Of a DNA stretch of 64,000 nt, positions 1-64,000 are shown one piece after another (within the stretch, counting starts at the first letter, position 1; each line of letters opens with the position of its first letter). This stretch comes from Actinophytocola xinjiangensis. GTDB taxonomy: Bacteria > Actinomycetota > Actinomycetes > Mycobacteriales > Pseudonocardiaceae. The notes under the pieces were generated by a model. That model was not told where the DNA came from, ran no database searches, and was given only the letters and a program-made list of their open reading frames with translations. Made by a program: the position numbers and the translations under genes. The stretch is from NCBI RefSeq assembly GCF_001921215.1, contig NZ_MSIF01000030.1:1-64000 (forward strand), written 5' to 3'.

Positions 1-58
1 TTTTTTTGTTTTTCCCTACCCCTCGCCCTTCCGCTCTTCCTCCTCTTTTTTTTTTTTT

Positions 59-147
59 CAGCGCGACCCCCGGTGACCCCGGGGGTCGCGCTGGCCGGGA
101 GGGCCGGCGCGTCCCAGCCGACGCCGTCGGCGCGACGCGGCTGGGAC
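59..147. terminator. two strong stem-loops beside a T-rich tract
   Basis: A perfect 15-bp stem (59-73 with 79-93, loop 74-78) is followed by a second perfect 10-bp stem (111-120 with 138-147). A nearly pure pyrimidine tract with 13 consecutive T lies just upstream at 46-58, very unusual in DNA this GC-rich. The T-run is on the wrong side of the hairpin for a classical intrinsic terminator in either direction. Probably the terminator of a gene to the left of the window and the leader of the gene starting at 218. No convincing gene is seen in 1-217. Confidence 0.5.
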
Positions 148-217
148 AGCGAGAACGACTCACTGCGGGTGCTCGACGAGCACCTGTGGCAGGTGAACCC
201 CTCGGAGGAGGAGACCC

Positions 218-634
218 ATGAACAAGATCGAAGGCGACCCGGCCGCGATGGCCATGACCGCCCAGCAGCTCACCGCGCCCCCGATGCCGGGCTCGTTGGG
301 CCGGGTGGGACTGCCCATCAATCCCCCCGGCCTCGTTGAGGGCTTCGCGATGTCCATCGTGGACAAGATGGCCTCGGTGGCGGCGGCGGACTACCTGACG
401 AAGGTGACGAACACGATCGTCAGCCACGCGTCGACCGTGCAGAAGATCTCCCTGGAGTACAGCTGGGCGGACCTGGCGACCGCCGCGGAGCTGACCGGCG
501 CCGGCGCGAAGGTCGCCAACCAGGGCCTGAGCCTGGTCAAGACGGTCACCGGCGCGGGGTCCTCGTCCTCGTCCTCGTCCGCGACCGCCCAGACCGTCAC
601 CCCGTCCCCTTCCGCTTCAGCCGAAACCGCCTGA
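218..634 (+). CDS. small type VII secretion-associated protein (hypothetical)
   Basis: 138 residues. ATG at 218 has a strong GGAGGAGGAG ribosome site about seven bases upstream. The protein has no signal peptide. It starts with a short variable part, then a mostly alpha-helical segment (about residues 45-110) rich in Ala and Val, and ends in a low-complexity Ser/Thr/Pro/Ala tail with seven consecutive serines. Size, helical core and disordered tail resemble EspC/WXG100-like secreted partners of ESX-type systems in actinomycetes. The next gene, 33 bp downstream on the same strand, encodes a longer helical protein of the same kind, and the two probably form a secreted pair. The family assignment is inferred from architecture; no catalytic motif is present. 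Confidence 0.55.
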   Translation: MNKIEGDPAAMAMTAQQLTAPPMPGSLGRVGLPINPPGLVEGFAMSIVDKMASVAAADYLTKVTNTIVSHASTVQKISLEYSWADLATAAELTGAGAKVANQGLSLVKTVTGAGSSSSSSSATAQTVTPSPSASAETA

Positions 635-667
635 CCCCGCGACGATCCCGAAACAGGAGTGACGGCC

Positions 668-1732
668 ATGGCCATCCCGTACAACATGTTGCCGATGGAG
701 ATGCTCGTCGCGATGAGCACGGCCGAGGTCGCCAACGCCCCCGGTTACCTCGACGCGGCCCGCATGTGGACCGAGGTCCGCACGTGGATCGACGGCGCCC
801 GCACCGAGCTGCGCACCCGCTCGGAGTCGCTGCTGCCGCACTGGCAGGACGAGGCCGCCCAGCAGTGGGCCACCAAGGTCCAGGCCGACGACGCCGACCT
901 CGCGTCGTGGGGCGCGCGGATCGACGCCTCCCAGGTGTCGGCCACCCTGACCACCCTGTCCGGCGCGATCACCAGGACCCACGCCGAGGTCCTCGCCCTG
1001 CACGGCCAGTACATGGCGGCGCTGTCGAACCCGCTGACCGCGTGGGCCGCCCTGGGCTTCCAGCAGGCCGCCGGCGCCGTGATGACCGCCCTCGGCGGCC
1101 AGTTCGACGTGGCGATCATGAAAACGGCGGCGGCCGCCGGGGTCAAACCCCCCGAGATCCCCCAGGTCGAGATCAAGCCGGCGGCCGACGGCAACACCCC
1201 AGAGGACGCGGTGAAGGCACTCACGGCCACCTCCGACGCCATGTCCGAACTGGAGACGCTGGCCACCGGCCTCGGCTTCGGCCAGTCCACCGGCGGGCTG
1301 TCCGGTGCCGGTGCCGGCACCGGCGGCGGACTGCCGTCACTGGCCGGCCTCGACACCACCCTCCCGGCCACCGCGAACCTGACCTCGGCCGCGCCGAGCG
1401 CCGGCTCCGCCCCCACCCTGTCCGGCGCGGGCCTGCCCTACGGCACCCTCGGCGGCGCCGGCCTCCCGGTCACCGCCAAACCCCTGGCCGCCAAACGCGC
1501 CCCCGTCGCCGCCGCCGACATCGCCCCCGGCGTCCAGACCCCGGCAGCCTCGGCCACCACCAAGCCCGGCGCCATGCCCCCGCCGATGATGCCCCCCATG
1601 GCCGGCGCCGCCGGCGCGGCCGTCCGCCCCACGACGAGCACCGCCCCCACCGGCCGCTCCCGCACCACCCGCCGCACCACCGACGGCACCGACGCCGTCC
1701 CCACCGGCCTCCTCGGCCGCTCCGCCACCTAG
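668..1732 (+). CDS. WXG100/PPE-like type VII secretion substrate
   Basis: 354 residues. ATG 668 is chosen over GTG 659 because AGGAG ends eight bases before it. The N-terminal ~190 residues are predicted helical, with a HWQDEAA segment near residue 63 at the turn position typical of WXG-type helical hairpins. The C-terminal ~160 residues are Gly/Ala/Pro-rich and low complexity, with a Met-Pro-rich patch and a basic end. This helical-head plus disordered-tail layout is usual for PPE-like or LXG-like ESX substrates of mycelial actinomycetes. It follows the 138-residue protein in an apparent two-gene operon; the secretion machinery itself is not in the window. The mRNA ends at the stem-loop 1741-1769. 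Confidence 0.6.
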   Translation: MAIPYNMLPMEMLVAMSTAEVANAPGYLDAARMWTEVRTWIDGARTELRTRSESLLPHWQDEAAQQWATKVQADDADLASWGARIDASQVSATLTTLSGAITRTHAEVLALHGQYMAALSNPLTAWAALGFQQAAGAVMTALGGQFDVAIMKTAAAAGVKPPEIPQVEIKPAADGNTPEDAVKALTATSDAMSELETLATGLGFGQSTGGLSGAGAGTGGGLPSLAGLDTTLPATANLTSAAPSAGSAPTLSGAGLPYGTLGGAGLPVTAKPLAAKRAPVAAADIAPGVQTPAASATTKPGAMPPPMMPPMAGAAGAAVRPTTSTAPTGRSRTTRRTTDGTDAVPTGLLGRSAT

Positions 1733-1769
1733 AACCCCGGCCGGGGTTCGCCGACCACCCGAACCCCGG
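1732..1769. terminator. bidirectional terminator between convergent operons
   Basis: An 18-bp perfect palindrome at 1732-1749 overlaps a 10-bp perfect stem (1741-1750 with 1760-1769, nine-base loop). It lies between the stop of the plus-strand gene at 1732 and the stop of the minus-strand operon at 1776, so it can serve both directions. Confidence 0.75.
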
Positions 1770-1775
1770 CCGGTT

Positions 1776-2003
1776 TCACCTCCGCGGTCGGGCGCCTCGG
1801 GTCGTCGAGCAGGAATCACCCCGATCGAACTCGGAAACGACTTCGATGTCATCAGTGACCTCGTCCAGATCATGAAGCGTCGCGATGTAGTCGCGGACGA
1901 CCTGTTCCGCCGAGGCGAGAGTGCGTGCCTGAGTGACACCTTCACCGTTGATGTGCAGCTCCCAGCCACCCTTCCAACGCTTCGCCCTGACGATGTAGCT
2001 CAC
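1776..2003 (-). CDS. HicB-like antitoxin-family protein
   Basis: 75 residues from GTG 2003, chosen because GGAGGGG sits about eight bases upstream; an ATG at 2027 would add eight residues. The core has the HicB-type partial RNase H fold pattern: an early beta-strand with YIVRAKRW, a GWELHINGEGVTQARTL strand-turn segment, and an Ala/Glu helix leading into a DLDEV stretch. In many actinomycetes such proteins occur alone or as antitoxins. Its GTG overlaps the TGA of the small upstream ORF (GTGA), so it is translationally coupled to the VapBC45-like operon. No clear HicA toxin was found beside it. Confidence 0.6.
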   Translation of the reverse strand: MSYIVRAKRWKGGWELHINGEGVTQARTLASAEQVVRDYIATLHDLDEVTDDIEVVSEFDRGDSCSTTRGARPRR

Positions 2004-2125
2004 CGCAACCGCCCCTCCGGTAGGCATTCCAGCTTCTTGATCGTGTCGCGGATGGCGCCCTGGGCGCCGACCTCGACGCCGTGTTTCTCGGCGTGGTGAG
2101 TTGCCGAGAACCCTGCCGGTTTCAC
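2000..2125 (-). CDS. small ORF containing a ligase-derived segment
   Basis: 41 codons from GTG 2125 to TGA 2000, too short for most gene finders. Its GTG overlaps the stop of the PIN-like toxin gene (GTGA) and its TGA overlaps the GTG of the HicB-like gene, so it exactly bridges its neighbours. Its central peptide AEKHGVEV is identical to residues near the C-terminus of the adjacent DNA ligase, and the DNA is about 85% identical over ~50 bp (2051-2101 against 3295-3346), with a one-base indel just outside the identical core. It may be a fortuitous bridge created by a duplicated ligase fragment, or a small coupled gene. No Shine-Dalgarno sequence precedes it. Confidence 0.35.
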   Translation of the reverse strand: MKPAGFSATHHAEKHGVEVGAQGAIRDTIKKLECLPEGRLR

Positions 2126-2619
2126 CCGGGAAGGCGCCGGCGTGTCCGTGGAGCAAATCTCGCGACCCCGTTGTCGGTAATGCGCCAGACGTCTGGATTT
2201 CGCTCCGTCGCGTACATGACGATGTCGTGCAGGTTCGTTTCCACGAGATACCTGAGATGATCTCGGGTCGCCACCCCGGGCAGATAGAACATGTGCACCC
2301 TGGCCGCACGATAGGCGGCCAACTCGTCCAGACGTTCCATGATCTTCGCGTCACGGTTGAGGACCAGCCAGCCACTGCGCGCGATTTTTCCGAGCCATTC
2401 GGTGTCGGCGGCGCCCAACGATTCAGCGCGTGTACCAAAAACCTCTGGCGGCGTGTGACACACGTAGCCCAACTCTCGGAGCAGTCGCCGAACAGTACGG
2501 GTGACGGCGTTCTCGTCCAGGTAGAACTCAGGCGGCGCGGCCCAGGAGGACGCGTGCGGCGGCCCGGACGGCCTCGGCTCCGATCCCGTGTTCCTCGGCA
2601 ACGACGGCAGGGTCTTCAC
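2122..2619 (-). CDS. PIN-like toxin, VapC45-type
   Basis: Up to 165 residues from ATG 2619. The recognisable domain begins around residue 31 with a FYLDEN motif carrying the first acidic metal ligand, followed by LVLNRDAKI with a second acidic residue, and a C-terminal helix-rich part ending in an RITDNGVARF segment. This matches the PIN-like (PIN_10) domain paired with DUF433 antitoxins, as in mycobacterial VapBC45 (Rv2018/Rv2019). Toxins of this group are RNases. The annotated start lies 92 bp inside the upstream antitoxin gene; no good start codon exists close to the domain, so the start is uncertain and may use coupled re-initiation or a rare codon. Confidence 0.75.
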   Translation of the reverse strand: MKTLPSLPRNTGSEPRPSGPPHASSWAAPPEFYLDENAVTRTVRRLLRELGYVCHTPPEVFGTRAESLGAADTEWLGKIARSGWLVLNRDAKIMERLDELAAYRAARVHMFYLPGVATRDHLRYLVETNLHDIVMYATERNPDVWRITDNGVARFAPRTRRRLPG

Positions 2620-3199
2620 CAGCCTTCAGCATCGCGGCGACGTTCGCGACCTTCGCCCCGGTTCCCTCGAAGACGGGCTGCCCAGATGACCGGTACGGGT
2701 CGATGATGACCTTTGTTGGCTCAAAGGTTTTCAGCGCGAGCAGATTGGGATACCTGTCGGCGCCGAATCCCACATATGTCAGATATTCCAGCACGATCTC
2801 CCGCATGACCGCCTGGCCCGTCGTGCCTTCTATCAGACCGGCACCAGCCTCCGTGCGGGAGAAGTCCCACAGTACCGAGATACCGTCCGTCGCCAGTTCG
2901 GGGGACACCAGCACGTAATCGCGCCCGAACTCCTCCTGGAGCTTGGCCAGCGCCGGCCTGATCCGCTGTGGACGAACCCCGGCGCGCCGGAGTCCGGCGA
3001 GCACCCAGGCCTCGGCCAGCGCCATGAACGGCACGCTGGCCTTGCGCACACTGGCAGGGTCGATCACATGCAGCAGCGGACCGCCCCGCTCGTACCCGCG
3101 CGCCCAACGGTGGAACGTCTGCTGCGGGATACCGAGGTGACGACCGGCGTCGGCCAGGGTCATCAGCGGTCGGGTGAACCGCACGTCCGTCTCCGTCAC
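2528..3199 (-). CDS. DUF433-domain antitoxin, VapB45-type
   Basis: 223 residues. GTG 3199 has AGGAGG eight bases upstream; longer readings run antisense into the ligase gene. The N-terminal part (about residues 10-40) looks like a MerR-type helix-turn-helix (TLADAGRHLGIPQQTFHRW). The C-terminal ~60 residues are a DUF433 domain, with a Val-Ile-Ile-Asp-Pro strand, a P-V-F-EGT turn and a helix with an AGEDPAVVAEEHGI pattern. Length and order match mycobacterial VapB45. It would neutralise the PIN-like toxin encoded next and repress the operon promoter, which must lie in the 62-bp gap to the ligase stop (3200-3261). Confidence 0.8.
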   Translation of the reverse strand: MTETDVRFTRPLMTLADAGRHLGIPQQTFHRWARGYERGGPLLHVIDPASVRKASVPFMALAEAWVLAGLRRAGVRPQRIRPALAKLQEEFGRDYVLVSPELATDGISVLWDFSRTEAGAGLIEGTTGQAVMREIVLEYLTYVGFGADRYPNLLALKTFEPTKVIIDPYRSSGQPVFEGTGAKVANVAAMLKAGEDPAVVAEEHGIGAEAVRAAARVLLGRAA

Positions 3200-3261
3200 G
3201 GGTCCCACCTCCTGTCGACCCCGGCCGCTCCATGGTACGCACGTCGGCCGGTGTGGACGGT

Positions 3262-5256
3262 TCAGGCGAGGCCGGCGGCGATGAGCTGTTGCCAGATGAC
3301 GCTCTGGTCGACGACCTCGACGCCGTGTTTCTCGGCCTTGGTGAGTTTGCTGGCACCGACGTCGGCGCCGGTGATCAGCAGGTCGGTGCTGGCCGAGACG
3401 GAGGACGCGGTGGTGGCGCCGGCCTTCTCGCACAGGCGTTGGAACGTCGGCCGGGGGATCTTCTCGCCGGAGCGGGGGTCGTTGATCGAGCCGGTGACCA
3501 CGACGGTCTTGCCGGCCAGCGGGGCGTCGGCGGCGACGACCGGGGGCAGGTCCTCCTCGCGGACGTCGAGGGACACGCCCCGGGCGCGGAGGCGTTCCAT
3601 CTCCGGGCGCAGCCGGGTGAGGTGCTCGATCAGGGACGCGGCGACCTTCGGGCCGATGTCCTCGACGGCCACCAGCCGCTCCTCGCCGGCGTCGGCGACC
3701 TCCTCCAGGGAGCCGAAACCCGCACGGCACAGGCGCGTCGCGGTGCCCTCGGACGCCATCGGGATCGCCAGGCCGATCAGGGCGCGGCGCAGGCCGACGC
3801 CCCGGGCGGCGTCGATGGACTCGACCATCCTGGTCGCCGACACCTCGCCGATGCGGTCGAACTCCAGCAGCCGTTCCTTGGTCAGGGTGTAGATGTCCGA
3901 CGGGTTCTCCAGAATCCCGGCCTCCGCCAGGCGCTCGATCCACACCGGACCGACGGCCTCGATGTCGGCCGCCGCCCGCGACGCCCAGTGGATCAGCCGG
4001 CGCACCGTCTGGGCGGGGCAGGAAACGTTGGTACAGAACAGTTCCCGACTGTTGCCCTGTTCGGTCAGCGGCTGACCGCACGATGGGCACGCCGAGGGCG
4101 GCACGATCTCGCGCTCCGCGCCGGTGCGCTTGGACTCGTCGAGCACCCCGGCGACGAACGGGATCACGTCGCCCGCCCGGCGCACCAGCACCGTGTCACC
4201 GATGCGGATGCCGCGCGCGCGAATGACCTCCTGGTTGGCCAGCGTCGCCCTGGTGACCGTGGTGCCGCCGACGAACACCGGCTCCAGGTGGGCCACCGGC
4301 GCGATCTTGCCGGTCTTGCCGACGTCCCACACCACGTCGGCCAGCACCGTGGTCTTCTCCTCGGCGGCGAACTTGTAGGCCAGCGCCCCGCGCGGCGAGC
4401 TGGAGCGGGTGCCGGCCGCGGCGTAGGCGTCCCGGTCCGACAGCCGCAGCACGGCGCCGTCGAGGTCGTAGTCGAGGTCGTTGCGGCGCTGCTCGATCTC
4501 GGTGATGGCCGCCAGCGCCGCGTCGGGGTCGGCGCAGTGACGCATCTCGGCGGCGGTGAACCCCAGCGAGCGCAGGGCGTCGGCCAGGTCGGCGGCGGTC
4601 TCGGCGGCGATCTCGGTGTCCAGGTCGAACGCGAAGAACACCAGCCGGCGCTCGGCGACCGTCGCCGGGTCCTTGGCGCGCAACGTGCCGGCCGCCGCGC
4701 CCCTCGGGTTGATCAGCGGCTTGTCCGGGTGGGCGACGTTGTAGGCGGTGAACGTGGAACGCAGCATCACCGCCTCGCCGCGCACCTCGACCCGCCCGGT
4801 GGCGCCGACCCGGTCAGGAATCCCGTCGGTCAGCGCCCTGACCAGCACGGTCACGTCGTCGCCGGTGGTGCCGTCGCCGCGGGTGATGGCGCGCACGAGG
4901 CGGCCCTGCTCGTAGACCAGGGCCAGCGACAGCCCGTCCAGCTTGGGCATGACGACCACCGGCTGGCCGGGGAACCGGTCGAAGAACGCCGCGACCTGCT
5001 CGGGTTTGGTGGCCTTCTCCAGCGACAGCATCGGCCGCGAGTGCCGGATCGGGGCGTGCAGCACCGACGGCGCCCCGACCTGGTCCAGCGGGTTCGGGTC
5101 CGGCGCGAGTTCCGGGTGCGCGGCGATCAACGCCCGCAGCTCGTCCTCCACCGCGTCGTACTCGGCGTCGGCCACCAGCGGCGACCCCTGGTAGTACGCG
5201 TCACGCAGCGCGACGACCCTGTCGGCGAGTTCCTGGATCCGTTCCCGTGTGTCCAC
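3262..5256 (-). CDS. ligA: NAD-dependent DNA ligase
   Basis: 664 residues. Joins nicks in DNA using NAD+. The N-terminal adenylation domain carries the nucleotidyl lysine Lys105 in KLDG, followed by the ITRGDGTTGDDVT motif. An OB fold and a four-cysteine zinc finger (CPSC ... CTNVSCP) follow, then helix-hairpin-helix repeats and a C-terminal BRCT domain from about residue 590. It is shorter than many actinomycete LigA proteins, and the C-terminus ends soon after an AEKHGVEV strand. It may be the housekeeping enzyme or a second copy; a single window cannot tell. No close operon partner is present: the antitoxin gene starts 62 bp after its stop. Confidence 0.93.
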   Translation of the reverse strand: MDTRERIQELADRVVALRDAYYQGSPLVADAEYDAVEDELRALIAAHPELAPDPNPLDQVGAPSVLHAPIRHSRPMLSLEKATKPEQVAAFFDRFPGQPVVVMPKLDGLSLALVYEQGRLVRAITRGDGTTGDDVTVLVRALTDGIPDRVGATGRVEVRGEAVMLRSTFTAYNVAHPDKPLINPRGAAAGTLRAKDPATVAERRLVFFAFDLDTEIAAETAADLADALRSLGFTAAEMRHCADPDAALAAITEIEQRRNDLDYDLDGAVLRLSDRDAYAAAGTRSSSPRGALAYKFAAEEKTTVLADVVWDVGKTGKIAPVAHLEPVFVGGTTVTRATLANQEVIRARGIRIGDTVLVRRAGDVIPFVAGVLDESKRTGAEREIVPPSACPSCGQPLTEQGNSRELFCTNVSCPAQTVRRLIHWASRAAADIEAVGPVWIERLAEAGILENPSDIYTLTKERLLEFDRIGEVSATRMVESIDAARGVGLRRALIGLAIPMASEGTATRLCRAGFGSLEEVADAGEERLVAVEDIGPKVAASLIEHLTRLRPEMERLRARGVSLDVREEDLPPVVAADAPLAGKTVVVTGSINDPRSGEKIPRPTFQRLCEKAGATTASSVSASTDLLITGADVGASKLTKAEKHGVEVVDQSVIWQQLIAAGLA

Positions 5257-5439
5257 GCGGACACGCTACCGACGACCCCCGACAGAAGGGTTCTTCCAAC
5301 GCGCGCAACCGCCGGCGTGCGCGGTCGGGTCGGCGCGGTCAGGCCCGTGTGATCGGCACAGTCGACCTGCTCGCGCTCAATCCGCACATGCTCAGCCTGC
5401 ACATGCCAGGCCTGCTCGGGGTCGGGCTCGCACGTGCTC

Positions 5440-5567
5440 GGCCGCGCGGGGCGGGCCGGGCCGCGCGGGGTGGGCCGGGCCATGCGGGGTGGGCCGGGCC
5501 GTCCGAGGTGGGCCGGGCCGGGCGGGGTGAGCCGGGCCGGGCGGGGTGAGCCGGGCCGGGCGGGGTG
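5440..5567. repeat. 19-bp tandem repeat in the ligA upstream region
   Basis: About six to seven imperfect copies of a 19-bp G-rich unit (core GCGGGGTGGGCCGGGCC) fill the space between the ligase start and the end of the M23 peptidase gene. Copies differ mainly at the last two bases and at one G/A position. Reading frames across it encode only Gly/Arg/Ala/Pro repeats, so this looks like a non-coding minisatellite that may vary in copy number between strains. Confidence 0.85.
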
Positions 5568-5601
5568 GTGAGCCGGGGCCCCGCGCCGGGCCCCGGCTCA
5601 C
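5568..5601 (-). terminator. stem-loop terminator of the M23 peptidase gene
   Basis: Perfect 14-bp stem (5568-5581 with 5588-5601) with a six-base loop, ten bases beyond the stop of the minus-strand peptidase gene. No U-tract, which is common for actinomycete terminators. The left arm merges with the last copy of the 19-bp tandem repeat. Confidence 0.75.
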
Positions 5602-5610
5602 AGCGGGACG

Positions 5611-6771
5611 TCAGCAGGTGCCGTTGACGGCGCCGGAGATCCCGGTCCACATGAAGGCGTCGGTGACCCAGGTGCCGTCGGTGAGGCGGTTCCACAGGCT
5701 GGTGGTGCCCCAGCGGCCGGAGTGCGAGGTGCCGTTGCGGGAGCAGGACACGCTCACCGTGGCGCCGTCGGCGACCGTGCCGGCGACGGCGTAGCCGGTG
5801 CCGGGGCCGGTGCGCTTGTTGACGACGCCGCCGCCGTTGGTGTCGATGATGCCCTGGGTGAAGCCGAGCGCGCCGTAGTTGTACAGCGAGCCGCCGGCGG
5901 CCACGCGGGTGCTGCCGTGCAGGGCCGAGCCCTGGTAGGCGGCGCCGCCGTTCTGCGGCACCCACTTGCCGACGTTGTGGTCGCCGATGCCGACGTAGGC
6001 GCTGTTCTGCCGCAACGCGAAGTGCACGTGCCGCCCGTTGGCCGACCCGCCGCAGGTGACGTCGGTGCCGGTGTAGCCCAGGTAGGCGCCCTGGCCGACG
6101 GCCGCGCCGTTGACGTTGACGTTGTCCCACAGGTGGTAGTAGTCGGTGCTGTAGCCACGATCGTGGATCACCCGGACCCAGCCCTTGCACATCGTGTACG
6201 CGGTGCCGGCGCGCGCGGCGCGCACGACCTGGTCGCCGCCGGACAGGTCGAGCGAGCTCCACGGCGGGGCCGCGCCGCCCCAGCCGTGCGGGCCGCCCCA
6301 CATTCCCCAGGTCTGGCCGACCGCGTAGGGCAGGGCCATGCCGGTGCGCCAGTCCCCGCCGGCCAGCGCGTCCACCGAGCCGTCCTGGGCGGCCAGCAGC
6401 GCGCGTTCACCGTCGCCGACCAGCGGTGACCGTTGCGAGAGCTCGCCGAACGCCGACTCGCCCTCCAGCGCGACCCGCCACCCGTCGGCGGCCCGCTCGG
6501 CGATGAACAGCCAGCCCTCCGGCATGACGTCGGTGCCCCCGGCGGTGGCGAGAACAGCGGTACCGAACGCCCACTTCCCCTCCTGCCGGGTGACCCCCAC
6601 CCGGGGGGTCGTGGCCTGCGCGGACACCTCCGCGTTGTCCTGCAACCGGGCGGTGACCTCGGCGACCAGGTTCGGCGCCGTCGCCGGCTCCGCCGTGGCG
6701 CCGGTGGTGAATCCCACCGGGGCGAGCACCACCCCGATGGCCAGCAGTCCGGTCAGTAAGCGTGTTTTCAT
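5611..6771 (-). CDS. secreted M23 family metallopeptidase with C-terminal SH3-like domain
   Basis: 386 residues from ATG 6771, which has GGGAGAG upstream; a GTG directly before it is an alternative. A Sec signal peptide (basic KTR start, hydrophobic stretch to about residue 28 with an Ala-rich cleavage region) is followed by a pro-region. The zinc peptidase domain lies around residues 150-285: the ligand pair near PHGWGG ... SLDLSGG and the HVH motif in GRHVHFAL are visible. The last ~80 residues resemble a bacterial SH3 domain, with a GTGYAVAGTVADGATV segment. Related enzymes cut peptidoglycan cross-bridges outside the cell. A monocistronic unit with its own terminator. Confidence 0.85.
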   Translation of the reverse strand: MKTRLLTGLLAIGVVLAPVGFTTGATAEPATAPNLVAEVTARLQDNAEVSAQATTPRVGVTRQEGKWAFGTAVLATAGGTDVMPEGWLFIAERAADGWRVALEGESAFGELSQRSPLVGDGERALLAAQDGSVDALAGGDWRTGMALPYAVGQTWGMWGGPHGWGGAAPPWSSLDLSGGDQVVRAARAGTAYTMCKGWVRVIHDRGYSTDYYHLWDNVNVNGAAVGQGAYLGYTGTDVTCGGSANGRHVHFALRQNSAYVGIGDHNVGKWVPQNGGAAYQGSALHGSTRVAAGGSLYNYGALGFTQGIIDTNGGGVVNKRTGPGTGYAVAGTVADGATVSVSCSRNGTSHSGRWGTTSLWNRLTDGTWVTDAFMWTGISGAVNGTC

Positions 6772-6889
6772 CACGGTCTCTCCCGTCGATCAGCGTCGGA
6801 GGCAGGGCAGCCGGCCGAGGACCAACCGATTGCACCAGCCTCCCGACCCGCCGCGCCCCGTTGTTGCCCACCAGCCCACCGACGCGCAA

Positions 6890-8392
6890 TTACTCCCGGG
6901 TCAGCCACCAGCGCGCCGCCGAACGGACCTCGGACGGGACGTCGAGCCGTTGTGCCGCCTGGAGGACCGGGTGCGCGTTCTGCATGCCGGCCGCGTAGAC
7001 CAGGCCACGCAGGACCTCCGGCTCGCCGCGCCGGGTGAGGGCGTCGAGCAGCACGCCGTGGGCCGTGCGGCCCGGCACGTTGCCCAGCGCGAACGCCGCC
7101 TGGGTTGCCACGGGCGGGGGGACGCGGCGCGCCAGCAGGGCCTCCAGCGCCGGGCGGTGGCGGGCGGCGCCGACCATGCCCAGCGCGTCGGCGATCTCGC
7201 CGCGGTGGCTGCCGCCGGTCAGCGCGGCGGCCAGGGCGTCCGCGAGGGCGTCGCCGAACGGGCTGGCGGCCAGCACGACGGCCGCGCCCAGACGGACGTC
7301 GATCTCCTGACGGAAGAGCAGCTCGCCGACCAGGCGGGTGAGCAGGCGGTTCTCCCCCACCGACGTGCCCCGCCCGTCCAACGCCCCCTCGGCGGCGGCG
7401 GCGAACGCGACAACGGTCGCGGTCTGCGCGACGTCGAACCCGGCGACGGCCGGCGCGTCCACCCGGCCCGGCCGCAGCGCCACCACCAGGTCGGCGGCGG
7501 CGCGCCTGGCCGGTTCCGACACGCCGTCGTCGACGAAGTGGGCGCGGGCCAGCGCCGAGAGCGTGGCCGCCTCGGCCGGGGCGAACCGCCCGGCCCCGGC
7601 GGCGAGTTCGCACACCACCAGCGCCGCGCGCAGCGTGCGTTCACTGGTGGGGGCGGCGACCTCGTCGACCAGCAGCTGGGTCGCCTGCCGGTCGTGGACC
7701 AGCAGCATCAGCGGGTCGACGACGATCTGACTGGCCGGGTCGGCGACCATCTCGGCCACCGCGCCGGCGATCGCCTCGCGGGCGACCGGGTGGCCCTGCA
7801 GGCGGCGCAGCGCCTCCCACCGGCGCTGGTAGCCACGGCCCCGCGACACCGCCATCTCGCCCAGCAGCCGGGCCGCGAGCGAGTGCCAGAGCCGGCGCGG
7901 CAGGTAGACGTGCGGCATCGCCAGAACGCGGGCACTCATCCCGTCCCAGTCCCGCCCGGTGACCGGGGCGTCGCCCGTGCAGCGGTCGAGCAGCTCGTCG
8001 AGTTCGGTGGCCAGCCGCGCGCCGCCGTCGAAGTCGCGGTCCAGGCGCGGCGCCCCGGCCCGCACCGACCGCACCTGATGCACCGCGTCGACGGCGACCG
8101 TCAGCTGCCCCTCCGGGAGTCCGAGCACGTCCTCGTAGGCGCGGATGATCCGGTAGGGCACCGGCAGCACCCCGTTCTCCCACCGCGAGATCTGACTCGG
8201 CGTCACCTGCCCGTACCGCGCGGGGAACGCCGCCGCGCACCGGCGCGCCACCGCCAGCTCCGGATCCCTGCCGTAGATCCGACTCATCCGCAACAACCAC
8301 GCGATCCGCGTCCGGCTGCTGCACCGCCCGACACCGTCATCGGCGATCTTGTTGGGCCGCCCGGTGGTGACACGAACAGTCGAAGTCGACAC
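6890..8392 (-). CDS. XRE-type regulator with HEAT-like repeat region
   Basis: About 500 residues from GTG 8392; a TTG at 8449 would add 19 residues and the start is uncertain. Near the N-terminus, a helix-turn-helix of XRE type is visible (QVTPSQISRWENGVLPVPYR). The remaining ~400 residues are Ala/Leu-rich helices with repeated helix pairs, resembling HEAT-like or TPR-like sensor domains. It follows the DUF397 gene by about 60 bp on the same strand and may belong to the same regulatory cluster. Ligand and targets are unknown. Such proteins occur widely in actinomycetes next to secondary metabolism or developmental genes. Confidence 0.65.
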   Translation of the reverse strand: MSTSTVRVTTGRPNKIADDGVGRCSSRTRIAWLLRMSRIYGRDPELAVARRCAAAFPARYGQVTPSQISRWENGVLPVPYRIIRAYEDVLGLPEGQLTVAVDAVHQVRSVRAGAPRLDRDFDGGARLATELDELLDRCTGDAPVTGRDWDGMSARVLAMPHVYLPRRLWHSLAARLLGEMAVSRGRGYQRRWEALRRLQGHPVAREAIAGAVAEMVADPASQIVVDPLMLLVHDRQATQLLVDEVAAPTSERTLRAALVVCELAAGAGRFAPAEAATLSALARAHFVDDGVSEPARRAAADLVVALRPGRVDAPAVAGFDVAQTATVVAFAAAAEGALDGRGTSVGENRLLTRLVGELLFRQEIDVRLGAAVVLAASPFGDALADALAAALTGGSHRGEIADALGMVGAARHRPALEALLARRVPPPVATQAAFALGNVPGRTAHGVLLDALTRRGEPEVLRGLVYAAGMQNAHPVLQAAQRLDVPSEVRSAARWWLTRE

Positions 8393-8451
8393 CCTCAGCA
8401 GTATCGGCCGCCGCCACCCGCACCCCCCAAGATCCGTTGCGGATGCCAACG

Positions 8452-8619
8452 TCAGCGCAACGCGCCCGCCTTCACCACCGCCAGCAGGGCGCCAGCACCC
8501 GGAAGCGTTGGCCCACCCGGATTCTTGCTGTCCCGAATCGCCCCCAGATTCGACACCTCGACACAGTTAGTGGTGTTCTGACTCCTGGTGGACTTCCGCC
8601 ACCTCACACACACATCCAT
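8452..8619 (-). CDS. DUF397 family protein
   Basis: 55 residues, missing from standard-length ORF lists. ATG 8619 overlaps the stop of the upstream helix-turn-helix gene by one base (TGATG), so the two are translationally coupled. The sequence shows the DUF397 signature: WRKSTRS, then NCVEV, IRDSKNP and a final strand containing a Leu/Val-rich LLAVVKAG. DUF397 proteins accompany DUF5753/HTH regulators throughout mycelial actinomycetes; in Streptomyces the best known pairs (BldB-linked Abaa-type loci) influence development and antibiotic production. The exact role of this pair is unknown. Confidence 0.88.
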   Translation of the reverse strand: MDVCVRWRKSTRSQNTTNCVEVSNLGAIRDSKNPGGPTLPGAGALLAVVKAGALR

Positions 8620-9455
8620 CACGTCTCCATTTCATGAGCAAGGGCAGCGATGAGTCCCACCGATTCCTTGGCTCCCAACGCCTCATCCATCAACACCCGG
8701 GCTGCCTCGCGATAGCTCTCGATGTCCTCGGGTTCGTGGAGCCACAGCCCGGACCGCCTGTTCTCCAAGTGAACCGCAGACGGCACCTGCGACGAGTCGA
8801 TCAAGGTGAACGGACCTTCCAACGCAGGATGCCAGCCGACGCCGAACGGGATGACGCGAAGATCGACGTTCGGCAGTTCCGCCACGTCCACGAGATGACG
8901 GAGCTGATCCGCCATCACCTCCGCGCCACCGACCTGCTGCCGCAGTGCCGCCTCACCAAGAACCGCCATCAGCTTGATCGACATGTCGCGCAGGACCTCT
9001 CGTCGACCAACGCGGGTCGCCACTCGGAGTTCGATCTCGGTGGGCGACACTCCACCGCCGGACATGATCGCCCGGATGTAGGGAGTGGTCTGCAGGAGGC
9101 CGTTCACCAGCAGCGGCGACACGTCGATGATGGTCGAAGCCGTGCGTTCCAACTCCAACAGCGCGGCCAGCTGCTGCCGCTGATCGGGTAGCGAAACGGC
9201 GAGCCAGCGCGGCGAGTCGGCTCCGCGCGCAAGATCGAGGATGTCGTCCCGCTGGTCGGCGTTGACCTGCAGGACCCCGAGGATGTGCGCGACTTCCTCC
9301 AGCTTGGGTATGCGCTGCCCGGATTCGTAGCGGGAGATCGTGCTGTGGTCCTTGCCCAGCTTCTCAGCCAGCTGACGCAGACCGACGCCGCGCTCGACGC
9401 GAGCCTCTTTCAGCGCCGCTCCGAGCCGACGCGCCTTGGGAGTGGTGACAGCCAT
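8619..9455 (-). CDS. helix-turn-helix regulator with DUF5753 domain
   Basis: 278 residues from ATG 9455. The N-terminal XRE helix-turn-helix (about residues 8-65) contains LRQLAEKLGKDHSTISRYE and is followed by the DUF5753 domain with its typical features: the LLVNGLLQT segment, VGRREVL, a VDLRVIPFG strand and a WLHEPEDIE-like end. It forms a coupled pair with the DUF397 gene. The divergent gene at 9627 suggests a shared control region at 9456-9626. DNA target and partner specificity cannot be read from sequence. Confidence 0.9.
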   Translation of the reverse strand: MAVTTPKARRLGAALKEARVERGVGLRQLAEKLGKDHSTISRYESGQRIPKLEEVAHILGVLQVNADQRDDILDLARGADSPRWLAVSLPDQRQQLAALLELERTASTIIDVSPLLVNGLLQTTPYIRAIMSGGGVSPTEIELRVATRVGRREVLRDMSIKLMAVLGEAALRQQVGGAEVMADQLRHLVDVAELPNVDLRVIPFGVGWHPALEGPFTLIDSSQVPSAVHLENRRSGLWLHEPEDIESYREAARVLMDEALGAKESVGLIAALAHEMET

Positions 9456-9626
9456 GCACCACACCGTACCTCCACCAGAAGAGGTCGCCACCGTTCACCC
9501 ATCGGGTGATTGCGCGACATTGTGCCAATCGGTGACACTGGTGACGCACCACTCGTCGAGAAGTTGGGAATGCAATATGAGCACACGTTGTACACGGGCC
9601 GGAGGGCCCGAGGCGGAGGTGGCCCG

Positions 9627-10109
9627 ATGAACGTCGCCTCGTTGAGTTTCACTCTGGATGGGCAGGACGCGGTGCGGCTCTGGGTCAGCCGAACGGCTCC
9701 GTGGATGTGCCTTGTGGTCGATGCCGACGGCGCGTACACCGAAATCCGGATGGACCGGGAGCACGCGCGGGCCCTGTGCGAACAGATCCCGAGTGCCCTG
9801 GCCGGGCTGGACAAGTGGTTCGTCGAAGACGTAAGGCGGGAAGACGTTGAGGCCGCTGGGCGGCGGGCCGTCGACCTGACGGCTCAGGCGTTGGATCTCG
9901 CGGCGACGGCCGAGCGGGTCGGGGCCCATGAGCAGGCCAGTGCCCTGCGTACGGCCGCCGCCGCGACGGCCGCCACGGTGACGGCCGTCGACGACGTGGT
10001 GCGTGGGTTCGAGGACGCCACGGCGGGGGCCGATCGTGCTTCGGAAAGTCTTCTCTTCGTGATGAGTGAGGCCGGTGCGGCTCTGCGTTGCCGTCAGCCG
10101 GCAACGTAG
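9627..10109 (+). CDS. hypothetical protein upstream of radical SAM gene
   Basis: 160 residues. ATG 9627 is preceded by GGAGGT at eight bases; a longer frame starting at 9510 overlaps the divergent promoter region and is less likely. The N-terminal ~60 residues look like a small alpha/beta domain (SLSFTLDGQDAVRLWV, then a CLVVDADGAY strand). The rest is a long Ala-rich helical region with coiled-coil character. No family was recognised. Its position, 214 bp before the radical SAM gene on the same strand and divergent from the DUF5753 regulator, suggests a function in that pathway, but this is only context. Confidence 0.65.
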   Translation: MNVASLSFTLDGQDAVRLWVSRTAPWMCLVVDADGAYTEIRMDREHARALCEQIPSALAGLDKWFVEDVRREDVEAAGRRAVDLTAQALDLAATAERVGAHEQASALRTAAAATAATVTAVDDVVRGFEDATAGADRASESLLFVMSEAGAALRCRQPAT

Positions 10110-10322
10110 GTCGCGAGGTGTCCGCCGGCCAAGGGGATGTGGCTGCCAGGTCGGCGGCCCTGGAACCGCAGGACTGCGCTCCGCCATGTCGCGCGCCAGT
10201 TCGTGTCACCCAGTACTGGACGCGAACCGCCAATCACCCGAGCGGCGGCTGGTGGCTTGCCGTTGGCCTGGGCACGGTTGGCTGAGGGCTTCAGCGTTTC
10301 GCCAGCGGAGGCGGGGTGTGCA
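10110..10322 (+). other. 213-bp gap before the radical SAM gene
   Basis: No confident gene. A 65-codon frame from TTG 10088 to 10285 and an upstream in-frame extension of the radical SAM gene from 10137 both cross it, with only moderate GC at third positions. The 65-codon product has two cysteines and ends in a Trp/Gly-rich stretch, so it could be checked as a RiPP precursor candidate, but it has no ribosome site and overlaps the upstream gene. Confidence 0.3.
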
Positions 10323-11216
10323 ATGAACTCACCATTGACATTTCTGTGGTTGGAGATCACCGGGAAATGTCCGCTGACCTGTGTTCACTGCTATGCGGAT
10401 TCAGGGCCACGGGGTTCACACGGCGCCATGACCACCCGCGACTGGTGTCGGGTGATCGATGAGTCCGCGAAGTTGGGGATTGGCATGGCGCAGTTCATCG
10501 GTGGTGAGCCAACAGTGCATCCAGATCTGGCGCGGCTGGTCAATCAGGCGCTGGGGCACGGAATCGAGGTGGAGGTGTACAGCAACCTTGTTCACGTCCG
10601 GTCCGAACTGTGGGACGTCTTCACCCGTCCCGGTGTCCGACTGGCGACGAGCTACTACGCCGACGACGCGACGCAGCACGAGGCGATCACCGGGCGCCAA
10701 GGTAGTCATGCTCGAACCAGGAACAACATCATCGAGGCCCTGCGGCGGTCCATACCGCTCAGGGTCGGAATCGTGGACATTGACGACGGTCAACGAGTCG
10801 ATGAGGCGCGCGACGAGTTGGTCGCGTTGGGCGTGCACGAGATCGGGTACGACCGGCTACGACAGGTCGGGCGTGGCATCCGCACCGGTACGACCGGCGC
10901 CACCCAACTCTGCGGGAACTGCGCATCTGGGGTTCTCGCCGTCTCGCCGGACGGGACCGTGTGGCCGTGTGTGTTCGCCCGCTGGTTGCCTGTCGGCAAT
11001 GTGCGCGAGCAGTCGTTGGCGGAGATCGTGGCCGGACAACGACTCCAGGGTGTCCGAGCCGGGCTGACCAAGTACTTCGCGCTGGCACCAGCCACCACGT
11101 GCGATCCGCGCTGTGAGCCATACACCGCTGGGTGTCACCCGGAGTGTGGTCCGGCCTGCAGTCCGCGCTGCGATCCGGTTTCGTGCCGGCCGAACTGTCT
11201 TCCGCCTAGGCGATGA
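10323..11216 (+). CDS. radical SAM/SPASM protein with Cys-Pro-rich tail
   Basis: 297 residues from ATG 10323. The radical SAM cluster motif is C16-x3-C20-x2-C23, followed by a FIGGEPTVHP glycine-glycine-glutamate motif. After the core, a CGNC pair and a WPCVF cysteine give a SPASM-type auxiliary Fe-S region. The last ~35 residues hold nine cysteines in C-x-P-x-C-like spacing and end in a basic PPRR. Related proteins modify peptides or enzymes by radical chemistry; no precursor peptide or substrate gene is obvious nearby. The stop overlaps that of the convergent pentapeptide-repeat gene by 11 bp. The upstream gene at 9627 may be a partner. Confidence 0.85.
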   Translation: MNSPLTFLWLEITGKCPLTCVHCYADSGPRGSHGAMTTRDWCRVIDESAKLGIGMAQFIGGEPTVHPDLARLVNQALGHGIEVEVYSNLVHVRSELWDVFTRPGVRLATSYYADDATQHEAITGRQGSHARTRNNIIEALRRSIPLRVGIVDIDDGQRVDEARDELVALGVHEIGYDRLRQVGRGIRTGTTGATQLCGNCASGVLAVSPDGTVWPCVFARWLPVGNVREQSLAEIVAGQRLQGVRAGLTKYFALAPATTCDPRCEPYTAGCHPECGPACSPRCDPVSCRPNCLPPRR

Positions 11217-11859
11217 CGAGGCCTGCTTCAGTGGCGAGTTGACTGGACAGTGACACGGCCTGTTCCTCGGTGATCGTCGCGCCCGCGAGAGTGAGGACTC
11301 CGGTCGCTCCGGTCAGGCGTGAACTGGTCAGGTCACAGGTTGCGGCGCGGCGTGCTCGGAACTCCGCGCCCTGGAACTCGCATTCCGAGAAGACGACACC
11401 GGACAGATCACCGTCAAGCACCGCCTCGGTGAACGTGCAGCGATGGAACGCGATCACGCCTCGTCGCTGGGCCACGTCAAGGTGGGAGTAGTCCAGCTTG
11501 CATTCCTCGAAATAGAGGTCGTCAGCTTTCACCAACCCGAGTCGAAATCCGACGGCCTGGCAGTTCCTCATTTCGACACGCCGAACGGTGACCTTCTTCC
11601 AGGCCGCGTTGGCCACGACGACGTTGTTCATCGCGACATCGATCAGTTCAAGCTCGGCGAACCGGGAACCGGTCAGGTTCGACCGGGTCACGACGACGTT
11701 GCGCAAGGAGCCCTGTCCCGCCACGTCCGCCAGGTCGAGGTCCTCCGCCTGACCGTCGTGATGGGAGAACAGCCCGGTCAACGAGAGTTCCACGGCCGGA
11801 AGGTTCTCGTTGTCGATCGGACGCCTCACCGTCGTTCCGACAACCGTGCGGTTCTCCAT
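11206..11859 (-). CDS. pentapeptide repeat protein
   Basis: 217 residues. Most of the chain follows the A(D/N)LxX pentapeptide-repeat rhythm that forms a right-handed quadrilateral beta-helix: visible in segments such as DLDLADVAG, SNLTGSRF, CKLDYSHL, AVLDGDLSG, CEFQGAEF and SSRLTGAT. There is no signal peptide or transmembrane segment, so it is probably cytoplasmic. Family members range from DNA-gyrase protecting mimics to unknown structural proteins. The function here is unknown; the gene follows none of the minus-strand genes closely and overlaps the radical SAM gene tail-to-tail by 11 bp. Confidence 0.8.
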   Translation of the reverse strand: MENRTVVGTTVRRPIDNENLPAVELSLTGLFSHHDGQAEDLDLADVAGQGSLRNVVVTRSNLTGSRFAELELIDVAMNNVVVANAAWKKVTVRRVEMRNCQAVGFRLGLVKADDLYFEECKLDYSHLDVAQRRGVIAFHRCTFTEAVLDGDLSGVVFSECEFQGAEFRARRAATCDLTSSRLTGATGVLTLAGATITEEQAVSLSSQLATEAGLVIA

Positions 11860-11868
11860 GAGGGCACG

Positions 11869-14262
<2,394 letters not shown>

Positions 14263-14273
14263 CGGTACTCCGG

Positions 14274-14684
14274 TCAGGTCAGCTGCTGGATGCGGATCAG
14301 GTTGCCGGCCGGGTCGCGGAACGCCGCGTCACGCACGCCGTAGGGCTGGTCGGTCGGCTCCTGCACCACCTCGGCGCCGCTGGCCTGCACCTTCTCGAAG
14401 GCGGCCGCGAGGTCGTCGGTCGCCAGGTTGATGCCGCCGTAGGTGCCCTTGGCCATCATCTCGGCGATCGTGCGGCGCTCGTCCTCGGTGATGCCGGGGT
14501 CGGCGGCCGGCGGATGCAGGACGATCGAGGTCCGCGGCTGGCCGGGCGGGCCGACGGTCAGCCAGCGCATCCCGTCGTAGCCGACGTCCTGGCGCAGCTC
14601 GAAGCCCAGGGCGTCGCGGTAGAACGCGAGCGCGGCCTCCGGGTCGTCCTGCGGCAGGTACGCCGAATGAATGATGATGTCCAT
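14274..14684 (-). CDS. VOC family protein (glyoxalase/bleomycin-resistance fold)
   Basis: 136 residues from ATG 14684. The vicinal oxygen chelate fold is visible as two beta-alpha-beta units: an N-terminal HSAYLPQDDPEAALAFYRDALGFEL and a C-terminal part ending in AAFRDPAGNLIRIQQ, which carries the Asp-Pro-x-Gly-Asn motif of the family. Members act as metal-dependent enzymes or drug-binding resistance proteins. It lies between the AraC regulator and the UvrA-like ATPase in one operon, so a role in drug sequestration is plausible but not shown. Confidence 0.85.
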   Translation of the reverse strand: MDIIIHSAYLPQDDPEAALAFYRDALGFELRQDVGYDGMRWLTVGPPGQPRTSIVLHPPAADPGITEDERRTIAEMMAKGTYGGINLATDDLAAAFEKVQASGAEVVQEPTDQPYGVRDAAFRDPAGNLIRIQQLT

Positions 14685-14689
14685 GAAGG

Positions 14690-15139
14690 TCAGACTAGGT
14701 GCGGGCGCGGAACCCGGGCTTCTCGATTCCTGATCGGTCGGGTCACCTGTTTGGCCACGCACGGCGGCATCCCGGCGGCCGCGTCGGCGGCCTCGCGCCG
14801 GTAGGTGCTGGGCGGCATGCCGACCAGCTCGGTGAACCGGGTGCTGAAGGTGCCCAGTGAGGAACACCCGACCTCGAAACACACCTCGGTGACGCTGCGG
14901 TCACCTCGGCGCAGCAGAGCCATGGCCCGCTCTATCCGGCGGGTCATCAGATACCCGTACGGTGACTCACCGTAGGCGCGGCGGAACTGTCGGCTGAGGT
15001 GTCCGGCCGACATGTTCACGCCCCGCGCGAGCGCCTCGACGTCCAGTGGCTGCGCGTAGTCCCGGTCGATCCGGTCACGGACGCGGCGCAGCCGGGCGAG
15101 GTCGCCCAACCGCTCCGACTCGACGGGCTTGCTGGTCAC
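14690..15139 (-). CDS. AraC family transcriptional regulator
   Basis: 149 residues. Essentially the DNA-binding domain alone, with two helix-turn-helix motifs: the first around LARGVNMSAGHLSRQFRRAYG, the second around VTEVCFEVGCSSLGTFSTRF followed by the typical GMPPSTYRR. There is no N-terminal ligand domain. It is encoded directly upstream of the VOC gene (5-bp gap) and probably controls the VOC-UvrA-like operon together with itself. A promoter should lie in 15140-15267. Confidence 0.88.
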   Translation of the reverse strand: MTSKPVESERLGDLARLRRVRDRIDRDYAQPLDVEALARGVNMSAGHLSRQFRRAYGESPYGYLMTRRIERAMALLRRGDRSVTEVCFEVGCSSLGTFSTRFTELVGMPPSTYRREAADAAAGMPPCVAKQVTRPIRNREARVPRPHLV

Positions 15140-15267
15140 GTCCGTGATGGTGCCACACGTTCGGACCAGCGCGGACCCTCGCCCGGTGACGGCCGCCGGA
15201 AAGCTCGCCCGACCAGCCGATCCGGTCCATCGGCACGGAAACCCTGGTCACGGTCTGTTCGCAGGGG

Positions 15268-15849
15268 TCACCCGGTGCGGGACCGTTGCCCGCGCGACAC
15301 CGGCGCGCGCGCCTCACGGGCAGTGAGCGCGGTGTTCTCCAGGTGGTGCTCGGCGTCGTCGAGGAAGGTCAGGTCGGCGTTGACGTGGTGGGCGGCGGCG
15401 CTGACCAGCAGGGCGGCGACCGCGTCGGTGTCCGGGCTGCGGCGCAGGGTTTCCAGGTTGCGCAGCTCGCGCAGCAGGTAGCCGCGCTGGGTGGTGATCA
15501 CCGAGGTGAGGGTGTCGGCGTCGCCGGTGCGGGCGGCGGCCATCACCTTGAGGAAGAAGTCGTCGCGGAAGCCGGAGGTGCGGGGGGTGGGGGCGGCGAG
15601 CCAGTCGGCGAGTTCGGCGCGGCCGGCGTCGGTGATCTCGTAGACGACGCGGTCGGGCTTGACCGACTGGGCCACCTGCTCGGAGGCGACCAGCTCGTCG
15701 CGGGAGAGCCGGTTGAGGACCTGGTAGAGGTGGCCGATGTTGAGCGGCCCCCACTGCGGTCCGACGGCGGCCTCGAACGCGCCCTTGAGCGAGTACCCGT
15801 AGGACGGTCCGTTCGCCAGGAGCGCCAGCACGGCGTGCTGAATCGGCAT
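15268..15849 (-). CDS. PadR family transcriptional regulator
   Basis: 193 residues from ATG 15849. The N-terminal winged helix is clear (AVLALLANGPSYGYSLKGAFE), with the two-stranded wing at VYEITDAGRAEL, followed by a helical C-terminal dimerisation region. PadR repressors usually control a divergently transcribed exporter, and here an ABC exporter starts 77 bp away on the other strand. The inverted repeat at 15894-15906 lies in the shared promoter region and is the likely operator. Confidence 0.9.
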   Translation of the reverse strand: MPIQHAVLALLANGPSYGYSLKGAFEAAVGPQWGPLNIGHLYQVLNRLSRDELVASEQVAQSVKPDRVVYEITDAGRAELADWLAAPTPRTSGFRDDFFLKVMAAARTGDADTLTSVITTQRGYLLRELRNLETLRRSPDTDAVAALLVSAAAHHVNADLTFLDDAEHHLENTALTAREARAPVSRGQRSRTG

Positions 15850-15893
15850 GGGCCTGAGGTTACGGCTCCGTCTCGGCCGGCCACCACCCCTTG

Positions 15894-15906
15894 CATTGTC
15901 ACAATG
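15894..15906. promoter_or_regulatory. putative PadR operator in divergent promoter
   Basis: Perfect inverted repeat CATTGT-C-ACAATG, centred between the padR-like gene (start 15849) and the exporter permease (start 15927). It is an AT-rich island in GC-rich DNA, as expected for an operator overlapping the exporter promoter. Confidence 0.6.
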
Positions 15907-15926
15907 TATGACGGCAGGGTTGCCGG

Positions 15927-18695
15927 GTGCTGCGGTTCGTGCTGGCCCAAACCCGCGGTCGGCCACGGCGCACGCTCGCCCTGCTCGCCGGCGTGCTCGT
16001 CGCCACCACCGGGTTCACCGTGCTCAGCGCCGGTGCGGCGGTCCAACGCCTCCGGGTCGAGGGCACGGTCGCCGCGCACGCCCGCACCGCCTACGACATC
16101 CTCGTCCGCCCGGCCGGCAGCCGCACCGACCTGGAACGCGACCGCGGACTGATCGCCCCCAACCAGCTCTCCGCCCTGCACGACGGCATCACGCCCGCAC
16201 AGCTGGACCGGATCCGCCAGATCGGCAACGTCGAGGTCGCCGCGCCGGTCGCCATGCTCGGCCACGTCAAGGTCGGGCTGCGGCAGACCTTCGACCTCAC
16301 CGACCAGGTCGACCCCGACGCCGAACGCCAACTGTTCCGGCTCACCCCCACGATCGTCGCCGACCGGGGCCTGACCGTCCTGGACGACGCCCCGCACTAC
16401 GTCTACCTCAGCCGTCACCGGCTGGTGTCCGAGGTCAACGGCCTCGGCCAGTGGCGCGACCGCACCCAGTGGATCGGCTCGCTGGCCGGCTGCGTGACGG
16501 TCAAGGAGATCGTCTCGGCGCAGAACCTGCGGCAGGTGTGCGTCGACCCCGACCCCGACTTCACCGCCGACGACGGCACCACCGCGCGGGAACGCACCAC
16601 GATCAGCACCCACTGGATCGACGCGGACGGCCGCTACGTCACCAACACCGCCGGCCCCGACCAGGCCCCCACCGACCGGTTCACCGTGACCGTCGGCTGG
16701 GACGTGCTGGTGCTGGCCGCCGCCATCGACCCGGACGCCGAGGCCGCGCTGGTCGGGCTGGACGACGCGGTGGTCACCGGCCGCTACCTGACCGCCGCCG
16801 ACCGGCCGGCGCTGACCGCCGACACCAGCGGCCTGGACCCGTCACGGCCCGACGTCACCGGCATCCCGGTGATCACGGCCAACGCCACCTACCTCGACCA
16901 GCGGGTGCGGATGTCGGTCGAGCGGCTCGACGACCGGCGCGCCGATTCGGTCGTGGATCGGCGGTGGAACGACTGGGTGGCCGAGTTGGCCGACGCGCCG
17001 GGAACGCCCGTGGGCACGCCGGTCCGCGCCGGCGGCACGCCCTGGCTCGACGGCGACGTGCGCTACGCCAAGGCCACCCCGCTGTTCCGGGTCGCCCCGC
17101 TGACCTACCGCGTCGGCGCCGACGGCACCCTGCACCCCCGCGTCGTCGAGCCGAACACCGCGCTGTGGGGCTACCGGGACGTCACCACCTGGTACGACCG
17201 GCCGCCGAGAACCGCGATGGAGCCCGGTTTCCGGCCGATGACCCGCCTGGGCGGCGGGGTGCTGCGCTGGCCGGCGCAGTGGAGCCCGGTCGGCGCGTTC
17301 GACCCCGGCCGGCTGGCCGACCACTCCCGGCTGACCCAGGTGCCGCTGGAGACCTACCAGGCCCCGCAGGTCACCGGCGCCGACGACCGCTCGCGCCGGC
17401 TGCTCGGCGGACAACCGTTGCGCCCCAACGGGAATCCCGCCGACTATCTGGCCACCCCGCCGCTGGTCCTGACCAACCTGGCCTCGTTGTCGGGGGTCTC
17501 GGTCCTCGAAGGCGTCGACGACCCGATCAGCGCCGTGCGGGTCCGGGTGGCCGGCGTGACCGGGGTCGACGACCGCTCCCAGGAACTGCTGCGCACCACC
17601 GCCGAACGGATCGCCACCGCCACCGGCCTGGACGTCGACGTCACCATCGGCTCCTCCCCCTCACCGCAGACCGTCGCCCTGCCGGCCGGTCCGGGCGGGC
17701 GGCCGGCGCTGACGGTCACCGAGCACTGGTCACGCAAGGGCGCCGCCGTGGAGATCGTCCAGGCCGCCGACCGCAAGAGCGTCGCCCTGTTCGGCCTGAT
17801 CCTGGTGGTCTGCACGCTGTTCCTGGGCAACGCCGTGGCCGCCGCCGTGCGGGAGCGCCGCCGCGAACTCGCCCTGCTCAGCCATCTGGGCTGGCCGGCG
17901 TCGCGGATCGCCTCGGTCGTGTTCGCCGAGGTCCTCGGCGTCGGCCTGGTCGCCGGGATCCTGGCCGGCGCGCTCGCCCTCGGTCTGGCCGAGGGTGCCG
18001 GTGCCCCGATCACCGTCGGGCACGCGCTGCTGGCGTTGCCGGTCGCGCTCGGGGTGACCGCGCTGGCCGCCGCCGCCCCGGCGATCCTCGCCGCCCGCTC
18101 CCGGCCACCGGCCGCGCCGAGGTCGCCGGCCCGCGCCCGCCGCCGCACGACCGTGCTCGGGGTGGCGCTGGCCAACCTGTGGCGTTCGCGGGCGCGCACC
18201 GCGCTGGGTGTCACCGCGCTGGCCGTCGGCGTCGGCGCGCTGACCGTCCTGCTGGTCCTCGAACTCGCCTTCCGCGACGACGTCGTCGGCAGTCTGCTCG
18301 GCGACGCCGTCGCCCTGCGGGTGCGCACCGTCGACGTCGTCGCCGCCGGCACCACCGTGTGCCTGGGTGTGCTGATGGTCGCCGACGTGCTCCACCTCAA
18401 CGTCCGCGAGCGCGCCGCCGAACTCGCCGTCCTGGTGGCCACCGGCTGGTCCGACCGCGCGCTGCTGCGCCTGGTCGGCTACGAGGGCCTGGCGATCGGG
18501 GTGCTCGGCGCCGGCCTGGGCTGCGGGCTCGGGCTGCTCGGCGTCGGCGTGTTCACCGGCGAACTGCGCGCCGGCATGGTCGCACTCACCGCCGCGGTCG
18601 CCGCCGCGGCGGTCGCCGTCGCCGGGCTCGCCGCGGTCGTGGCCGCGCTGGTGCCGCGGCGGCTCCCCCTGTCCACCGTGCTCGCCGAGGAATGA
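15927..18695 (+). CDS. ABC transporter permease, FtsX/MacB type
   Basis: 922 residues from GTG 15927. One N-terminal membrane helix is followed by a large extracytoplasmic region (about residues 45-600), then three helices, a cytoplasmic loop and a further group of helices near the C-terminus: the arrangement of FtsX-domain permeases. LALLSHLGWPASRI and AVLVATGWSDRALL are typical coupling segments. The stop overlaps the first possible ATG of the ATPase gene. With that ATPase it would form an exporter or mechanotransmission complex; the divergent PadR regulator suggests substrate-induced expression. The substrate is unknown. Confidence 0.88.
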   Translation: MLRFVLAQTRGRPRRTLALLAGVLVATTGFTVLSAGAAVQRLRVEGTVAAHARTAYDILVRPAGSRTDLERDRGLIAPNQLSALHDGITPAQLDRIRQIGNVEVAAPVAMLGHVKVGLRQTFDLTDQVDPDAERQLFRLTPTIVADRGLTVLDDAPHYVYLSRHRLVSEVNGLGQWRDRTQWIGSLAGCVTVKEIVSAQNLRQVCVDPDPDFTADDGTTARERTTISTHWIDADGRYVTNTAGPDQAPTDRFTVTVGWDVLVLAAAIDPDAEAALVGLDDAVVTGRYLTAADRPALTADTSGLDPSRPDVTGIPVITANATYLDQRVRMSVERLDDRRADSVVDRRWNDWVAELADAPGTPVGTPVRAGGTPWLDGDVRYAKATPLFRVAPLTYRVGADGTLHPRVVEPNTALWGYRDVTTWYDRPPRTAMEPGFRPMTRLGGGVLRWPAQWSPVGAFDPGRLADHSRLTQVPLETYQAPQVTGADDRSRRLLGGQPLRPNGNPADYLATPPLVLTNLASLSGVSVLEGVDDPISAVRVRVAGVTGVDDRSQELLRTTAERIATATGLDVDVTIGSSPSPQTVALPAGPGGRPALTVTEHWSRKGAAVEIVQAADRKSVALFGLILVVCTLFLGNAVAAAVRERRRELALLSHLGWPASRIASVVFAEVLGVGLVAGILAGALALGLAEGAGAPITVGHALLALPVALGVTALAAAAPAILAARSRPPAAPRSPARARRRTTVLGVALANLWRSRARTALGVTALAVGVGALTVLLVLELAFRDDVVGSLLGDAVALRVRTVDVVAAGTTVCLGVLMVADVLHLNVRERAAELAVLVATGWSDRALLRLVGYEGLAIGVLGAGLGCGLGLLGVGVFTGELRAGMVALTAAVAAAAVAVAGLAAVVAALVPRRLPLSTVLAEE

Positions 18696-18703
18696 GGAAC
18701 GCC

Positions 18704-19421
<718 letters not shown>

Positions 19422-19441
<20 letters not shown>

Positions 19442-20387
19442 TCAGCAGCGCCGCCCGCACCCCCGCCTGGAACCGGGTGTGCGCACCGAGTTCGGCCATC
19501 AGCGTCGCCACCCGCCGCTGCACGGTCCGGTGCGACAGGCCAAGCTGGTGGGCGATCGACTCGTCGGTCAACCCGGACAGCAGCAGCGTCACCAGCCGCG
19601 TCCGGTCGACCGCCGGGCGCACCCCCTCCGGCTCGGCGTGGGCCGACGGGTGCAGCGGCAGCGCCCGGCGCCACAGGCCCTCGAACAGCGTGCCCAACGC
19701 GTCGAGCAGCGCCGACGGGTGCACCACCATGATCGCGTCCGGGGCGCCCGGGTCGCGGCGCAGCGGCAGCACGGCCAGCCGGCCGTCGGCCACGACCAGG
19801 CTCACCGGCAGGTCCGGCAGGACCCTGGCCAGCTCGCCCTCCTCGATCCGGCGCGCCACCCCGGCCAGCGCGCCGGGGTGCTCGATGGCCGCCTGGTCGT
19901 AGACGGTGCGGCACACCAGCCCCGCGCGGGTCCCGGTGCCCTCGACCAGCGCCGGCGGTTTGGCCAGGCAGTCGACCCGTTCCCGCGCGCCGGCCAGGAT
20001 CCGCGCCAGCCGCTGGCGGACCACCCGCTGCCCGGTCACGAGCTCAACGACACTGCTGTCCGGGGCGGCGGGACGCGCCTGGTAGGCGGTTTCCAGCACG
20101 GCGACGTGCCGGCGGGCGTGTTCGAGGGCCTCCTCGTACTCGGCCAGCACGCCGTCGAAGGCCACCCTCGGCGACTGCGCGCGCAACCTCGGCGGTGTCC
20201 CGGCGACCGTGCTGGCCAGCGACCGTTCCTCCAACCGGGCCAACACCTCCGTCAGCGACTCGGGCCTGGTCCAGCCCCGCTCCAGCTCCTCGACCGTGGC
20301 CGGGGACCGTTCGACCAGCAGCTCGTAGGCGACGCGTTCGGCCTCGGCCAGTCCGAGCACCGACGCGCCGGGGCGTTCAGCCGCCAT
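19422..20387 (-). CDS. LuxR-type regulator with TrmB-like N-terminal region
   Basis: 321 residues. The C-terminal LuxR helix-turn-helix (about residues 250-315) contains LVTLLLSGLTDESIAHQLGL and RTVQRRVATLM. The N-terminus has a winged-helix-like segment (TVEELERGW ... VLARLEERS), and the middle resembles the ligand-binding part of TrmB-like proteins. It is a close architectural paralogue of the gene immediately upstream, whose stop it overlaps by 11 bp, so the two form a tandem pair. Targets are unknown; the neighbouring subtilase or ABC exporter are candidates. Confidence 0.82.
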
Positions 20388-21357
20388 CGGCCGGCCCCGC
20401 CGTGGTCAGCCAGCCGCGCAGCACCGCCTGGTAGCCCGCCTGGAAGCGGGTCGTCGCGTCCAACCGGTCCATCATGGCGCGCACCCGGCTGCGGACCGTC
20501 CGGTCGCTGATTCCCAGCTGTGCGGCGATGTCCTGGTCGGTCAGCCCGGCCACCAGCAGCAGCATCAGCTGCCGCTCACCCGGCGGCGGCTCGTCCCCGG
20601 CACCGGACAGCTCCGCGCGGCCCTGGTCGACGTGCAGCGGAAGCGCCTGGTCCCAGTACATCTCGAACAGCGCCGACAACGCGTCCAGCAGCACCGGGTT
20701 GTAGACCAGCAGGCGGGACTCGACGTCCGGCGGCTGGCGCAGCGGCAGGATCGCCGCGCTGTCGTCGAACAGGGTCATCTTCAGCGGGATGTCGGCCACC
20801 CGCGCCTGTTCCCCGGCGGCGATCCCGGCCTCCAGGTCGGCCAGGCGGCCGGGGATGTCCAGGGCGGTGCGGTCGTAGAGGATGCGGAACCGCAGGCCGG
20901 CGTGCAGCTGGTCGAACTCCAGGGTGTTGGGCTGGGCGGCGTCGTTGGCCGGGTAGGGCGGGGCGTCGCAGGCACGGAACTGGTGGCGCGCGGCGAGTTG
21001 CAACGCGAGGAAACGTCGGATGATCTCCTCGCGGCCGTAGATCACCTCCACCATCGCCGGCAGATCCCGGTCGGTGCCGGCGAGGCTGAACCGGCTCACC
21101 AACTCGGCGACGTAGCGCCGCGCCTCGGCCAGCTCGCGGCCCCGGTCGCTGACCAACAGTTGCAGCGCGGTGTTCGGCGAGATCGCCGCCCAGACAGGCG
21201 GATCGCCGTCGTCCCTGGTCACCAGGCCGAGTTCGTGCAACCGGGGTAACGCGGCGGCAGACCGACCGTCCAGTTCGTCCGCGGTCAACGGCCCGGAACC
21301 CACCAGTTGCTCGTAGAGCTCCTGTTCGGCCTGGGACAGCCCGAGTACGCCCAGCAT
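20377..21357 (-). CDS. LuxR-type regulator, paralogue of neighbour
   Basis: 326 residues from ATG 21357; ATG 21417 would add 20 residues. Same layout as the downstream gene: an N-terminal winged-helix-like region beginning MLGVLGLSQAEQELYEQL, a central region with a VIYGREEIIRRFLAL helix, and a C-terminal LuxR helix-turn-helix (LLLVAGLTDQDIAAQLGI, RTVRSRVRAMM). Diverges from the subtilase gene at 21560 across about 200 bp that should contain both promoters. The tandem arrangement suggests duplication and possibly heterodimers or sequential control. Confidence 0.82.
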   Translation of the reverse strand: MLGVLGLSQAEQELYEQLVGSGPLTADELDGRSAAALPRLHELGLVTRDDGDPPVWAAISPNTALQLLVSDRGRELAEARRYVAELVSRFSLAGTDRDLPAMVEVIYGREEIIRRFLALQLAARHQFRACDAPPYPANDAAQPNTLEFDQLHAGLRFRILYDRTALDIPGRLADLEAGIAAGEQARVADIPLKMTLFDDSAAILPLRQPPDVESRLLVYNPVLLDALSALFEMYWDQALPLHVDQGRAELSGAGDEPPPGERQLMLLLVAGLTDQDIAAQLGISDRTVRSRVRAMMDRLDATTRFQAGYQAVLRGWLTTAGPADGG

Positions 21358-21559
21358 GGCGTGATCGTCGCACGGCCGGAGCGCCGCTTCACGCCACTGT
21401 CGTGAACCGGAAGGCATGACGTCTTCCGGAATGCGCCGTGACCATGTCACTGTCGGATCGTCCCTTTTCCCTCACTTGACGCCGGTCACGGCGCGCACCG
21501 TCGCGCGACCGGCCGGGTTCGGCTCTGCCCAGTTCCCCGTCCTGCCAAGGAGGAGCACG
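21358..21559. promoter_or_regulatory. divergent promoter region, regulator/subtilase
   Basis: 202 bp between the LuxR-type regulator and the subtilase gene. A strong AAGGAGGAG ribosome site precedes ATG 21560. No convincing -10/-35 pair or palindrome was picked out by eye. Confidence 0.4.
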
Positions 21560-24500
21560 ATGACGAGACGGTCCAGAAGAACCGTCAGATCGTTAGGACT
21601 GACCCTGTCCGCGGCGATGGCCGCGACCCTCGCCGTCACCCCCAGCACCGCCGCCCAACCCACCGCGACCGCGCCGGACGGGCGCGCGCCGCAGGTCGTG
21701 TCCCAGCACGCCATCACCCTGATCACCAGCGACGTCGTCGACCTGCGGATCATGTCCAACGGCGACGCCACCGCCACCGTCCGCCCGGCGCAGGGCCGTG
21801 AGCACATCGGCTACGCCAACCGCCGCGCCGGCGAGGACCTCTACGTCGTCCCGACCGACGCCATGGCCATGATCTCCGCCGGCACCCTGGACGAGGAGCT
21901 GTTCAACGTCAGCGCCCTGGCCGACGCCGGCTACGACGACGCGCACAGCGACGCGATCCCGCTGATCGTCGAGTACGCGCCCAGCCGCGCCCGCGCGGCC
22001 ACCGCCGCCGTTCCCCCCGGCGCCACCGCCGAACACACCCTGGAAAGCATCAACGCCCGGTCCCTGCGCGAGGCGAAGGACAGCGCCCGCGAGTTCTGGA
22101 CCGCCGTCTCCGGCTCCGGTGCCGACAGAGATGCCGCCACCGGTATGGCGACCGCCGCCGCCGCGTCGGTCGAGAAGATCTGGCTCAACCGCAAGGCGCG
22201 GGTCAGCCTGACCGAGAGCGTGCCGCAGGTCGGCGCGCCGGACGCCTGGGCCGCCGGCTACGACGGCACCGGCACCACCGTCGCCGTGCTGGACACCGGC
22301 ATCGACGACACCCACCCCGACCTGGACGGCGGCAAGGTCGTCGCCGCCCAGAACTTCACCGCCGACCCGGACGCCGTTGACCGACACGGCCACGGCACGC
22401 ACGTCGCCTCGATCGTCGCCGGCTCCGGCGAGGGCAACCCCGCCAACCGCCGGGGTGTCGCGCCCGGCGCGAAACTCATCAGCGCCAAGGTCCTGGACGC
22501 CGGCGGTTCCGGTGACTTCGCCGGGATCATCGAGGGCCTGGAGTGGGCCGCCGCGCAGGGCGCCGACGTGGCCAACATGAGCCTGGGCACCAACGCGCCC
22601 TCGGACGGCAACGACCCGCTGGTGCAGGCGGTCGACGCGATCAGCGCGTCGAGCGACATGCTGGTGGTCGTCGCGGCCGGCAACCTGGGCAGCGGCGCGT
22701 CGACGATCGCCAGCCCCGGCTGGGCGGACTCGGCGCTGACCGTCGGCGCGGTCAGCAAGCAGGACGCGCTGGCCTCGTTCTCCAGCCGAGGCCCGCGCCT
22801 GGGTGACTACGCCATCAAGCCCGACATGACCGGTCCCGGCGTCGACATCGTCGCCGCCCGCGCCAACGGCAGCTCACTGGGCGAGATCGTGGACGGCAAC
22901 TACCAGAAGCTGTCCGGCACCTCGATGGCCGCGCCGCACGTGGCCGGCGCGGCGGCGATCCTCGCCCAGCGTTTCCCCGGGCGCGGCAACGCCGAACTGA
23001 AGGACACCCTGGTCTCCTCGTCGACCGCCGTCGACGGCCAGACCGTCTACCAGCAGGGCTCCGGCCGGCTGGACGTCGCGCGGGCCAGCGAGCAGCAGGC
23101 CTACGCCAGCCCCGGCACCCTCAACCTCGGCTACTTCACCTACGACGGCGCCAAGGACCCGGTCACCGAAACCGTGACCTACCGCAACGAGGGCACCGCC
23201 GAGCTGACCCTCGACCTGTCGCTGTCGGTCACCGACGGCGAGGGCGCGCCGGCCCCGGCCGGCATGTTCGCGGTCAGCGCCTCGTCGGTGACCGTGCCGG
23301 CCGGCGGCACCGCCGACGTGACGGTCACCGTCGACCCTGGCACCGCGCCGATCGGCCTCTACGGCGGTCGCCTGAGCGCCACCGGCGGCGGCGTCGCCCT
23401 GCACACCTCCGTCGGCGCCTACCTCGAACCGCAGATGCACAACGTCACGGTCACCGGCATCGCCCGCGACGGCCGCCCGGCCGCGGTGGTCAGCTTCACC
23501 GAGCTGTGGAGCCTCGCCACCGGCCGCTTCGAGTCGAAGGGCTTCTCCAAGGACAGCAACGAGGTGACCTTCCGGGTGCCGCCGGGCACCTACAACCTCG
23601 CCGGCTACCTGGGCACCGCCGACGCCGCCAACACCTACGCGCTGGAGGTCACGGCGGTCACCCGACCGGAGCTGCAGGTCGACCGGGACATGTCGATCAC
23701 CCTCGACGCCCGCTCGGCCAGCCCGATCACGCTCACCACGGACCGGCCGACCGCGCCGACCACGTTCACGCTGTCCTACCACCGCGACTTCGAGGACAAG
23801 AACTTCCACAGCTCGTTCACCCTCAGCCCGCCGATCAGCCGCGGCTACGCCACCGCCACGGACACGGTCACCCAGGGCAACTTCGAGTTCTACAGCCGCT
23901 GGGACCTGATCGCGCCGCCGCTGGAAGCCAGCGTGGTGGCACCCCAGCGGACGCCGCTCACGCCGTACCCGATGTCGGCGGCGGCGCCGGTCGACGGCTC
24001 GCACGACAAGCCGGTCACCTACGTCGGCCTCGGCAGGCCGCAGGACTACGCCGGCAAGGACGTGCGCGGCAGAATCGCGCTGATCTCCCGTGGGGAGACC
24101 ACCTTCGCCGAGAAGGTGGCGGCCGCGAGCGCGGCCGGCGCGTGGGGCGCGGTGGTGTTCAACGACCGGCCGGGCCTGGTGATCACCGCCGGCGGCACCC
24201 CCGGCCAGGTGTCCATCCACGGCTTCACCCTCGAACAGGAACCGGGCCTGGCGCTGGTCGAGATGCTCAAGCAGGGTCCGCTGACCCTGCGGGTGTCCGG
24301 CACAGCGGTGTCGCCGTACTTCTACGACCTGCTCCTGCCGGAGAAGCAGCGGGTGCCCACGACGCTGAACTACGACATCAACCGGCGCACCACCGCCAGC
24401 ATCGACACCACGTTCAGCGCCGACACCCCCACCACCGCCGGCGACGTGCGGCACATCTCCCGCCCGTGGCCGACGTTCTCGGTGGGTTTCCTGCGGGAGT

Positions 24501-25321
24501 TCCCGCGCCCGCTGGAACGCACCTACCTGGTGTCGGCCAACGACACCTACTGGCGCCAGTCGGTGTGGTCGAACGCGCCGTTCGACGGCGAGTTCGGCGA
24601 CGAGTACGTCCAGTACCGGCCGGGCGCGCGGCTCAACGCCGACTGGCTGGGCCGGGTGTCGCGCCCGGGCGCGAGCGCCAAGCTCGACACCCAGGTGACC
24701 CGCACCGCCGACGGGTTCGAGATGGCGCTGCTGCCGTTCTCCGACTCCGGCGGCCACCACGGCTACGGCTGGTCGGGCGACGAGCTGACCACGAAGCTCT
24801 ACGCCGGTGACACGCTGCTGGCCGAGCGGCCCGGCGCGCCGACCGGTGACTTCCCGGCGGTGGCCGACCCGGCCACCTACCGGCTGGAGTTCACCGGCAA
24901 GCGCGCCACGCCGTGGTCGCTGTACGGGACACAGACCGCCACGACCTGGCAGTTCGCGTCCCGGCCCGGCGAGGAACGACCGCTGGTGCCCCAGGTCGAC
25001 TTCCGGCTCGACCTCGACCGCGACAACCAGGCGCGGTCCGGATCGGTCTACACCTTCCTGGTCAACGCCGGTCACGTGCCGGGCGTCGACGGCCCGTCGA
25101 TGCGCCAGGTGCGGAGCTGGGCGTCGTTCGACGACGGCAAGACCTGGAAGGAGATCCCGTTGCTGCGCATGGGCAACGGATCGCACCTGGCGATCGTCGG
25201 CCACCCGAAGGTGAGCGGCGGCAACCCCGCCGTGTCGCTGCGGGTGCAGGCGACCGACGCCGCGGGCAACTCGGTCGACCAGACCCTCGTCCGCGCCTAC
25301 GGGCTGCGGGCCGGTCGCTGA
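21560..25321 (+). CDS. secreted subtilisin-family (S8) serine protease
   Basis: 1253 residues. A signal peptide (basic RRSRR start, hydrophobic stretch, Ala-rich cleavage region about residue 33) is followed by a propeptide. The catalytic triad is Asp245 (VLDTGID), His278 (HGTHVAS) and Ser455 (GTSMAAPHVAG). After the catalytic domain come beta-sandwich-type regions and a protease-associated-like segment (about residues 820-910, with KVAAASAAGAWGAVVFND). The large C-terminus is typical of exported subtilases of mycelial actinomycetes, which degrade extracellular protein. A monocistronic unit ending at the stem-loop 25336-25374. The two LuxR-type genes diverge from it and could control it. Confidence 0.92.
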   Translation: MTRRSRRTVRSLGLTLSAAMAATLAVTPSTAAQPTATAPDGRAPQVVSQHAITLITSDVVDLRIMSNGDATATVRPAQGREHIGYANRRAGEDLYVVPTDAMAMISAGTLDEELFNVSALADAGYDDAHSDAIPLIVEYAPSRARAATAAVPPGATAEHTLESINARSLREAKDSAREFWTAVSGSGADRDAATGMATAAAASVEKIWLNRKARVSLTESVPQVGAPDAWAAGYDGTGTTVAVLDTGIDDTHPDLDGGKVVAAQNFTADPDAVDRHGHGTHVASIVAGSGEGNPANRRGVAPGAKLISAKVLDAGGSGDFAGIIEGLEWAAAQGADVANMSLGTNAPSDGNDPLVQAVDAISASSDMLVVVAAGNLGSGASTIASPGWADSALTVGAVSKQDALASFSSRGPRLGDYAIKPDMTGPGVDIVAARANGSSLGEIVDGNYQKLSGTSMAAPHVAGAAAILAQRFPGRGNAELKDTLVSSSTAVDGQTVYQQGSGRLDVARASEQQAYASPGTLNLGYFTYDGAKDPVTETVTYRNEGTAELTLDLSLSVTDGEGAPAPAGMFAVSASSVTVPAGGTADVTVTVDPGTAPIGLYGGRLSATGGGVALHTSVGAYLEPQMHNVTVTGIARDGRPAAVVSFTELWSLATGRFESKGFSKDSNEVTFRVPPGTYNLAGYLGTADAANTYALEVTAVTRPELQVDRDMSITLDARSASPITLTTDRPTAPTTFTLSYHRDFEDKNFHSSFTLSPPISRGYATATDTVTQGNFEFYSRWDLIAPPLEASVVAPQRTPLTPYPMSAAAPVDGSHDKPVTYVGLGRPQDYAGKDVRGRIALISRGETTFAEKVAAASAAGAWGAVVFNDRPGLVITAGGTPGQVSIHGFTLEQEPGLALVEMLKQGPLTLRVSGTAVSPYFYDLLLPEKQRVPTTLNYDINRRTTASIDTTFSADTPTTAGDVRHISRPWPTFSVGFLREFPRPLERTYLVSANDTYWRQSVWSNAPFDGEFGDEYVQYRPGARLNADWLGRVSRPGASAKLDTQVTRTADGFEMALLPFSDSGGHHGYGWSGDELTTKLYAGDTLLAERPGAPTGDFPAVADPATYRLEFTGKRATPWSLYGTQTATTWQFASRPGEERPLVPQVDFRLDLDRDNQARSGSVYTFLVNAGHVPGVDGPSMRQVRSWASFDDGKTWKEIPLLRMGNGSHLAIVGHPKVSGGNPAVSLRVQATDAAGNSVDQTLVRAYGLRAGR

Positions 25322-25335
25322 GTTCCCTCGGATGA

Positions 25336-25374
25336 GCTGTGGGGCGGGACGATGCAGGGCTCCCGCCCCACAGC
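25336..25374 (+). terminator. stem-loop terminator of the subtilase gene
   Basis: Perfect 14-bp stem (25336-25349 with 25361-25374), 11-base loop, 14 bases after the subtilase stop and 25 bases before the thioesterase start. Confidence 0.8.
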
Positions 25375-25399
25375 CCCCTGTTCAGGGCATGATGGGCGA

Positions 25400-26131
25400 A
25401 TGGATCTCTGGCTGCGCCGCTACCACGAGCGACCCGACGCCGACCACGTCGTGGTCTGCTTCCCCCACGCGGGCGGCTCGGCGAACCACTACCGGCCGAT
25501 GTCGGAGACGTTGCCGACGTCGGTGGAGCTGATCGCCGTGCAGTACCCCGGCCGTCAGGACCGCTTACGGGAACCGGTGATCCCCGACGTCGTGGCCGTC
25601 GCCGACCTGGTCGCACCGCTGGTCGCGGCGCTGGCGGACCGTCCGCTGGCGCTGTTCGGCCACAGCATGGGCGCGAGCGTGGCGTTCGAGGTGGCCCGCC
25701 GCCTGGAACGCGACGGCCGCAGCCCCGCGACACTGTTCGTGTCCGCCCGCCGCCCGCCATCGCACACCACGACCCGCCGCAACCACCTGCTGTCGGAGGC
25801 GGAGCTGATCACCGCCGTCAAGGCCCTCGGCGGCCCCGGCTCGGCCCTGCTCGACGACCCCGAACTCGCCGGCCTCGCGCTCCCCGCCATCCGAGGCGAC
25901 TTCCGCGCCGCCGAAACCTACCTGGCGTCCCCGGACGCCGTCCTCACCTGCCCGATCCACGCCCTGACCGGCGACACCGACACCGAGGCCGACCTCGACG
26001 AGGCCCGGGGCTGGGCCGTGCACACGACCGGCGAGTTCACCGCCCAGGAGTTCACCGGCGGCCACTTCTACCTGGACCAGCACATCCCGGCGATCGCCGA
26101 ACTGATCACCGGCCGTCTGGTCACGGCCTGA
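25400..26131 (+). CDS. type II thioesterase (alpha/beta hydrolase)
   Basis: 243 residues from ATG 25400. Contains the N-terminal FPHAGGSANHYRP segment, QYPGRQDR, the nucleophile elbow GHSMGASVAFE (catalytic Ser), an acidic residue in LTGDTDTEA, and the C-terminal catalytic His in GGHFYLDQH. These are hallmarks of editing thioesterases that remove stalled acyl groups from polyketide or non-ribosomal peptide synthases. No such synthase lies in the window, so it may serve a distant cluster. Confidence 0.9.
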   Translation: MDLWLRRYHERPDADHVVVCFPHAGGSANHYRPMSETLPTSVELIAVQYPGRQDRLREPVIPDVVAVADLVAPLVAALADRPLALFGHSMGASVAFEVARRLERDGRSPATLFVSARRPPSHTTTRRNHLLSEAELITAVKALGGPGSALLDDPELAGLALPAIRGDFRAAETYLASPDAVLTCPIHALTGDTDTEADLDEARGWAVHTTGEFTAQEFTGGHFYLDQHIPAIAELITGRLVTA

Positions 26132-26142
26132 TGTTCGGGACC

Positions 26143-26178
26143 GTGACACCAGACCACGAACGCATGTAAAATGCATGC
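26143..26178 (+). promoter_or_regulatory. promoter and operator of the vapBC-type module
   Basis: GTGACA (26143-26148) and TAAAAT (26167-26172) are spaced 18 bp, and the ATG of the antitoxin begins seven bases after the -10, so the mRNA is probably leaderless. An inverted repeat GCATG/CATGC (26162-26166 and 26174-26178) overlaps the -10 and would suit autoregulation by the antitoxin. Confidence 0.65.
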
Positions 26179-26439
26179 ATGGTTGCTCTGCAGATCCGCG
26201 ACGTTCCGGAGGCGGTACGTGACGTGCTCGCCGCGAAGGCCAGTGAGCGCGGGCAGTCCCTGACCGCGTTCCTGCGCGATCTCGTACTGCGCGAAGCCTC
26301 ATTCGAGAACAACCGCGTGTTGCTCGACGAGATCCGCGAGTGGCGACGGAGCGCGACGTCGACCGCCGCCGGCGACGATCCCCTGGATGCACTGTCGGCC
26401 GCCCGAGCCGCCCAGGATGCGAAGAACATCGGCTCGTGA
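26179..26439 (+). CDS. FitA/VapB-like antitoxin (ribbon-helix-helix)
   Basis: 86 residues. The N-terminal ~40 residues form a ribbon-helix-helix domain: strand VALQIRDVP, then helices with EAVRDVLAAKASERGQSL and TAFLRDLVLREA. The C-terminal part would wrap around and inhibit the toxin. The TGA overlaps the GTG of the toxin gene (GTGA), the standard layout of VapBC modules. The product binds DNA as a dimer and probably represses its own promoter at 26143-26178. Confidence 0.88.
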   Translation: MVALQIRDVPEAVRDVLAAKASERGQSLTAFLRDLVLREASFENNRVLLDEIREWRRSATSTAAGDDPLDALSAARAAQDAKNIGS

Positions 26440-26831
26440 TCGTCCCTGACGCGTCTGCGGCACTACTGCTGTTCATCCCCAGCGATCCTCGCGCCGAGCG
26501 TGCCGACGCGGAGCTTTCGGCCGACCCCAAGTGGGTGGTGCCCGAACACTGGCGCACAGAGGTTCTGTCAGGTCTCCGCGGACTGGTCCTCGGGGGCAAA
26601 CTCGCTGCCACCGATGCCGAACTGGCCGTGGGCTGGCTCAGCCGGGCCACGGTCGCGGTGGCTTCGACCGGACCACACCTTGAACGCATGTGGCAGCTGC
26701 GGTCCAATCTCAGCATGTACGACGCCGGTTACGTGGCCGTGGCCGAGCAGCACGACGCCACCCTGGTGACCGCTGACGCCCGAATCGAGAAGGCGGGTGT
26801 CGCGCACTGTCCGGTCCGCGTCATCACCTGA
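26436..26831 (+). CDS. VapC-like PIN-domain ribonuclease toxin
   Basis: 131 residues from GTG 26436. PIN-domain acidic residues are visible: Asp in VIVPDASA at the N-terminus, Glu in WRTEVLSGL, Asp in MYDAGYVAVAEQ and Asp in LVTADARI. PIN toxins cut RNA (often tRNA or rRNA) with metal ions when the antitoxin is degraded. Coupled to the antitoxin by a four-base overlap and ended by the stem-loop 26861-26892. A second, unrelated PIN-type module lies at 2.1-3.2 kb. Confidence 0.92.
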   Translation: MIVPDASAALLLFIPSDPRAERADAELSADPKWVVPEHWRTEVLSGLRGLVLGGKLAATDAELAVGWLSRATVAVASTGPHLERMWQLRSNLSMYDAGYVAVAEQHDATLVTADARIEKAGVAHCPVRVIT

Positions 26832-26860
26832 CCGTCGCCTGATGGGAACAGGTGTTCGAA

Positions 26861-26892
26861 TTGTCCACAGGTGTGGACGCACCTGTGGACAA
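26861..26892. terminator. bidirectional stem-loop terminator
   Basis: Perfect 13-bp stem (26861-26873 with 26880-26892) with six-base loop between the convergent toxin gene and methyltransferase gene, 30 and 7 bases from their stops. Confidence 0.8.
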
Positions 26893-26898
26893 CTTCCC

Positions 26899-27876
26899 TC
26901 ACGGCGTCATGACCAGCACCTCCGCGTGCCGGCCGGACAGGCTCACCGGGTGGCGGGACAGCACGGTGAGGCCCGGTTTCGTCCCCGCCGGCAGGAGCAG
27001 GACCGCCCGGCCGTGGGGGTCCAGCACCCGGCGTAGTTCCGACCAGAACCTGTCGGGGCTGTGGCCGAGGACGCCGGTGGCGCGGACCTGACGGTCCCAC
27101 GGCGGGTTGCTCACCACGACGTCCACCGCCCCCCTGCCCAGCGGTAGGCGACCGGCGTCGGCGACGGCGACCGGGGTGAGGCCGTTGGCGCGGGCGGCCG
27201 CCACCGCGGCCGGGGCGTGGTCGGTGGCCACAATGGACACGTTGCCGGCCTCCAGGGGGATGGTGCCCACGCCACAGCACGGGTCCAGCAGGCGACGGCC
27301 GGCCAACGGGCCGGCCAGCCGGAGCATCGCGGCGGCCAGCGGCGGGTGCAGGCTCCCCGGCCGGGTCACCCGCCGCCACGGTCGCCGGTGCAGGGGCCGG
27401 GACGCCAGCCGCAGCGCGAGCAGGGCCCGGTCGTCGGTCACCGTGAGGCGCCAGGACAGGCCCGGGGGCGGCACGGCGCCACCCCGGCGGGAGACGTAGC
27501 GCAGGCCGGTCCGCGCGGCCAGGGGTTGGCCGACGGCGTCCTCCAGGTCGTAGCGGTTGTAGGTCCGCCGGCCGAGGAACGACGCCGACACGTCCATTGT
27601 GGACACGTCACGGCCGGCCAGGAGCGGCGCGAGGTCGACCGATCTGACCGCTCGGGTCAGGACGTCGAGGGCGGCCCTGGTGTGGCCGACGCCCTCGATC
27701 TCGGCGGCCACGGCGAAGACGTCGTCGGCGCAGCGCAGATCCAGACCGGAAACATCGGCGTGGAACAGGACTTCGCGGTGGCCGATGCGTTCGACCCGCC
27801 CCAGCGCGCGGATCTCCGCCGCCGCCACTTCTTCGATCCCCCGTACGGTCCGCGCCACCAGGCGCGCGGTCCTCAC
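26899..27876 (-). CDS. predicted RNA methyltransferase (SAM-dependent, NPPW motif)
   Basis: 325 residues from GTG 27876. The N-terminal ~170 residues resemble a THUMP-type RNA-binding region, beginning ARTVRGIEEVAAAEI. The C-terminal Rossmann methyltransferase domain has a SAM-binding motif in LLDPCCGVGTIPLEA and the catalytic VVSNPPWDRQV motif of enzymes that methylate exocyclic or ring nitrogens of guanine or adenine. The combination matches TrmN/RlmL-like rRNA or tRNA guanine-N2 methyltransferases. The precise target base cannot be deduced. Confidence 0.82.
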   Translation of the reverse strand: MRTARLVARTVRGIEEVAAAEIRALGRVERIGHREVLFHADVSGLDLRCADDVFAVAAEIEGVGHTRAALDVLTRAVRSVDLAPLLAGRDVSTMDVSASFLGRRTYNRYDLEDAVGQPLAARTGLRYVSRRGGAVPPPGLSWRLTVTDDRALLALRLASRPLHRRPWRRVTRPGSLHPPLAAAMLRLAGPLAGRRLLDPCCGVGTIPLEAGNVSIVATDHAPAAVAAARANGLTPVAVADAGRLPLGRGAVDVVVSNPPWDRQVRATGVLGHSPDRFWSELRRVLDPHGRAVLLLPAGTKPGLTVLSRHPVSLSGRHAEVLVMTP

Positions 27877-27931
27877 GGTGCGCCGGCGGCGCCAGGACGT
27901 ACCACGGCGCGCGCACGCGCCGGAATGGATG

Positions 27932-27945
27932 AGATCACGTGATCT
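27932..27945. promoter_or_regulatory. 14-bp perfect palindrome in divergent intergenic region
   Basis: AGATCACGTGATCT lies in the 192-bp gap between the methyltransferase and the SDR operon (27877-28068). It has the size of a dimeric repressor site, such as a TetR- or GntR-type operator, but no regulator is encoded directly beside it. Nothing else is seen in the gap. Confidence 0.5.
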
Positions 27946-28068
27946 TCTCCCACGTCGCGACCGGGGCGGTGTCGTGTACCCGCCCCGCATCACCGGCGAG
28001 GGGATACCGCACCCGCCAGCGGTCGCGTCAGCGTCGGAAGAAGAAACTCATGGCGGCGATCTTACATA

Positions 28069-28791
28069 ATGGCTGACATGAACGGGCTCGCACTCGTCAC
28101 CGGCGCCGGCCGGGGTCTCGGCGCCGGTATCGCCCGCCACCTGGCCGCGACCGGGTGGGCGGTGGCCGTCAACGACCTCGCCGGCACCCACACGGTGGTC
28201 GGCGAGATCCTGCGCGCCGGCGGGCGGGCCATCACCGTCGAGGGGGACGTGACCGACGAGGACCAGGTGCGTGCGATGGTCGCCCAGATCGGCCCGGTCG
28301 ACCTGCTGGTGGTCAACGCCACCGGCCCCCAGCCGGTCATCGGCGTCGAGGACCTGACCTGGCGCCACCACCTCGACCAGTTGGAGTTCTTCGTCAAGAG
28401 CCCGACCCTGCTGGTGAACGCCGTGCTGCCCGGGATGCGCGCCGCCGGACGCGGCCGGATCGTCCACATAGGATCGGACATGGTGGACCGGGCACTGCCC
28501 GGCTGGTCGGCCTACGCCGCCGCCAAGTCCGCCCTGCACACGCTGACCCGCTGCTGGGCACGCGAGCTCGGCCCGCACGGCATCACCGTCAACACCGTCG
28601 CCCCCGGCTGGATCCCGGTCGAACGCCACGACGGCGAGCCGACCGACGACTACCTGGCCGACGTGCCGCTGGGCCGCCTCGGCACCCCGCACGACGTCGC
28701 CGCCACGGTCGCCTACCTGGCCTCCGACGCGGCGGCGTTCGTCACCGGCCAGTGCCTGCGGGTCAACGGCGGCCACAGCGAGGCGCTGTGA
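28069..28791 (+). CDS. short-chain dehydrogenase/reductase
   Basis: 240 residues. Classical SDR: cofactor motif TGAGRGLGAG near residue 11, an Asn-Ala-Thr-Gly variant of the NAG motif, Ser in HIGSDM, and catalytic Tyr-x3-Lys in YAAAKSALHT. The C-terminus ends with CLRVNGGHSEAL typical of FabG-like members. NAD(P)-dependent oxidation or reduction of an alcohol/ketone; substrate unknown. First gene of a three-gene operon in which each stop overlaps the next start by four bases. ATG 28078 is an alternative start; neither has a good ribosome site. Confidence 0.9.
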   Translation: MADMNGLALVTGAGRGLGAGIARHLAATGWAVAVNDLAGTHTVVGEILRAGGRAITVEGDVTDEDQVRAMVAQIGPVDLLVVNATGPQPVIGVEDLTWRHHLDQLEFFVKSPTLLVNAVLPGMRAAGRGRIVHIGSDMVDRALPGWSAYAAAKSALHTLTRCWARELGPHGITVNTVAPGWIPVERHDGEPTDDYLADVPLGRLGTPHDVAATVAYLASDAAAFVTGQCLRVNGGHSEAL

Positions 28792-29657
28792 AGGTCGCGC
28801 CCGACCTGGACCCCCGGCCCGCGCTGCGCGCCTGGGGCCTGACGCCGGCCGACGTCGAGTACCTGCCGGTGGGCTTCGGCGACCACCACTGGCGGGTCAC
28901 CGACGAGACCGGCCGCCGCTGGTTCGCCACCGTCGCCGACCTGGCGGCCAAGCCCCACAACGGCATCGGGGTCGCCGCCGCCCGCGACGGTCTGCGCCGC
29001 GCGATGGACACCGCCGCCGCCCTGGCCCACCTGGACTTCGTCCTCGCACCGGCCGGTGACCCGCTGGTACCGCTGGGAGATCGCCACGCCCTGTCCGTGT
29101 TCCCCTACGTGGACGGCGTTTCCGGCGATTTCGGCGACCCGCCCGGCGACGTCGGCGACCTGCTGGCGACCCTGCACCGCCAGCCCCCGCCGCCCTCGAC
29201 CCCCCTGGCCGGCCCCGCACTCCCCGGCCGCGCCACCCTCGACCGCGCTCTCGTCGAGACGGACCGCCCGTGGACCGGCGGCCCGTTCGCCGAGCCGGCC
29301 CGCGACCTGCTGGCCCGCCACCGCCCCGGCCTGCGCCGCCGCCTCGACGAGTTCGACCGCCTGCTCGCCGCCCTGCCCGCCGACCTGGTCGTCACCCACG
29401 GCGAACCGCACCCCGGCAACGTCCTGCGCACCGGACACGGTCGCCTGCTGGTCGACTGGGACACCGTCGGCCTGGCCGTGCCGGAACGTGACCTGTGGTG
29501 GCTGGGCGAGGGCCGCCCGCCCGCCGTCGAGTTCTACCGGCTGCGCTGGGACCTCGACGACCTGTCGGTGTTCGTCGAGCAGTTCCGCGCCCCGCACACC
29601 CGCACCGCCGACACCGAGCAGGCGTGGGACGGCTACGCGGACCTGGTGGCGCGGTGA
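28788..29657 (+). CDS. aminoglycoside phosphotransferase-family kinase
   Basis: 289 residues. GTG 28788 overlaps the SDR stop (GTGA). The C-terminal half has the kinase core: VVTHGEPHPGNVL (an HGxxHPxN version of the Brenner motif, where Glu occupies the position usually held by catalytic Asp) and LLVDWDTVGLAVPERDL carrying the metal-binding Asp. APH-fold proteins phosphorylate small molecules such as antibiotics, homoserine or choline. The Glu for Asp replacement, common in some subgroups, makes substrate assignment uncertain. Confidence 0.82.
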   Translation: MKVAPDLDPRPALRAWGLTPADVEYLPVGFGDHHWRVTDETGRRWFATVADLAAKPHNGIGVAAARDGLRRAMDTAAALAHLDFVLAPAGDPLVPLGDRHALSVFPYVDGVSGDFGDPPGDVGDLLATLHRQPPPPSTPLAGPALPGRATLDRALVETDRPWTGGPFAEPARDLLARHRPGLRRRLDEFDRLLAALPADLVVTHGEPHPGNVLRTGHGRLLVDWDTVGLAVPERDLWWLGEGRPPAVEFYRLRWDLDDLSVFVEQFRAPHTRTADTEQAWDGYADLVAR

Positions 29658-30112
29658 CCGGCCGGTTCGTCGTGCAGCGCCACCGGGCCCGGCGCCTGCA
29701 CTACGACCTGCGCCTGGAGTTGGGTGGTGTGCTGGTGAGCTGGGCGGTGCCCAAGGGTCCGACGCTGGACCCGAAGGTTCGCTGCCTGGCCGTGCACGTC
29801 GATGACCACTCCCTGGACCACGTCGACTTCGAGGGCCGCATCGCGAAGGGCCGGCCGGGCGGCGGCGACGTGATCGTCTGGGACTGGGGCACCTGGACCC
29901 ACGCCCGCGACACCGACCCGGCCGACGCCCTGGCCGCCGGTGAACTCCACTTCGACCTCGACGGCGAGAAGCTCGCCGGCCGGTTCGCCCTGATCAGGAC
30001 GAAACTCGACTGGCTGCTGGTCCACAAGAACGACGAGTTCGCCCGGCCCGGCTGGAATCCCGAGGACCACCCGCGCTCGGTGAAGTCGGGTCTGACCAAC
30101 GACGAGGTCTAG
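29654..30112 (+). CDS. LigD 3'-phosphoesterase-domain protein
   Basis: 152 residues. GTG 29654 overlaps the stop of the kinase gene. It consists only of the phosphoesterase domain of bacterial DNA ligase D: FVVQRHRARRLHYDLRLELGG at its start contains the HxxRRxHYDLR signature, followed by WAVPKGPT and a C-terminal RFALIRTK strand. In non-homologous end joining this domain trims 3'-phosphate or ribonucleotide ends. Free-standing versions are known in actinomycetes, but the ligase and Ku partners are not in this window. Its coupling to an SDR and a kinase gene is unexplained. Confidence 0.9.
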   Translation: MTGRFVVQRHRARRLHYDLRLELGGVLVSWAVPKGPTLDPKVRCLAVHVDDHSLDHVDFEGRIAKGRPGGGDVIVWDWGTWTHARDTDPADALAAGELHFDLDGEKLAGRFALIRTKLDWLLVHKNDEFARPGWNPEDHPRSVKSGLTNDEV

Positions 30113-30606
30113 CCTTCGCCCAGGTGCGCGATGAGTTTGCGGGTCACCCGCTCCAGGTCGGCGCGGTCCCGGCGGCTCAGCGGCGCGACCATCTCCCGCT
30201 GGCCGGCGCCGTGCCTGGTCACCGCCTCGTCGACCTGCCCTCGTCCGTCCTCGGTCAGTTCGATGTCCAGACTCCGCCGGTCGTCCGGATTGGGCACCCG
30301 CACGATGAACCCGCGCTTCTCCAACCGGTCGAGCCGGTTGGTCATCGTGCCGGTGGTCACCAGCAGGGCCTTGGCCAGCCGCGTCGGCGACAGCCGGTAG
30401 GGCGCGCCGGCGCGGCGCAGCGCGAACAGCACGTCCCCCTCGCCGCGGTGTAGTCCGTAGGCCCCGGCCAGCGCGCTCACCCGGCCGTCCACCAGCTGGG
30501 CGGCCCTGGTCAGCCGGGCAAGCAGGGCCATGGTGTCCAGGTCCAGGTCGGGCCGCTGCGACGCCCACTGGCCGACCAGCGCGTCGATCCGCTCGTTCTC
30601 GTCCAC
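30109..30606 (-). CDS. MarR family transcriptional regulator
   Basis: 165 residues. Winged helix-turn-helix with the MarR pattern: RGEGDVLFALRRAG, SPTRLAKALLVTTGTMTNRLDRLEKRGFI and a wing ending VPNPDDRRSLDIELTEDG. C-terminal helices form the dimer interface. It diverges from the cupin gene at 30683, and the control region between them contains repeated AT-rich motifs, so it most likely represses itself and the cupin gene. Overlaps the convergent phosphoesterase gene by four bases. Confidence 0.92.
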   Translation of the reverse strand: MDENERIDALVGQWASQRPDLDLDTMALLARLTRAAQLVDGRVSALAGAYGLHRGEGDVLFALRRAGAPYRLSPTRLAKALLVTTGTMTNRLDRLEKRGFIVRVPNPDDRRSLDIELTEDGRGQVDEAVTRHGAGQREMVAPLSRRDRADLERVTRKLIAHLGEG

Positions 30607-30620
30607 GTCCGCAGTTTAGC

Positions 30621-30668
30621 TTGACATCGAACTACCCCCTTGAGTACAACTTACTCGACATCAAACTA
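30621..30668. promoter_or_regulatory. putative MarR operator region
   Basis: Two near-identical 14-bp boxes, TTGACATCGAACTA (30621-30634) and TCGACATCAAACTA (30655-30668), 12 of 14 bases identical and 34 bp apart, lie in the 76-bp gap between the divergent MarR and cupin genes. An imperfect dyad, TTGAGTA/TACTCGA, sits between them. Confidence 0.6.
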
Positions 30669-30682
30669 CTTGAGGACGAGCA

Positions 30683-31165
30683 ATGACTGACACCATCCAG
30701 CTGACCGACGCCGTCACCCTCCGCGTCCGCGACACCACCCCCGACCGCGTCGACGTCGACGCCACCTACGCCCCCCACGGCTCCCGCCCACCCCGCCACA
30801 GCCACCCCCACCACGACGAACACTTCGAGGTCCTCGAAGGAACCCTCCGCGTGGTGGTCGACGGCCGGCAACAGGACCTCACCCCCGGCGACACCCTCGA
30901 CATCCCCCGCGGCGCCGTCCACCACATGTGGAACCCCACCGCCGCCCCGACCAGGGTCCGCTGGCTCAGCACCCCCGCCGGGCGCGTCGAGGCCTACTTC
31001 CGCGCCATGGACGCCCGCCCCGGGCCCCTGGCCCTCGCCGGCCTCCTCCACGAGTACCGCGACGTCATGACCCCCGCCGGCCCACTCGCCCGCGCGTTCG
31101 TCACCCTCGTCGGCCCGCTGACCCGCCGGTCCACCCGGTCCGGCCGGGCGTTCACAGCCAGGTGA
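30683..31165 (+). CDS. cupin domain protein
   Basis: 160 residues. A single conserved cupin barrel: HSHPHHDEHFEVLEGTLRV holds the metal-binding His/Glu set and GDTLDIPRGAVHHMWN the last His. C-terminal helices follow. Such small cupins act as dioxygenases, isomerases or binding proteins. Divergent from the MarR regulator, which probably controls it in response to a small molecule. The end overlaps the anti-sigma gene by 14 bp (convergent). Confidence 0.88.
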   Translation: MTDTIQLTDAVTLRVRDTTPDRVDVDATYAPHGSRPPRHSHPHHDEHFEVLEGTLRVVVDGRQQDLTPGDTLDIPRGAVHHMWNPTAAPTRVRWLSTPAGRVEAYFRAMDARPGPLALAGLLHEYRDVMTPAGPLARAFVTLVGPLTRRSTRSGRAFTAR

Positions 31166-32114
31166 ACTGGACGGCCCAGTCGCCGGTGGTGCGTTCCGGA
31201 ACCACCGTGATCGTGGCGGTTTCCCCGACGGCGAGGTCGGGACCGTCGGGACCGCCGACCGTCGTCACGCCGATCGTTCCGAGGTAGGTCCAGGAGTCGC
31301 CGACGTAGACGGATTCGCCGTCGATCAGCACTTCGAGCCGCCCCGGGGTGTTGAGGGAGGCAGTCAGTTCGACCTGCCCACGCCAGGTCACGTCCAGCTC
31401 CTGGGGGGCGTCGGGGTCATCGGGGTCGGATCGCAGGTCGAAGTCCGCCGGGGCGAGGAGTGAGTCCAGCGGCTCCAGCGTTTCCGGGCGCGGCGGGAAC
31501 GAGTACTCCGTGAGCGGCACCCGTTCCCCGAGTCCGACGGCGTACTCGGCGCTCGTCGCACTCTCCGGCGGCCGAACGTCGGCGACCGTCTCCGGGAACT
31601 CGCCCGCGACGCGGTTGACGCCGACGACCATCCTGACGACGAGCGGTTCACCGACCGAGCCGCCGTAGGCGGACAGGTCGATGCGCACGGTCGTCTGACC
31701 GGTGCACCCACCCGCCGGGCCGTCCCGCCCGTTGATCGAGACCATCGTGACCAGGTTCTGCCCGGAGTCCTCGTCGACGCAGTGGGCGATGAGCACCAGG
31801 TCGTCGGCGCTCGGTGTGTGGGTGAGGGTGATCGAGGTGGCCGGCAGGTCTCCCCAGGCCTGCGCGACCAGCCGGGCACCGGACTGGTACTCCGCGAGGC
31901 TTCTGGTCGGCTCCGCCGGGTCGACCCGCTGGCCGGGCAGGGCCACGTACACGACGCCGACCAGCGCGAGCACCACACCGACGACACCGGTGAGCGCGAG
32001 CCGGCGGCGCCGGGCGAGCACCCGGCCACGGATACCGGCCATCCGGGCGTCGTGGGTGGTGGCGTCGAGGTCGGCGCGGTCGCGGAGCACCTCGGTGAGG
32101 TCGGTCAGGTTCAT
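31152..32114 (-). CDS. membrane-anchored protein, likely anti-sigma partner
   Basis: 320 residues from ATG 32114, which overlaps the sigma gene stop (ATGA). About 45 cytoplasmic residues, one membrane helix (LALTGVVGVVLALVGVVYVAL, about residues 40-60) and a large extracytoplasmic region that ends in a beta-rich domain. This is the layout of the membrane proteins paired with SigE-family ECF sigma factors; the short N-terminus would hold the sigma factor at the membrane. No zinc HxxxCxxC motif is visible. Confidence 0.72.
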   Translation of the reverse strand: MNLTDLTEVLRDRADLDATTHDARMAGIRGRVLARRRRLALTGVVGVVLALVGVVYVALPGQRVDPAEPTRSLAEYQSGARLVAQAWGDLPATSITLTHTPSADDLVLIAHCVDEDSGQNLVTMVSINGRDGPAGGCTGQTTVRIDLSAYGGSVGEPLVVRMVVGVNRVAGEFPETVADVRPPESATSAEYAVGLGERVPLTEYSFPPRPETLEPLDSLLAPADFDLRSDPDDPDAPQELDVTWRGQVELTASLNTPGRLEVLIDGESVYVGDSWTYLGTIGVTTVGGPDGPDLAVGETATITVVPERTTGDWAVQFTWL

Positions 32115-32611
32115 CGCCGGGTTCCTTCCTCGGTGCGGATCGTCTCGTCCACCCGGAGTTTGGCCAGCGCCTTGCTCGACTGGCTCTTGACGGTGCCCAC
32201 CGAGCACCCGAGCAGGTCGGCGACCTGCGCCTCGGCCAGGTCGTCGAAGAACCGCAGGACCAGCACGGCACGCTGCCGGGGCGGCAGCCGGCCCAGCGCC
32301 TGCCACAGCCATTCCCGCTCGTCCACCGCCAGCTGCTCCGGCTCGCCGGACAGTTCGGGTAGCTCACCAGTGGGCGCCTCGCCTCGCCACCGGCGCCGCC
32401 ACCAGGTCGCGTGGGTGTTGACCAGGATCCGCCGCACGTACGGCTCGGGGTCGCCGGTGATCCGGCGCCACGACCGCCACGCCCTGGCCAACGCGGTCTG
32501 CACCAGGTCCTCCGCGTGCCCGGGGTCGCGGGTCAGCAGGTAGGCCGTGCGCAGCAGCCTGGGCGACGCCCGCGCCACGAACTCCTCGAACCCCTCAGGT
32601 GCTCTCACCAC
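32111..32611 (-). CDS. SigE-family ECF RNA polymerase sigma factor
   Basis: 166 residues. Region 2 is visible as LLRTAYLLTRDPGHAEDLVQTALARAWRSW, and region 4 as LPPRQRAVLVLRFFDDLAEAQVADLLGCSVGTVKS, giving the standard ECF two-domain layout. Coupled to the membrane protein encoded next by a four-base overlap. It directs transcription of an unknown stress or envelope regulon. Confidence 0.93.
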   Translation of the reverse strand: MVRAPEGFEEFVARASPRLLRTAYLLTRDPGHAEDLVQTALARAWRSWRRITGDPEPYVRRILVNTHATWWRRRWRGEAPTGELPELSGEPEQLAVDEREWLWQALGRLPPRQRAVLVLRFFDDLAEAQVADLLGCSVGTVKSQSSKALAKLRVDETIRTEEGTRR

Positions 32612-32674
32612 GCCCAGCCCTCCGCCTCGCCCGGTCTACGGTGGAATACCACCCGGGAGCCGGCGAAGGTTGCC

Positions 32675-35308
32675 TCACCGTTGGGTCGTGGCCGAGGTCA
32701 CCCGGTGGGCCAGCTCCACCCGCGAACGGACCCCCAGTGTGGTGAAGATGTTGCGCAGGTGGTGGTCGACGGTCCTCGGGCTGATCACCAACCGGCGGGC
32801 GATCTCCTTGTTGGTCTCCCCGACGGCCACCAGCCGGGAGATCGCGGCCTGCTGCGGGGTCAGCCCGGCCAGCGTGACCCCGCCCGTGCCGACGGTCTCG
32901 CCGCACGCCCGCAGCCCGGCCTTCGCCCGCGTCGCCCAGTGGTCGGCGCCGGCGGCCCGGAACCCGCGCAGCGCGTCCCGGAACAGCACCCGCGCGTCAC
33001 GGGTGCGCCGGTGGCGGCGCAACCGGTTGCCGTAGAACAACTGCGTCCGCGCCAGCTCCATCGCCGCCCCCGCCCGGTGGTGCAGCGCGATCGCCGTCCG
33101 GTAGTGCTCCTCGGCCTCCCCGAGATCGTCGGCCAGCAGCGCGTGGCAGCGGCTGGACATCGCCAGCCACGCCGCGCTGCCGCCCGAGCGCACCCACTCG
33201 TCGAACCGCCCCAGCAGCTCCCCCGCCCGCTCCGGCTGCTCGGCCAGCACCGCCGCCTCCACCCACTGCGGGGTGGCCAGTACCTGGATCGCCCGCTGCG
33301 CCCCGCTGACCCCGGCGCCCAGGGTCGCCAGCCGGCCCAGCGCGTCCGCCGGTCGGTCCTCGGCCAGGTCCAGGCACGCGCCCGCCCACGACGAGATGGC
33401 GCACGGCCGGCCGAGCGAGCGCTCCGCGATCCCCGGCGCCGCCAGGTCCAATGTGGACCTCGCGGTGGCCAGGTCACCCAGCAGCGCCGCCGACAACCCC
33501 TGCAACGACAGGTGTTCGGCCCACGTGTTGCGCTGGGCCACCGACGCCGCCAGGCCTTCCTCGGTCGCGGCGCGGGCGGCGCGGTGGCGATCAAGGCCGA
33601 TGGCGGTGAGCGCCAGGTGCACCAGCGCCCACGGCAGCGCCGCGCCCCGCGTGCCCAACCGCGCCCGGGACACCGCGGCCGACGCGCACTCGTAGGCGCC
33701 TTCGACGTCCCCGAGGGCGAACGCCGCCTCGGCCGCCCACACCGCGGACGCCACGTCGCCGGCCGCCAGACCCAGGTCGACGGCACGGCGCAGCGGTTCG
33801 GCGGCCTCGCCGTGACGGCCGGCGTAGGTCGCGGCGCCGCCGGCGAACAGGGCGCCCACCCCGCTGCCCGACGGTACCGACGCGGTGACCCGGTGGGCGA
33901 GGGTGCGGTAGCCGGACAGGTCGCCGCCGATGCGCCGAGCCTCGCCGGCGAGCATCAGGGCCAGCGACGCCTCGTCGGGGTCGGTGAGGTGTTCGGCGGC
34001 GAAGGCCAGCTCGTGGGTGGCGACGGCGGGTTCGCCGTCGCGCAGTTCGATCTCGCCGAGCAGCAGCGCGCACCGGGCACGATCGGCGCCGGCGGCCCTG
34101 GCGCGGGCCAGCAGGGTCCGCGCCCAGCCGGGCCGGCCGGACTGCCAGGCGTGCCCGGCGGCGGCCAGCAGCCGCTCACCGCGCAGTCCTGTGTGGACTG
34201 TCAGGGTGGCGGCCCGGTCCAGCAGGCTCGCGGCGCTCGGGTGGTCGGCGTGGTCGGCGGCGCGGGCCAGCTCGTCGCCGAGTTCGGGGCTGGGCCGCGA
34301 CGTCGTCAGGGCACTGTGCCAGGTCGCGCGGGGGCCGGTGAGCGCGGCGGCGAGCCGGGCGTGTGCCTGCTGGCGCCACGCCGGGCTCGCCAACCGGTAC
34401 AGGGTGTCGCGCACCAGGGTGCTGGGCAGCCGCAGCGACGTGCCGGCGATCCGCAGCAGGCCGGCGGCCAGCAGCTCGTCGAGCTCCTCGGGGCCCCCGC
34501 ACCGCGACAGCGTGTCCAGCTCCACGGTGGACTCGGCGGCCACGCAGGTCAGCAGGACCCGCGCCGCCGGGGACAGCGCGGCCAGCCGGGTCCGGTAGTC
34601 GGCGCACCGGCCGCCGCCGAGGACCTCGGGCAGCGGCGCGCGACCGGCCAGCTGGTCGGGGGTCAGCTCGGCCGCCAGCGACACCAGGTCGGCCGGGTTG
34701 CCGCCGGCGATCTCGGTCAGGACGGCCCTTGGCCCGGCCGGCACCCGCCACCGGCGCAGCAGCCGCTCGCACGCCTCGTCGGGCAGCGCCGAGAGCCACA
34801 GCCGCGGGATCTCGGCCAGTGGGTCGTGGCCGGGCCGCGCCAGTTCGGGGCGCGCGGCGAACACCATCGCCACCCGGTGCCCGGCCAGCCGGCGCGCCGC
34901 GAAGGCCAGCACCTCCAGCGACTCGACGTCCAGCCACTGCGCGTCGTCCACCACACAGCTGACCGGGCCGTCGGCGGCCAGGCCGACCAGCAGCCGGTGC
35001 ACCGCGCAGCGCAGCCCGAACGCGTCGGGCCGGCCACCGAGTCCGGCGACCCCGCGCAGCTCGCCGGCCTGGTCGGCCGGCAGGCTGTCGAACCGGTCGG
35101 CCAGCGGCGCCAGCAGCCGGTTCAGCGCGCCGAACGCCAGCCCGCGTTCGGCGTCGATGCCCCGCACCGACACCGTGGCGTCCACAGTGGACAGAACGGC
35201 GGTCTTGCCCATGCCGGCCTCACCGAGCAGCAGCAGCGCGCCGCCGGTGCCGCTCAGCGCGGCCAGCCGGCGCAGCTCCGCCGCCCGGCCGTACAGCCCG
35301 GTACTCAC
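32675..35308 (-). CDS. LAL-type LuxR regulator with N-terminal ATPase
   Basis: 877 residues. The N-terminal STAND-like ATPase domain has Walker A GEAGMGKTA (about residue 29) and Walker B CVVDDAQWLD (about residue 116), then a long helical, TPR-like middle of ~500 residues. The last ~65 residues are a LuxR helix-turn-helix with LTPQQAAISRLVAVGETNKEIARRL and RTVDHHLRNIF. Large ATP-binding LuxR regulators often control secondary metabolite or transport genes. The GTG start overlaps the stop of the acyl-CoA ligase gene by four bases, so both are transcribed together. Confidence 0.92.
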   Translation of the reverse strand: MSTGLYGRAAELRRLAALSGTGGALLLLGEAGMGKTAVLSTVDATVSVRGIDAERGLAFGALNRLLAPLADRFDSLPADQAGELRGVAGLGGRPDAFGLRCAVHRLLVGLAADGPVSCVVDDAQWLDVESLEVLAFAARRLAGHRVAMVFAARPELARPGHDPLAEIPRLWLSALPDEACERLLRRWRVPAGPRAVLTEIAGGNPADLVSLAAELTPDQLAGRAPLPEVLGGGRCADYRTRLAALSPAARVLLTCVAAESTVELDTLSRCGGPEELDELLAAGLLRIAGTSLRLPSTLVRDTLYRLASPAWRQQAHARLAAALTGPRATWHSALTTSRPSPELGDELARAADHADHPSAASLLDRAATLTVHTGLRGERLLAAAGHAWQSGRPGWARTLLARARAAGADRARCALLLGEIELRDGEPAVATHELAFAAEHLTDPDEASLALMLAGEARRIGGDLSGYRTLAHRVTASVPSGSGVGALFAGGAATYAGRHGEAAEPLRRAVDLGLAAGDVASAVWAAEAAFALGDVEGAYECASAAVSRARLGTRGAALPWALVHLALTAIGLDRHRAARAATEEGLAASVAQRNTWAEHLSLQGLSAALLGDLATARSTLDLAAPGIAERSLGRPCAISSWAGACLDLAEDRPADALGRLATLGAGVSGAQRAIQVLATPQWVEAAVLAEQPERAGELLGRFDEWVRSGGSAAWLAMSSRCHALLADDLGEAEEHYRTAIALHHRAGAAMELARTQLFYGNRLRRHRRTRDARVLFRDALRGFRAAGADHWATRAKAGLRACGETVGTGGVTLAGLTPQQAAISRLVAVGETNKEIARRLVISPRTVDHHLRNIFTTLGVRSRVELAHRVTSATTQR

Positions 35309-36870
35309 GACGTGCTGGCGAGCCGGTCACGCAGTTCGCGCTTGAGCACCTTTCCGGCCGCGGAGATCGGGATCTGGTCGGTGAGGTACACCGCGCGCAG
35401 CCGCTTGTAGGCCACGACGCGTTCGTTGACCGCCGCCATCAGGTCCTCGCCGGTGACCGACGGGTCGGCCGGCACCACGAACGCCACCGGCAGTTCGCCG
35501 ACCGCGTCGTCCGGCTTGCCGACCACGGCCGCCGCGAGCACCGCCGGGTGCTCGGCGAGGATCTCCTCCAGCTCCCTCGGGTACACGTTGTACCCCTTGT
35601 ACAGCAACATGTCCTTCATCCGGTCCACGATGGACAGATAGCCGTCCTCGTCCAGGATGCCGACGTCGCCGGTGTGCAGCCAGCCCTCGCGCAGCACCTC
35701 GTCGGTCGCGTCCTGGCGGTGGTGGTAGCCGGTCATCACCTGCGGGCCCCGGATGCACACCTCGCCGCGTTCGCCGGTCGGCACCGCCGCCCCGTCGGGG
35801 TCGAGGATCGCCACCTCGGTGTCGAAGACCGGCACGCCGACCGTGCCCGCCTTGCGGGTGCCCGACCGGTGCACCGGGCCCAGCGTGGCGGCCATGGTGA
35901 CCTCGGTCAGCCCGTAGCCCTCACTGACCACGGCCTCGGGCGCCAGCTCACGCAGCCGCCGGATCATCTCCACCGGCATCGGCGCCGCGCCCGAGGAGAT
36001 CGCCCGGACCGAGGACAGGTCGGTGGTGGCGATGTCCGGGCAGGCCAGCAGCGCGGCGAACAGCGCGGGCGCGCCGCCGATCGCGGTGATCCGCAGCCGT
36101 TGCGCGTCGGCCAGGTAGGCGGCCGGGTCGAGGCGGTCGTGCAGCACGGTCGTGTAGCCCATGAGCACCAACGCGTTCAGTCCGGCGATGGTGCCCATGG
36201 CGTGGAACCACGGGGTCAGGTTGATCGCCACCGCCGTGCCGAGCCGGGTCGGCCACTCGGCTTCGTCGCCGACCTGGTCGAGCACCAGCCCGCCGTGCTC
36301 GTCGAGCGCGGGCAGCGAGCCCGACCCCCAGCACGCGTACTGCAGGGTGTTCACCACGACGTTGCGGTGCGGGATCCGCACGCCCTTGGACTCCCCGGTG
36401 GTGCCGCCGGTGTACGCGAGGTGCGCGAGTTCGCCGACCTCGACGTCGGGTGCCTCGGTCGGCTGGCCGTCGGCGATGCCGGCCACGTCCGGTGCGGTGA
36501 CCGTGAGCACCGCGCCGGCGTCGGCGATCTGGCGGGCCGCGACGGGTGGCGGCAACAGCGGGTTGACCGGGACGAACGTCGCCCCGGCGAGCATGGTGCC
36601 GTAGTAGGCGACCGGGTACTCCAGGCAGTTGGGCATCCGCAGCGCCACCCGGTCACCGGGCGCGACGCCCCGGGCGATCAGCCCGCCCGCGAAGGCGGCG
36701 GCGCGCTCGCCGAGCGCGGTGTAGGTCAGTTCCTCGTCGCCCCGGGCGAAGGCGACCCGGTCGCCGTAGCGGCGTACCGAGCCGGCGAGGATCGCGCCGA
36801 CGGGGACGTCCGGATACGCCAGCGATCCGGGCAGTCCAGGTGGCCAGCTCTCGTGGGTCCGGACGGGCAT
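35305..36870 (-). CDS. acyl-CoA synthetase (AMP-forming)
   Basis: 521 residues from ATG 36870 (GGGAG six bases upstream). ANL superfamily motifs are present: the P-loop-like AYTGGTTGESKGV, EGYGLTEV, TGERGEVCIRG and the hinge LHTGDVG ... IVDRMKDMLLYKGYNVYP, with the catalytic Lys in AAGKVLKREL. Activates a carboxylic acid, probably a fatty or aromatic acid, as the CoA ester. It lies between the TetR regulator and the LuxR ATPase on the same strand, so it may produce or consume a signal sensed by them. Confidence 0.92.
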   Translation of the reverse strand: MPVRTHESWPPGLPGSLAYPDVPVGAILAGSVRRYGDRVAFARGDEELTYTALGERAAAFAGGLIARGVAPGDRVALRMPNCLEYPVAYYGTMLAGATFVPVNPLLPPPVAARQIADAGAVLTVTAPDVAGIADGQPTEAPDVEVGELAHLAYTGGTTGESKGVRIPHRNVVVNTLQYACWGSGSLPALDEHGGLVLDQVGDEAEWPTRLGTAVAINLTPWFHAMGTIAGLNALVLMGYTTVLHDRLDPAAYLADAQRLRITAIGGAPALFAALLACPDIATTDLSSVRAISSGAAPMPVEMIRRLRELAPEAVVSEGYGLTEVTMAATLGPVHRSGTRKAGTVGVPVFDTEVAILDPDGAAVPTGERGEVCIRGPQVMTGYHHRQDATDEVLREGWLHTGDVGILDEDGYLSIVDRMKDMLLYKGYNVYPRELEEILAEHPAVLAAAVVGKPDDAVGELPVAFVVPADPSVTGEDLMAAVNERVVAYKRLRAVYLTDQIPISAAGKVLKRELRDRLASTS

Positions 36871-36933
36871 CGGATCTCCCTGTTGTTCAACGGTGAACGC
36901 CGGCACTCCGATGAAACACCAGACCGATGTGTT

Positions 36934-37527
36934 TCACAAGACCGTGGGTTCCTTCGCCTCCACGAGCGCGGCGATCAACGTCGAGGCCGCGTCCAGATCG
37001 GGAGCCCGACCGACCAGCACGTCGGAGTACAGGAACGCCTCGCCGAGCCGGACGATGGCGTAACACAGGCTTTCCAGGCTCACCGCCGGCGTGAACCCGC
37101 CGGCCGCCACGTCCAGCCCCAACAGCTCGACGTGCGCGGCCATCACCCGGGGCTGCACCCGCCCGGCCGGGTCGGTCAGCACCCGGATGCCGACCGTCGG
37201 CTCGTCGTTGAGCAGCTTGCGGAACCCCTGGTTGCCGGCGATGTCCACCCGGTACCGGCGCATCACGACCAGACAACGCAGCTCACCGGCCTCGTCGCGG
37301 ACCCGTTCACCGTTGGCCGCCCGCCACTGGCGCAGCGCGCCGGCCATCGTGCGGTCGGCCATGTACCAGAGGGCCTCGCCCATCAGGTCCTCGCGGTTGC
37401 CGACCCGGCGGAACAGCGTGCTGCGCGAGATGCCGAGATCACCGGCGAACGTGCGGGTGTCCAACCGGGCGCCACGCCCTATCCAGCGTGCGGCGGCACG
37501 CACGATCTGTTCGGCACTGGGGGTCAC
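36934..37527 (-). CDS. TetR-type regulator, QsdR-like
   Basis: 197 residues from GTG 37527. N-terminal helix-turn-helix: DTRTFAGDLGISRSTLFRRVGNREDLMGEAL. The C-terminal ligand domain resembles the QsdR group of TetR proteins, which in Rhodococcus control degradation of gamma-lactone signals. The gene precedes the acyl-CoA synthetase on the same strand by 63 bp and diverges from the cutinase gene at 37686; either may be its target. Confidence 0.8.
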   Translation of the reverse strand: MTPSAEQIVRAAARWIGRGARLDTRTFAGDLGISRSTLFRRVGNREDLMGEALWYMADRTMAGALRQWRAANGERVRDEAGELRCLVVMRRYRVDIAGNQGFRKLLNDEPTVGIRVLTDPAGRVQPRVMAAHVELLGLDVAAGGFTPAVSLESLCYAIVRLGEAFLYSDVLVGRAPDLDAASTLIAALVEAKEPTVL

Positions 37528-37685
37528 GACCCGCAGCGTACGGCCGGGGCCGGCGGGTCACCGCCGGTGCCGGGCAGGACTGGCGATTCCACCGATGCGC
37601 CCACCGGCCACCGCTTGCCACAGTCGGTTACCGATCGCGACCGCTGCGTAGCTCGACGACGAGCTGATGGGAGAAGGTGCGAGAG

Positions 37686-38561
37686 ATGCGAAAGACCCTG
37701 CGAAAAGGCGTACGAATCCTCGGTGGTGTCGCCCTGGCGGCGACGGTCCTGGTGGGCACGGCCACCGCCGCGACCGCCCAGGACAACCCCTACGAGCGCG
37801 GCCCGGACCCGACCGAGAGCCTCATCGAGGCCTCCCGCGGTCCGTTCTCGGTGTCCCAGACGTCGGTGTCCAGCCTGGTCAGCGGCTTCGGCGGCGGCAC
37901 GATCTACTACCCGACGAGCACCTCGGAGGGCACCTTCGGTGCGGTGGCCATCTCGCCGGGCTTCACCGCGACCGAGTCCAGCATCGCCTGGATGGGGCCG
38001 AGGCTGGCCTCACACGGCTTCGTGGTGATCACCATCGACACCAACACCATCTACGACCAGCCCAGCAGCCGGGGTGACCAGCTGCTGGCGGCCCTGGACT
38101 ACATGACCGAGGACAACCTGACCGTGCGCGGCCGGATCGACTCCTCGCGGCTGGCCGTGGCCGGCCACTCGATGGGCGGCGGCGGGTCGCTGGAGGCGGC
38201 CTCGTCGCGGCCGGCGTTGCAGGCCGCGGTGCCGCTGGCGCCGTGGAACACCGACAAGTCCTGGTCGGAGCTGCGCACGCCGACGCTGATCATCGGCGGC
38301 GAGTCCGACTCGATCGCGCCGGTGGCCACCCACTCGATCCCGTTCTACAACTCCATCCCGGCGTCGGCGGAGAAGGCGTACCTGGAGCTGGACAACGCCA
38401 GCCACTTCTTCCCGCAGACCCCGAACACCACCCAGGCGAAGTACATGCTGTCCTGGCTGAAGCGGTTCGTCGACAACGACACCCGGTACGAGCAGTTCCT
38501 CTGCCCGGCGCCGGACGACCGCGACATCTCCGACTACCGGGACACCTGCCCGCACGCGTAG
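37686..38561 (+). CDS. secreted cutinase / polyester hydrolase (alpha/beta hydrolase)
   Basis: 291 residues from ATG 37686 (AAGG eight bases upstream; a GTG at 37677 is an alternative). Signal peptide to about residue 33, then the mature start [12 protein letters not shown], which is characteristic of the Thermobifida-type cutinases (TfCut2/LC-cutinase group). Catalytic triad Ser162 (GHSMGGGG), Asp208 (SDSIAPV) and His240 (ASHFF) and two C-terminal cysteines that form a disulfide in the family. These enzymes cut cutin and synthetic polyesters, some including PET. Monocistronic, with a terminator at 38592-38632. Confidence 0.92.
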
Positions 38562-38591
38562 AAAAATTTGCGCGGCCCGCGATGTCGAGCC

Positions 38592-38632
38592 ACGGTGGGC
38601 ACCTCCGACTCCCCGTCGACGGTGCCCACCGT
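38592..38632 (+). terminator. stem-loop terminator of the cutinase gene
   Basis: Perfect 12-bp stem (38592-38603 with 38621-38632), 17-base loop, 30 bases after the stop. Confidence 0.75.
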
Positions 38633-38653
38633 TTCCATCGTGAGGAGCAGGAC

Positions 38654-39208
38654 ATGCGCAAGGTCATCTACTGGGTGAACACCTCGGTCGACGGGTTCGT
38701 CGAGGGACCCCACGGCGAGTTCGACTGGGCACTGGTGGGCCCCGAGCTCGACCAGTACAGCCGTGACGTGCACGAACACGTCGACACGTTGCTCTACGGC
38801 CGGCGGGTCTTCGAGATGATGGCCGGCTACTGGCCGACCGCCGGGGCCGCCTCCGACGACCCGCACGACCAGTGGTTCCTGCCGGTCTGGAACTCGACAC
38901 CCAAGATCGTGTTCTCCCGGAGCCAGCGGTCGATCGAGTGGGCCGACGAGGTCGTCGGCGGCGACCTGGCCGCCGCGATCGAGCGGCTGCGCTCGGCGCC
39001 GGGGCGGGACCTGCTGCTCACCGGCGGCGCGGAGCTGGCGGCCCGGCTGTCCGAGCTGGACCTGATCGACGAGTACCGCATCGCGGTGCACCCGGTCGTG
39101 CTCGCCGGCGGGCGGCAGGTCCTGCCGCTCACCGAGCGGCGCACGCTGACCCTCGTCGATGCCACCGTGCTCGACGAGCGCGTCACGGTGATGCGGTACG
39201 CGCGGTGA
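38654..39208 (+). CDS. dihydrofolate reductase-fold protein (RibD C-terminal-like)
   Basis: 184 residues from ATG 38654 (GAGGAGCAGG upstream). Begins MRKVIYWVNTSVDGFVEG, as in the DHFR/RibD-C superfamily, with LLYGRRVFEMM and PKIVFSRS strands and a LLLTGGAELAARL nucleotide-binding turn. These small NAD(P)H-binding reductases occur widely as stand-alone proteins; substrates are mostly unknown. Follows the cutinase terminator and is probably its own transcription unit. Confidence 0.88.
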   Translation: MRKVIYWVNTSVDGFVEGPHGEFDWALVGPELDQYSRDVHEHVDTLLYGRRVFEMMAGYWPTAGAASDDPHDQWFLPVWNSTPKIVFSRSQRSIEWADEVVGGDLAAAIERLRSAPGRDLLLTGGAELAARLSELDLIDEYRIAVHPVVLAGGRQVLPLTERRTLTLVDATVLDERVTVMRYAR

Positions 39209-39265
39209 GTCACGGCGGCATCCGCCAGTCAGGTGTCGTTTCCTTTCCAGACATCTCGCGGTCTG

Positions 39266-42200
39266 GTGAAGAACCGACGAACCGGTCAGACTCGTTCCGT
39301 GCACCGAAAGCTGCTCGCGATCGTCGCGATGACCGCCTCCCTGGTCGTGCTGGGCCCGCTGCCGGCGGCGCTCGCCGACGAACCCGACCGCACCTGGGCC
39401 ACCTCCGACTCCGCCGACCACCCCACCGAGTCGGCGCCGGCCCGCACCGCCGCCGCACCCGCCCCGAGGATCGAGACCGACGAGCGGGAACGGCCGGTCG
39501 CCCCGGGCGTCACGCTCCGCTCGTTCGACCGCTACGGCCCCGACGGCTACACCGGCACTCCCACCTGGCTCCAGGCCGACAGCCTCGACATCGACCTGAC
39601 CAAGGGCACCACCGTCGACTACCTGTTCCCCGGCCAGGTCGCCAAGGGTGAACCACTGGCCACCCAGGCGCAGCGCACCGGCGCGGTCGCCGCCGTCAAC
39701 GGGGACTTCTTCGACATCAACAACTCCACCGCCCCGCTGGGCGTCGGCGTGCGGTCCGGCGAACTCGTCCAGTCGCCGGACAGCTCCCCCACCTGGCACC
39801 AGTCGGCGGCCATCATCACCCCCGACGGCCTCGGCACGATCGGCGAGGTGCTCTTCGAGGGCACCGTCGACCTGCCGGGCACCGACGACCCGCCGCTGGC
39901 CGGGGTGAACAAGCCGACCCTCGCGGCCGGCGGCATCGAGGCGTTCACGCCGCTGTGGGGCAGCTACTGCCGCTGCCGCGCCACCCAGGGCGCCGCCGGG
40001 GTGACCGAGGTCGAGGTCGTCGACAACGTCGTCACCGCCGTGCGGGACCAGGCCGGCGAAGGCGCCATCCCCGACGGCACGCTGATGCTCGTCGGCCGCG
40101 AGCAGGGCGCGGCCACCCTCGCCGGCCTCGCCGTCGGCGACCGGGTCGCCGTCGACTACCAGGCCCGCACCGAGCAGGGCCAACGCATCCACGCGGCGGT
40201 CAACGGCCGCCAGCTGCTGGTGGTGAACGGCGTCGCGCAGAAGGCCAGCGCCGGCAACAACGTCCCGGCCGCGCCACGCACCGCCGTCGGCTTCTCCCGC
40301 GACAGCCGGCAGATGTTCCTGCTGACCGCCGACGGCCGCCAGTCGGCCTTCGCCGAGGGCCTCGGCCTGGACGAGCTGGCCACGATGATGGTCGAACTGG
40401 GCGCCTACCACGCCGTCAACCTCGACGGCGGCGGCTCGACGACCATGGTCGCCCGCGAGCCGGGATCGGCGACCGGGCAGGTGGAGAACCGACCCTCCGA
40501 CGGCGCGCAACGCAACGTCCCCAACGGCCTGGCCCTGTACGCGCCGCGCGGCAGCGGCCGGGCCACGGGGTTCTGGGTGGAGCCGGTGCTCGACCCCGAC
40601 CGCGCGTCCGGCTCGTCGACGGTCGCGCCCGGCAACCCCGAGCGGGTGTTCTCCGGCCTGACCCGGCGGCTGCGCGCCGCCGCCTACGACGAGACGTTCG
40701 GCCCGGCGACGGCCACCCCGCGCTGGCACGCCGAGCCGGTGCACGGCGCACTCGACCGCGACGCCGTGTTCCACGCCCGCCGCCCTGGCCGGACCGAGGT
40801 CACCGTCGCCGACCGGAACGTGCGCGGCGGCGTGGAGCTGACCGTCCTGCCCCGGGTGTCCACCGTCTCGGCGACCGCCGAACAGGTGGCCCTGGCCGGC
40901 GAGGGCCAGCGCACCAGCTTCGGTGTCGTCGGCGCGGACGCCGACGGCTGGCGCGCGCCGATCGAACCGGCCGACGTGCGCCTGACCTACGACCAGGACC
41001 TGCTGTCGATCACCGCCGGTGAGGACGGCCGGTTCACCGCGACCGCGCTGCGCCCCAGCGGTTCCACCCTGGTCACCCTGGAGGTCGACGGCGTCCGCTC
41101 GGTGCTCCCGGTGACCGTCGGCCTGGAGGAGCAGGTCGTCGCCGACTTCGCCGACCCGGCGTCGTGGCGCTTCTTCGGCGAGCGGGCGACCGGCGCGCTC
41201 GCCCCCGCCGAGGGCCGCGACGGTCCCGGCCTGCGCCTGACCTACGACTTCACCCAGAGCACCGGCACCCGCACCGGCGGCGCCCTGGCCCCCGAGGGCC
41301 TGACGATTCCCGGCCAGCCCAAGGAGTTGCGCCTGTGGGTGAACTCCACCGGCAACGGCGAGTGGGCGTCACTGCAGGCGTGGGACGGGACCGGTCAGCT
41401 GTTGCCGGCGTTCCGCGCCGGCTACCTCACCGGGACGGGCTGGCAACAGCTCACGTTCACCGTGCCGGCCGGCACGGCGTACCCGTTGACGCTGCGCAGG
41501 TTCTACGCCGCCGAGACCGACCCGACCAGGAGCTACCGGGGCGACCTCGTGATCGACCAGCTCACCGCCATGGTGCCGCCGGCGCTGGAGGTCCCGGACG
41601 CGCAGCGGCCGATCGACCCGCTGATCGTGCGCGACGGTTCGGTCGCCGGCGCCCCCTGGCGCTTCGCGGTGATGTCCGACGCGCAGTTCGTCGCCCGCGA
41701 CCCGGACAGCGACATCGTCGCCAACGCCCGCCGCACCCTCCGCGAGATCCGCGCCGCCCGCCCGGACTTCCTGGTGATCAACGGCGACCTGGTCGACGAG
41801 GCGTCTCCCGCTGACTTCGCCCTGGCCAGAAAGATCCTCGACGAGGAACTGGAAGGCGAACTGCCGTTCCACTACGTCCCCGGCAACCACGAACGCGCCG
41901 ACGGCGGCCTGGCGAACTTCACCGCCGAGTTCGGCGAAACGCAGCGGACGTTCGACCACAAGGGCACCCGTTTCGTCACCTTCGACACCTCCGCCCTGTC
42001 CTACCGGTCCGGTGACTGGACCCAGCTCAACCGCCTGCGCGACACCCTGGCCGACGCGGCCACCGACCGTGCCGTTCGCTCGGTGGTGGTTGTCCAACAC
42101 GTGCCGCCACGCGACCCGACACCCGCGCGGGCCAGCGAACTGTCCGACCGCAAGGAGGCCGCGACGCTCCAACGCTGGCTGTCGGAGTTCCAGTCCCGCT

Positions 42201-42676
42201 CGGGCAAGCGGACGGCGTTCATCGGCGCTCACGTGGGAACGTTCCACGCGTCGCATGTGGACGGTGTGCCGTACTTCATCAACGGCAACTCGGGCAAGAA
42301 CCCCGCCACCGGGGCGGCTGACGGTGGTTTCACCGGCTGGTCCCTGTGGGGCGTGCGCGGCCAGGGCTTCGCCGTGGAGGTCCGCCCCCACGTCGACGAC
42401 CTGACGGTCACCGCCCCGGAGAGCCTGCCGACCGGAACGTCCACAGTGGTCACCGCAGCGGTGGCCCAGGGGCAGCGCACGGTCCCCGTGGCCTACCCGG
42501 TGACGGCGCGGTGGTCGGCGTCCCCGTCGGTCAGCCTGACCGGCGACCCGAAACCCTGGCACAAAGCCACCTTCGATCCGCTGACCGGTCGCCTGACGGC
42601 CCTGCGCCCAGGAGTGATCACGCTGGAGGTGACGGTCAACGGCACGCAACGCCGCACCACCATCACGCTGACCTGA
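39266..42676 (+). CDS. secreted phosphodiester glycosidase-metallophosphoesterase fusion
   Basis: About 1136 residues; GTG 39266 and GTG 39299 are both possible starts and neither has a clear ribosome site. A signal peptide ends near ALA-DEPD. The first ~480 residues form a phosphodiester glycosidase (NAGPA/DUF2233) domain, with AAVNGDFF, LVVNGVAQ, RTAVGFS and VNLDGGGSTTMV motifs. A central beta-sandwich region follows, then a calcineurin-like metallophosphoesterase domain (about residues 790-1040) with MSDAQF, INGDLVDE, PGNHE, VVQHVPP and GAHVGTFHAS motifs, and a C-terminal Ig-like region. It probably degrades glycerophosphoryl or teichoic-acid-type polymers outside the cell. Confidence 0.9.
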   Translation: MKNRRTGQTRSVHRKLLAIVAMTASLVVLGPLPAALADEPDRTWATSDSADHPTESAPARTAAAPAPRIETDERERPVAPGVTLRSFDRYGPDGYTGTPTWLQADSLDIDLTKGTTVDYLFPGQVAKGEPLATQAQRTGAVAAVNGDFFDINNSTAPLGVGVRSGELVQSPDSSPTWHQSAAIITPDGLGTIGEVLFEGTVDLPGTDDPPLAGVNKPTLAAGGIEAFTPLWGSYCRCRATQGAAGVTEVEVVDNVVTAVRDQAGEGAIPDGTLMLVGREQGAATLAGLAVGDRVAVDYQARTEQGQRIHAAVNGRQLLVVNGVAQKASAGNNVPAAPRTAVGFSRDSRQMFLLTADGRQSAFAEGLGLDELATMMVELGAYHAVNLDGGGSTTMVAREPGSATGQVENRPSDGAQRNVPNGLALYAPRGSGRATGFWVEPVLDPDRASGSSTVAPGNPERVFSGLTRRLRAAAYDETFGPATATPRWHAEPVHGALDRDAVFHARRPGRTEVTVADRNVRGGVELTVLPRVSTVSATAEQVALAGEGQRTSFGVVGADADGWRAPIEPADVRLTYDQDLLSITAGEDGRFTATALRPSGSTLVTLEVDGVRSVLPVTVGLEEQVVADFADPASWRFFGERATGALAPAEGRDGPGLRLTYDFTQSTGTRTGGALAPEGLTIPGQPKELRLWVNSTGNGEWASLQAWDGTGQLLPAFRAGYLTGTGWQQLTFTVPAGTAYPLTLRRFYAAETDPTRSYRGDLVIDQLTAMVPPALEVPDAQRPIDPLIVRDGSVAGAPWRFAVMSDAQFVARDPDSDIVANARRTLREIRAARPDFLVINGDLVDEASPADFALARKILDEELEGELPFHYVPGNHERADGGLANFTAEFGETQRTFDHKGTRFVTFDTSALSYRSGDWTQLNRLRDTLADAATDRAVRSVVVVQHVPPRDPTPARASELSDRKEAATLQRWLSEFQSRSGKRTAFIGAHVGTFHASHVDGVPYFINGNSGKNPATGAADGGFTGWSLWGVRGQGFAVEVRPHVDDLTVTAPESLPTGTSTVVTAAVAQGQRTVPVAYPVTARWSASPSVSLTGDPKPWHKATFDPLTGRLTALRPGVITLEVTVNGTQRRTTITLT

Positions 42677-42756
42677 CTTCTTCCCGATGACCACCCGATC
42701 GTGGTGGGCACCAGAAGGCTGTCGGCGACGTCTCACCGGCCCACACGGAGGGAGAC

Positions 42757-43290
42757 GTGGTGATCACGGACAGCGACCTCACGCTGCGACTGGCGGCGGG
42801 CGACCTTCGGATGTGGCCGGAGTTCGTTCGCCGTCACACCGCACTGCTGTGGGCGGTCGCCCGGTCCTACCGCCTCAACCACTCCGACGCGGCTGACGTC
42901 GTACAGACCACGTGGGTGCGGCTGGCGGAGAACCTTCCCCATCTCACCAACCCCGACCGCCTGCAGGCGTGGCTGGTGACGACCACCCGGCGGGAGAGCC
43001 AGCGCCAGCGGGTCCGGCGCGCCAGGGAGGACCCCGTCGGCTCTGTCGACGTCGTGTCGCTGGAACCTCGCAATGCCCGCGACCAGGCATTTCAGGCGGC
43101 TTTCGAGGCTCTGCCGGTGCGGTGCCGGGCGATGTTGGCGCTCCAGGTGAACGCGCCGGAGTTGACCTACGCCCAACTGGCGGCGGCGTTGGAGATGCAG
43201 GCCGGGAGCGTGGGAAGGACGAAGTCCCGGTGCCTGGAGCACCTGCGGTCCCTTGTCGAGAAGCAGGCAGAGCTGGCCGAGTCCGCCTAG
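42757..43290 (+). CDS. ECF RNA polymerase sigma factor (orphan)
   Basis: 177 residues from GTG 42757 (GGAGGGAG upstream). Region 2 appears as RHTALLWAVARSYRLNHSDAADVVQTTWVRLAE, and region 4 as RCRAMLALQVNAPELTYAQLAAALEMQAGSVGRTKSRCLEHL. No anti-sigma gene follows; the next gene is a membrane permease after a low-complexity region. The promoter may lie in the 80-bp gap after the glycosidase gene. Confidence 0.9.
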   Translation: MVITDSDLTLRLAAGDLRMWPEFVRRHTALLWAVARSYRLNHSDAADVVQTTWVRLAENLPHLTNPDRLQAWLVTTTRRESQRQRVRRAREDPVGSVDVVSLEPRNARDQAFQAAFEALPVRCRAMLALQVNAPELTYAQLAAALEMQAGSVGRTKSRCLEHLRSLVEKQAELAESA

Positions 43291-43411
43291 CCACCACACA
43301 GCCCCCGACCAGACGGAACCCCCACCCTCCGGTCACGACCAGCGCCCAACGGACAGACACAGGCCAAACCAGAACCCCACACACACAACACCACTCCCGC
43401 CCACCCGGGTC

Positions 43412-43452
43412 TGGCGGTGGACACCGCCAGGGGCAGGGCGCAACCCTGCCCC
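43412..43452 (+). terminator. double stem-loop
   Basis: Two perfect hairpins side by side: an 8-bp stem (43412-43419 with 43422-43429, two-base loop) and a 9-bp stem (43430-43438 with 43444-43452, loop CGCAA) followed by AAAA. Possibly the terminator of the sigma gene or a folded RNA element. Confidence 0.55.
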
Positions 43453-43513
43453 AAAAGGCCCTGCCTCCGCCGGACCCGGGCAAGACAGGCAAAACCCCCC
43501 ACCACCCACACCA

Positions 43514-43561
43514 CCAGGGAAACCCACAACCCACACCCCAGGGACACCCACAACCCACACC
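43514..43561. repeat. 24-bp tandem duplication
   Basis: Two adjacent 24-bp copies (43514-43537 and 43538-43561) differing at one position (A/C). The minus strand carries GGG runs spaced by 3-6 bases and could form a G-quadruplex. Confidence 0.8.
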
Positions 43562-43619
43562 CACCACGAACCCACGAACAACAGAACCCACAACCCCTCC
43601 ACCAGGTAGAACTAGCCGG

Positions 43620-44345
43620 ATGAACGGCACGATCGCCCCCAGCTGGCCCCTGGCCGCGACTCTCGTCCTGCTCACCGCCGCCGGCGCTCTCACGGTCTAC
43701 CTGGGCCGCATCTCCTCCTGGCGGCCCATCGCCACCGCCGCCGCCCGGGCGACCGCGCAACTCGCCGCCGTGTCCTTCCTGATCACCGCGATTCTCACGT
43801 CCGGCTGGCTGACCAGTGCCTTCGTTCTCCTGATGTTCAGCATCGCCGCGTTCACGTCCGCGCGCCGGATCTTCGGGCGGTTCTCGATCCTCCCGGCGAT
43901 CGCCATCGCGACGGGGGTGGCGCCGGTGCTGGCGTTGTTGTTCGCCAGTGGGGCGATTCCCTGGGAGCCGGTCGCGGTGGTGCCCATCGCGGGGATTCTC
44001 ATCGGGGGCGCGATGACCGCGACCTCGCTGGCCGGGCGGCGGGCTCGTGACGAGCTCACGAACCGGCGCGGTGAGTACGAGGCCGGTCTCGCTCTCGGGC
44101 TGGTCAACCGTGACGCGGCGCTGTTGCTGCTGCGCCCGACGGCCCATCAGGCCCTGGTTCCCGCGCTTGACCAGACCCGCACGGTCGGCCTGGTGACCCT
44201 TCCCGGCGCCTATGTCGGTGTCCTGCTGGGCGGTGGCGATCCGTTGCAGGCCGGCGCCGCCCAGTTGCTGGTGCTGGTCGCGTTGTTGGCGATCGAGTCG
44301 GCGGCGGTGCTGGTGACCGTGGAGCTCATCGCCCGCCGGGCTTGA
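43620..44345 (+). CDS. FetB-like ABC permease (UPF0014 family)
   Basis: 241 residues from ATG 43620. Six to seven membrane helices with the family segments SARRIFGRFSILPAIAIATGVAPVL, MTATSLAGRRARDELTNRRGEYEAGLALG and TVGLVTLPGAYVGVLLGGGDPLQAGAAQ. Escherichia coli FetB works with the ATPase FetA in iron export. No FetA-type gene is adjacent, so an ATPase from elsewhere would be needed. The downstream region carries the DasR box of the chitinase gene. Confidence 0.88.
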   Translation: MNGTIAPSWPLAATLVLLTAAGALTVYLGRISSWRPIATAAARATAQLAAVSFLITAILTSGWLTSAFVLLMFSIAAFTSARRIFGRFSILPAIAIATGVAPVLALLFASGAIPWEPVAVVPIAGILIGGAMTATSLAGRRARDELTNRRGEYEAGLALGLVNRDAALLLLRPTAHQALVPALDQTRTVGLVTLPGAYVGVLLGGGDPLQAGAAQLLVLVALLAIESAAVLVTVELIARRA

Positions 44346-44346
44346 T

Positions 44347-44383
44347 TGGTCCAGACCTTGTGGGAACAGCTGGTCTAGACCAA
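44347..44383 (+). promoter_or_regulatory. DasR-responsive element and chitinase direct repeats
   Basis: Two 12-bp repeats 24 bp apart, TGGTCCAGACCT (44347-44358) and TGGTCTAGACCA (44371-44382), precede the chitinase gene. The second is a near-perfect dre palindrome as bound by DasR, the GntR-type repressor of N-acetylglucosamine and chitin genes; such repeats are well known in Streptomyces chitinase promoters. Confidence 0.85.
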
Positions 44384-44427
44384 AATCATCGCAAGAGGGG
44401 GACCCTGCCCACGCGAGGAGACCCGAG

Positions 44428-45972
44428 ATGCGAAGACGTCTCACCGTCCTACTGGCCACGTTCGCCACCCTGATCCTCGGCCTCACCCCGGCCGCCGCCG
44501 CGCCCGGACTGACCGCCACCTACACCACGGTGTCGGACTGGGGCACCGGCTTCGAAGGCAAGATCACCATCGCCAACACCTCCGGCACCACCCTCAACGG
44601 CTGGACCGTCGAGTTCGACCTCCCGGCCGGCGCGACGATCACCTCGTCCTGGGACGCGCAGCGCACCAGCAGCGGCCAGCACCACACCTTCCGCAACCCC
44701 ACCTGGGCCCCGACCCTGCCCTCCGGCGCCACCGCGTCGTTCGGGTTCAACGGCTCCCCCGGCAACGTCACCACCATCCAGAACTGCCGACTCAACGGCG
44801 AGGGCTGCGACGGCGGCTCCGGCAACCCCGGCGCACCGACCACCCCGGCCAACCCGCGCGTCACCGGCACGACCAACTCCTCGATCTCGTTGGCGTGGAA
44901 CGGGTCCAGCGGCACGGTCACCGGCTACCGGGTGTACGAGGGCACCGCCGTGCGGGCCACCGTGACCGGCACGTCGGCCACCATCGGCAACCTGGGCACC
45001 TGCACCGGACACACCTACACGGTCGCCGCCTACAACGCCGCCGGCGAGTCGGCCAAGAGCGCGGCGGTGTCGGCCACCACCGCCGGCTGCACCCAGCCCA
45101 CCGGCGGCCGGGGCGCGCCCTACCTGTACCTGGGCTGGGGCAACCCACCCGCCCCCGCCACCGTCATGTCGGCCACCGGCATCCGCTGGTTCACCATGGC
45201 CTTCGTCCTGTCCGGCGGCGGCTGCACACCCTCCTGGGACTCCCAGCGCCCGCTGCTCGGCGGCGTCGACCAGCAGACCATCAACGCCATCCGCGCGGCC
45301 GGCGGCGACATCGTCCCGTCCTTCGGCGGCTGGAGCGGCAACAAGCTCGGCCCCAACTGCGCCACCCCGCAGGCCCTGGCCGGCGCCTACCAACAGGTGA
45401 TCGACGCCTACGACCTCAAGGCCATCGACATCGACATCGAGAACACCGACGAGTTCGAGAACACCGTCGTCCAGGACCGCATCCTCGGCGCGCTGAAGAT
45501 CGTCAAGCAGAACAACCCCGGCATCCAGACGATCGTCACCTTCGGCACCACGACCAGCGGCCCGAACTACTACGGCAACCGCCTGATCGACCAGGCCGCG
45601 GCACTGGGCGCGAACATCGACGTGTTCACGATCATGCCGTTCGACTTCGGCAGCGCGAACATCGGCCAGGACACCATCAACGCGTCCGAGGCACTGAAGA
45701 ACAAGCTGCGTTCCGCGTTCGGCTGGTCCGACGCCCAGGCCTACCAGCACATGGGCATCTCCGGCATGAACGGCCTGTCCGACCAGCAGGAGATGACCAG
45801 CCTGGCGACCTGGACCCAGATCCGTGACTGGGCCAAGACCCGGGGCCTGGCCCGCCTCGCCTACTGGGCGGTCAACCGCGACCGCCCCTGCCCGGGCGGC
45901 GGCGTCGTCTCGAACTGCAGCGGCATCGCCCAACCCGACTGGGAGTTCACCCGCATCACCGCCGGCTTCTGA
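44428..45972 (+). CDS. secreted GH18 chitinase with CBM2 and fibronectin III domains
   Basis: 514 residues from ATG 44428 (GAGGAGACCCGAG upstream). Signal peptide (RRRL start, Ala-rich cleavage near residue 25), then a CBM2 cellulose/chitin-binding domain (about residues 28-130, with aromatic residues and the ending Cys pair), a fibronectin type III domain (about residues 140-220) and a GH18 catalytic domain to the end. The catalytic DxDxE motif is in LKAIDIDIENTDE. Hydrolyses chitin to oligomers. Regulated by the dre element upstream and ended by the stem-loop 45983-46013. Confidence 0.93.
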   Translation: MRRRLTVLLATFATLILGLTPAAAAPGLTATYTTVSDWGTGFEGKITIANTSGTTLNGWTVEFDLPAGATITSSWDAQRTSSGQHHTFRNPTWAPTLPSGATASFGFNGSPGNVTTIQNCRLNGEGCDGGSGNPGAPTTPANPRVTGTTNSSISLAWNGSSGTVTGYRVYEGTAVRATVTGTSATIGNLGTCTGHTYTVAAYNAAGESAKSAAVSATTAGCTQPTGGRGAPYLYLGWGNPPAPATVMSATGIRWFTMAFVLSGGGCTPSWDSQRPLLGGVDQQTINAIRAAGGDIVPSFGGWSGNKLGPNCATPQALAGAYQQVIDAYDLKAIDIDIENTDEFENTVVQDRILGALKIVKQNNPGIQTIVTFGTTTSGPNYYGNRLIDQAAALGANIDVFTIMPFDFGSANIGQDTINASEALKNKLRSAFGWSDAQAYQHMGISGMNGLSDQQEMTSLATWTQIRDWAKTRGLARLAYWAVNRDRPCPGGGVVSNCSGIAQPDWEFTRITAGF

Positions 45973-45982
45973 CCCGACACCC

Positions 45983-46013
45983 GGTGAGGGTCCCCGACCA
46001 CGGGACCCTCACC
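45983..46013 (+). terminator. stem-loop terminator of the chitinase gene
   Basis: Perfect 12-bp stem (45983-45994 with 46002-46013), seven-base loop, ten bases after the stop. Confidence 0.8.
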
Positions 46014-46040
46014 AGGGCCAGCGAATGGTAAACAGAAGGA

Positions 46041-46175
46041 ATGCGAGCCGACGACGACCAGACACCGGAGACCACCGAGCCTCCCGGCGACGACACGCAC
46101 GGTGCGGCCGCTGCCGACCTGCCGGTGCTGACCGCCGACCTCGTTCGCGAAACCCTGGAACGGACGCGGCGCTGA
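46041..46175 (+). CDS. small acidic hypothetical protein
   Basis: 44 residues, absent from ORF lists with a longer cutoff. AGAAGGA lies directly before ATG 46041. Third codon positions are about 80% G/C, consistent with coding. The N-terminal half is acidic and disordered (Asp/Glu/Pro/Thr), the end is a helix LTADLVRETLERTRR with a basic tail. No family was recognised. It lies between the chitinase terminator and the convergent nucleotidyltransferase gene. Confidence 0.45.
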   Translation: MRADDDQTPETTEPPGDDTHGAAAADLPVLTADLVRETLERTRR

Positions 46176-46274
46176 CAGCGGCTGACCAGGCCGGCGGCCA
46201 TCGCCACGTCCTGGCCGATCGGGGAGTCCAGCCAGGTCAACGGGGTCACGCCGCAACGCGCGGCTGCCCGGCGT

Positions 46275-46997
46275 TCAGGCGGCCGAGGTGACGGTCGCGC
46301 CCACCACCGCGTTCGCCCGGTCGAGGTCGCCGGCGAAGTCCACCTCCACGACGAAGAACTCGGAGATGTCCAGCGCCAGCACCCGCATCCCGCCCACCGC
46401 GATCGCGGTCTCGATGCCGCGCTCGAAGTAGTCGGCGTCCGCGCAGCCCGCCAACTGCTCGACCAGCGTCGCCCGGTCGGCCGACGCCACGTAGTTGATC
46501 CCGACGGCCTCACCGAGGCCGTCGGCCACCGATTTCGACAGCCGCACCACGAATCCGTCGACCGACGAGGTGTACTTCACCTCCTCCTCACCGACTGTTT
46601 CGGTGTTGACGCACACGAAACTGCGGTCGTCGGCGATCGCCGGGGCGATCCGGTTCAGCAGCCCGGGGTCGAACACGACGTCGCCGTTGAGCCACAGCAC
46701 CCCGCCCGGCCGGGCCAGCCGCAGCGCGCGGAGCAGGCTCGCGGCCGTGTTCGTGTGCTCGTAGCGCTCGTTGTAGGCGAACAGCACGCCGGGCGCGGCG
46801 GCCATCACCTCCTCGGCGCGGAACCCGACGACGACCGTCACCCCGACGGTCTCGCCGAACGCGCGGCGCAGGCACCGCAGCTGCCGGCCGAGGATGCTGG
46901 CGCCGTCGACCAGCGGGGTGAGCGGTTTGGGGTGCGGGCGGCCGAGCCGGGTTCCCATGCCGGCGGCCAGGATCACGACGTTCGGTGGCTCGGTCAT
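46275..46997 (-). CDS. sugar-phosphate/choline-type nucleotidyltransferase
   Basis: 240 residues. The N-terminal nucleotide-binding motif is VVILAAGMGTRLGRPHPKPLTPL, followed by LWLNGDVVFD with a metal-binding Asp, and an ISEFFVVEVDFAGDLDRA end resembling LicC/MobA-like cytidylyltransferases. It transfers a nucleotide to a phosphorylated sugar or amino alcohol to make a building block for surface polymers. Its start overlaps the stop of the glycerophosphotransferase gene by four bases (ATGA), so the two form a wall- or capsule-polymer operon. Confidence 0.87.
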   Translation of the reverse strand: MTEPPNVVILAAGMGTRLGRPHPKPLTPLVDGASILGRQLRCLRRAFGETVGVTVVVGFRAEEVMAAAPGVLFAYNERYEHTNTAASLLRALRLARPGGVLWLNGDVVFDPGLLNRIAPAIADDRSFVCVNTETVGEEEVKYTSSVDGFVVRLSKSVADGLGEAVGINYVASADRATLVEQLAGCADADYFERGIETAIAVGGMRVLALDISEFFVVEVDFAGDLDRANAVVGATVTSAA

Positions 46998-48283
46998 GCT
47001 GGTTCTCCCGCCTCCCGGAGCTGCTGTGTGGTCGGGCCGGTGTCCAGTGCGGCGAGGCCGCGGTCGCGGGTGCGCACCGCGTCGTCGACGGCGGCGAGGA
47101 ACCGGGCGGTGCTCTCGCCGGGGGCGAGGTCACCGAAGTAGTCGGTGCGGGCGGCGTACCGGGCCGCGCGGTGCGGGTCGTCGGTGAGGCGGTGTTCGAG
47201 GGTGTCCGCGAGCGCGGACACCGTGTCGGAGTCGACGATGTCGGCGCAGTGGCTGACGGGGGCGTCGGCGTGCAGCCGGGCGCGGTCGTCGTACCGGTCG
47301 GCGATCAGCAGCGGGGCGTCGGCGCGCAGGTAGAGGAAGTCCAGGCCGACCGAGGAGACGTCGGTGACCATGAGGTCGGCGACCGGGAACAGCGCGAGGA
47401 TGTCCCCGGTGAGCGCGATCTCGTTGCCCGGGCGGCGTTCCAGGAGCCGGACGATCTCGCGGTGGGCGGCGGCGACCGCCGGCCGGGTGCTCGGCGGGAC
47501 CCTCGGGTGTGGCTTGTAGACCACGCGGGTGTTCGGCACCGACAGTGCGGCGGCGACGATCCTGGCGCCGAGGACGTCGACGGAGGTGTAGTTGTTGGAC
47601 GCGTTCTCGCCTTCCCAGGTGGGGGCGTAGAGGATGGTGCGCCGGCCGTCGCGGGCCAGTCGCGGTTCGGGGCGCAGGTCGAGTTGCGGCCGGCCGACGC
47701 GGACGAGGGCGGCGTCGTCGAACTCGATCAGCGCGGCGCGGTGTCGACGGACGGCGGCCGCGCCGGCGACGAACACCCGGTCGTAGGCCTTCACCTGGTT
47801 GGACACCATGCAGACCTTGTCGCTCTCGCCGTGGTTGACGTGCACGTGCAGCATCCGGCGTTGCATGAGTGAGGGGAAGTTGTGCTGGGAGTTGTTGACG
47901 TAGACGCCTACTTTGAAGTCGCTGCGCTCGTAGAGGTCTACAAGGTGGTGGAACAGAGGTGGGTACACACAGCGCAGCCGTGTCATGCCGGACAGTGCGG
48001 CGTACGTACGCGGATGTCGCGCGATGACGACGACGGGGTGCTGGTCGTCGAGCAGTTCGAGGACCGGGAGCCACTGGGCGAGTTGGTAGAGCCGGCGCGG
48101 ATCGTCGGCGAAGTAGACCGCGACGGTGCCCGGCACGGGGTCGCCGGGGAGGTAACCGGCCGGTTCCGGCGACTGATCTTTCCTGCGCCTGCCGAAGGAG
48201 AGCACGCGGCGGCTCCGAATGTGGGGAGGGCGGGGTAAACCACCTGATCGGTTGGGATAGCGGCGGCCGAGGACGGCGGACAC
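46994..48283 (-). CDS. CDP-glycerol glycerophosphotransferase-like protein
   Basis: 429 residues from GTG 48283. The C-terminal GT-B-like domain has the features of the TagF/CDP-glycerol:poly(glycerophosphate) group: ILYAPTWEGEN, VVYKPHPRVPP, a GDILALFPVADLMVTDVSSVGLDFL segment and a HCADIVDSD end. It polymerises or primes poly(glycerol phosphate)-type chains on the cell surface. No membrane helix is apparent, so the protein is likely peripheral. Together with the nucleotidyltransferase it suggests a teichoic-acid-like polymer. Confidence 0.87.
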   Translation of the reverse strand: MSAVLGRRYPNRSGGLPRPPHIRSRRVLSFGRRRKDQSPEPAGYLPGDPVPGTVAVYFADDPRRLYQLAQWLPVLELLDDQHPVVVIARHPRTYAALSGMTRLRCVYPPLFHHLVDLYERSDFKVGVYVNNSQHNFPSLMQRRMLHVHVNHGESDKVCMVSNQVKAYDRVFVAGAAAVRRHRAALIEFDDAALVRVGRPQLDLRPEPRLARDGRRTILYAPTWEGENASNNYTSVDVLGARIVAAALSVPNTRVVYKPHPRVPPSTRPAVAAAHREIVRLLERRPGNEIALTGDILALFPVADLMVTDVSSVGLDFLYLRADAPLLIADRYDDRARLHADAPVSHCADIVDSDTVSALADTLEHRLTDDPHRAARYAARTDYFGDLAPGESTARFLAAVDDAVRTRDRGLAALDTGPTTQQLREAGEPA

Positions 48284-48543
48284 GCACTCCCAGTGTGCGT
48301 GCTGGACACGTCCAGGCCAAGTGGTGGATACCGCAGAGAAACCGGAACTTTACGCAGGCGTCGTCCATTGTGGACAGGTAGGCGGACGGGCTATCCTTCC
48401 ACTCGACAAGTTATTCGTCAATCCGCCAAGTCAGTTGGCAATTTGCCATAGGTCCGAACCCACCGAAAGTCGGTGCCGCGGGCCGAGGAATCCTCCCTAG
48501 CGTCCGAAGCGCCGAATTTCATTCGTGTTGGCGAGGAGGAATC
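48284..48543. promoter_or_regulatory. divergent intergenic region, wall-polymer operon/snapalysin
   Basis: 260 bp with relatively AT-rich patches (around 48400-48450). GAGGAGGAATC before ATG 48544 is the ribosome site of the snapalysin gene. No LysR-type activator gene, which usually accompanies snapalysin genes in Streptomyces, is adjacent. Nothing else is seen. Confidence 0.5.
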
Positions 48544-49113
48544 ATGATCAGGAAGACATTCCTGAGCGCCGCCGTCGGGGCCGCGATGATCATGGCACCG
48601 ATGGCGACCGGTCAGGCAGCCGCCACCACCGCCCCCGAGAACCCGACGACCGCCGCCACAACCGTCTACTACGACGACTCCGGGGCGCCGAGCTACCAGT
48701 CGCAAATCGCCCAGGGAGTGGCGAACTGGAACAACTCGGTGTCGAACGTGCAGCTGGTGGAGAACGCCTCCGCGGCGACCCTCGACTTCTACGAGGGCAA
48801 CGACCCCAACGGCTCCTACGCCTACACCGATGGCCACGGCAACGGCTACATCTTCCTCGACCACACCCAGATGGGCGTGTACGCACCGGTACGCATCACC
48901 GCCCACGAAACCGGCCACGTCCTGGGCCTGCCCGACAACTACAACGGCCCCTGCTCGGAACTCATGTCCGGCGGTGGCCCCGGCCCGTCCTGCACCAACG
49001 CCAACCCCAACGCCGACGAGATCGGCCGCGTCAACTCCCTGTGGGCGAACGGCAGGCAGGGCCCGGGCGTGTTCACCAGGATCGCCGAACCCGCCGTGAC
49101 CGCCGCCTTCTGA
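48544..49113 (+). CDS. snpA: snapalysin-family zinc metalloprotease (M7)
   Basis: 189 residues. Signal peptide to about residue 26, a short propeptide, then the mature protease beginning near TTVYYDDSG. The zinc motif is [11 protein letters not shown] (HExxHxxGxxD, the Asp being the third ligand in this family), followed by the Met-turn in [14 protein letters not shown], with two cysteines as in snapalysin. Snapalysins are small secreted neutral proteases of mycelial actinomycetes that hydrolyse casein. Ends at the stem-loop 49141-49176. Confidence 0.93.
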
Positions 49114-49140
49114 TCCCCTGACCGAGGCCCCGGCCTCACC

Positions 49141-49176
49141 GAACGGCGACCGCCCCCTCCCCGGCGGTCGCCGTTC
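49141..49176 (+). terminator. stem-loop terminator of the snapalysin gene
   Basis: Perfect 14-bp stem (49141-49154 with 49163-49176), eight-base loop, 27 bases after the stop. Confidence 0.82.
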
Positions 49177-49242
49177 TCATGCCCGGGCCCGTCTACGATC
49201 GGGTCGTCCGCCCAGACAAATCCGCCCAGACAAAGGAGTGTG

Positions 49243-50136
49243 GTGAGCCCCGACGTCGCCTGGCTGGACCGTCAGCTCACCGCCGCCGGCCGTACCAGGA
49301 CCGGTCCGGTGACCGAGGTCCGCCGCCGCCCCTGGAGCAGCGTGTACTCCGCGCCGACCGACCACGGCACCGTGTGGCTCAAGGCAACCGGCGCCGGGTC
49401 GGCGTTCGAGGCCGGCTTGCACGCGTTGATCGCCCGGGTCTGCCCCGGTGACGTCCCGGTGCCGATCGCCGTCGACGCGGCGCGGGGGTGGCTGCTGCTA
49501 CCCGACGGCGGGCCGACCATCACCGGCTCGGTCCTCACCGGACTCGTCGAGATCCTGCCGAAGTACGCTCTGCTGCAACGGAAACTCACGTCCCATGTGG
49601 ACGAGATGCTCACCCTCGGGCTGACCGACATGCGCCCGGCCGCGATGCCGGCCCGGCTCGACGAGGCCATCGACGCCGCACGACGCCGCGGCGGCGGGGA
49701 CGGGCTGGCGGAGATCCGCGCGCTGCGCCCCCGGTTCACGCGGTGGTGCGCGCGGCTGGCCGAATCGCCCGTGCCGGCCAGCGTCGACCACAACGACCTG
49801 CACCCCAACAGCGTCTTCGCCGCCGGGCCTCGGTTGTTCGACTGGGGCGACGCCGTTGTCGCCCATCCGTTCGCCAGTGCGCTGGTCGCGTTGCAGGCCG
49901 CCGAAGGCCCTGATCTGGTCCGGCTGCGCGACGCCTATCTGGAACCGTTCACCGATCTCGCGCCGCACGCCGACCTCGTCGGTGATCTCGAACTGGCCTG
50001 CCGGGTCGCCAAACCCGCGCGGGCGCTCGTGTGGGACCGCGCCCTTCCCCGCGACGAATCCGGTCCGCTGGCGCAGGCCCCGCGCCGCACGCTGCTCGCC
50101 CTGCTCGACCGGAATTGGCTTGCGCTGAGCCACTGA
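49243..50136 (+). CDS. aminoglycoside phosphotransferase-fold protein
   Basis: 297 residues from GTG 49243 (GGAG four bases before; GTG 49240 is possible). Catalytic loop SVDHNDLHPNSVF (HxDLHxxN, with catalytic Asp) and metal-binding LFDWGDAVVAHPF are clear. The N-terminal lobe contains the WLKATG strand carrying the likely ATP-binding Lys. The substrate is unknown. The next gene, a methyltransferase, starts 22 bp downstream, suggesting one operon with it and the acetyltransferase. Confidence 0.87.
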   Translation: MSPDVAWLDRQLTAAGRTRTGPVTEVRRRPWSSVYSAPTDHGTVWLKATGAGSAFEAGLHALIARVCPGDVPVPIAVDAARGWLLLPDGGPTITGSVLTGLVEILPKYALLQRKLTSHVDEMLTLGLTDMRPAAMPARLDEAIDAARRRGGGDGLAEIRALRPRFTRWCARLAESPVPASVDHNDLHPNSVFAAGPRLFDWGDAVVAHPFASALVALQAAEGPDLVRLRDAYLEPFTDLAPHADLVGDLELACRVAKPARALVWDRALPRDESGPLAQAPRRTLLALLDRNWLALSH

Positions 50137-50157
50137 CCCCGTGCGACCATTCCGGGC

Positions 50158-50892
50158 GTGACCGAGTTCGATCTCGCGGGCACGTTCGGCGAGGACTATC
50201 TCCATTTTCTGGCCGAGCGGCTGAACGACGAGCACAGCGAATCCGAAACCGACGTCATCGCCCGGTTGACCGGGCTCGAACCGGGCGAGCGGGTACTCGA
50301 CCTCGCCTGCGGCCACGGCCGGATCGCCAACCGGCTCGCCGCGCGCGGCGCCACGGTCACCGGTCTGGACGCGACGCCGATGTTCCTCGACCTGGCCCGC
50401 GCGGACGCCGCCGGACGCGGTGTCGAGGTCGACTACCGGCTCGGCGACATGCGCGAACTGCCGTGGACCGGCGAGTTCGACGTGGTGATCAACTGGTTCA
50501 CCGCCTTCGGCTACCTCGGCGACGACGGCGACCGCGAGGTGCTCGCCGGGGTCGTCCGCGCGCTGCGCCCCGGCGGCCGGTTCCTCATCGAGATCAACAA
50601 CTATCCGTGGCTGCTGCGCAACCTGCTCACGTCGATCATCGACGAACGCGACGGCGACCTGCTCGTCGACCGCAACGCGTTCGACCCGCTGACCAACCGG
50701 ATCACCACGCACCGCACCACGATCCGCGACGGCCGCCGCCGCGACACCCGGTTCTTCGTGCGTCTCTACCCGTACACCGAACTGCGCACGCTGCTGTTGG
50801 GCGCCGGTTTCGCGGAGGTCACCGCGTTCGGCCGCGACGGCGACCCGCTGACCCTCGACAGCCGGCGACTGATCGTGGTGGCCAGCACATGA
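50158..50892 (+). CDS. class I SAM-dependent methyltransferase
   Basis: 244 residues from GTG 50158. SAM-binding motif VLDLACGHGRIANRLAARGATVTGLDAT, post-motif LGDMRELPWTGEFDVVINWFTAFGYL, and a C-terminal half with LRPGGRFLIEINN. The sequence matches small-molecule methyltransferases of the Methyltransf_25/11 type; the substrate is unknown. The TGA overlaps the ATG of the acetyltransferase (ATGA). Confidence 0.93.
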   Translation: MTEFDLAGTFGEDYLHFLAERLNDEHSESETDVIARLTGLEPGERVLDLACGHGRIANRLAARGATVTGLDATPMFLDLARADAAGRGVEVDYRLGDMRELPWTGEFDVVINWFTAFGYLGDDGDREVLAGVVRALRPGGRFLIEINNYPWLLRNLLTSIIDERDGDLLVDRNAFDPLTNRITTHRTTIRDGRRRDTRFFVRLYPYTELRTLLLGAGFAEVTAFGRDGDPLTLDSRRLIVVAST

Positions 50893-51407
50893 CCATCCGC
50901 CCCGCCCGCCCGGACGACCTGCCCGCGTTGCGCGACCTGGAGGTCGCCGCCGCCGAGCCGTTCCGCGACATCGGCATGCCCGAGATCGCCGGCGACGAGC
51001 CCGAGCCGCTGCCCGTCCTGGCGGAGTACCAGCAGGACGGCCGCGCCTGGGTGTACGTCACGCCTGACGACCAGCCGGTGGCGTACCTGCTGGTCAGCGA
51101 GGTGGACGGGCACGCGCACATCGCCCAGGTGTCGGTCCGGCCGGATCACGCCCGGCGCGGCCTCGGCGCCGCCCTGATCGAGCGGGCGGCCGGCTGGGCC
51201 CGGTCCGCCGGGATGACGACGATGTCACTGACGACGTTCACCGAGGTCCCGTGGAACGGCCCGTACTACGCCCGCCTCGGTTTCACGGTGTTACCGCGGG
51301 ACCGGTGGACCCCGGGCCTTCGCGCCATCCGCGCCGAGGAGGACGCGCGCGGACTGGATCGCTGGCCCAGGGCGGTGATGACCCGCCGTCATCACCCGAT
51401 CGCCTGA
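50889..51407 (+). CDS. GNAT family N-acetyltransferase
   Basis: 172 residues from ATG 50889. The acetyl-CoA-binding motif is visible in VRPDHARRGLGAALIERAAGWA (the R-x-x-G-x-G/A loop). N-terminal IRPARPDDLPALRDLE is typical for the fold, and FTEVPWNGPYYARLGF matches the later strand-helix pair. Coupled to the methyltransferase gene by a four-base overlap; acceptor unknown. Confidence 0.92.
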   Translation: MTIRPARPDDLPALRDLEVAAAEPFRDIGMPEIAGDEPEPLPVLAEYQQDGRAWVYVTPDDQPVAYLLVSEVDGHAHIAQVSVRPDHARRGLGAALIERAAGWARSAGMTTMSLTTFTEVPWNGPYYARLGFTVLPRDRWTPGLRAIRAEEDARGLDRWPRAVMTRRHHPIA

Positions 51408-51473
51408 CGTTGATGGCGTTTCGACCCGATCACGATCGGCTACCCAAGAGGACGCACGAGTCGAACGAGGCCG

Positions 51474-51498
51474 GTTTGAACGGGTCCGTCCGGGGGTA
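51474..51498 (+). promoter_or_regulatory. putative SigB/SigF-type promoter
   Basis: GTTT (51474-51477) and GGGTA (51494-51498) are spaced 16 bp, matching the actinobacterial stress sigma pattern GTTT-N14-17-GGGTAT, 47 bp before the STAS gene. Confidence 0.5.
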
Positions 51499-51544
51499 GG
51501 GCTTGCCTTATGTGGGTAAACACAGGCGCGGGGCAGGTGACGCG

Positions 51545-51925
51545 ATGAGCTTCGTCGGCGCGGACAGTTCGGAGAACGGGGTGTTCTCGGTGAAGGTCGA
51601 GGACCTCCATCTGGACGCCTTGGGGGAGACCGTGGTGTTGGCCGTGATCGGCGAGGTTGACCTGGCCACCGCACCGGTGCTTGAGGAGTCGATTTCCACC
51701 GCGTTCGCCCGGGAGCCGGATATGGTGATCGTCGACCTGAGCGAGGTGAGTTTCCTGGCGTCGGTGGGGATGAGCATCCTGATCGGCTACAACGAGCGGG
51801 CCGGCGACACCCGGTTCCGTCTGGTCGCCTCGGGCGCGGCGACCTACCGACCATTGCAGCTGACCGGGGTCGCGGACACCATTTCGATCTTTCCCACCCG
51901 GGACCAGGCGCTGGCGGAGGGCTAG
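51545..51925 (+). CDS. STAS-domain anti-sigma factor antagonist
   Basis: 126 residues from ATG 51545. The STAS fold is clear: VVLAVIGEVDLATAPVLEESI, then VIVDLSEVSFLASVGMSILIGYNERA, where the Ser of FLASVGM is the site usually phosphorylated by the partner anti-sigma kinase. Such proteins release a SigB/SigF-type sigma factor by binding the anti-sigma factor. Lies 17 bp before the HATPase gene, forming a partner-switching pair. Confidence 0.93.
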   Translation: MSFVGADSSENGVFSVKVEDLHLDALGETVVLAVIGEVDLATAPVLEESISTAFAREPDMVIVDLSEVSFLASVGMSILIGYNERAGDTRFRLVASGAATYRPLQLTGVADTISIFPTRDQALAEG

Positions 51926-51942
51926 AAGGTGGGTACTCCGGA

Positions 51943-52371
51943 GTGAACGCGGGGCAACAACAGCTCGACGACGTCCAGGACGGCGACCTTCATTTCCGGG
52001 TACCGGCCTCGGCCGCCCGACTCACGGCACTGCGCCACGCACTGACCGAATGGGCCCAGGAGTGCGGCCTGGCGGCGGAGGACCGCGAAGCCCTGACGCT
52101 CGCCAGTTACGAGGCCATGGCGAACAGTGTTGAGCACGCGTATGCGGATCACGTGGAAGGCGTTCTCGATCTGCGCGCGGTTCGTGATGACGCCCGGGGG
52201 CAGGTAACGGTCACGGTGACGGATTATGGGACCTGGAAACCACCGCCGATTAATCCGGGATCTCGGGGTCGCGGATTGCCGTTAATACGCGGCCTGACGA
52301 AAACAGCCGTCATCACCCCCACGGAACACGGGACAACGGTCACCATGACCTGGCCCGCCGCCCTTGATTAA
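51943..52371 (+). CDS. anti-sigma regulatory factor-like HATPase
   Basis: 142 residues from GTG 51943. HATPase_c motifs in compact form: LASYEAMANSVEHAY (N-box with Glu/Asn), VTDYGTWKPP (G1) and GSRGRGLPLIRGL (G2). RsbW-like proteins of this size bind a sigma factor and phosphorylate the STAS antagonist. Here it is encoded next to the STAS gene, and together they probably control a stress sigma factor encoded elsewhere. Confidence 0.92.
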   Translation: MNAGQQQLDDVQDGDLHFRVPASAARLTALRHALTEWAQECGLAAEDREALTLASYEAMANSVEHAYADHVEGVLDLRAVRDDARGQVTVTVTDYGTWKPPPINPGSRGRGLPLIRGLTKTAVITPTEHGTTVTMTWPAALD

Positions 52372-52383
52372 TCGCTTCGATGG

Positions 52384-52632
52384 TCAGACGCGCCGAATGG
52401 GCACGGGATTTCCGGACAGGGCGCTGAGTCGCGCGGTGGCGCGCAGCCGCAGCATCGTCGAGAGCCGCTGGGGATCGTTGACCGTCGAAACCAACTCGGT
52501 GGTCACCTCGTAGACGACGCGGGTGATGTCGGCCGGGACCTCGTCCGGCAGGCGGTCGGTCAGGACGCGGACGGCGTCGTCCATGATTGTGGTGAGCTGG
52601 GGTCCGGTGATTCGTGGCGTCTCCCTCGGCAT
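52384..52632 (-). CDS. small hypothetical protein
   Basis: 82 residues from ATG 52632 (GGAAGGTGGTTCAGG upstream). All-helical by pattern: MPRETPRITGPQLTTIMDDA, then LTDRLPDEVPADITRVVYEVTTELVSTV and a basic tail of RLRATARLSALS type. No family was recognised, no membrane segment or signal peptide. High GC at third positions supports coding. It converges on the HATPase gene (12-bp gap). Confidence 0.55.
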   Translation of the reverse strand: MPRETPRITGPQLTTIMDDAVRVLTDRLPDEVPADITRVVYEVTTELVSTVNDPQRLSTMLRLRATARLSALSGNPVPIRRV

Positions 52633-52655
52633 CCTGAACCACCTTCCTTATCGAT

Positions 52656-52775
52656 TCAGAGCAGGGTCGAACCGGGTCGGAACCCGCCCTTGACCAGCTC
52701 TTTTGCGCACACGGTGACGATCAGCGCGGACCAGGCCCCGGCGCCGCCCGCGAACCACCAACCGGATCGTTCCAG
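52656..52775 (-). CDS. possible small membrane peptide
   Basis: A minus-strand frame ending at TGA 52656 encodes about 39 residues with one hydrophobic segment (GWWFAGGAGAWSALIVTVCA) and a basic, Gly-rich end; third codon positions are GC-rich. No normal start codon lies close; a CTG near 52772 or a start further upstream would be needed. Shown as a candidate only. Confidence 0.25.
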   Translation of the reverse strand: MERSGWWFAGGAGAWSALIVTVCAKELVKGGFRPGSTLL

Positions 52776-52832
52776 TGTGCCAGGACGAGGGGGCGTTGCC
52801 GACCGCCGTACTGGTGAACGCAGAATCGGATC

Positions 52833-53849
52833 GTGCGCGCCGAACGTCTGGTCACCCTCCTGTTCCTGCTGCAACAACGCCGCCGGGCGACGGCCGCCGA
52901 ACTCGCCGACGCCCTGGCCGTGTCCGAACGAACCGTCTACCGCGACATCGCCTCCCTGGAACAAGCCGGCGTACCACTGTGGACAGAACAGGGACGCGCC
53001 GGCGGCATCCGCCTGATGGACGGCTGGCGCACCCGACTCGACGGCCTCACCAGCCACGAAGCAGCCGCGATCTTCGCCCTCGACGTCCCCGAGGTCCTCG
53101 CCGAGCTGGGCCTGGGATCGGCGTTGACCGGCGCCAGGGCCAAGGTCCTCGCCACGCTGCCCGCGTCACTGCGCGACTACGCCCAACAGATCGGCGACCG
53201 CTTCCACCTCGACGCACCCGGCTGGTTCCACCGCCCCGAGGAAACCGGCCACCTGGCAACGATCGCCTCCGCCGTCGCCGAGACCCGGCAGGTGCACGTC
53301 CGCTACGGCCGCCCCGACCGGTCAGTGGACCGGACGTTGGAGCCCCTTGGCCTGGTGGTCAAGGCGGGCGTCTGGTACCTCATCGCCCTGCCCGCCCCCG
53401 CCGCGGAAACCCCGCGCACCTACCGGGTAACCCGAATCCTGTCCGCCGACCTGGGCGATCCCTTCACCCGCCCGCCGTTCGACCTGGTCACCTGGTGGAA
53501 CGAAACCTCAACCCGCTTCGAACAATCGCTGCTCCGCGAACGAGTTCGTCTCCGCATCAGCCCCCGAGGCCGCCGAATCCTCCCCGGCGTGACCGACCAC
53601 GAAGCCGCCACCCGGGCAACGGCCGGCACGGAGAACAACCCCGACTGGTGCGAGATCGAACTGGCGGTGGAATCCGAACACGTGGCCCTGTCCCAACTGA
53701 TCGGACTGGGAGCCGAGGTGGAAGTCATCGCCCCCCGCTCCCTCCGGGAGGCTTTGGCACGAACAGGAAAGGCCGTCGCCGCCGCCAACAGCACCCACGC
53801 CGAGGACACCACCGCGCCGGAAACGGAACACCTCACCGATAACCAGTAG
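52833..53849 (+). CDS. YafY-type regulator with WYL domain
   Basis: 338 residues from GTG 52833. N-terminal HTH_11 winged helix: RLVTLLFLLQQRRRATAAELADAL and VSERTVYRDIASLEQAGVPL. The WYL domain follows (about residues 140-230), including VVKAGVWYLIALPA, where W-Y-L is present. A C-terminal WCX-like segment (about residues 235-320) completes the usual layout. Senses nucleic acid or small ligands; targets unknown. The end overlaps the convergent SDR gene by 17 bp. Confidence 0.92.
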   Translation: MRAERLVTLLFLLQQRRRATAAELADALAVSERTVYRDIASLEQAGVPLWTEQGRAGGIRLMDGWRTRLDGLTSHEAAAIFALDVPEVLAELGLGSALTGARAKVLATLPASLRDYAQQIGDRFHLDAPGWFHRPEETGHLATIASAVAETRQVHVRYGRPDRSVDRTLEPLGLVVKAGVWYLIALPAPAAETPRTYRVTRILSADLGDPFTRPPFDLVTWWNETSTRFEQSLLRERVRLRISPRGRRILPGVTDHEAATRATAGTENNPDWCEIELAVESEHVALSQLIGLGAEVEVIAPRSLREALARTGKAVAAANSTHAEDTTAPETEHLTDNQ

Positions 53850-54747
53850 CGTCCGCGGGCCGACCGACGGACTCCACCTCAGCGATGTACCGCCAGGCAT
53901 CCGGCCGGCTGCCATCAACATCGGTGAACCCGTAAACCCCGGCCAACTCCCCCGAGGACACCGACTTCCCCGAGAACCTCGCCACCTCCGGGTCCGCCGC
54001 CAACGCCGCCGCCGCCCGCCCCACGAACACCGGCGACTCCGAGATCACGAAATGTGGATGCTCGGCGGTGGCATCCCGCCAGTTCTCCTCCGTCACCCCG
54101 AATCCCTCCAGCATCGCCTCCGAGCGCAGCCAGCCGGGAGTCAACGCCACCGCCACGCCACCGAACTCCCGCAGTTCCTCCGACTGGGCCAACGCCATCC
54201 GCTGCACCGACACCTTGACCAGGTCGTAGAACAACCCCGCGTCCGCCCGGTACCGCGCGTTCGACTCGCTGGTCCCGTCGGTCATCTCGATCACCAAGCC
54301 TCCTGGCCGCCGGATCAGCAGCGGCAACGCGTGGTAACTGGTGACCGCGTGGGTCTCGACCCCGAGCCGCAGCATCCGCAGCCCGCCTTCGAGCGACTGT
54401 TCCCACAGCGGCCGCTTGCCCAGATCCAGGTACACGTCGCCGCCCCACACGTCGTTGACGAGCACGTCGAGCCGGCCGTGTTCGCGGTCGATCCGTTCGA
54501 CGAGGGTCCGCACCTGGTCGGGTTCGAGGTGGTCGACGCGGACCGCGATGCCGGTGCCGCCGGCGGCGGTGACCAGTTCGCCGGTCTCCTCGATGGTTTC
54601 GGGGCGGTTCATCTCGGAGCGTTGGTCGCGGGTGGTTCGGCCGGTCACGTACACGGTCATCCCGAGGCGGCCGAGTTCCACGGCGATCGCCCGGCCCGCC
54701 GCCCTGGTGGCGCCCGCGACCAGTGCGACCTTGTCGTTCATCGTCAT
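53833..54747 (-). CDS. short-chain dehydrogenase/reductase
   Basis: 304 residues from ATG 54747. Cofactor motif VAGATRAAGRAIAVELG, NDVWGGD in place of the NAG motif, and a YRADAGLFYDLVKVSVQRMAL region that carries the Tyr/Lys of the catalytic set in an atypical spacing. The long C-terminus (about residues 210-300) is usual for this SDR subgroup. NAD(P)-dependent; substrate unknown. Convergent with the WYL regulator. Confidence 0.87.
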   Translation of the reverse strand: MTMNDKVALVAGATRAAGRAIAVELGRLGMTVYVTGRTTRDQRSEMNRPETIEETGELVTAAGGTGIAVRVDHLEPDQVRTLVERIDREHGRLDVLVNDVWGGDVYLDLGKRPLWEQSLEGGLRMLRLGVETHAVTSYHALPLLIRRPGGLVIEMTDGTSESNARYRADAGLFYDLVKVSVQRMALAQSEELREFGGVAVALTPGWLRSEAMLEGFGVTEENWRDATAEHPHFVISESPVFVGRAAAALAADPEVARFSGKSVSSGELAGVYGFTDVDGSRPDAWRYIAEVESVGRPADATGYR

Positions 54748-54893
54748 GAGGGTCACCCTGCCGGGGAAACCTGACAGCCGCTGGCCAGATTTATCGCGCA
54801 TCTCCCACTACCCTTCGTCACCCGGATGGGCCATTCGGGTAGACAACCGGCATGACCGTGATCCAGGGCTGACGTGGCCTTAATGTCAGGATC

Positions 54894-54918
54894 ACAGGCC
54901 GCGCGGAGTGCGGCCTGT
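54894..54918 (+). promoter_or_regulatory. leader hairpin before the MFS-GGDEF ORF
   Basis: Perfect 9-bp stem (54894-54902 with 54910-54918), seven-base loop, 24 bases before ATG 54943. Could be a leader structure in the mRNA. Nothing else distinctive is seen in 54748-54942. Confidence 0.4.
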
Positions 54919-54942
54919 TGGCGTCAGGAGCGAGGCGAACGG

Positions 54943-57900
54943 ATGGGTGGGGCTGGGTTTCGCGACGTGCTCGCGGTCCCCGAGTTCCGCGCGCTCTGGT
55001 CGGCGGAGGTCCTGTCGGTCGCCGGGGACCAGCTGGCCAGGGTCGGTTTGGCCGTCCTGGTCTTCTCCCAGACCGACTCCGCCGGGCTGACCGCGCTGAC
55101 CTACGCGCTGACGTTCCTTCCCGCTCTGCTCGGCGGGGTACTGCTCGGCGGACTGGCCGACCGGTTCCCCCGCCGCGAACTGATGGTCACCGTCGACCTG
55201 GCGCGCGCCGGCTGCGCCGGACTGATGGCGGTTCCCACCCTGCCCCTACCGGTGCTGATGGCGCTGGTGTTCCTGCTGACGCTCGGCGGGGCGCCGTTCA
55301 AGGCCGCGCAGCAGGCACTGCTGCCGACGATCCTGTCCGGCCCTCGGTTCGTCGCCGGGCTCGCGCTGCGCACGGTCACCAACCAGTCGGCGCAGGTCGC
55401 CGGCTTCCTCGGCGGCGGCGCCCTGGTGGCGATGATGGAGCCGCAGCTCGCGCTCGGGCTCAACGCGGTGACGTTCCTTGTCGCGGCGCTCGTGCTGACG
55501 ACCGGCGTGGCACACCGGCCGGCCGCACGCGGCAACGGTACCGAACGGTCGGTCGGCGCGGCGAGGTTGATCTGGCACGACCCGCGACTGCGCGCGCTGA
55601 CCGCACTGTCCTGGCTGGCCGGGCTGTTCATCGTCCCGGAGGCGCTGGCCGCGCCCTACGCCAGGGACCTCGGCGCCCCGGTCGCGGCCGTCGGCCTGCT
55701 GATGGCGGCGATCCCGATCGGCAGCATCGCCGGCGGCTGGCTGGTCGCCCGCGTCCGCGAGCACCGGCGCGACCAGGCGATCGGCCCCTTCGCACTCGCC
55801 GCCGGGGTACCGCTGGCGCTGTGCCTGTTCGGACCGCCGTTGCCGCTGGTCACCGCACTGTGGGCGGTGTCCGGCGTGTTCGCGACGGCGTACCTGGTGT
55901 TGGCCCAGGCCGCGTTCGTGCTCGCCGTGCCGGACCGGCACCGGGGGGCCGCGTCCGGGTTGGCCGGCGCCGGGGTGCTGTCCTCCCAGGGAGTCGCGGT
56001 CCTCGGTGCCGGCATACTCGCTGACATGACCAGTCCGGTACTCGCCGTCACCGTCGGTGGCGTGGCGGGTATCGCGCTGAGCGCGCTGATCGGCGCGCCG
56101 TGGCTTCGCGCCCGCACCCGGGTCGACGACCCGGACGGGCGCGAGACCGACGGCGCTGATCACGGCGCTGATCACGATGCTGATGTCACTGTCACCAGTC
56201 CCAGCTACGCGACATCTCGCACACCACCTCTCCACGAACAAACCCCCAACCCACGTACGGACCCCACCGAGGTCACCAGTCCCAACTCCGCAACCCGAAC
56301 ACCTCCTCAACCAGCGACGACTTCCGAACCACGCACGCTCACCAGTCCCAACTCCGCACCGGACACACCTCCCTCACCAGCCACAACCACCGGACAACCC
56401 GCGCTCACCAGTCCCAGCTACGCATCGAGCGCACCTCCCTCCACGTCGACCAACTCCGACGAACCAGCACTCACCAGTCCCAACTCCGCACCGCGCACAC
56501 CTCCCCACGCCAGAAAAGACACCGACAACCACGGACTCACCAGTCCCAGCTACGCACCACGAACACCTCCCTCACCAGCGACAACCTCCGACGAACCACC
56601 GCTCACCAATCCCAGCTACGCGACATCACGCACACCGCCCTTCCGTGGGATCACCGCACGACTTCGGCCACGCACCGCGCTCACCAGTCCCAACTCGCCA
56701 CCGCGAACACCTCCTCTCCCCACACCGGTCGCACACGCCAGGGACGACAATCAACAGTCCGAAGTCACCAGTCCCAGCTACGCACCACGAACACCTCCCT
56801 CACCAGCGAGAACCACCGAGAAACCACCGCTCACCAATCCCAGCTCGCCACCGCGCACACCTCCTACCGCCGAGTACGGCAACGGACAGATGAGTCAACA
56901 CACAGAGGTCACCAGTCCCAACTCGCCACCACGAACACCTCCTCCCACGGAGCTTTCCGCCGGGCTACCACCGGGAGGGACCGACCAGTCGCAGGCCCCC
57001 CGATCGCGCACCCCAGCATCCCTTTCCACTGATCAGCGGTCCAGGTTGCCGACCCGCTGGTCAATGTGGCGGGAACCGGCGAGGGTGATCGTCCTCCTGC
57101 TGTTCGTGGAAGCCGCCGCTGTGGGGCTGACGGTGTTCCAGGCCCTGCGCGCGTCGATCGACGTCGCCGATCTGACCACGCTCGCGGTGATCGTCTGCCT
57201 CGGCCTCGCCATGGGCGAGATGACCAGGCACGTCGAGCGGGTACGCCGGCGCTTCAACGACACGCCGCACGTGAACCTGACCTCGGTGTGGACCTTCTCC
57301 GCGATCCTGATGCTGCCGGCGGTGCTGGTGCCGATGGTGACCTGCGCGCTCTACCTGCACCTGTTCTGGCGCAGCTGGTACCGGGTGCGCAGCGTGCGCG
57401 CCTACCGCCTGGTCTTCACCGCCTCGACGGTGGTGCTCGCCGCCTACAGCGCCTCGGCCATCCGCGACCTGACCACCCCGGCGGACAAGGCACTGTGGGG
57501 AAATCCGGCCGTGGTCGCCGCCGTCGCGCTCGCGATCGTGGCGTACTCGCTGGTCAACCTGGGTCTGGTGGCCACCGCGATCACCCTGCACGAGCGGAAG
57601 TTCATGCTGCGGCGGGCGTTGGGCACCGGCAAGGAAGCGGCGCTGGAGTACGGCACCATCTGCCTGGGCGCGATCACCGCGCTGCTGATCGACATCCACC
57701 CCGCGTGGGCGCTGCTGATCATCCCGGTGCTGCTGGTGCTGCACCGGTCGGTGCTGATGCGCCAACTGGAGGAGGCGGCCTCCACCGACCAGAAGACCGG
57801 CCTGGCCAACGCCACCGCCTGGACGAACATGGCCTCGGCCGAGGTCCGGCGCGCGGAACGCGACGACACCCAGGTCGGCGTGCTGATGGTCGACCTCGAC

Positions 57901-58314
57901 CACTTCAAGTCGGTCAACGACACCCACGGCCACCTGGTCGGCGACCGGGTCCTGCAGGCGGTGGCGGACACGCTGACCGGCTGCGCGCGGCGCTACGACG
58001 TGGTCGGCCGCTGGGGCGGCGAGGAGTTCGTGGTGCTCTGCCCGGAGGTCACACCGGACACGCTGCGCGGGATCGGCGAGCGCATCTGCGAGCGGGTCCG
58101 TGAGCTGCGGGTTCCGGTCGCCGAGCCGGGCGGTGAGGTGGTGTGCGGGCTGACCGTGTCGATCGGGCTCGCGGTCTACCCGAAGTTCGGGCCGGACCTG
58201 CAGGACGTGCTGCTGGCCGCCGACGACGCGCTGTTCGTCGCCAAGGACTCGGGGCGCGACCAGGTGCAGATGATCGTGGCGGCGGTCGGGGACCTCAACG
58301 GCTATCGGGGCTGA
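54943..58314 (+). CDS. MFS transporter in frame with GGDEF protein (apparent fusion)
   Basis: 1123 codons without a stop from ATG 54943 (GAGG eight bases upstream). Residues ~1-390 are a 12-helix MFS transporter (FRALWSAEVLSVAGDQLARVG start, LADRFPRREL loop), like multidrug or siderophore exporters. Residues ~405-700 are a T-poor, Pro/Thr/Ser-rich stretch encoded opposite the micro-ORF array, with repeats such as LTSPSYAPRTPP. From ~707 on there are six to seven membrane helices and a GGDEF domain with VDLDHFKSVNDTHGH and active-site GGEEF. In most actinomycetes the two would be separate proteins. Any ribosome starting at 54943 must translate the linker, yet a separate start for the second part at ATG 57064 is possible. 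Ends 20 bp inside the convergent HxlR gene. Confidence 0.7.
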   Translation: MGGAGFRDVLAVPEFRALWSAEVLSVAGDQLARVGLAVLVFSQTDSAGLTALTYALTFLPALLGGVLLGGLADRFPRRELMVTVDLARAGCAGLMAVPTLPLPVLMALVFLLTLGGAPFKAAQQALLPTILSGPRFVAGLALRTVTNQSAQVAGFLGGGALVAMMEPQLALGLNAVTFLVAALVLTTGVAHRPAARGNGTERSVGAARLIWHDPRLRALTALSWLAGLFIVPEALAAPYARDLGAPVAAVGLLMAAIPIGSIAGGWLVARVREHRRDQAIGPFALAAGVPLALCLFGPPLPLVTALWAVSGVFATAYLVLAQAAFVLAVPDRHRGAASGLAGAGVLSSQGVAVLGAGILADMTSPVLAVTVGGVAGIALSALIGAPWLRARTRVDDPDGRETDGADHGADHDADVTVTSPSYATSRTPPLHEQTPNPRTDPTEVTSPNSATRTPPQPATTSEPRTLTSPNSAPDTPPSPATTTGQPALTSPSYASSAPPSTSTNSDEPALTSPNSAPRTPPHARKDTDNHGLTSPSYAPRTPPSPATTSDEPPLTNPSYATSRTPPFRGITARLRPRTALTSPNSPPRTPPLPTPVAHARDDNQQSEVTSPSYAPRTPPSPARTTEKPPLTNPSSPPRTPPTAEYGNGQMSQHTEVTSPNSPPRTPPPTELSAGLPPGGTDQSQAPRSRTPASLSTDQRSRLPTRWSMWREPARVIVLLLFVEAAAVGLTVFQALRASIDVADLTTLAVIVCLGLAMGEMTRHVERVRRRFNDTPHVNLTSVWTFSAILMLPAVLVPMVTCALYLHLFWRSWYRVRSVRAYRLVFTASTVVLAAYSASAIRDLTTPADKALWGNPAVVAAVALAIVAYSLVNLGLVATAITLHERKFMLRRALGTGKEAALEYGTICLGAITALLIDIHPAWALLIIPVLLVLHRSVLMRQLEEAASTDQKTGLANATAWTNMASAEVRRAERDDTQVGVLMVDLDHFKSVNDTHGHLVGDRVLQAVADTLTGCARRYDVVGRWGGEEFVVLCPEVTPDTLRGIGERICERVRELRVPVAEPGGEVVCGLTVSIGLAVYPKFGPDLQDVLLAADDALFVAKDSGRDQVQMIVAAVGDLNGYRG
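56192..56215 (-). CDS. micro-ORF 1 (MSRSWDW)
   Basis: ATG start, seven residues, TGA. Codons for Ser-Trp-Asp-Trp are AGC TGG GAC TGG. The SD-like sequence is the imperfect GGTGG at 56224-56228, eight bases before the start. One of two units with an extra Ser codon (TCG); both have an imperfect SD. Last unit in minus-strand order. Confidence 0.4.
   Translation of the reverse strand: MSRSWDW
56273..56293 (-). CDS. micro-ORF 2 (MRSWDW)
   Basis: TTG start, the only TTG in the array. SD GGAGG at 56302-56306, eight-base spacer. Arg is CGG, Ser is AGT, Asp is GAC. Confidence 0.45.
   Translation of the reverse strand: MRSWDW
56339..56359 (-). CDS. micro-ORF 3 (MRSWDW)
   Basis: GTG start. SD GGAGG at 56368-56372, eight-base spacer. 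Codons CGG, AGT, TGG, GAC, TGG, TGA. Confidence 0.45.
   Translation of the reverse strand: MRSWDW
56405..56425 (-). CDS. micro-ORF 4 (MRSWDW)
   Basis: ATG start. SD GGAGG at 56434-56438, eight-base spacer. Codons CGT, AGC, TGG, GAC, TGG, TGA. The best-formed unit: perfect SD and ATG. Confidence 0.5.
   Translation of the reverse strand: MRSWDW
56471..56491 (-). CDS. micro-ORF 5 (MRSWDW)
   Basis: GTG start. SD GGAGG at 56500-56504, eight-base spacer. Codons CGG, AGT, TGG, GAC, TGG, TGA. Confidence 0.45.
   Translation of the reverse strand: MRSWDW
56537..56557 (-). CDS. micro-ORF 6 (MRSWDW)
   Basis: GTG start. SD GGAGG at 56566-56570, eight-base spacer. Codons CGT, AGC, TGG, GAC, TGG, TGA. 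Identical in core to unit 9. Confidence 0.45.
   Translation of the reverse strand: MRSWDW
56603..56626 (-). CDS. micro-ORF 7 (MSRSWDW)
   Basis: ATG start, extra TCG Ser codon. SD-like GGCGG at 56635-56639, eight-base spacer. Asp codon is GAT, silent here but Ser to Asn in the plus-strand frame. Confidence 0.4.
   Translation of the reverse strand: MSRSWDW
56681..56701 (-). CDS. micro-ORF 8 (MASWDW)
   Basis: GTG start. SD GGAGG at 56710-56714, eight-base spacer. Ala (GCG) replaces Arg; Ser is AGT. Confidence 0.45.
   Translation of the reverse strand: MASWDW
56765..56785 (-). CDS. micro-ORF 9 (MRSWDW)
   Basis: GTG start. SD GGAGG at 56794-56798, eight-base spacer. Codons CGT, AGC, TGG, GAC, TGG, TGA. 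Confidence 0.45.
   Translation of the reverse strand: MRSWDW
56831..56851 (-). CDS. micro-ORF 10 (MASWDW)
   Basis: GTG start. SD GGAGG at 56860-56864, eight-base spacer. Ala is GCG, Ser AGC, Asp GAT. An in-frame TAG lies just before the SD, so here a longer upstream-extended reading is excluded. Confidence 0.45.
   Translation of the reverse strand: MASWDW
56909..56929 (-). CDS. micro-ORF 11 (MASWDW)
   Basis: GTG start. SD GGAGG at 56938-56942, inside GGGAGGAGG, eight-base spacer. Ala is GCG, Ser AGT, Asp GAC. First unit in minus-strand order; a promoter would have to lie in about 56945-57060 or beyond. Confidence 0.45.
   Translation of the reverse strand: MASWDW
57064..58314 (+). CDS. membrane GGDEF protein as a possible independent product
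   Basis: 416 codons from ATG 57064, in frame with the ORF starting at 54943. The product begins MWREPARVIVLLLFVEAAA and has the size and layout of stand-alone actinomycete diguanylate cyclases: N-terminal membrane helices and a C-terminal GGDEF domain with intact GGEEF, for synthesis of cyclic di-GMP. No good ribosome site precedes this ATG (AGG is 17 bases away). Independent translation would need internal initiation; otherwise the domain is the C-terminal part of the fusion. Confidence 0.45.
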   Translation: MWREPARVIVLLLFVEAAAVGLTVFQALRASIDVADLTTLAVIVCLGLAMGEMTRHVERVRRRFNDTPHVNLTSVWTFSAILMLPAVLVPMVTCALYLHLFWRSWYRVRSVRAYRLVFTASTVVLAAYSASAIRDLTTPADKALWGNPAVVAAVALAIVAYSLVNLGLVATAITLHERKFMLRRALGTGKEAALEYGTICLGAITALLIDIHPAWALLIIPVLLVLHRSVLMRQLEEAASTDQKTGLANATAWTNMASAEVRRAERDDTQVGVLMVDLDHFKSVNDTHGHLVGDRVLQAVADTLTGCARRYDVVGRWGGEEFVVLCPEVTPDTLRGIGERICERVRELRVPVAEPGGEVVCGLTVSIGLAVYPKFGPDLQDVLLAADDALFVAKDSGRDQVQMIVAAVGDLNGYRG

Positions 58315-58732
58315 CGCCGTCGGCCGGTTTGCCGGCGGCGTGGGCGGCGCGGGCCCGGCTCAGCTCGCCGCGATGGTCCTCGGCCCACTTGGCCAGCGGC
58401 AGCAGGGCACGCAGCAGGGAGCGACCCATCGGGGTCAGCTGGTACCAGGTCGAGCCGAAGGTGCTCGGCCGGTCGATCTTCACGACCAGGCCGTCACGCT
58501 GCATGCGGTGCAGGGTGTCGGTCAGCACCTTCTGCCGCAGCGGCCGCTCGTGGGTGACCCAGCCGAGGCGTTCCTCGGTCCGGTTGATGTGTTCGAGCAG
58601 CTTCGAGTACGTCATCGGCCGCGCGGTCAGCGAGGCCAGTACGGCGGTCACCCACTGGCCGGACAGGGCACCCATCGCCTCGTGGATGCCGTGTCGGTAC
58701 GGAAGGCTTTCGTCGCTCAAGGTCACCCCCAC
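58295..58732 (-). CDS. HxlR family transcriptional regulator
   Basis: 145 residues from GTG 58732 (GTG 58726 is possible). Winged helix of HxlR type: GALSGQWVTAVLASLTARPMTYSKLLEHI, then VLTDTLHRMQRDGLVV and STWYQLTPMGRSLL. Overlaps the convergent GGDEF end by 20 bp. HxlR proteins often control neighbouring oxidoreductases; the luciferase-like gene at 59105-60109 is a possible target. Confidence 0.9.
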   Translation of the reverse strand: MGVTLSDESLPYRHGIHEAMGALSGQWVTAVLASLTARPMTYSKLLEHINRTEERLGWVTHERPLRQKVLTDTLHRMQRDGLVVKIDRPSTFGSTWYQLTPMGRSLLRALLPLAKWAEDHRGELSRARAAHAAGKPADGVSPDSR

Positions 58733-59063
58733 CGCCCAAGGTCGAGCACCAGTCTGCCGGACCGACTTCGTTCCGTGTTCGTCCGGCCACCATGACGTAC
58801 ATTACGCCGAACGAGTGAATCCCTGCGCCCAAGGCCTGGTCAGGGGTCACATACCCCCCAGTTGGCCGGTTACGCACCTTGCAGTGCGCCGAGGGTCGAG
58901 GTGTACGAATCGTTCGGCCGCGGTGGTTCTGACTGCGGATCGGGGAGCCGGGGCGGCGGTGATGCCGACGAATCCGAGCCGCGGGTAACCATCCTTGCCC
59001 GCGTTGTCGGTGTCACCGTCAACCTGCTTCCCGACGAGCGGTCCGAGCCACCGTGGCCTCGTG
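58733..59063. other. 331-bp gap between HxlR and oxidoreductase genes
   Basis: No gene supported. The first ~100 bp, with an AT-rich GACGTACATTACG segment near 58793-58805, should contain the HxlR promoter and operator. The rest has only weak open frames. Confidence 0.5.
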
Positions 59064-59099
59064 CCGCCGGTGATCGCGGGAGAGGGGGATCACCGGCGG
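59064..59099 (-). terminator. stem-loop terminator of the oxidoreductase gene
   Basis: Perfect 12-bp stem (59064-59075 with 59088-59099), 12-base loop, five bases beyond the stop of the minus-strand gene. Confidence 0.8.
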
Positions 59100-59104
59100 T
59101 TCGG

Positions 59105-60109
59105 TTACCGCCCGGCCAGGCCGGCGGCGACCTTCTCCGCGATCAGCTCGAACGACCGGATCCGGTCGTGCACGTCGTAGACCATCGTGGTCAGCATCAG
59201 CTCGTCGGCACCGGTCCGGTCCAGCAGCCCGCGCAGCTGGGTGCGGACGGTCTCCGGCGACCCGACGGCCTGGTCGGCGAACCGGTCCTCGGCGAACGCG
59301 CGCTCCTGGTCGGTGTACGGGTAGGCGGCGGCCTCCTCCGGGCTCACCAGCGCCTCCGGTTTGCCGGTGCGCAGCTTGAGGAACGCCAGCGACGCCGGAC
59401 CGGACAGGTACCGGGCCTGCTCGTCGGTGTCCGCGCAGATGGCGTTGACCGCGATCGTCGCGTAGGGCCGCCCCAGCCAGCGTGACGGCCGGAAGTTCGA
59501 CCGGTACAGCTCCAGCGCCGGCACGGTGTTCGCCGAGCTGAAGTGGTGGGCGAAGGAGAACGGAAGGCCCAGCAGCCCGGCGAGCTGCGCGGAGAACCCG
59601 GACGAGCCCAGCAGCCAGATCGCCGGCTCGTTGCCCCGGCCGGGGACCGCGACGATCTGACCGTCGCCGCCCTCGAAGTAGCCGATCAGGTCGGCCAGTT
59701 CCTGGGGGAAGCCCTCGGCGGACAGCCCGGCCATCGTGCGCCGAAGGGCCAGCGCGGTGCGCTGGTCGGTGCCGGGCGCGCGGCCGATGCCCAGGTCGAT
59801 CCGTCCCGGGTGCAGCGCCTCCAGTGTGCCGAACTGCTCGGCGACCACCAGCGGCGCGTGGTTGGGCAGCATCACCCCGCCGGACCCGACCCGGATCGTC
59901 GAGGTCGCCGCGGCCAGGTGCGCGATCAGGACGGCCGGCGACGAGCTGGCGATGGAGGGCATGTTGTGGTGCTCGGCCACCCAGATCCGGCGATAGCCCA
60001 GTTCCTCGACGCGCCGGGCGAGCGCGGTGGTCGCCGCCAGCGCCTCGGTGGCGGTCGCGTTCTTCGCCAGCGGGGCCAGCTCCAGCACGGAAAGAGGTAC
60101 GTCGCTCAC
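59105..60109 (-). CDS. LLM class (luciferase-like) flavin oxidoreductase
   Basis: 334 residues from GTG 60109; longer frames overlap the divergent acetyltransferase gene. TIM-barrel features of bacterial luciferase-like monooxygenases: [62 protein letters not shown], and [25 protein letters not shown]. This matches the group annotated as MsnO8-like LLM oxidoreductases using FMN or F420. Substrate unknown. Possibly regulated by the HxlR protein. Confidence 0.9.
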
Positions 60110-60161
60110 GTTCCTGGGCAACCGCCGCCCGCCCCGGTTTCTTCCCCGCATACTCGACGTC

Positions 60162-60635
60162 ATGACCGTGGTACTGCGCGCCATGACCGACGACGAGTTC
60201 GGTGACTGGTTCACCGCCACCGCCGATGACTACCTCGCCCAGCGGATCCGCGCTGGTGAGACCGCCGACGTGGCGCGGGCCAAGGCCGAGGAGCACCTGG
60301 CCGCCGCCTTCCCCGACGGTCGGCCCGGGCCCGGCCACCGGCTGTGGATCGCCGAGGCGGACGGCGTCACGGTCGGCTCGGTCTGGGTCGGCCCGCACCC
60401 CGACCGGCCCGGCGACCCGGCCACGGCCTGGCTGTTCGCCATCGAGGTCGACCAGGCCCACCGGGGCCGGGGCCTCGGCCGGGCGACACTCACCGCGCTG
60501 GAGGCGGCGCTGGCCGCCGACGGGGTCACCGAGCTGGGCCTGAACGTCTTCGCCGGCAACGACACCGCCCGCCGGCTCTACGCCACCGCCGGCTACCACG
60601 AGCGGGCGGTGTCGATGTCCAAAAAGCTCACCTGA
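60162..60635 (+). CDS. GNAT family N-acetyltransferase
   Basis: 157 residues from ATG 60162. The acetyl-CoA-binding segment is [28 protein letters not shown], followed by [21 protein letters not shown] typical of the RimI/GNAT group. Divergent from the oxidoreductase gene, 52 bp apart. Acceptor unknown. Confidence 0.93.
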
Positions 60636-60721
60636 CCTCCCGGGGTTGCGCTGGTTGGCCGTCGCAGAGGCGGCGCGTGAGCCGTTAGGGTTCCGCTTCC
60701 GGCCGCACCCCTGGAGGCAGC

Positions 60722-63460
60722 ATGTCCGTCCGCCGCGCCGCAGCCGCGCTGCTGGTCCCGCTGGTCGTCGCCGGCCTGACGACGACCGCGACCACCGCGA
60801 CCGCCGGCGACGGCCCCCGGGCACTGCACTCGCTACGCGGGCCGGTCACCGACGAGAACTTCTACTTCGTCATGGCCGACCGGTTCGCCAACGGCGACCC
60901 CGGCAACGACCGAGGTGGCCTGGCCGACGACCCGCTGGTCTCCGGCTTCGACCCCACGAAGAAGGGCTTCTACAACGGCGGTGACCTCGCCGGCCTGCGC
61001 GAGCGGCTCGACTACATCCAGGGCCTGGGCACCACGTCGATCTGGCTGACGCCCAGCTTCACCAACAAGCCGGTGCAGCCGGAGGACGGCCCGTCGGCCG
61101 GCTACCACGGCTACTGGATCACCGACTTCACCCGGATCGACCCGCACCTGGGCAGCAACGCCGAGCTCGCCGCGCTGGTCGACGACGCGCACGAGCGCGG
61201 CATGAAGGTCTACTTCGACATCATCACCAACCACACCGCCGACGTCATCGGCTACGCCCAGGGCGCGCGCAGGCCCTACACCAGCAAGGACGTCTCGCCG
61301 TACCGGACGGCCAGCGGTGAGGTGTTCGACGACCGCGACGTCGAGGGCGCGTTCCCGGCGCTCGACCCGGCGACCTCGTTCCCGTACACGCCGGTGCTCG
61401 ACCCCGATGAGCGGGACCTGAAGGTGCCGGCCTGGCTCAACGACGTGACGCTGTACCACAACCGGGGCGACACGACCTTCACCGGCGAGGACTCCCAGTA
61501 CGGCGACTTCTTCGGCCTGGACGACCTGTTCACCGAGAACCCGCGCGTGGTCGACGGGATGGCCGAGATCTACGAGCGGTGGATCGCCGACTTCGGCATC
61601 GACGGTTTCCGGATCGACACGATGAAGCACGTCGACGACGCGTTCTGGACCGAGTTCGGGCCCCGGGTGCTGCGGTTCGCCCGTGAGCAGGGCAAACGCG
61701 AGTTCTTCATGTTCGGCGAGGTGTTCGACACGACGAAGGACTACACCTCGCACTTCACCACGGCCGGCCGGATGCAGGCCGTGCTGGACTTCCCGTTCCA
61801 GGACGCCGCCCGGACCTTCGCGTCCCGTGGCGGACCGACCGACGCGCTCGGCGAGTTCTTCACCGGCGACGACTGGTACACCGACGCCGACTCGAACGTC
61901 TACAGCCTGCCGACCTTCCTCGGCAACCACGACATGGGCCGCTTCGGCGGGTTCGTGGTCGCCGACAACCCTGGTCAGGGCGACGCCGAGTGGGTGTCGC
62001 GGGACCGTCTCGGGCACGAGCTGATGTACTTCGCGCGCGGCAACCCGGTGATCTACTACGGCGACGAGCAGGGCTTCACCGGCCCCGGCGGCGACCAGGA
62101 CGCCCGGCAGACCCTGTTCGCCTCGCGGGTCCCCGAGTACCTCGACGACGACCTGCTCGGCACGGACGCCACCCACGCCGGCGACAACTACGACCGGCGG
62201 CACCCGCTGTACCGGTCGATCAGCCGCCTGGCCGAGGTGACCGCCGCGCATCCCGCGCTGCGTGACGGCGTCCAGCAGCACCGGCTGTCCTCGGCGGAGT
62301 CGGGCGTCTACGCGTTCTCCCGTACCGACCGGGCGCGCGGCCGCGAGTACGTGGTGGCGCTGAACAACAGCGAGGCCCCGAAGACCGTCGCGATCCCCAC
62401 CTACACCGCCGGCAAGTCCTACAAGCTCGTGTACGGCACCGGTTCCGGCCGCCTGTCGACCAGCCGTGACGGCACGCTGACGGTGACCGTTCCGGCGCTG
62501 TCGACCGTGGTCTACGGCCTCAACGGCCGGATCCCGCGCTCGGCCGGCGCGCCCCGGATCTCGCTGGCCCCGCCCGTTCCGGCCGCCGAGTCCCGCGGGC
62601 GGCTGGAGGTCACGGCCGACGTGCGCGGCTCGTCGCTGTACGAGGTGAGCTTCGAGGCCAGGGTCGGCGGCGGCCGCTGGCAGCCGGTCGGCACCGACGA
62701 CAACGCGCCGTACCGGGTGTTCCACGACGTGTCCGGTGCGGCGCCGGGGACGCCGGTCGAGTACCGCGCGGTCGTGCTGGACAACGCCGGGCACACCCGG
62801 GCCGCCGCACCGGTCCGGGCCACCGTGCCCGCCCCGGCGCTGACGATCGAGGCGCCGGCCGAGGGCGGCGGTGTGCGGGGCACGGTCGAGGTCCGGGCGG
62901 TGGCCGATCCCGAGCGCGGCACCCACGTCGTGCGGTTCGAGCGCAGTGTGGCCGGCGGGGCGTGGACGGCCGTGGGCAGCGACGACACCTCGCCCGCGTA
63001 CACCGTGTTCGACGACCTGTCGGCGCTGGACCTGGCTCCCGGCACGCCGGTGGCCTACCGCGCGCTGCTGGCCGGCGGGGTGTCCTCGGCGGTCCGCACG
63101 GTCCGCTACGCCGGTCCCCCGGCGGCGACGGCGACCGTGCGCTACCACCGCCCGGCCGGCGACTACGGCGAGTGGGGCCTGCACCTGTGGGGCGACGCGC
63201 TGGACCAGTCGGTGATCGACCAGGTGACCTGGGACGATCCGTGGCCCGTGACCCGGATCGAGGACGGCTGGGCGGTGTACGAGATCCCGCTGGCCGACGA
63301 CACCACACCGGTGAACTTCATCATGCACCTGCCGGGCGGGGACGCCGTCCCGGACACCCGGGAACCGGGCGGCGACCGGTCGTTCCTGCCGATCGACACG
63401 CCGCAGGTGTGGCTGCGGCAGGGCGATCCGGCCGTGTACCCGCAGCCGCCGGGCAGCTAG
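60722..63460 (+). CDS. secreted GH13 alpha-amylase/pullulanase-type enzyme
   Basis: 912 residues from ATG 60722 (CCTGGAGGCAGC upstream). Signal peptide to about residue 28. GH13 regions: DIITNH (I), GFRIDTMKHVD with the nucleophile Asp (II), FGEVFD with the acid Glu (III) and FLGNHDMGR (IV). Two Ig-like repeats follow (about residues 605-790; VSFEARVGGGRWQPVG and VRFERSVAGGAWTAVG), and a C-terminal pullulanase-associated (PUD) domain with YGEWGLHLWGDA. Degrades extracellular starch-like glucans. Confidence 0.93.
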   Translation: MSVRRAAAALLVPLVVAGLTTTATTATAGDGPRALHSLRGPVTDENFYFVMADRFANGDPGNDRGGLADDPLVSGFDPTKKGFYNGGDLAGLRERLDYIQGLGTTSIWLTPSFTNKPVQPEDGPSAGYHGYWITDFTRIDPHLGSNAELAALVDDAHERGMKVYFDIITNHTADVIGYAQGARRPYTSKDVSPYRTASGEVFDDRDVEGAFPALDPATSFPYTPVLDPDERDLKVPAWLNDVTLYHNRGDTTFTGEDSQYGDFFGLDDLFTENPRVVDGMAEIYERWIADFGIDGFRIDTMKHVDDAFWTEFGPRVLRFAREQGKREFFMFGEVFDTTKDYTSHFTTAGRMQAVLDFPFQDAARTFASRGGPTDALGEFFTGDDWYTDADSNVYSLPTFLGNHDMGRFGGFVVADNPGQGDAEWVSRDRLGHELMYFARGNPVIYYGDEQGFTGPGGDQDARQTLFASRVPEYLDDDLLGTDATHAGDNYDRRHPLYRSISRLAEVTAAHPALRDGVQQHRLSSAESGVYAFSRTDRARGREYVVALNNSEAPKTVAIPTYTAGKSYKLVYGTGSGRLSTSRDGTLTVTVPALSTVVYGLNGRIPRSAGAPRISLAPPVPAAESRGRLEVTADVRGSSLYEVSFEARVGGGRWQPVGTDDNAPYRVFHDVSGAAPGTPVEYRAVVLDNAGHTRAAAPVRATVPAPALTIEAPAEGGGVRGTVEVRAVADPERGTHVVRFERSVAGGAWTAVGSDDTSPAYTVFDDLSALDLAPGTPVAYRALLAGGVSSAVRTVRYAGPPAATATVRYHRPAGDYGEWGLHLWGDALDQSVIDQVTWDDPWPVTRIEDGWAVYEIPLADDTTPVNFIMHLPGGDAVPDTREPGGDRSFLPIDTPQVWLRQGDPAVYPQPPGS

Positions 63461-63470
63461 GTTCACCTCC

Positions 63471-63947
63471 GTGGCAGGTAGGGGAACTCCGGCGATCGTG
63501 CTGCTGACCAGGCAGCGTGTCCCGCACCAGGTGCACGAGTACGCGCACGACCCGAGGGCGGCCTCGTTCGGCACGGAGGCCAGCGAGGTCCTCGGGCTGC
63601 CGGCGGAGCGGGTGTTCAAGACGCTGGTCGCCGAGGTCGACGGCGTGTTGACGATCGGTGTCGTCCCGGTCTCCGGCCAGCTCGACCTCAAGGCCCTGGC
63701 GGCGGCGGCCGGGGGCAAGCGGGCGAAGATGGCCGAGGTCGCGGCGGCCGAGCGGGCGACCGGGTACGTGGCCGGCGGCATCGCCCCGCTGGGTCATCGC
63801 AAGCGCCTGCCGGTCGTCATCGACTCGTCGGCGACGGCGTTCGAGACGATCTTCTGCAGTGCCGGGCGCCGTGGCCTGGAGATCGAACTGTCGCCGACCG
63901 ACCTGGCGACGCTGGCCGACGCGACGATCGCCCCGATCGCCGGCTAG
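63471..63947 (+). CDS. ybaK: YbaK/EbsC family aminoacyl-tRNA deacylase
   Basis: 158 residues from GTG 63471, ten bases after the amylase stop. YbaK fold pattern: an HEYAHDP start, FGTEASEVLGLPAERVFKTLVAEV, a KRAKMAEVAAAERATGYVAGGIAPLGHRKRLPVVID core with the conserved Lys and Gly-Gly-x-x-Pro-x-Gly motif. YbaK hydrolyses Cys-tRNA(Pro) formed by proline-tRNA synthetase. Confidence 0.93.
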   Translation: MAGRGTPAIVLLTRQRVPHQVHEYAHDPRAASFGTEASEVLGLPAERVFKTLVAEVDGVLTIGVVPVSGQLDLKALAAAAGGKRAKMAEVAAAERATGYVAGGIAPLGHRKRLPVVIDSSATAFETIFCSAGRRGLEIELSPTDLATLADATIAPIAG

Positions 63948-63953
63948 GGGTCC

Positions 63954-64000
63954 TCAGGTCATTCCGGCCAGCCGATCGAGGAAGTCGCGCTGGCCCTTGA
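63954..64000 (-). CDS. 3' end of a minus-strand gene (partial)
   Basis: Only the last 14 codons are inside the window: the frame ends KGQRDFLDRLAGMT with TGA at 63954-63956, seven bases from the convergent ybaK-like stop. The short C-terminus is not enough to recognise a family. Confidence 0.5.
   Translation of the reverse strand, partial: KGQRDFLDRLAGMT

Follow-up and report, generated by a model that had tools for sequence, protein, structure and literature searches.

What is encoded by a row of eleven short units, each with its own SD sequence, start codon and stop, that lies antisense to a long membrane protein gene? The question is raised by positions 56192–56942 of the DNA analysed here (hereafter 'the window'), a stretch of 64,000 nucleotides from contig NZ_MSIF01000030.1 of Actinophytocola xinjiangensis. 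A sequence-only reading had placed the units on the minus strand and offered two explanations for them: repeated microgenes that produce the same tiny peptide, or a chain of initiation–termination sites that acts on ribosomes. Every detail of its description proved correct (counts, spacer, start codons, peptides and stop). What this local description overlooked were the partner genes, the wide distribution of such units and their spacing by multiples of 3, and it is mainly to these that we turn in what follows.

The array and the gene opposite it

All eleven units share a single layout, namely an SD, an eight-base spacer from the SD core to the start codon (11/11 units), the start codon, the codons for (S)[R/A]SWDW and a TGA stop. 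Nine units have GGAGG as their SD core; the unit at 56192 has GGTGG and the one at 56603 has GGCGG. Start codons are GTG (seven units), ATG (three) and TTG (one), and the encoded peptides are MRSWDW (six), MASWDW (three) and MSRSWDW (two). The core AGYTGGGAYTGGTGA has 11 matches in the window against 0.24 expected, and 11 was reached by no shuffle. In the complete 9.5 Mb genome it likewise has 11 matches, all of them in the array, and the reversed-pattern controls have 0. Pairwise comparison of the units gives 48 differences in the SWDW-stop core, and read in the microgene frame every one of them is silent. Unit spacing is a multiple of 3 throughout the array.

The plus strand carries an open frame of 1146 amino acids (54874–58314), in which an MFS portion is followed by a Thr/Ser/Pro linker, a membrane domain and a GGDEF domain. 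The array lies within the linker. The features of both strands are:

54874..56148, plus strand: MFS transporter portion of the fused frame, the proposed exporter (Pfam MFS_1 aa 43–298, MFS_3 aa 35–405; homologues adjoin microgenes at most loci)
56149..57060, plus strand: linker of the MFS–GGDEF frame with TSPxSxAxRTPP repeats, antisense to the array (open frame; third-position G+C collapse)
57064..57786, plus strand: N-terminal membrane domain of the cyclase, about seven helices, the proposed sensor (no Pfam match; predicted structure)
57778..58311, plus strand: GGDEF domain, diguanylate cyclase, RRYD-VVGRW-GGEEF (GGEEF and RxxD; PF00990 aa 969–1130, 3.7e-41; fold Z about 20)
56909..56929, minus strand: microgene 1, MASWDW, GTG start (SD GGAGG at 56938–56942)
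56831..56851, minus strand: microgene 2, MASWDW, GTG start, Asp encoded by GAT
56765..56785, minus strand: microgene 3, MRSWDW, GTG start
56681..56701, minus strand: microgene 4, MASWDW, GTG start
56603..56626, minus strand: microgene 5, MSRSWDW, ATG start, SD core GGCGG
56537..56557, minus strand: microgene 6, MRSWDW, GTG start
56471..56491, minus strand: microgene 7, MRSWDW, GTG start
56405..56425, minus strand: microgene 8, MRSWDW, ATG start
56339..56359, minus strand: microgene 9, MRSWDW, GTG start
56273..56293, minus strand: microgene 10, MRSWDW, TTG start
56192..56215, minus strand: microgene 11, MSRSWDW, ATG start, SD core GGTGG

A separate 12-bp tandem repeat, ACGGCGCTGATC (2.9 copies, window positions 56150–56184), adjoins the last unit.

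Selection on the microgene frame

Units from many loci allow the coding question to be put more broadly. Gathered by nucleotide similarity alone, blind to translation, 188 units were compared, and 179 of them have intact ORFs. Their single-base codon changes are synonymous in 56 cases and non-synonymous in 27, a few of the latter being off-register matches, while 25.7 ± 4.1 synonymous changes are expected. By codon position the changes divide 12/11/60, which places 60 of 83 at the third position. Start codons can be exchanged over the collected units (ATG 139, GTG 37, TTG 4), stops are mostly TGA with a single TAG and a single TAA, and the SD-to-start distance clusters at 6–10 bases. From these comparisons, the microgenes are almost certainly real and selected as coding sequence.

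The first of the two earlier explanations, repeated microgenes for one tiny peptide, is thereby strongly supported (synonymous excess, start/stop swaps, locus-specific peptides). The chain acting on ribosomes gains nothing, since a conserved, locus-specific peptide is not predicted by it. It is also very improbable that the units are DNA binding sites (iterons) or a structured RNA element, as their tandem arrangement near a divergent promoter region could suggest: variation sits at third codon positions, the sequence is wholly different between loci while the ORF format stays constant, a covariance-model search of 54–59 kb against Rfam gave no match up to E 1, and unit RNA is less folded than its shuffles (mean z +0.48 over 124 units). 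The RNA element was rejected on the last two points (Rfam negative, no structure).

The plus strand tells the other half of the story. Third-codon-position G+C of the fused frame drops from about 0.9 to 0.59 over the array. The same core differences that are silent in the microgenes are replacements in the plus frame (Ser/Asn, Ser/Asn), and the plus codons neighbouring the core vary Ser/Tyr and Leu/Val. The window, A. gossypii, A. algeriensis, A. oryzae and an Actinophytocola sp. (MAG) all combine an open fused frame with units spaced by multiples of 3; because of this spacing, the plus frame seems to be still kept in most Actinophytocola. Yet in A. xanthii (L057, G005:C144) the plus frame shifts between units 2 and 3 while all three microgenes are intact. 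On sequence grounds, the array DNA is therefore dual-coding in Actinophytocola, with the microgenes as its constant side. Decay of the microgenes with survival of the plus-strand repeat had been named beforehand as the pattern that would count against them; the reverse is seen.

A selected linker repeat of the MFS–GGDEF fusion, with the microgenes as its by-product, would suit the multiple-of-3 spacing and open frame of the window and four Actinophytocola relatives, but it is rejected as scarcely credible: the fused frame is broken in A. xanthii, the core differences are synonymous in the microgene frame only, MFS and GGDEF are separate genes in Kibdelosporangium, and units in other genera are spaced 59–79 nt apart without regard to 3, opposite no such protein repeat.

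Microgenes in relatives and other genera

The same place in five named Actinophytocola relatives holds 2–6 units ending in SWDW or NKDW. At this position A. algeriensis, A. oryzae and A. xanthii have different units (MTNKDW, MMNKDW, MNKDW) with near-perfect SDs. A paralogous MFS–GGDEF gene in the window's own genome is accompanied by MMGKDW, and in Kibdelosporangium MRGKDW lies between separate MFS and GGDEF genes on the opposite strand. A locus of this Kibdelosporangium type (MFS–MRGKDW–GGDEF), its unit matching that of genome G217, also appears under Rhodococcus rhodnii NRRL B-16535 (L085, JOAA01000032.1), a record that may be mislabelled or contaminated.

More widely, genes of 5–8 codons lie antisense and divergent upstream of membrane GGDEF genes in the Pseudonocardiaceae and in a second actinobacterial family (f21), often in arrays of 2–19. 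Most membrane-GGDEF genes of the Pseudonocardiaceae have a divergent micro-ORF 120–650 nt upstream, often arrayed (MCSRDN/MRSRDN in seven copies, MSKDL-type in 19, MRNRAW in eight, MSNRDF in four, MSNRDN-type in 12 and MRDRGN in three). Arrays of the second family encode MRDNTWT, MRDTTWS, MRDNNWN and MRANSWD, and the order MFS–antisense array–GGDEF recurs among its retrieved loci. Peptides vary between loci and scarcely within one array. Cassettes of one genome can also carry different peptides, as in G227 (MRNRDW, MSNRDN, MRNRDC and MSKDL). Two assemblies appear to be broken inside arrays (G380, at the end of C12 and start of C10; G599, at the end of C16 and start of C29), so that copy numbers are lower bounds.

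Two further observations concern the DNA around the microgenes. Conserved blocks in the intergenic DNA between divergent microgene and cyclase starts (L162, L163, L150 and L167, and L196, L199, L203 and L206), e.g. TCAGTCAAACTG..TCACCACGACCCCC and GGCACATAGTAGCTGAA..GACAATGAGTGCACA, resemble common promoter or operator elements. At L161:9900–9993 (minus strand) two consecutive micro-ORFs encode unlike peptides, MRNRDC with a TGA stop and MSRDQ with a TAA stop; they lie upstream of a same-strand AfsR/SARP-like regulator and diverge from a solitary MFS gene of the subfamily discussed below.

Linkage to membrane cyclases

How closely are the microgenes tied to cyclase genes? Arrays, counted as at least two like-ending SD micro-ORFs upstream and antisense, occur at 38 of 74 cyclase sites, at least three units are present at 27 of the 74 and the maximum is 19, figures of prevalence that are biased by the partial choice of cyclase loci through pattern searches. 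Controls gave 0/74 on the sense strand, 0/44 downstream and 1/495 at other genes on each strand. A whole-genome pattern scan of the Pseudonocardiaceae matched 29 of 150 genomes with 0 in reversed controls, and of the 27 loci examined, 25 have the match beside a membrane cyclase. The corresponding scan of the second family gave 65 matches in 13 of 22 genomes and 0 in controls, nearly all at cyclase loci that a class-wide protein search had listed. This protein search, which used no micro-ORF pattern, yielded the same picture as the pattern-chosen loci, and just 44 of the 247 genomes in the class had the membrane cyclase family. In the all-genome scan several matches (e.g. Duganella, Bacteroidales) look like chance, and a recognisable microgene is absent at some cyclases (L179, L184, L185, L191 and L216).

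The partner proteins

The second recurrent partner is an MFS of one subfamily: 60 of 82 cyclase sites have one no more than 3.5 kb away (53 upstream on the same strand), and the other 22 have none of that subfamily in this range. Microgenes are also found, in either orientation, next to MFS copies that have no cyclase beside them. Comparison of neighbours over the loci found no gene except MFS/GGDEF common to most neighbourhoods. Exporter and cyclase are likewise fused at L151 and L156, which belong to other genera, and form two genes in Kibdelosporangium and others.

The GG[DE]EF motif is kept in 66 of 67 cyclase homologues, and both it and the RxxD site (I-site motif) in 61 of 67. Matches of a full-length structure search were filled by the GGDEF domain, and the membrane domain was folded alone. 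Its top 14 PDB matches are all ECF S-components (Z 8.4–11.8, the next unrelated match 6.8), for a model of pLDDT 73.6 built with 10 sequences and on a scale where Z of about 10–12 is possible by chance in helical bundles. The domain is predicted to fold like these S-components, which bind small ligands from outside. When the peptide ending is placed on the sensor-domain tree, it changes 26 times, compared with 46.6 under shuffling, where the lowest value of 200 was 41, an agreement that could be simple common descent.

Similar micro-ORFs accompany another class of membrane protein. In Kribbella pratensis (L081:2055–2092, minus strand, MFDDWDW) and K. monticola (L089:6474–6511, minus strand, MADYWDW) a membrane HD-GYP (HD_5) gene is preceded on its own strand, at a distance of 13–19 nt, by a single SD micro-ORF. 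In a similar place, related HD-GYP genes of family f14 have MREENWKWG, and one of f9 has MALAHWRWD. Microgenes may be tied to c-di-GMP breakdown too.

A proposed peptide signal and its alternatives

We think it probable, by a modest measure, that the microgenes are dosage-amplified genes for a tiny peptide signal that leaves the cell through the MFS and is perceived by the cyclase. Computed support covers coding selection, the linkage to cyclase and MFS, the peptide type following the sensor tree and the cyclase motifs; transcription, translation, export, binding and the direction of the effect are what we infer. The module would have three parts: the microgenes for the peptide, the MFS as its exporter, and a membrane diguanylate cyclase with a ligand-binding N-terminal sensor. 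Microgene mRNA would be transcribed divergently from the cyclase gene. Ribosomes would initiate at every SD and release peptide at every stop, and the array would thus work as a row of independent translated micro-cistrons that yields many copies of one peptide of 6–7 residues. The MFS would carry this peptide out of the cell, a step that is a guess. Outside, the peptide would bind the S-component-like membrane domain of its partner cyclase and alter c-di-GMP synthesis, and through it growth or differentiation in these developing actinomycetes. Arrays would provide a higher peptide dosage, and unlike cassettes within one genome, with their unlike peptides, would form separate channels. Against this reading stand the formyl-Met start of the peptides and their want of an export signal, the 22 of 82 cyclase sites that have no nearby MFS of the subfamily, and the cyclases with no recognisable microgene.

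The peptide might instead act inside the cell, unexported, and attach to the cyclase or the MFS on the cytoplasmic side in the manner of a very small regulatory subunit. Such a role would fit the missing export signal and the microgenes found with a cyclase alone or an MFS alone. On the other hand, the recurrent MFS partner, the S-component-like predicted sensor fold and the locus-specific peptides suggest an external ligand, and we regard intracellular action as unlikely.

We are similarly doubtful that the microgenes are minimal RiPP precursors whose peptide is modified by an enzyme encoded elsewhere to give an MFS-exported signal or natural product. Precursor genes of five residues do exist in the biarylitides (PMC13417212), and some of the motifs found here are aromatic–x–aromatic (WDW). 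Like the biarylitide gene BytA, the microgenes are SD-preceded actinomycete genes of 5–7 codons overlooked by annotation, and a BytA-type precursor of about five codons has its counterpart in these SD-preceded ORFs of 5–8 codons. Unlike BytA, which has a P450, the microgenes have none at 49–64 kb of the window, as the sequence-only reading had noted of the adjacent genes, and elsewhere no conserved neighbour except MFS/GGDEF. No conserved modifying enzyme stands in the neighbourhoods or at 49–64 kb of the window, which leaves a P450-type RiPP with a clustered enzyme unsupported. The BytA-type cross-link spacing of two aromatic/His residues is matched by WDW but not by NRDN, NRDS, SKDL, NTWT and most others, and the aromatic pair is missing from most peptides (NRDN, SKDL, NTWT). 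The microgenes also differ from BytA in forming tandem arrays of separate cistrons and in their partners, a membrane diguanylate cyclase and an MFS.

A third alternative dispenses with the peptides, in that translation of the antisense micro-ORFs, or antisense RNA, would tune MFS and cyclase expression in cis. In its favour, the array runs opposite the fused gene, and its place in the genera seen is the divergent promoter region. Still, a conserved peptide with synonymous changes and a distinct peptide per cassette are both unpredicted by such an action, unit RNA is unstructured and the gene downstream on the microgene strand is inconstant (MFS, XerD-like, transcriptional regulator, antisense DNA), which makes action in cis quite unlikely. 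The lack of a constant downstream gene also leads us to reject the related reading as a leader peptide.

Comparison with known systems

If the microgenes do encode exported signals, how do they compare with peptide pheromones and cyclases already described? The RRNPP-type oligopeptide pheromones of Gram-positive bacteria (Phr, PapR) arise by cleavage of exported precursors of greater length, and their receptors are TPR proteins of the cytoplasm. Like them, the microgene products are peptides of 5–8 residues that differ between paralogous systems and are paired with a partner protein (their signal role being proposed). In contrast to them, the gene encodes the final peptide only, with the stop directly after 5–8 codons and no longer precursor with an export signal, and it is a membrane GGDEF enzyme that we propose as receptor. 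No TPR Pfam match was found in the genes at 49–64 kb of the window, and the conserved neighbour elsewhere is MFS/GGDEF. The yeast alpha-factor also raises dosage by repeating a short peptide, there inside one polyprotein that is cut by proteases; each copy here instead has its own ribosome-binding site, start and stop.

On the receptor side, the Streptomyces membrane GGDEF/EAL proteins CdgC and RmdB have membrane helices followed by GGDEF, and their input signal is unknown (PMC6205966). The present family shares this order of helices and GGDEF domain, but it has neither PAS nor EAL, and has an S-component-like predicted membrane domain and microgenes. Literature searches with peptide strings and for peptide–c-di-GMP links, both over open-licence papers, returned nothing relevant and no description of the module.

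Significance

The inputs of membrane diguanylate cyclases are mostly unknown, and the microgenes name, letter for letter, a candidate ligand for dozens of them. A long-open question about cyclase signals could in this way become testable with synthetic peptides. In Streptomyces, c-di-GMP governs sporulation and antibiotic production. Genes of 5–8 codons are shorter than annotation usually admits, yet they can form arrays and be conserved from one family to another, with the result that peptide signalling in sequenced genomes is probably undercounted. The chances seem to us evenly balanced that in Actinobacteria tandem microgenes of 5–8 codons form a widespread, wholly unannotated class of dosage-amplified sources of peptide pheromones that undergo no processing, each with a dedicated membrane diguanylate cyclase as its direct reader, which would give a genome several private peptide-to-c-di-GMP channels.
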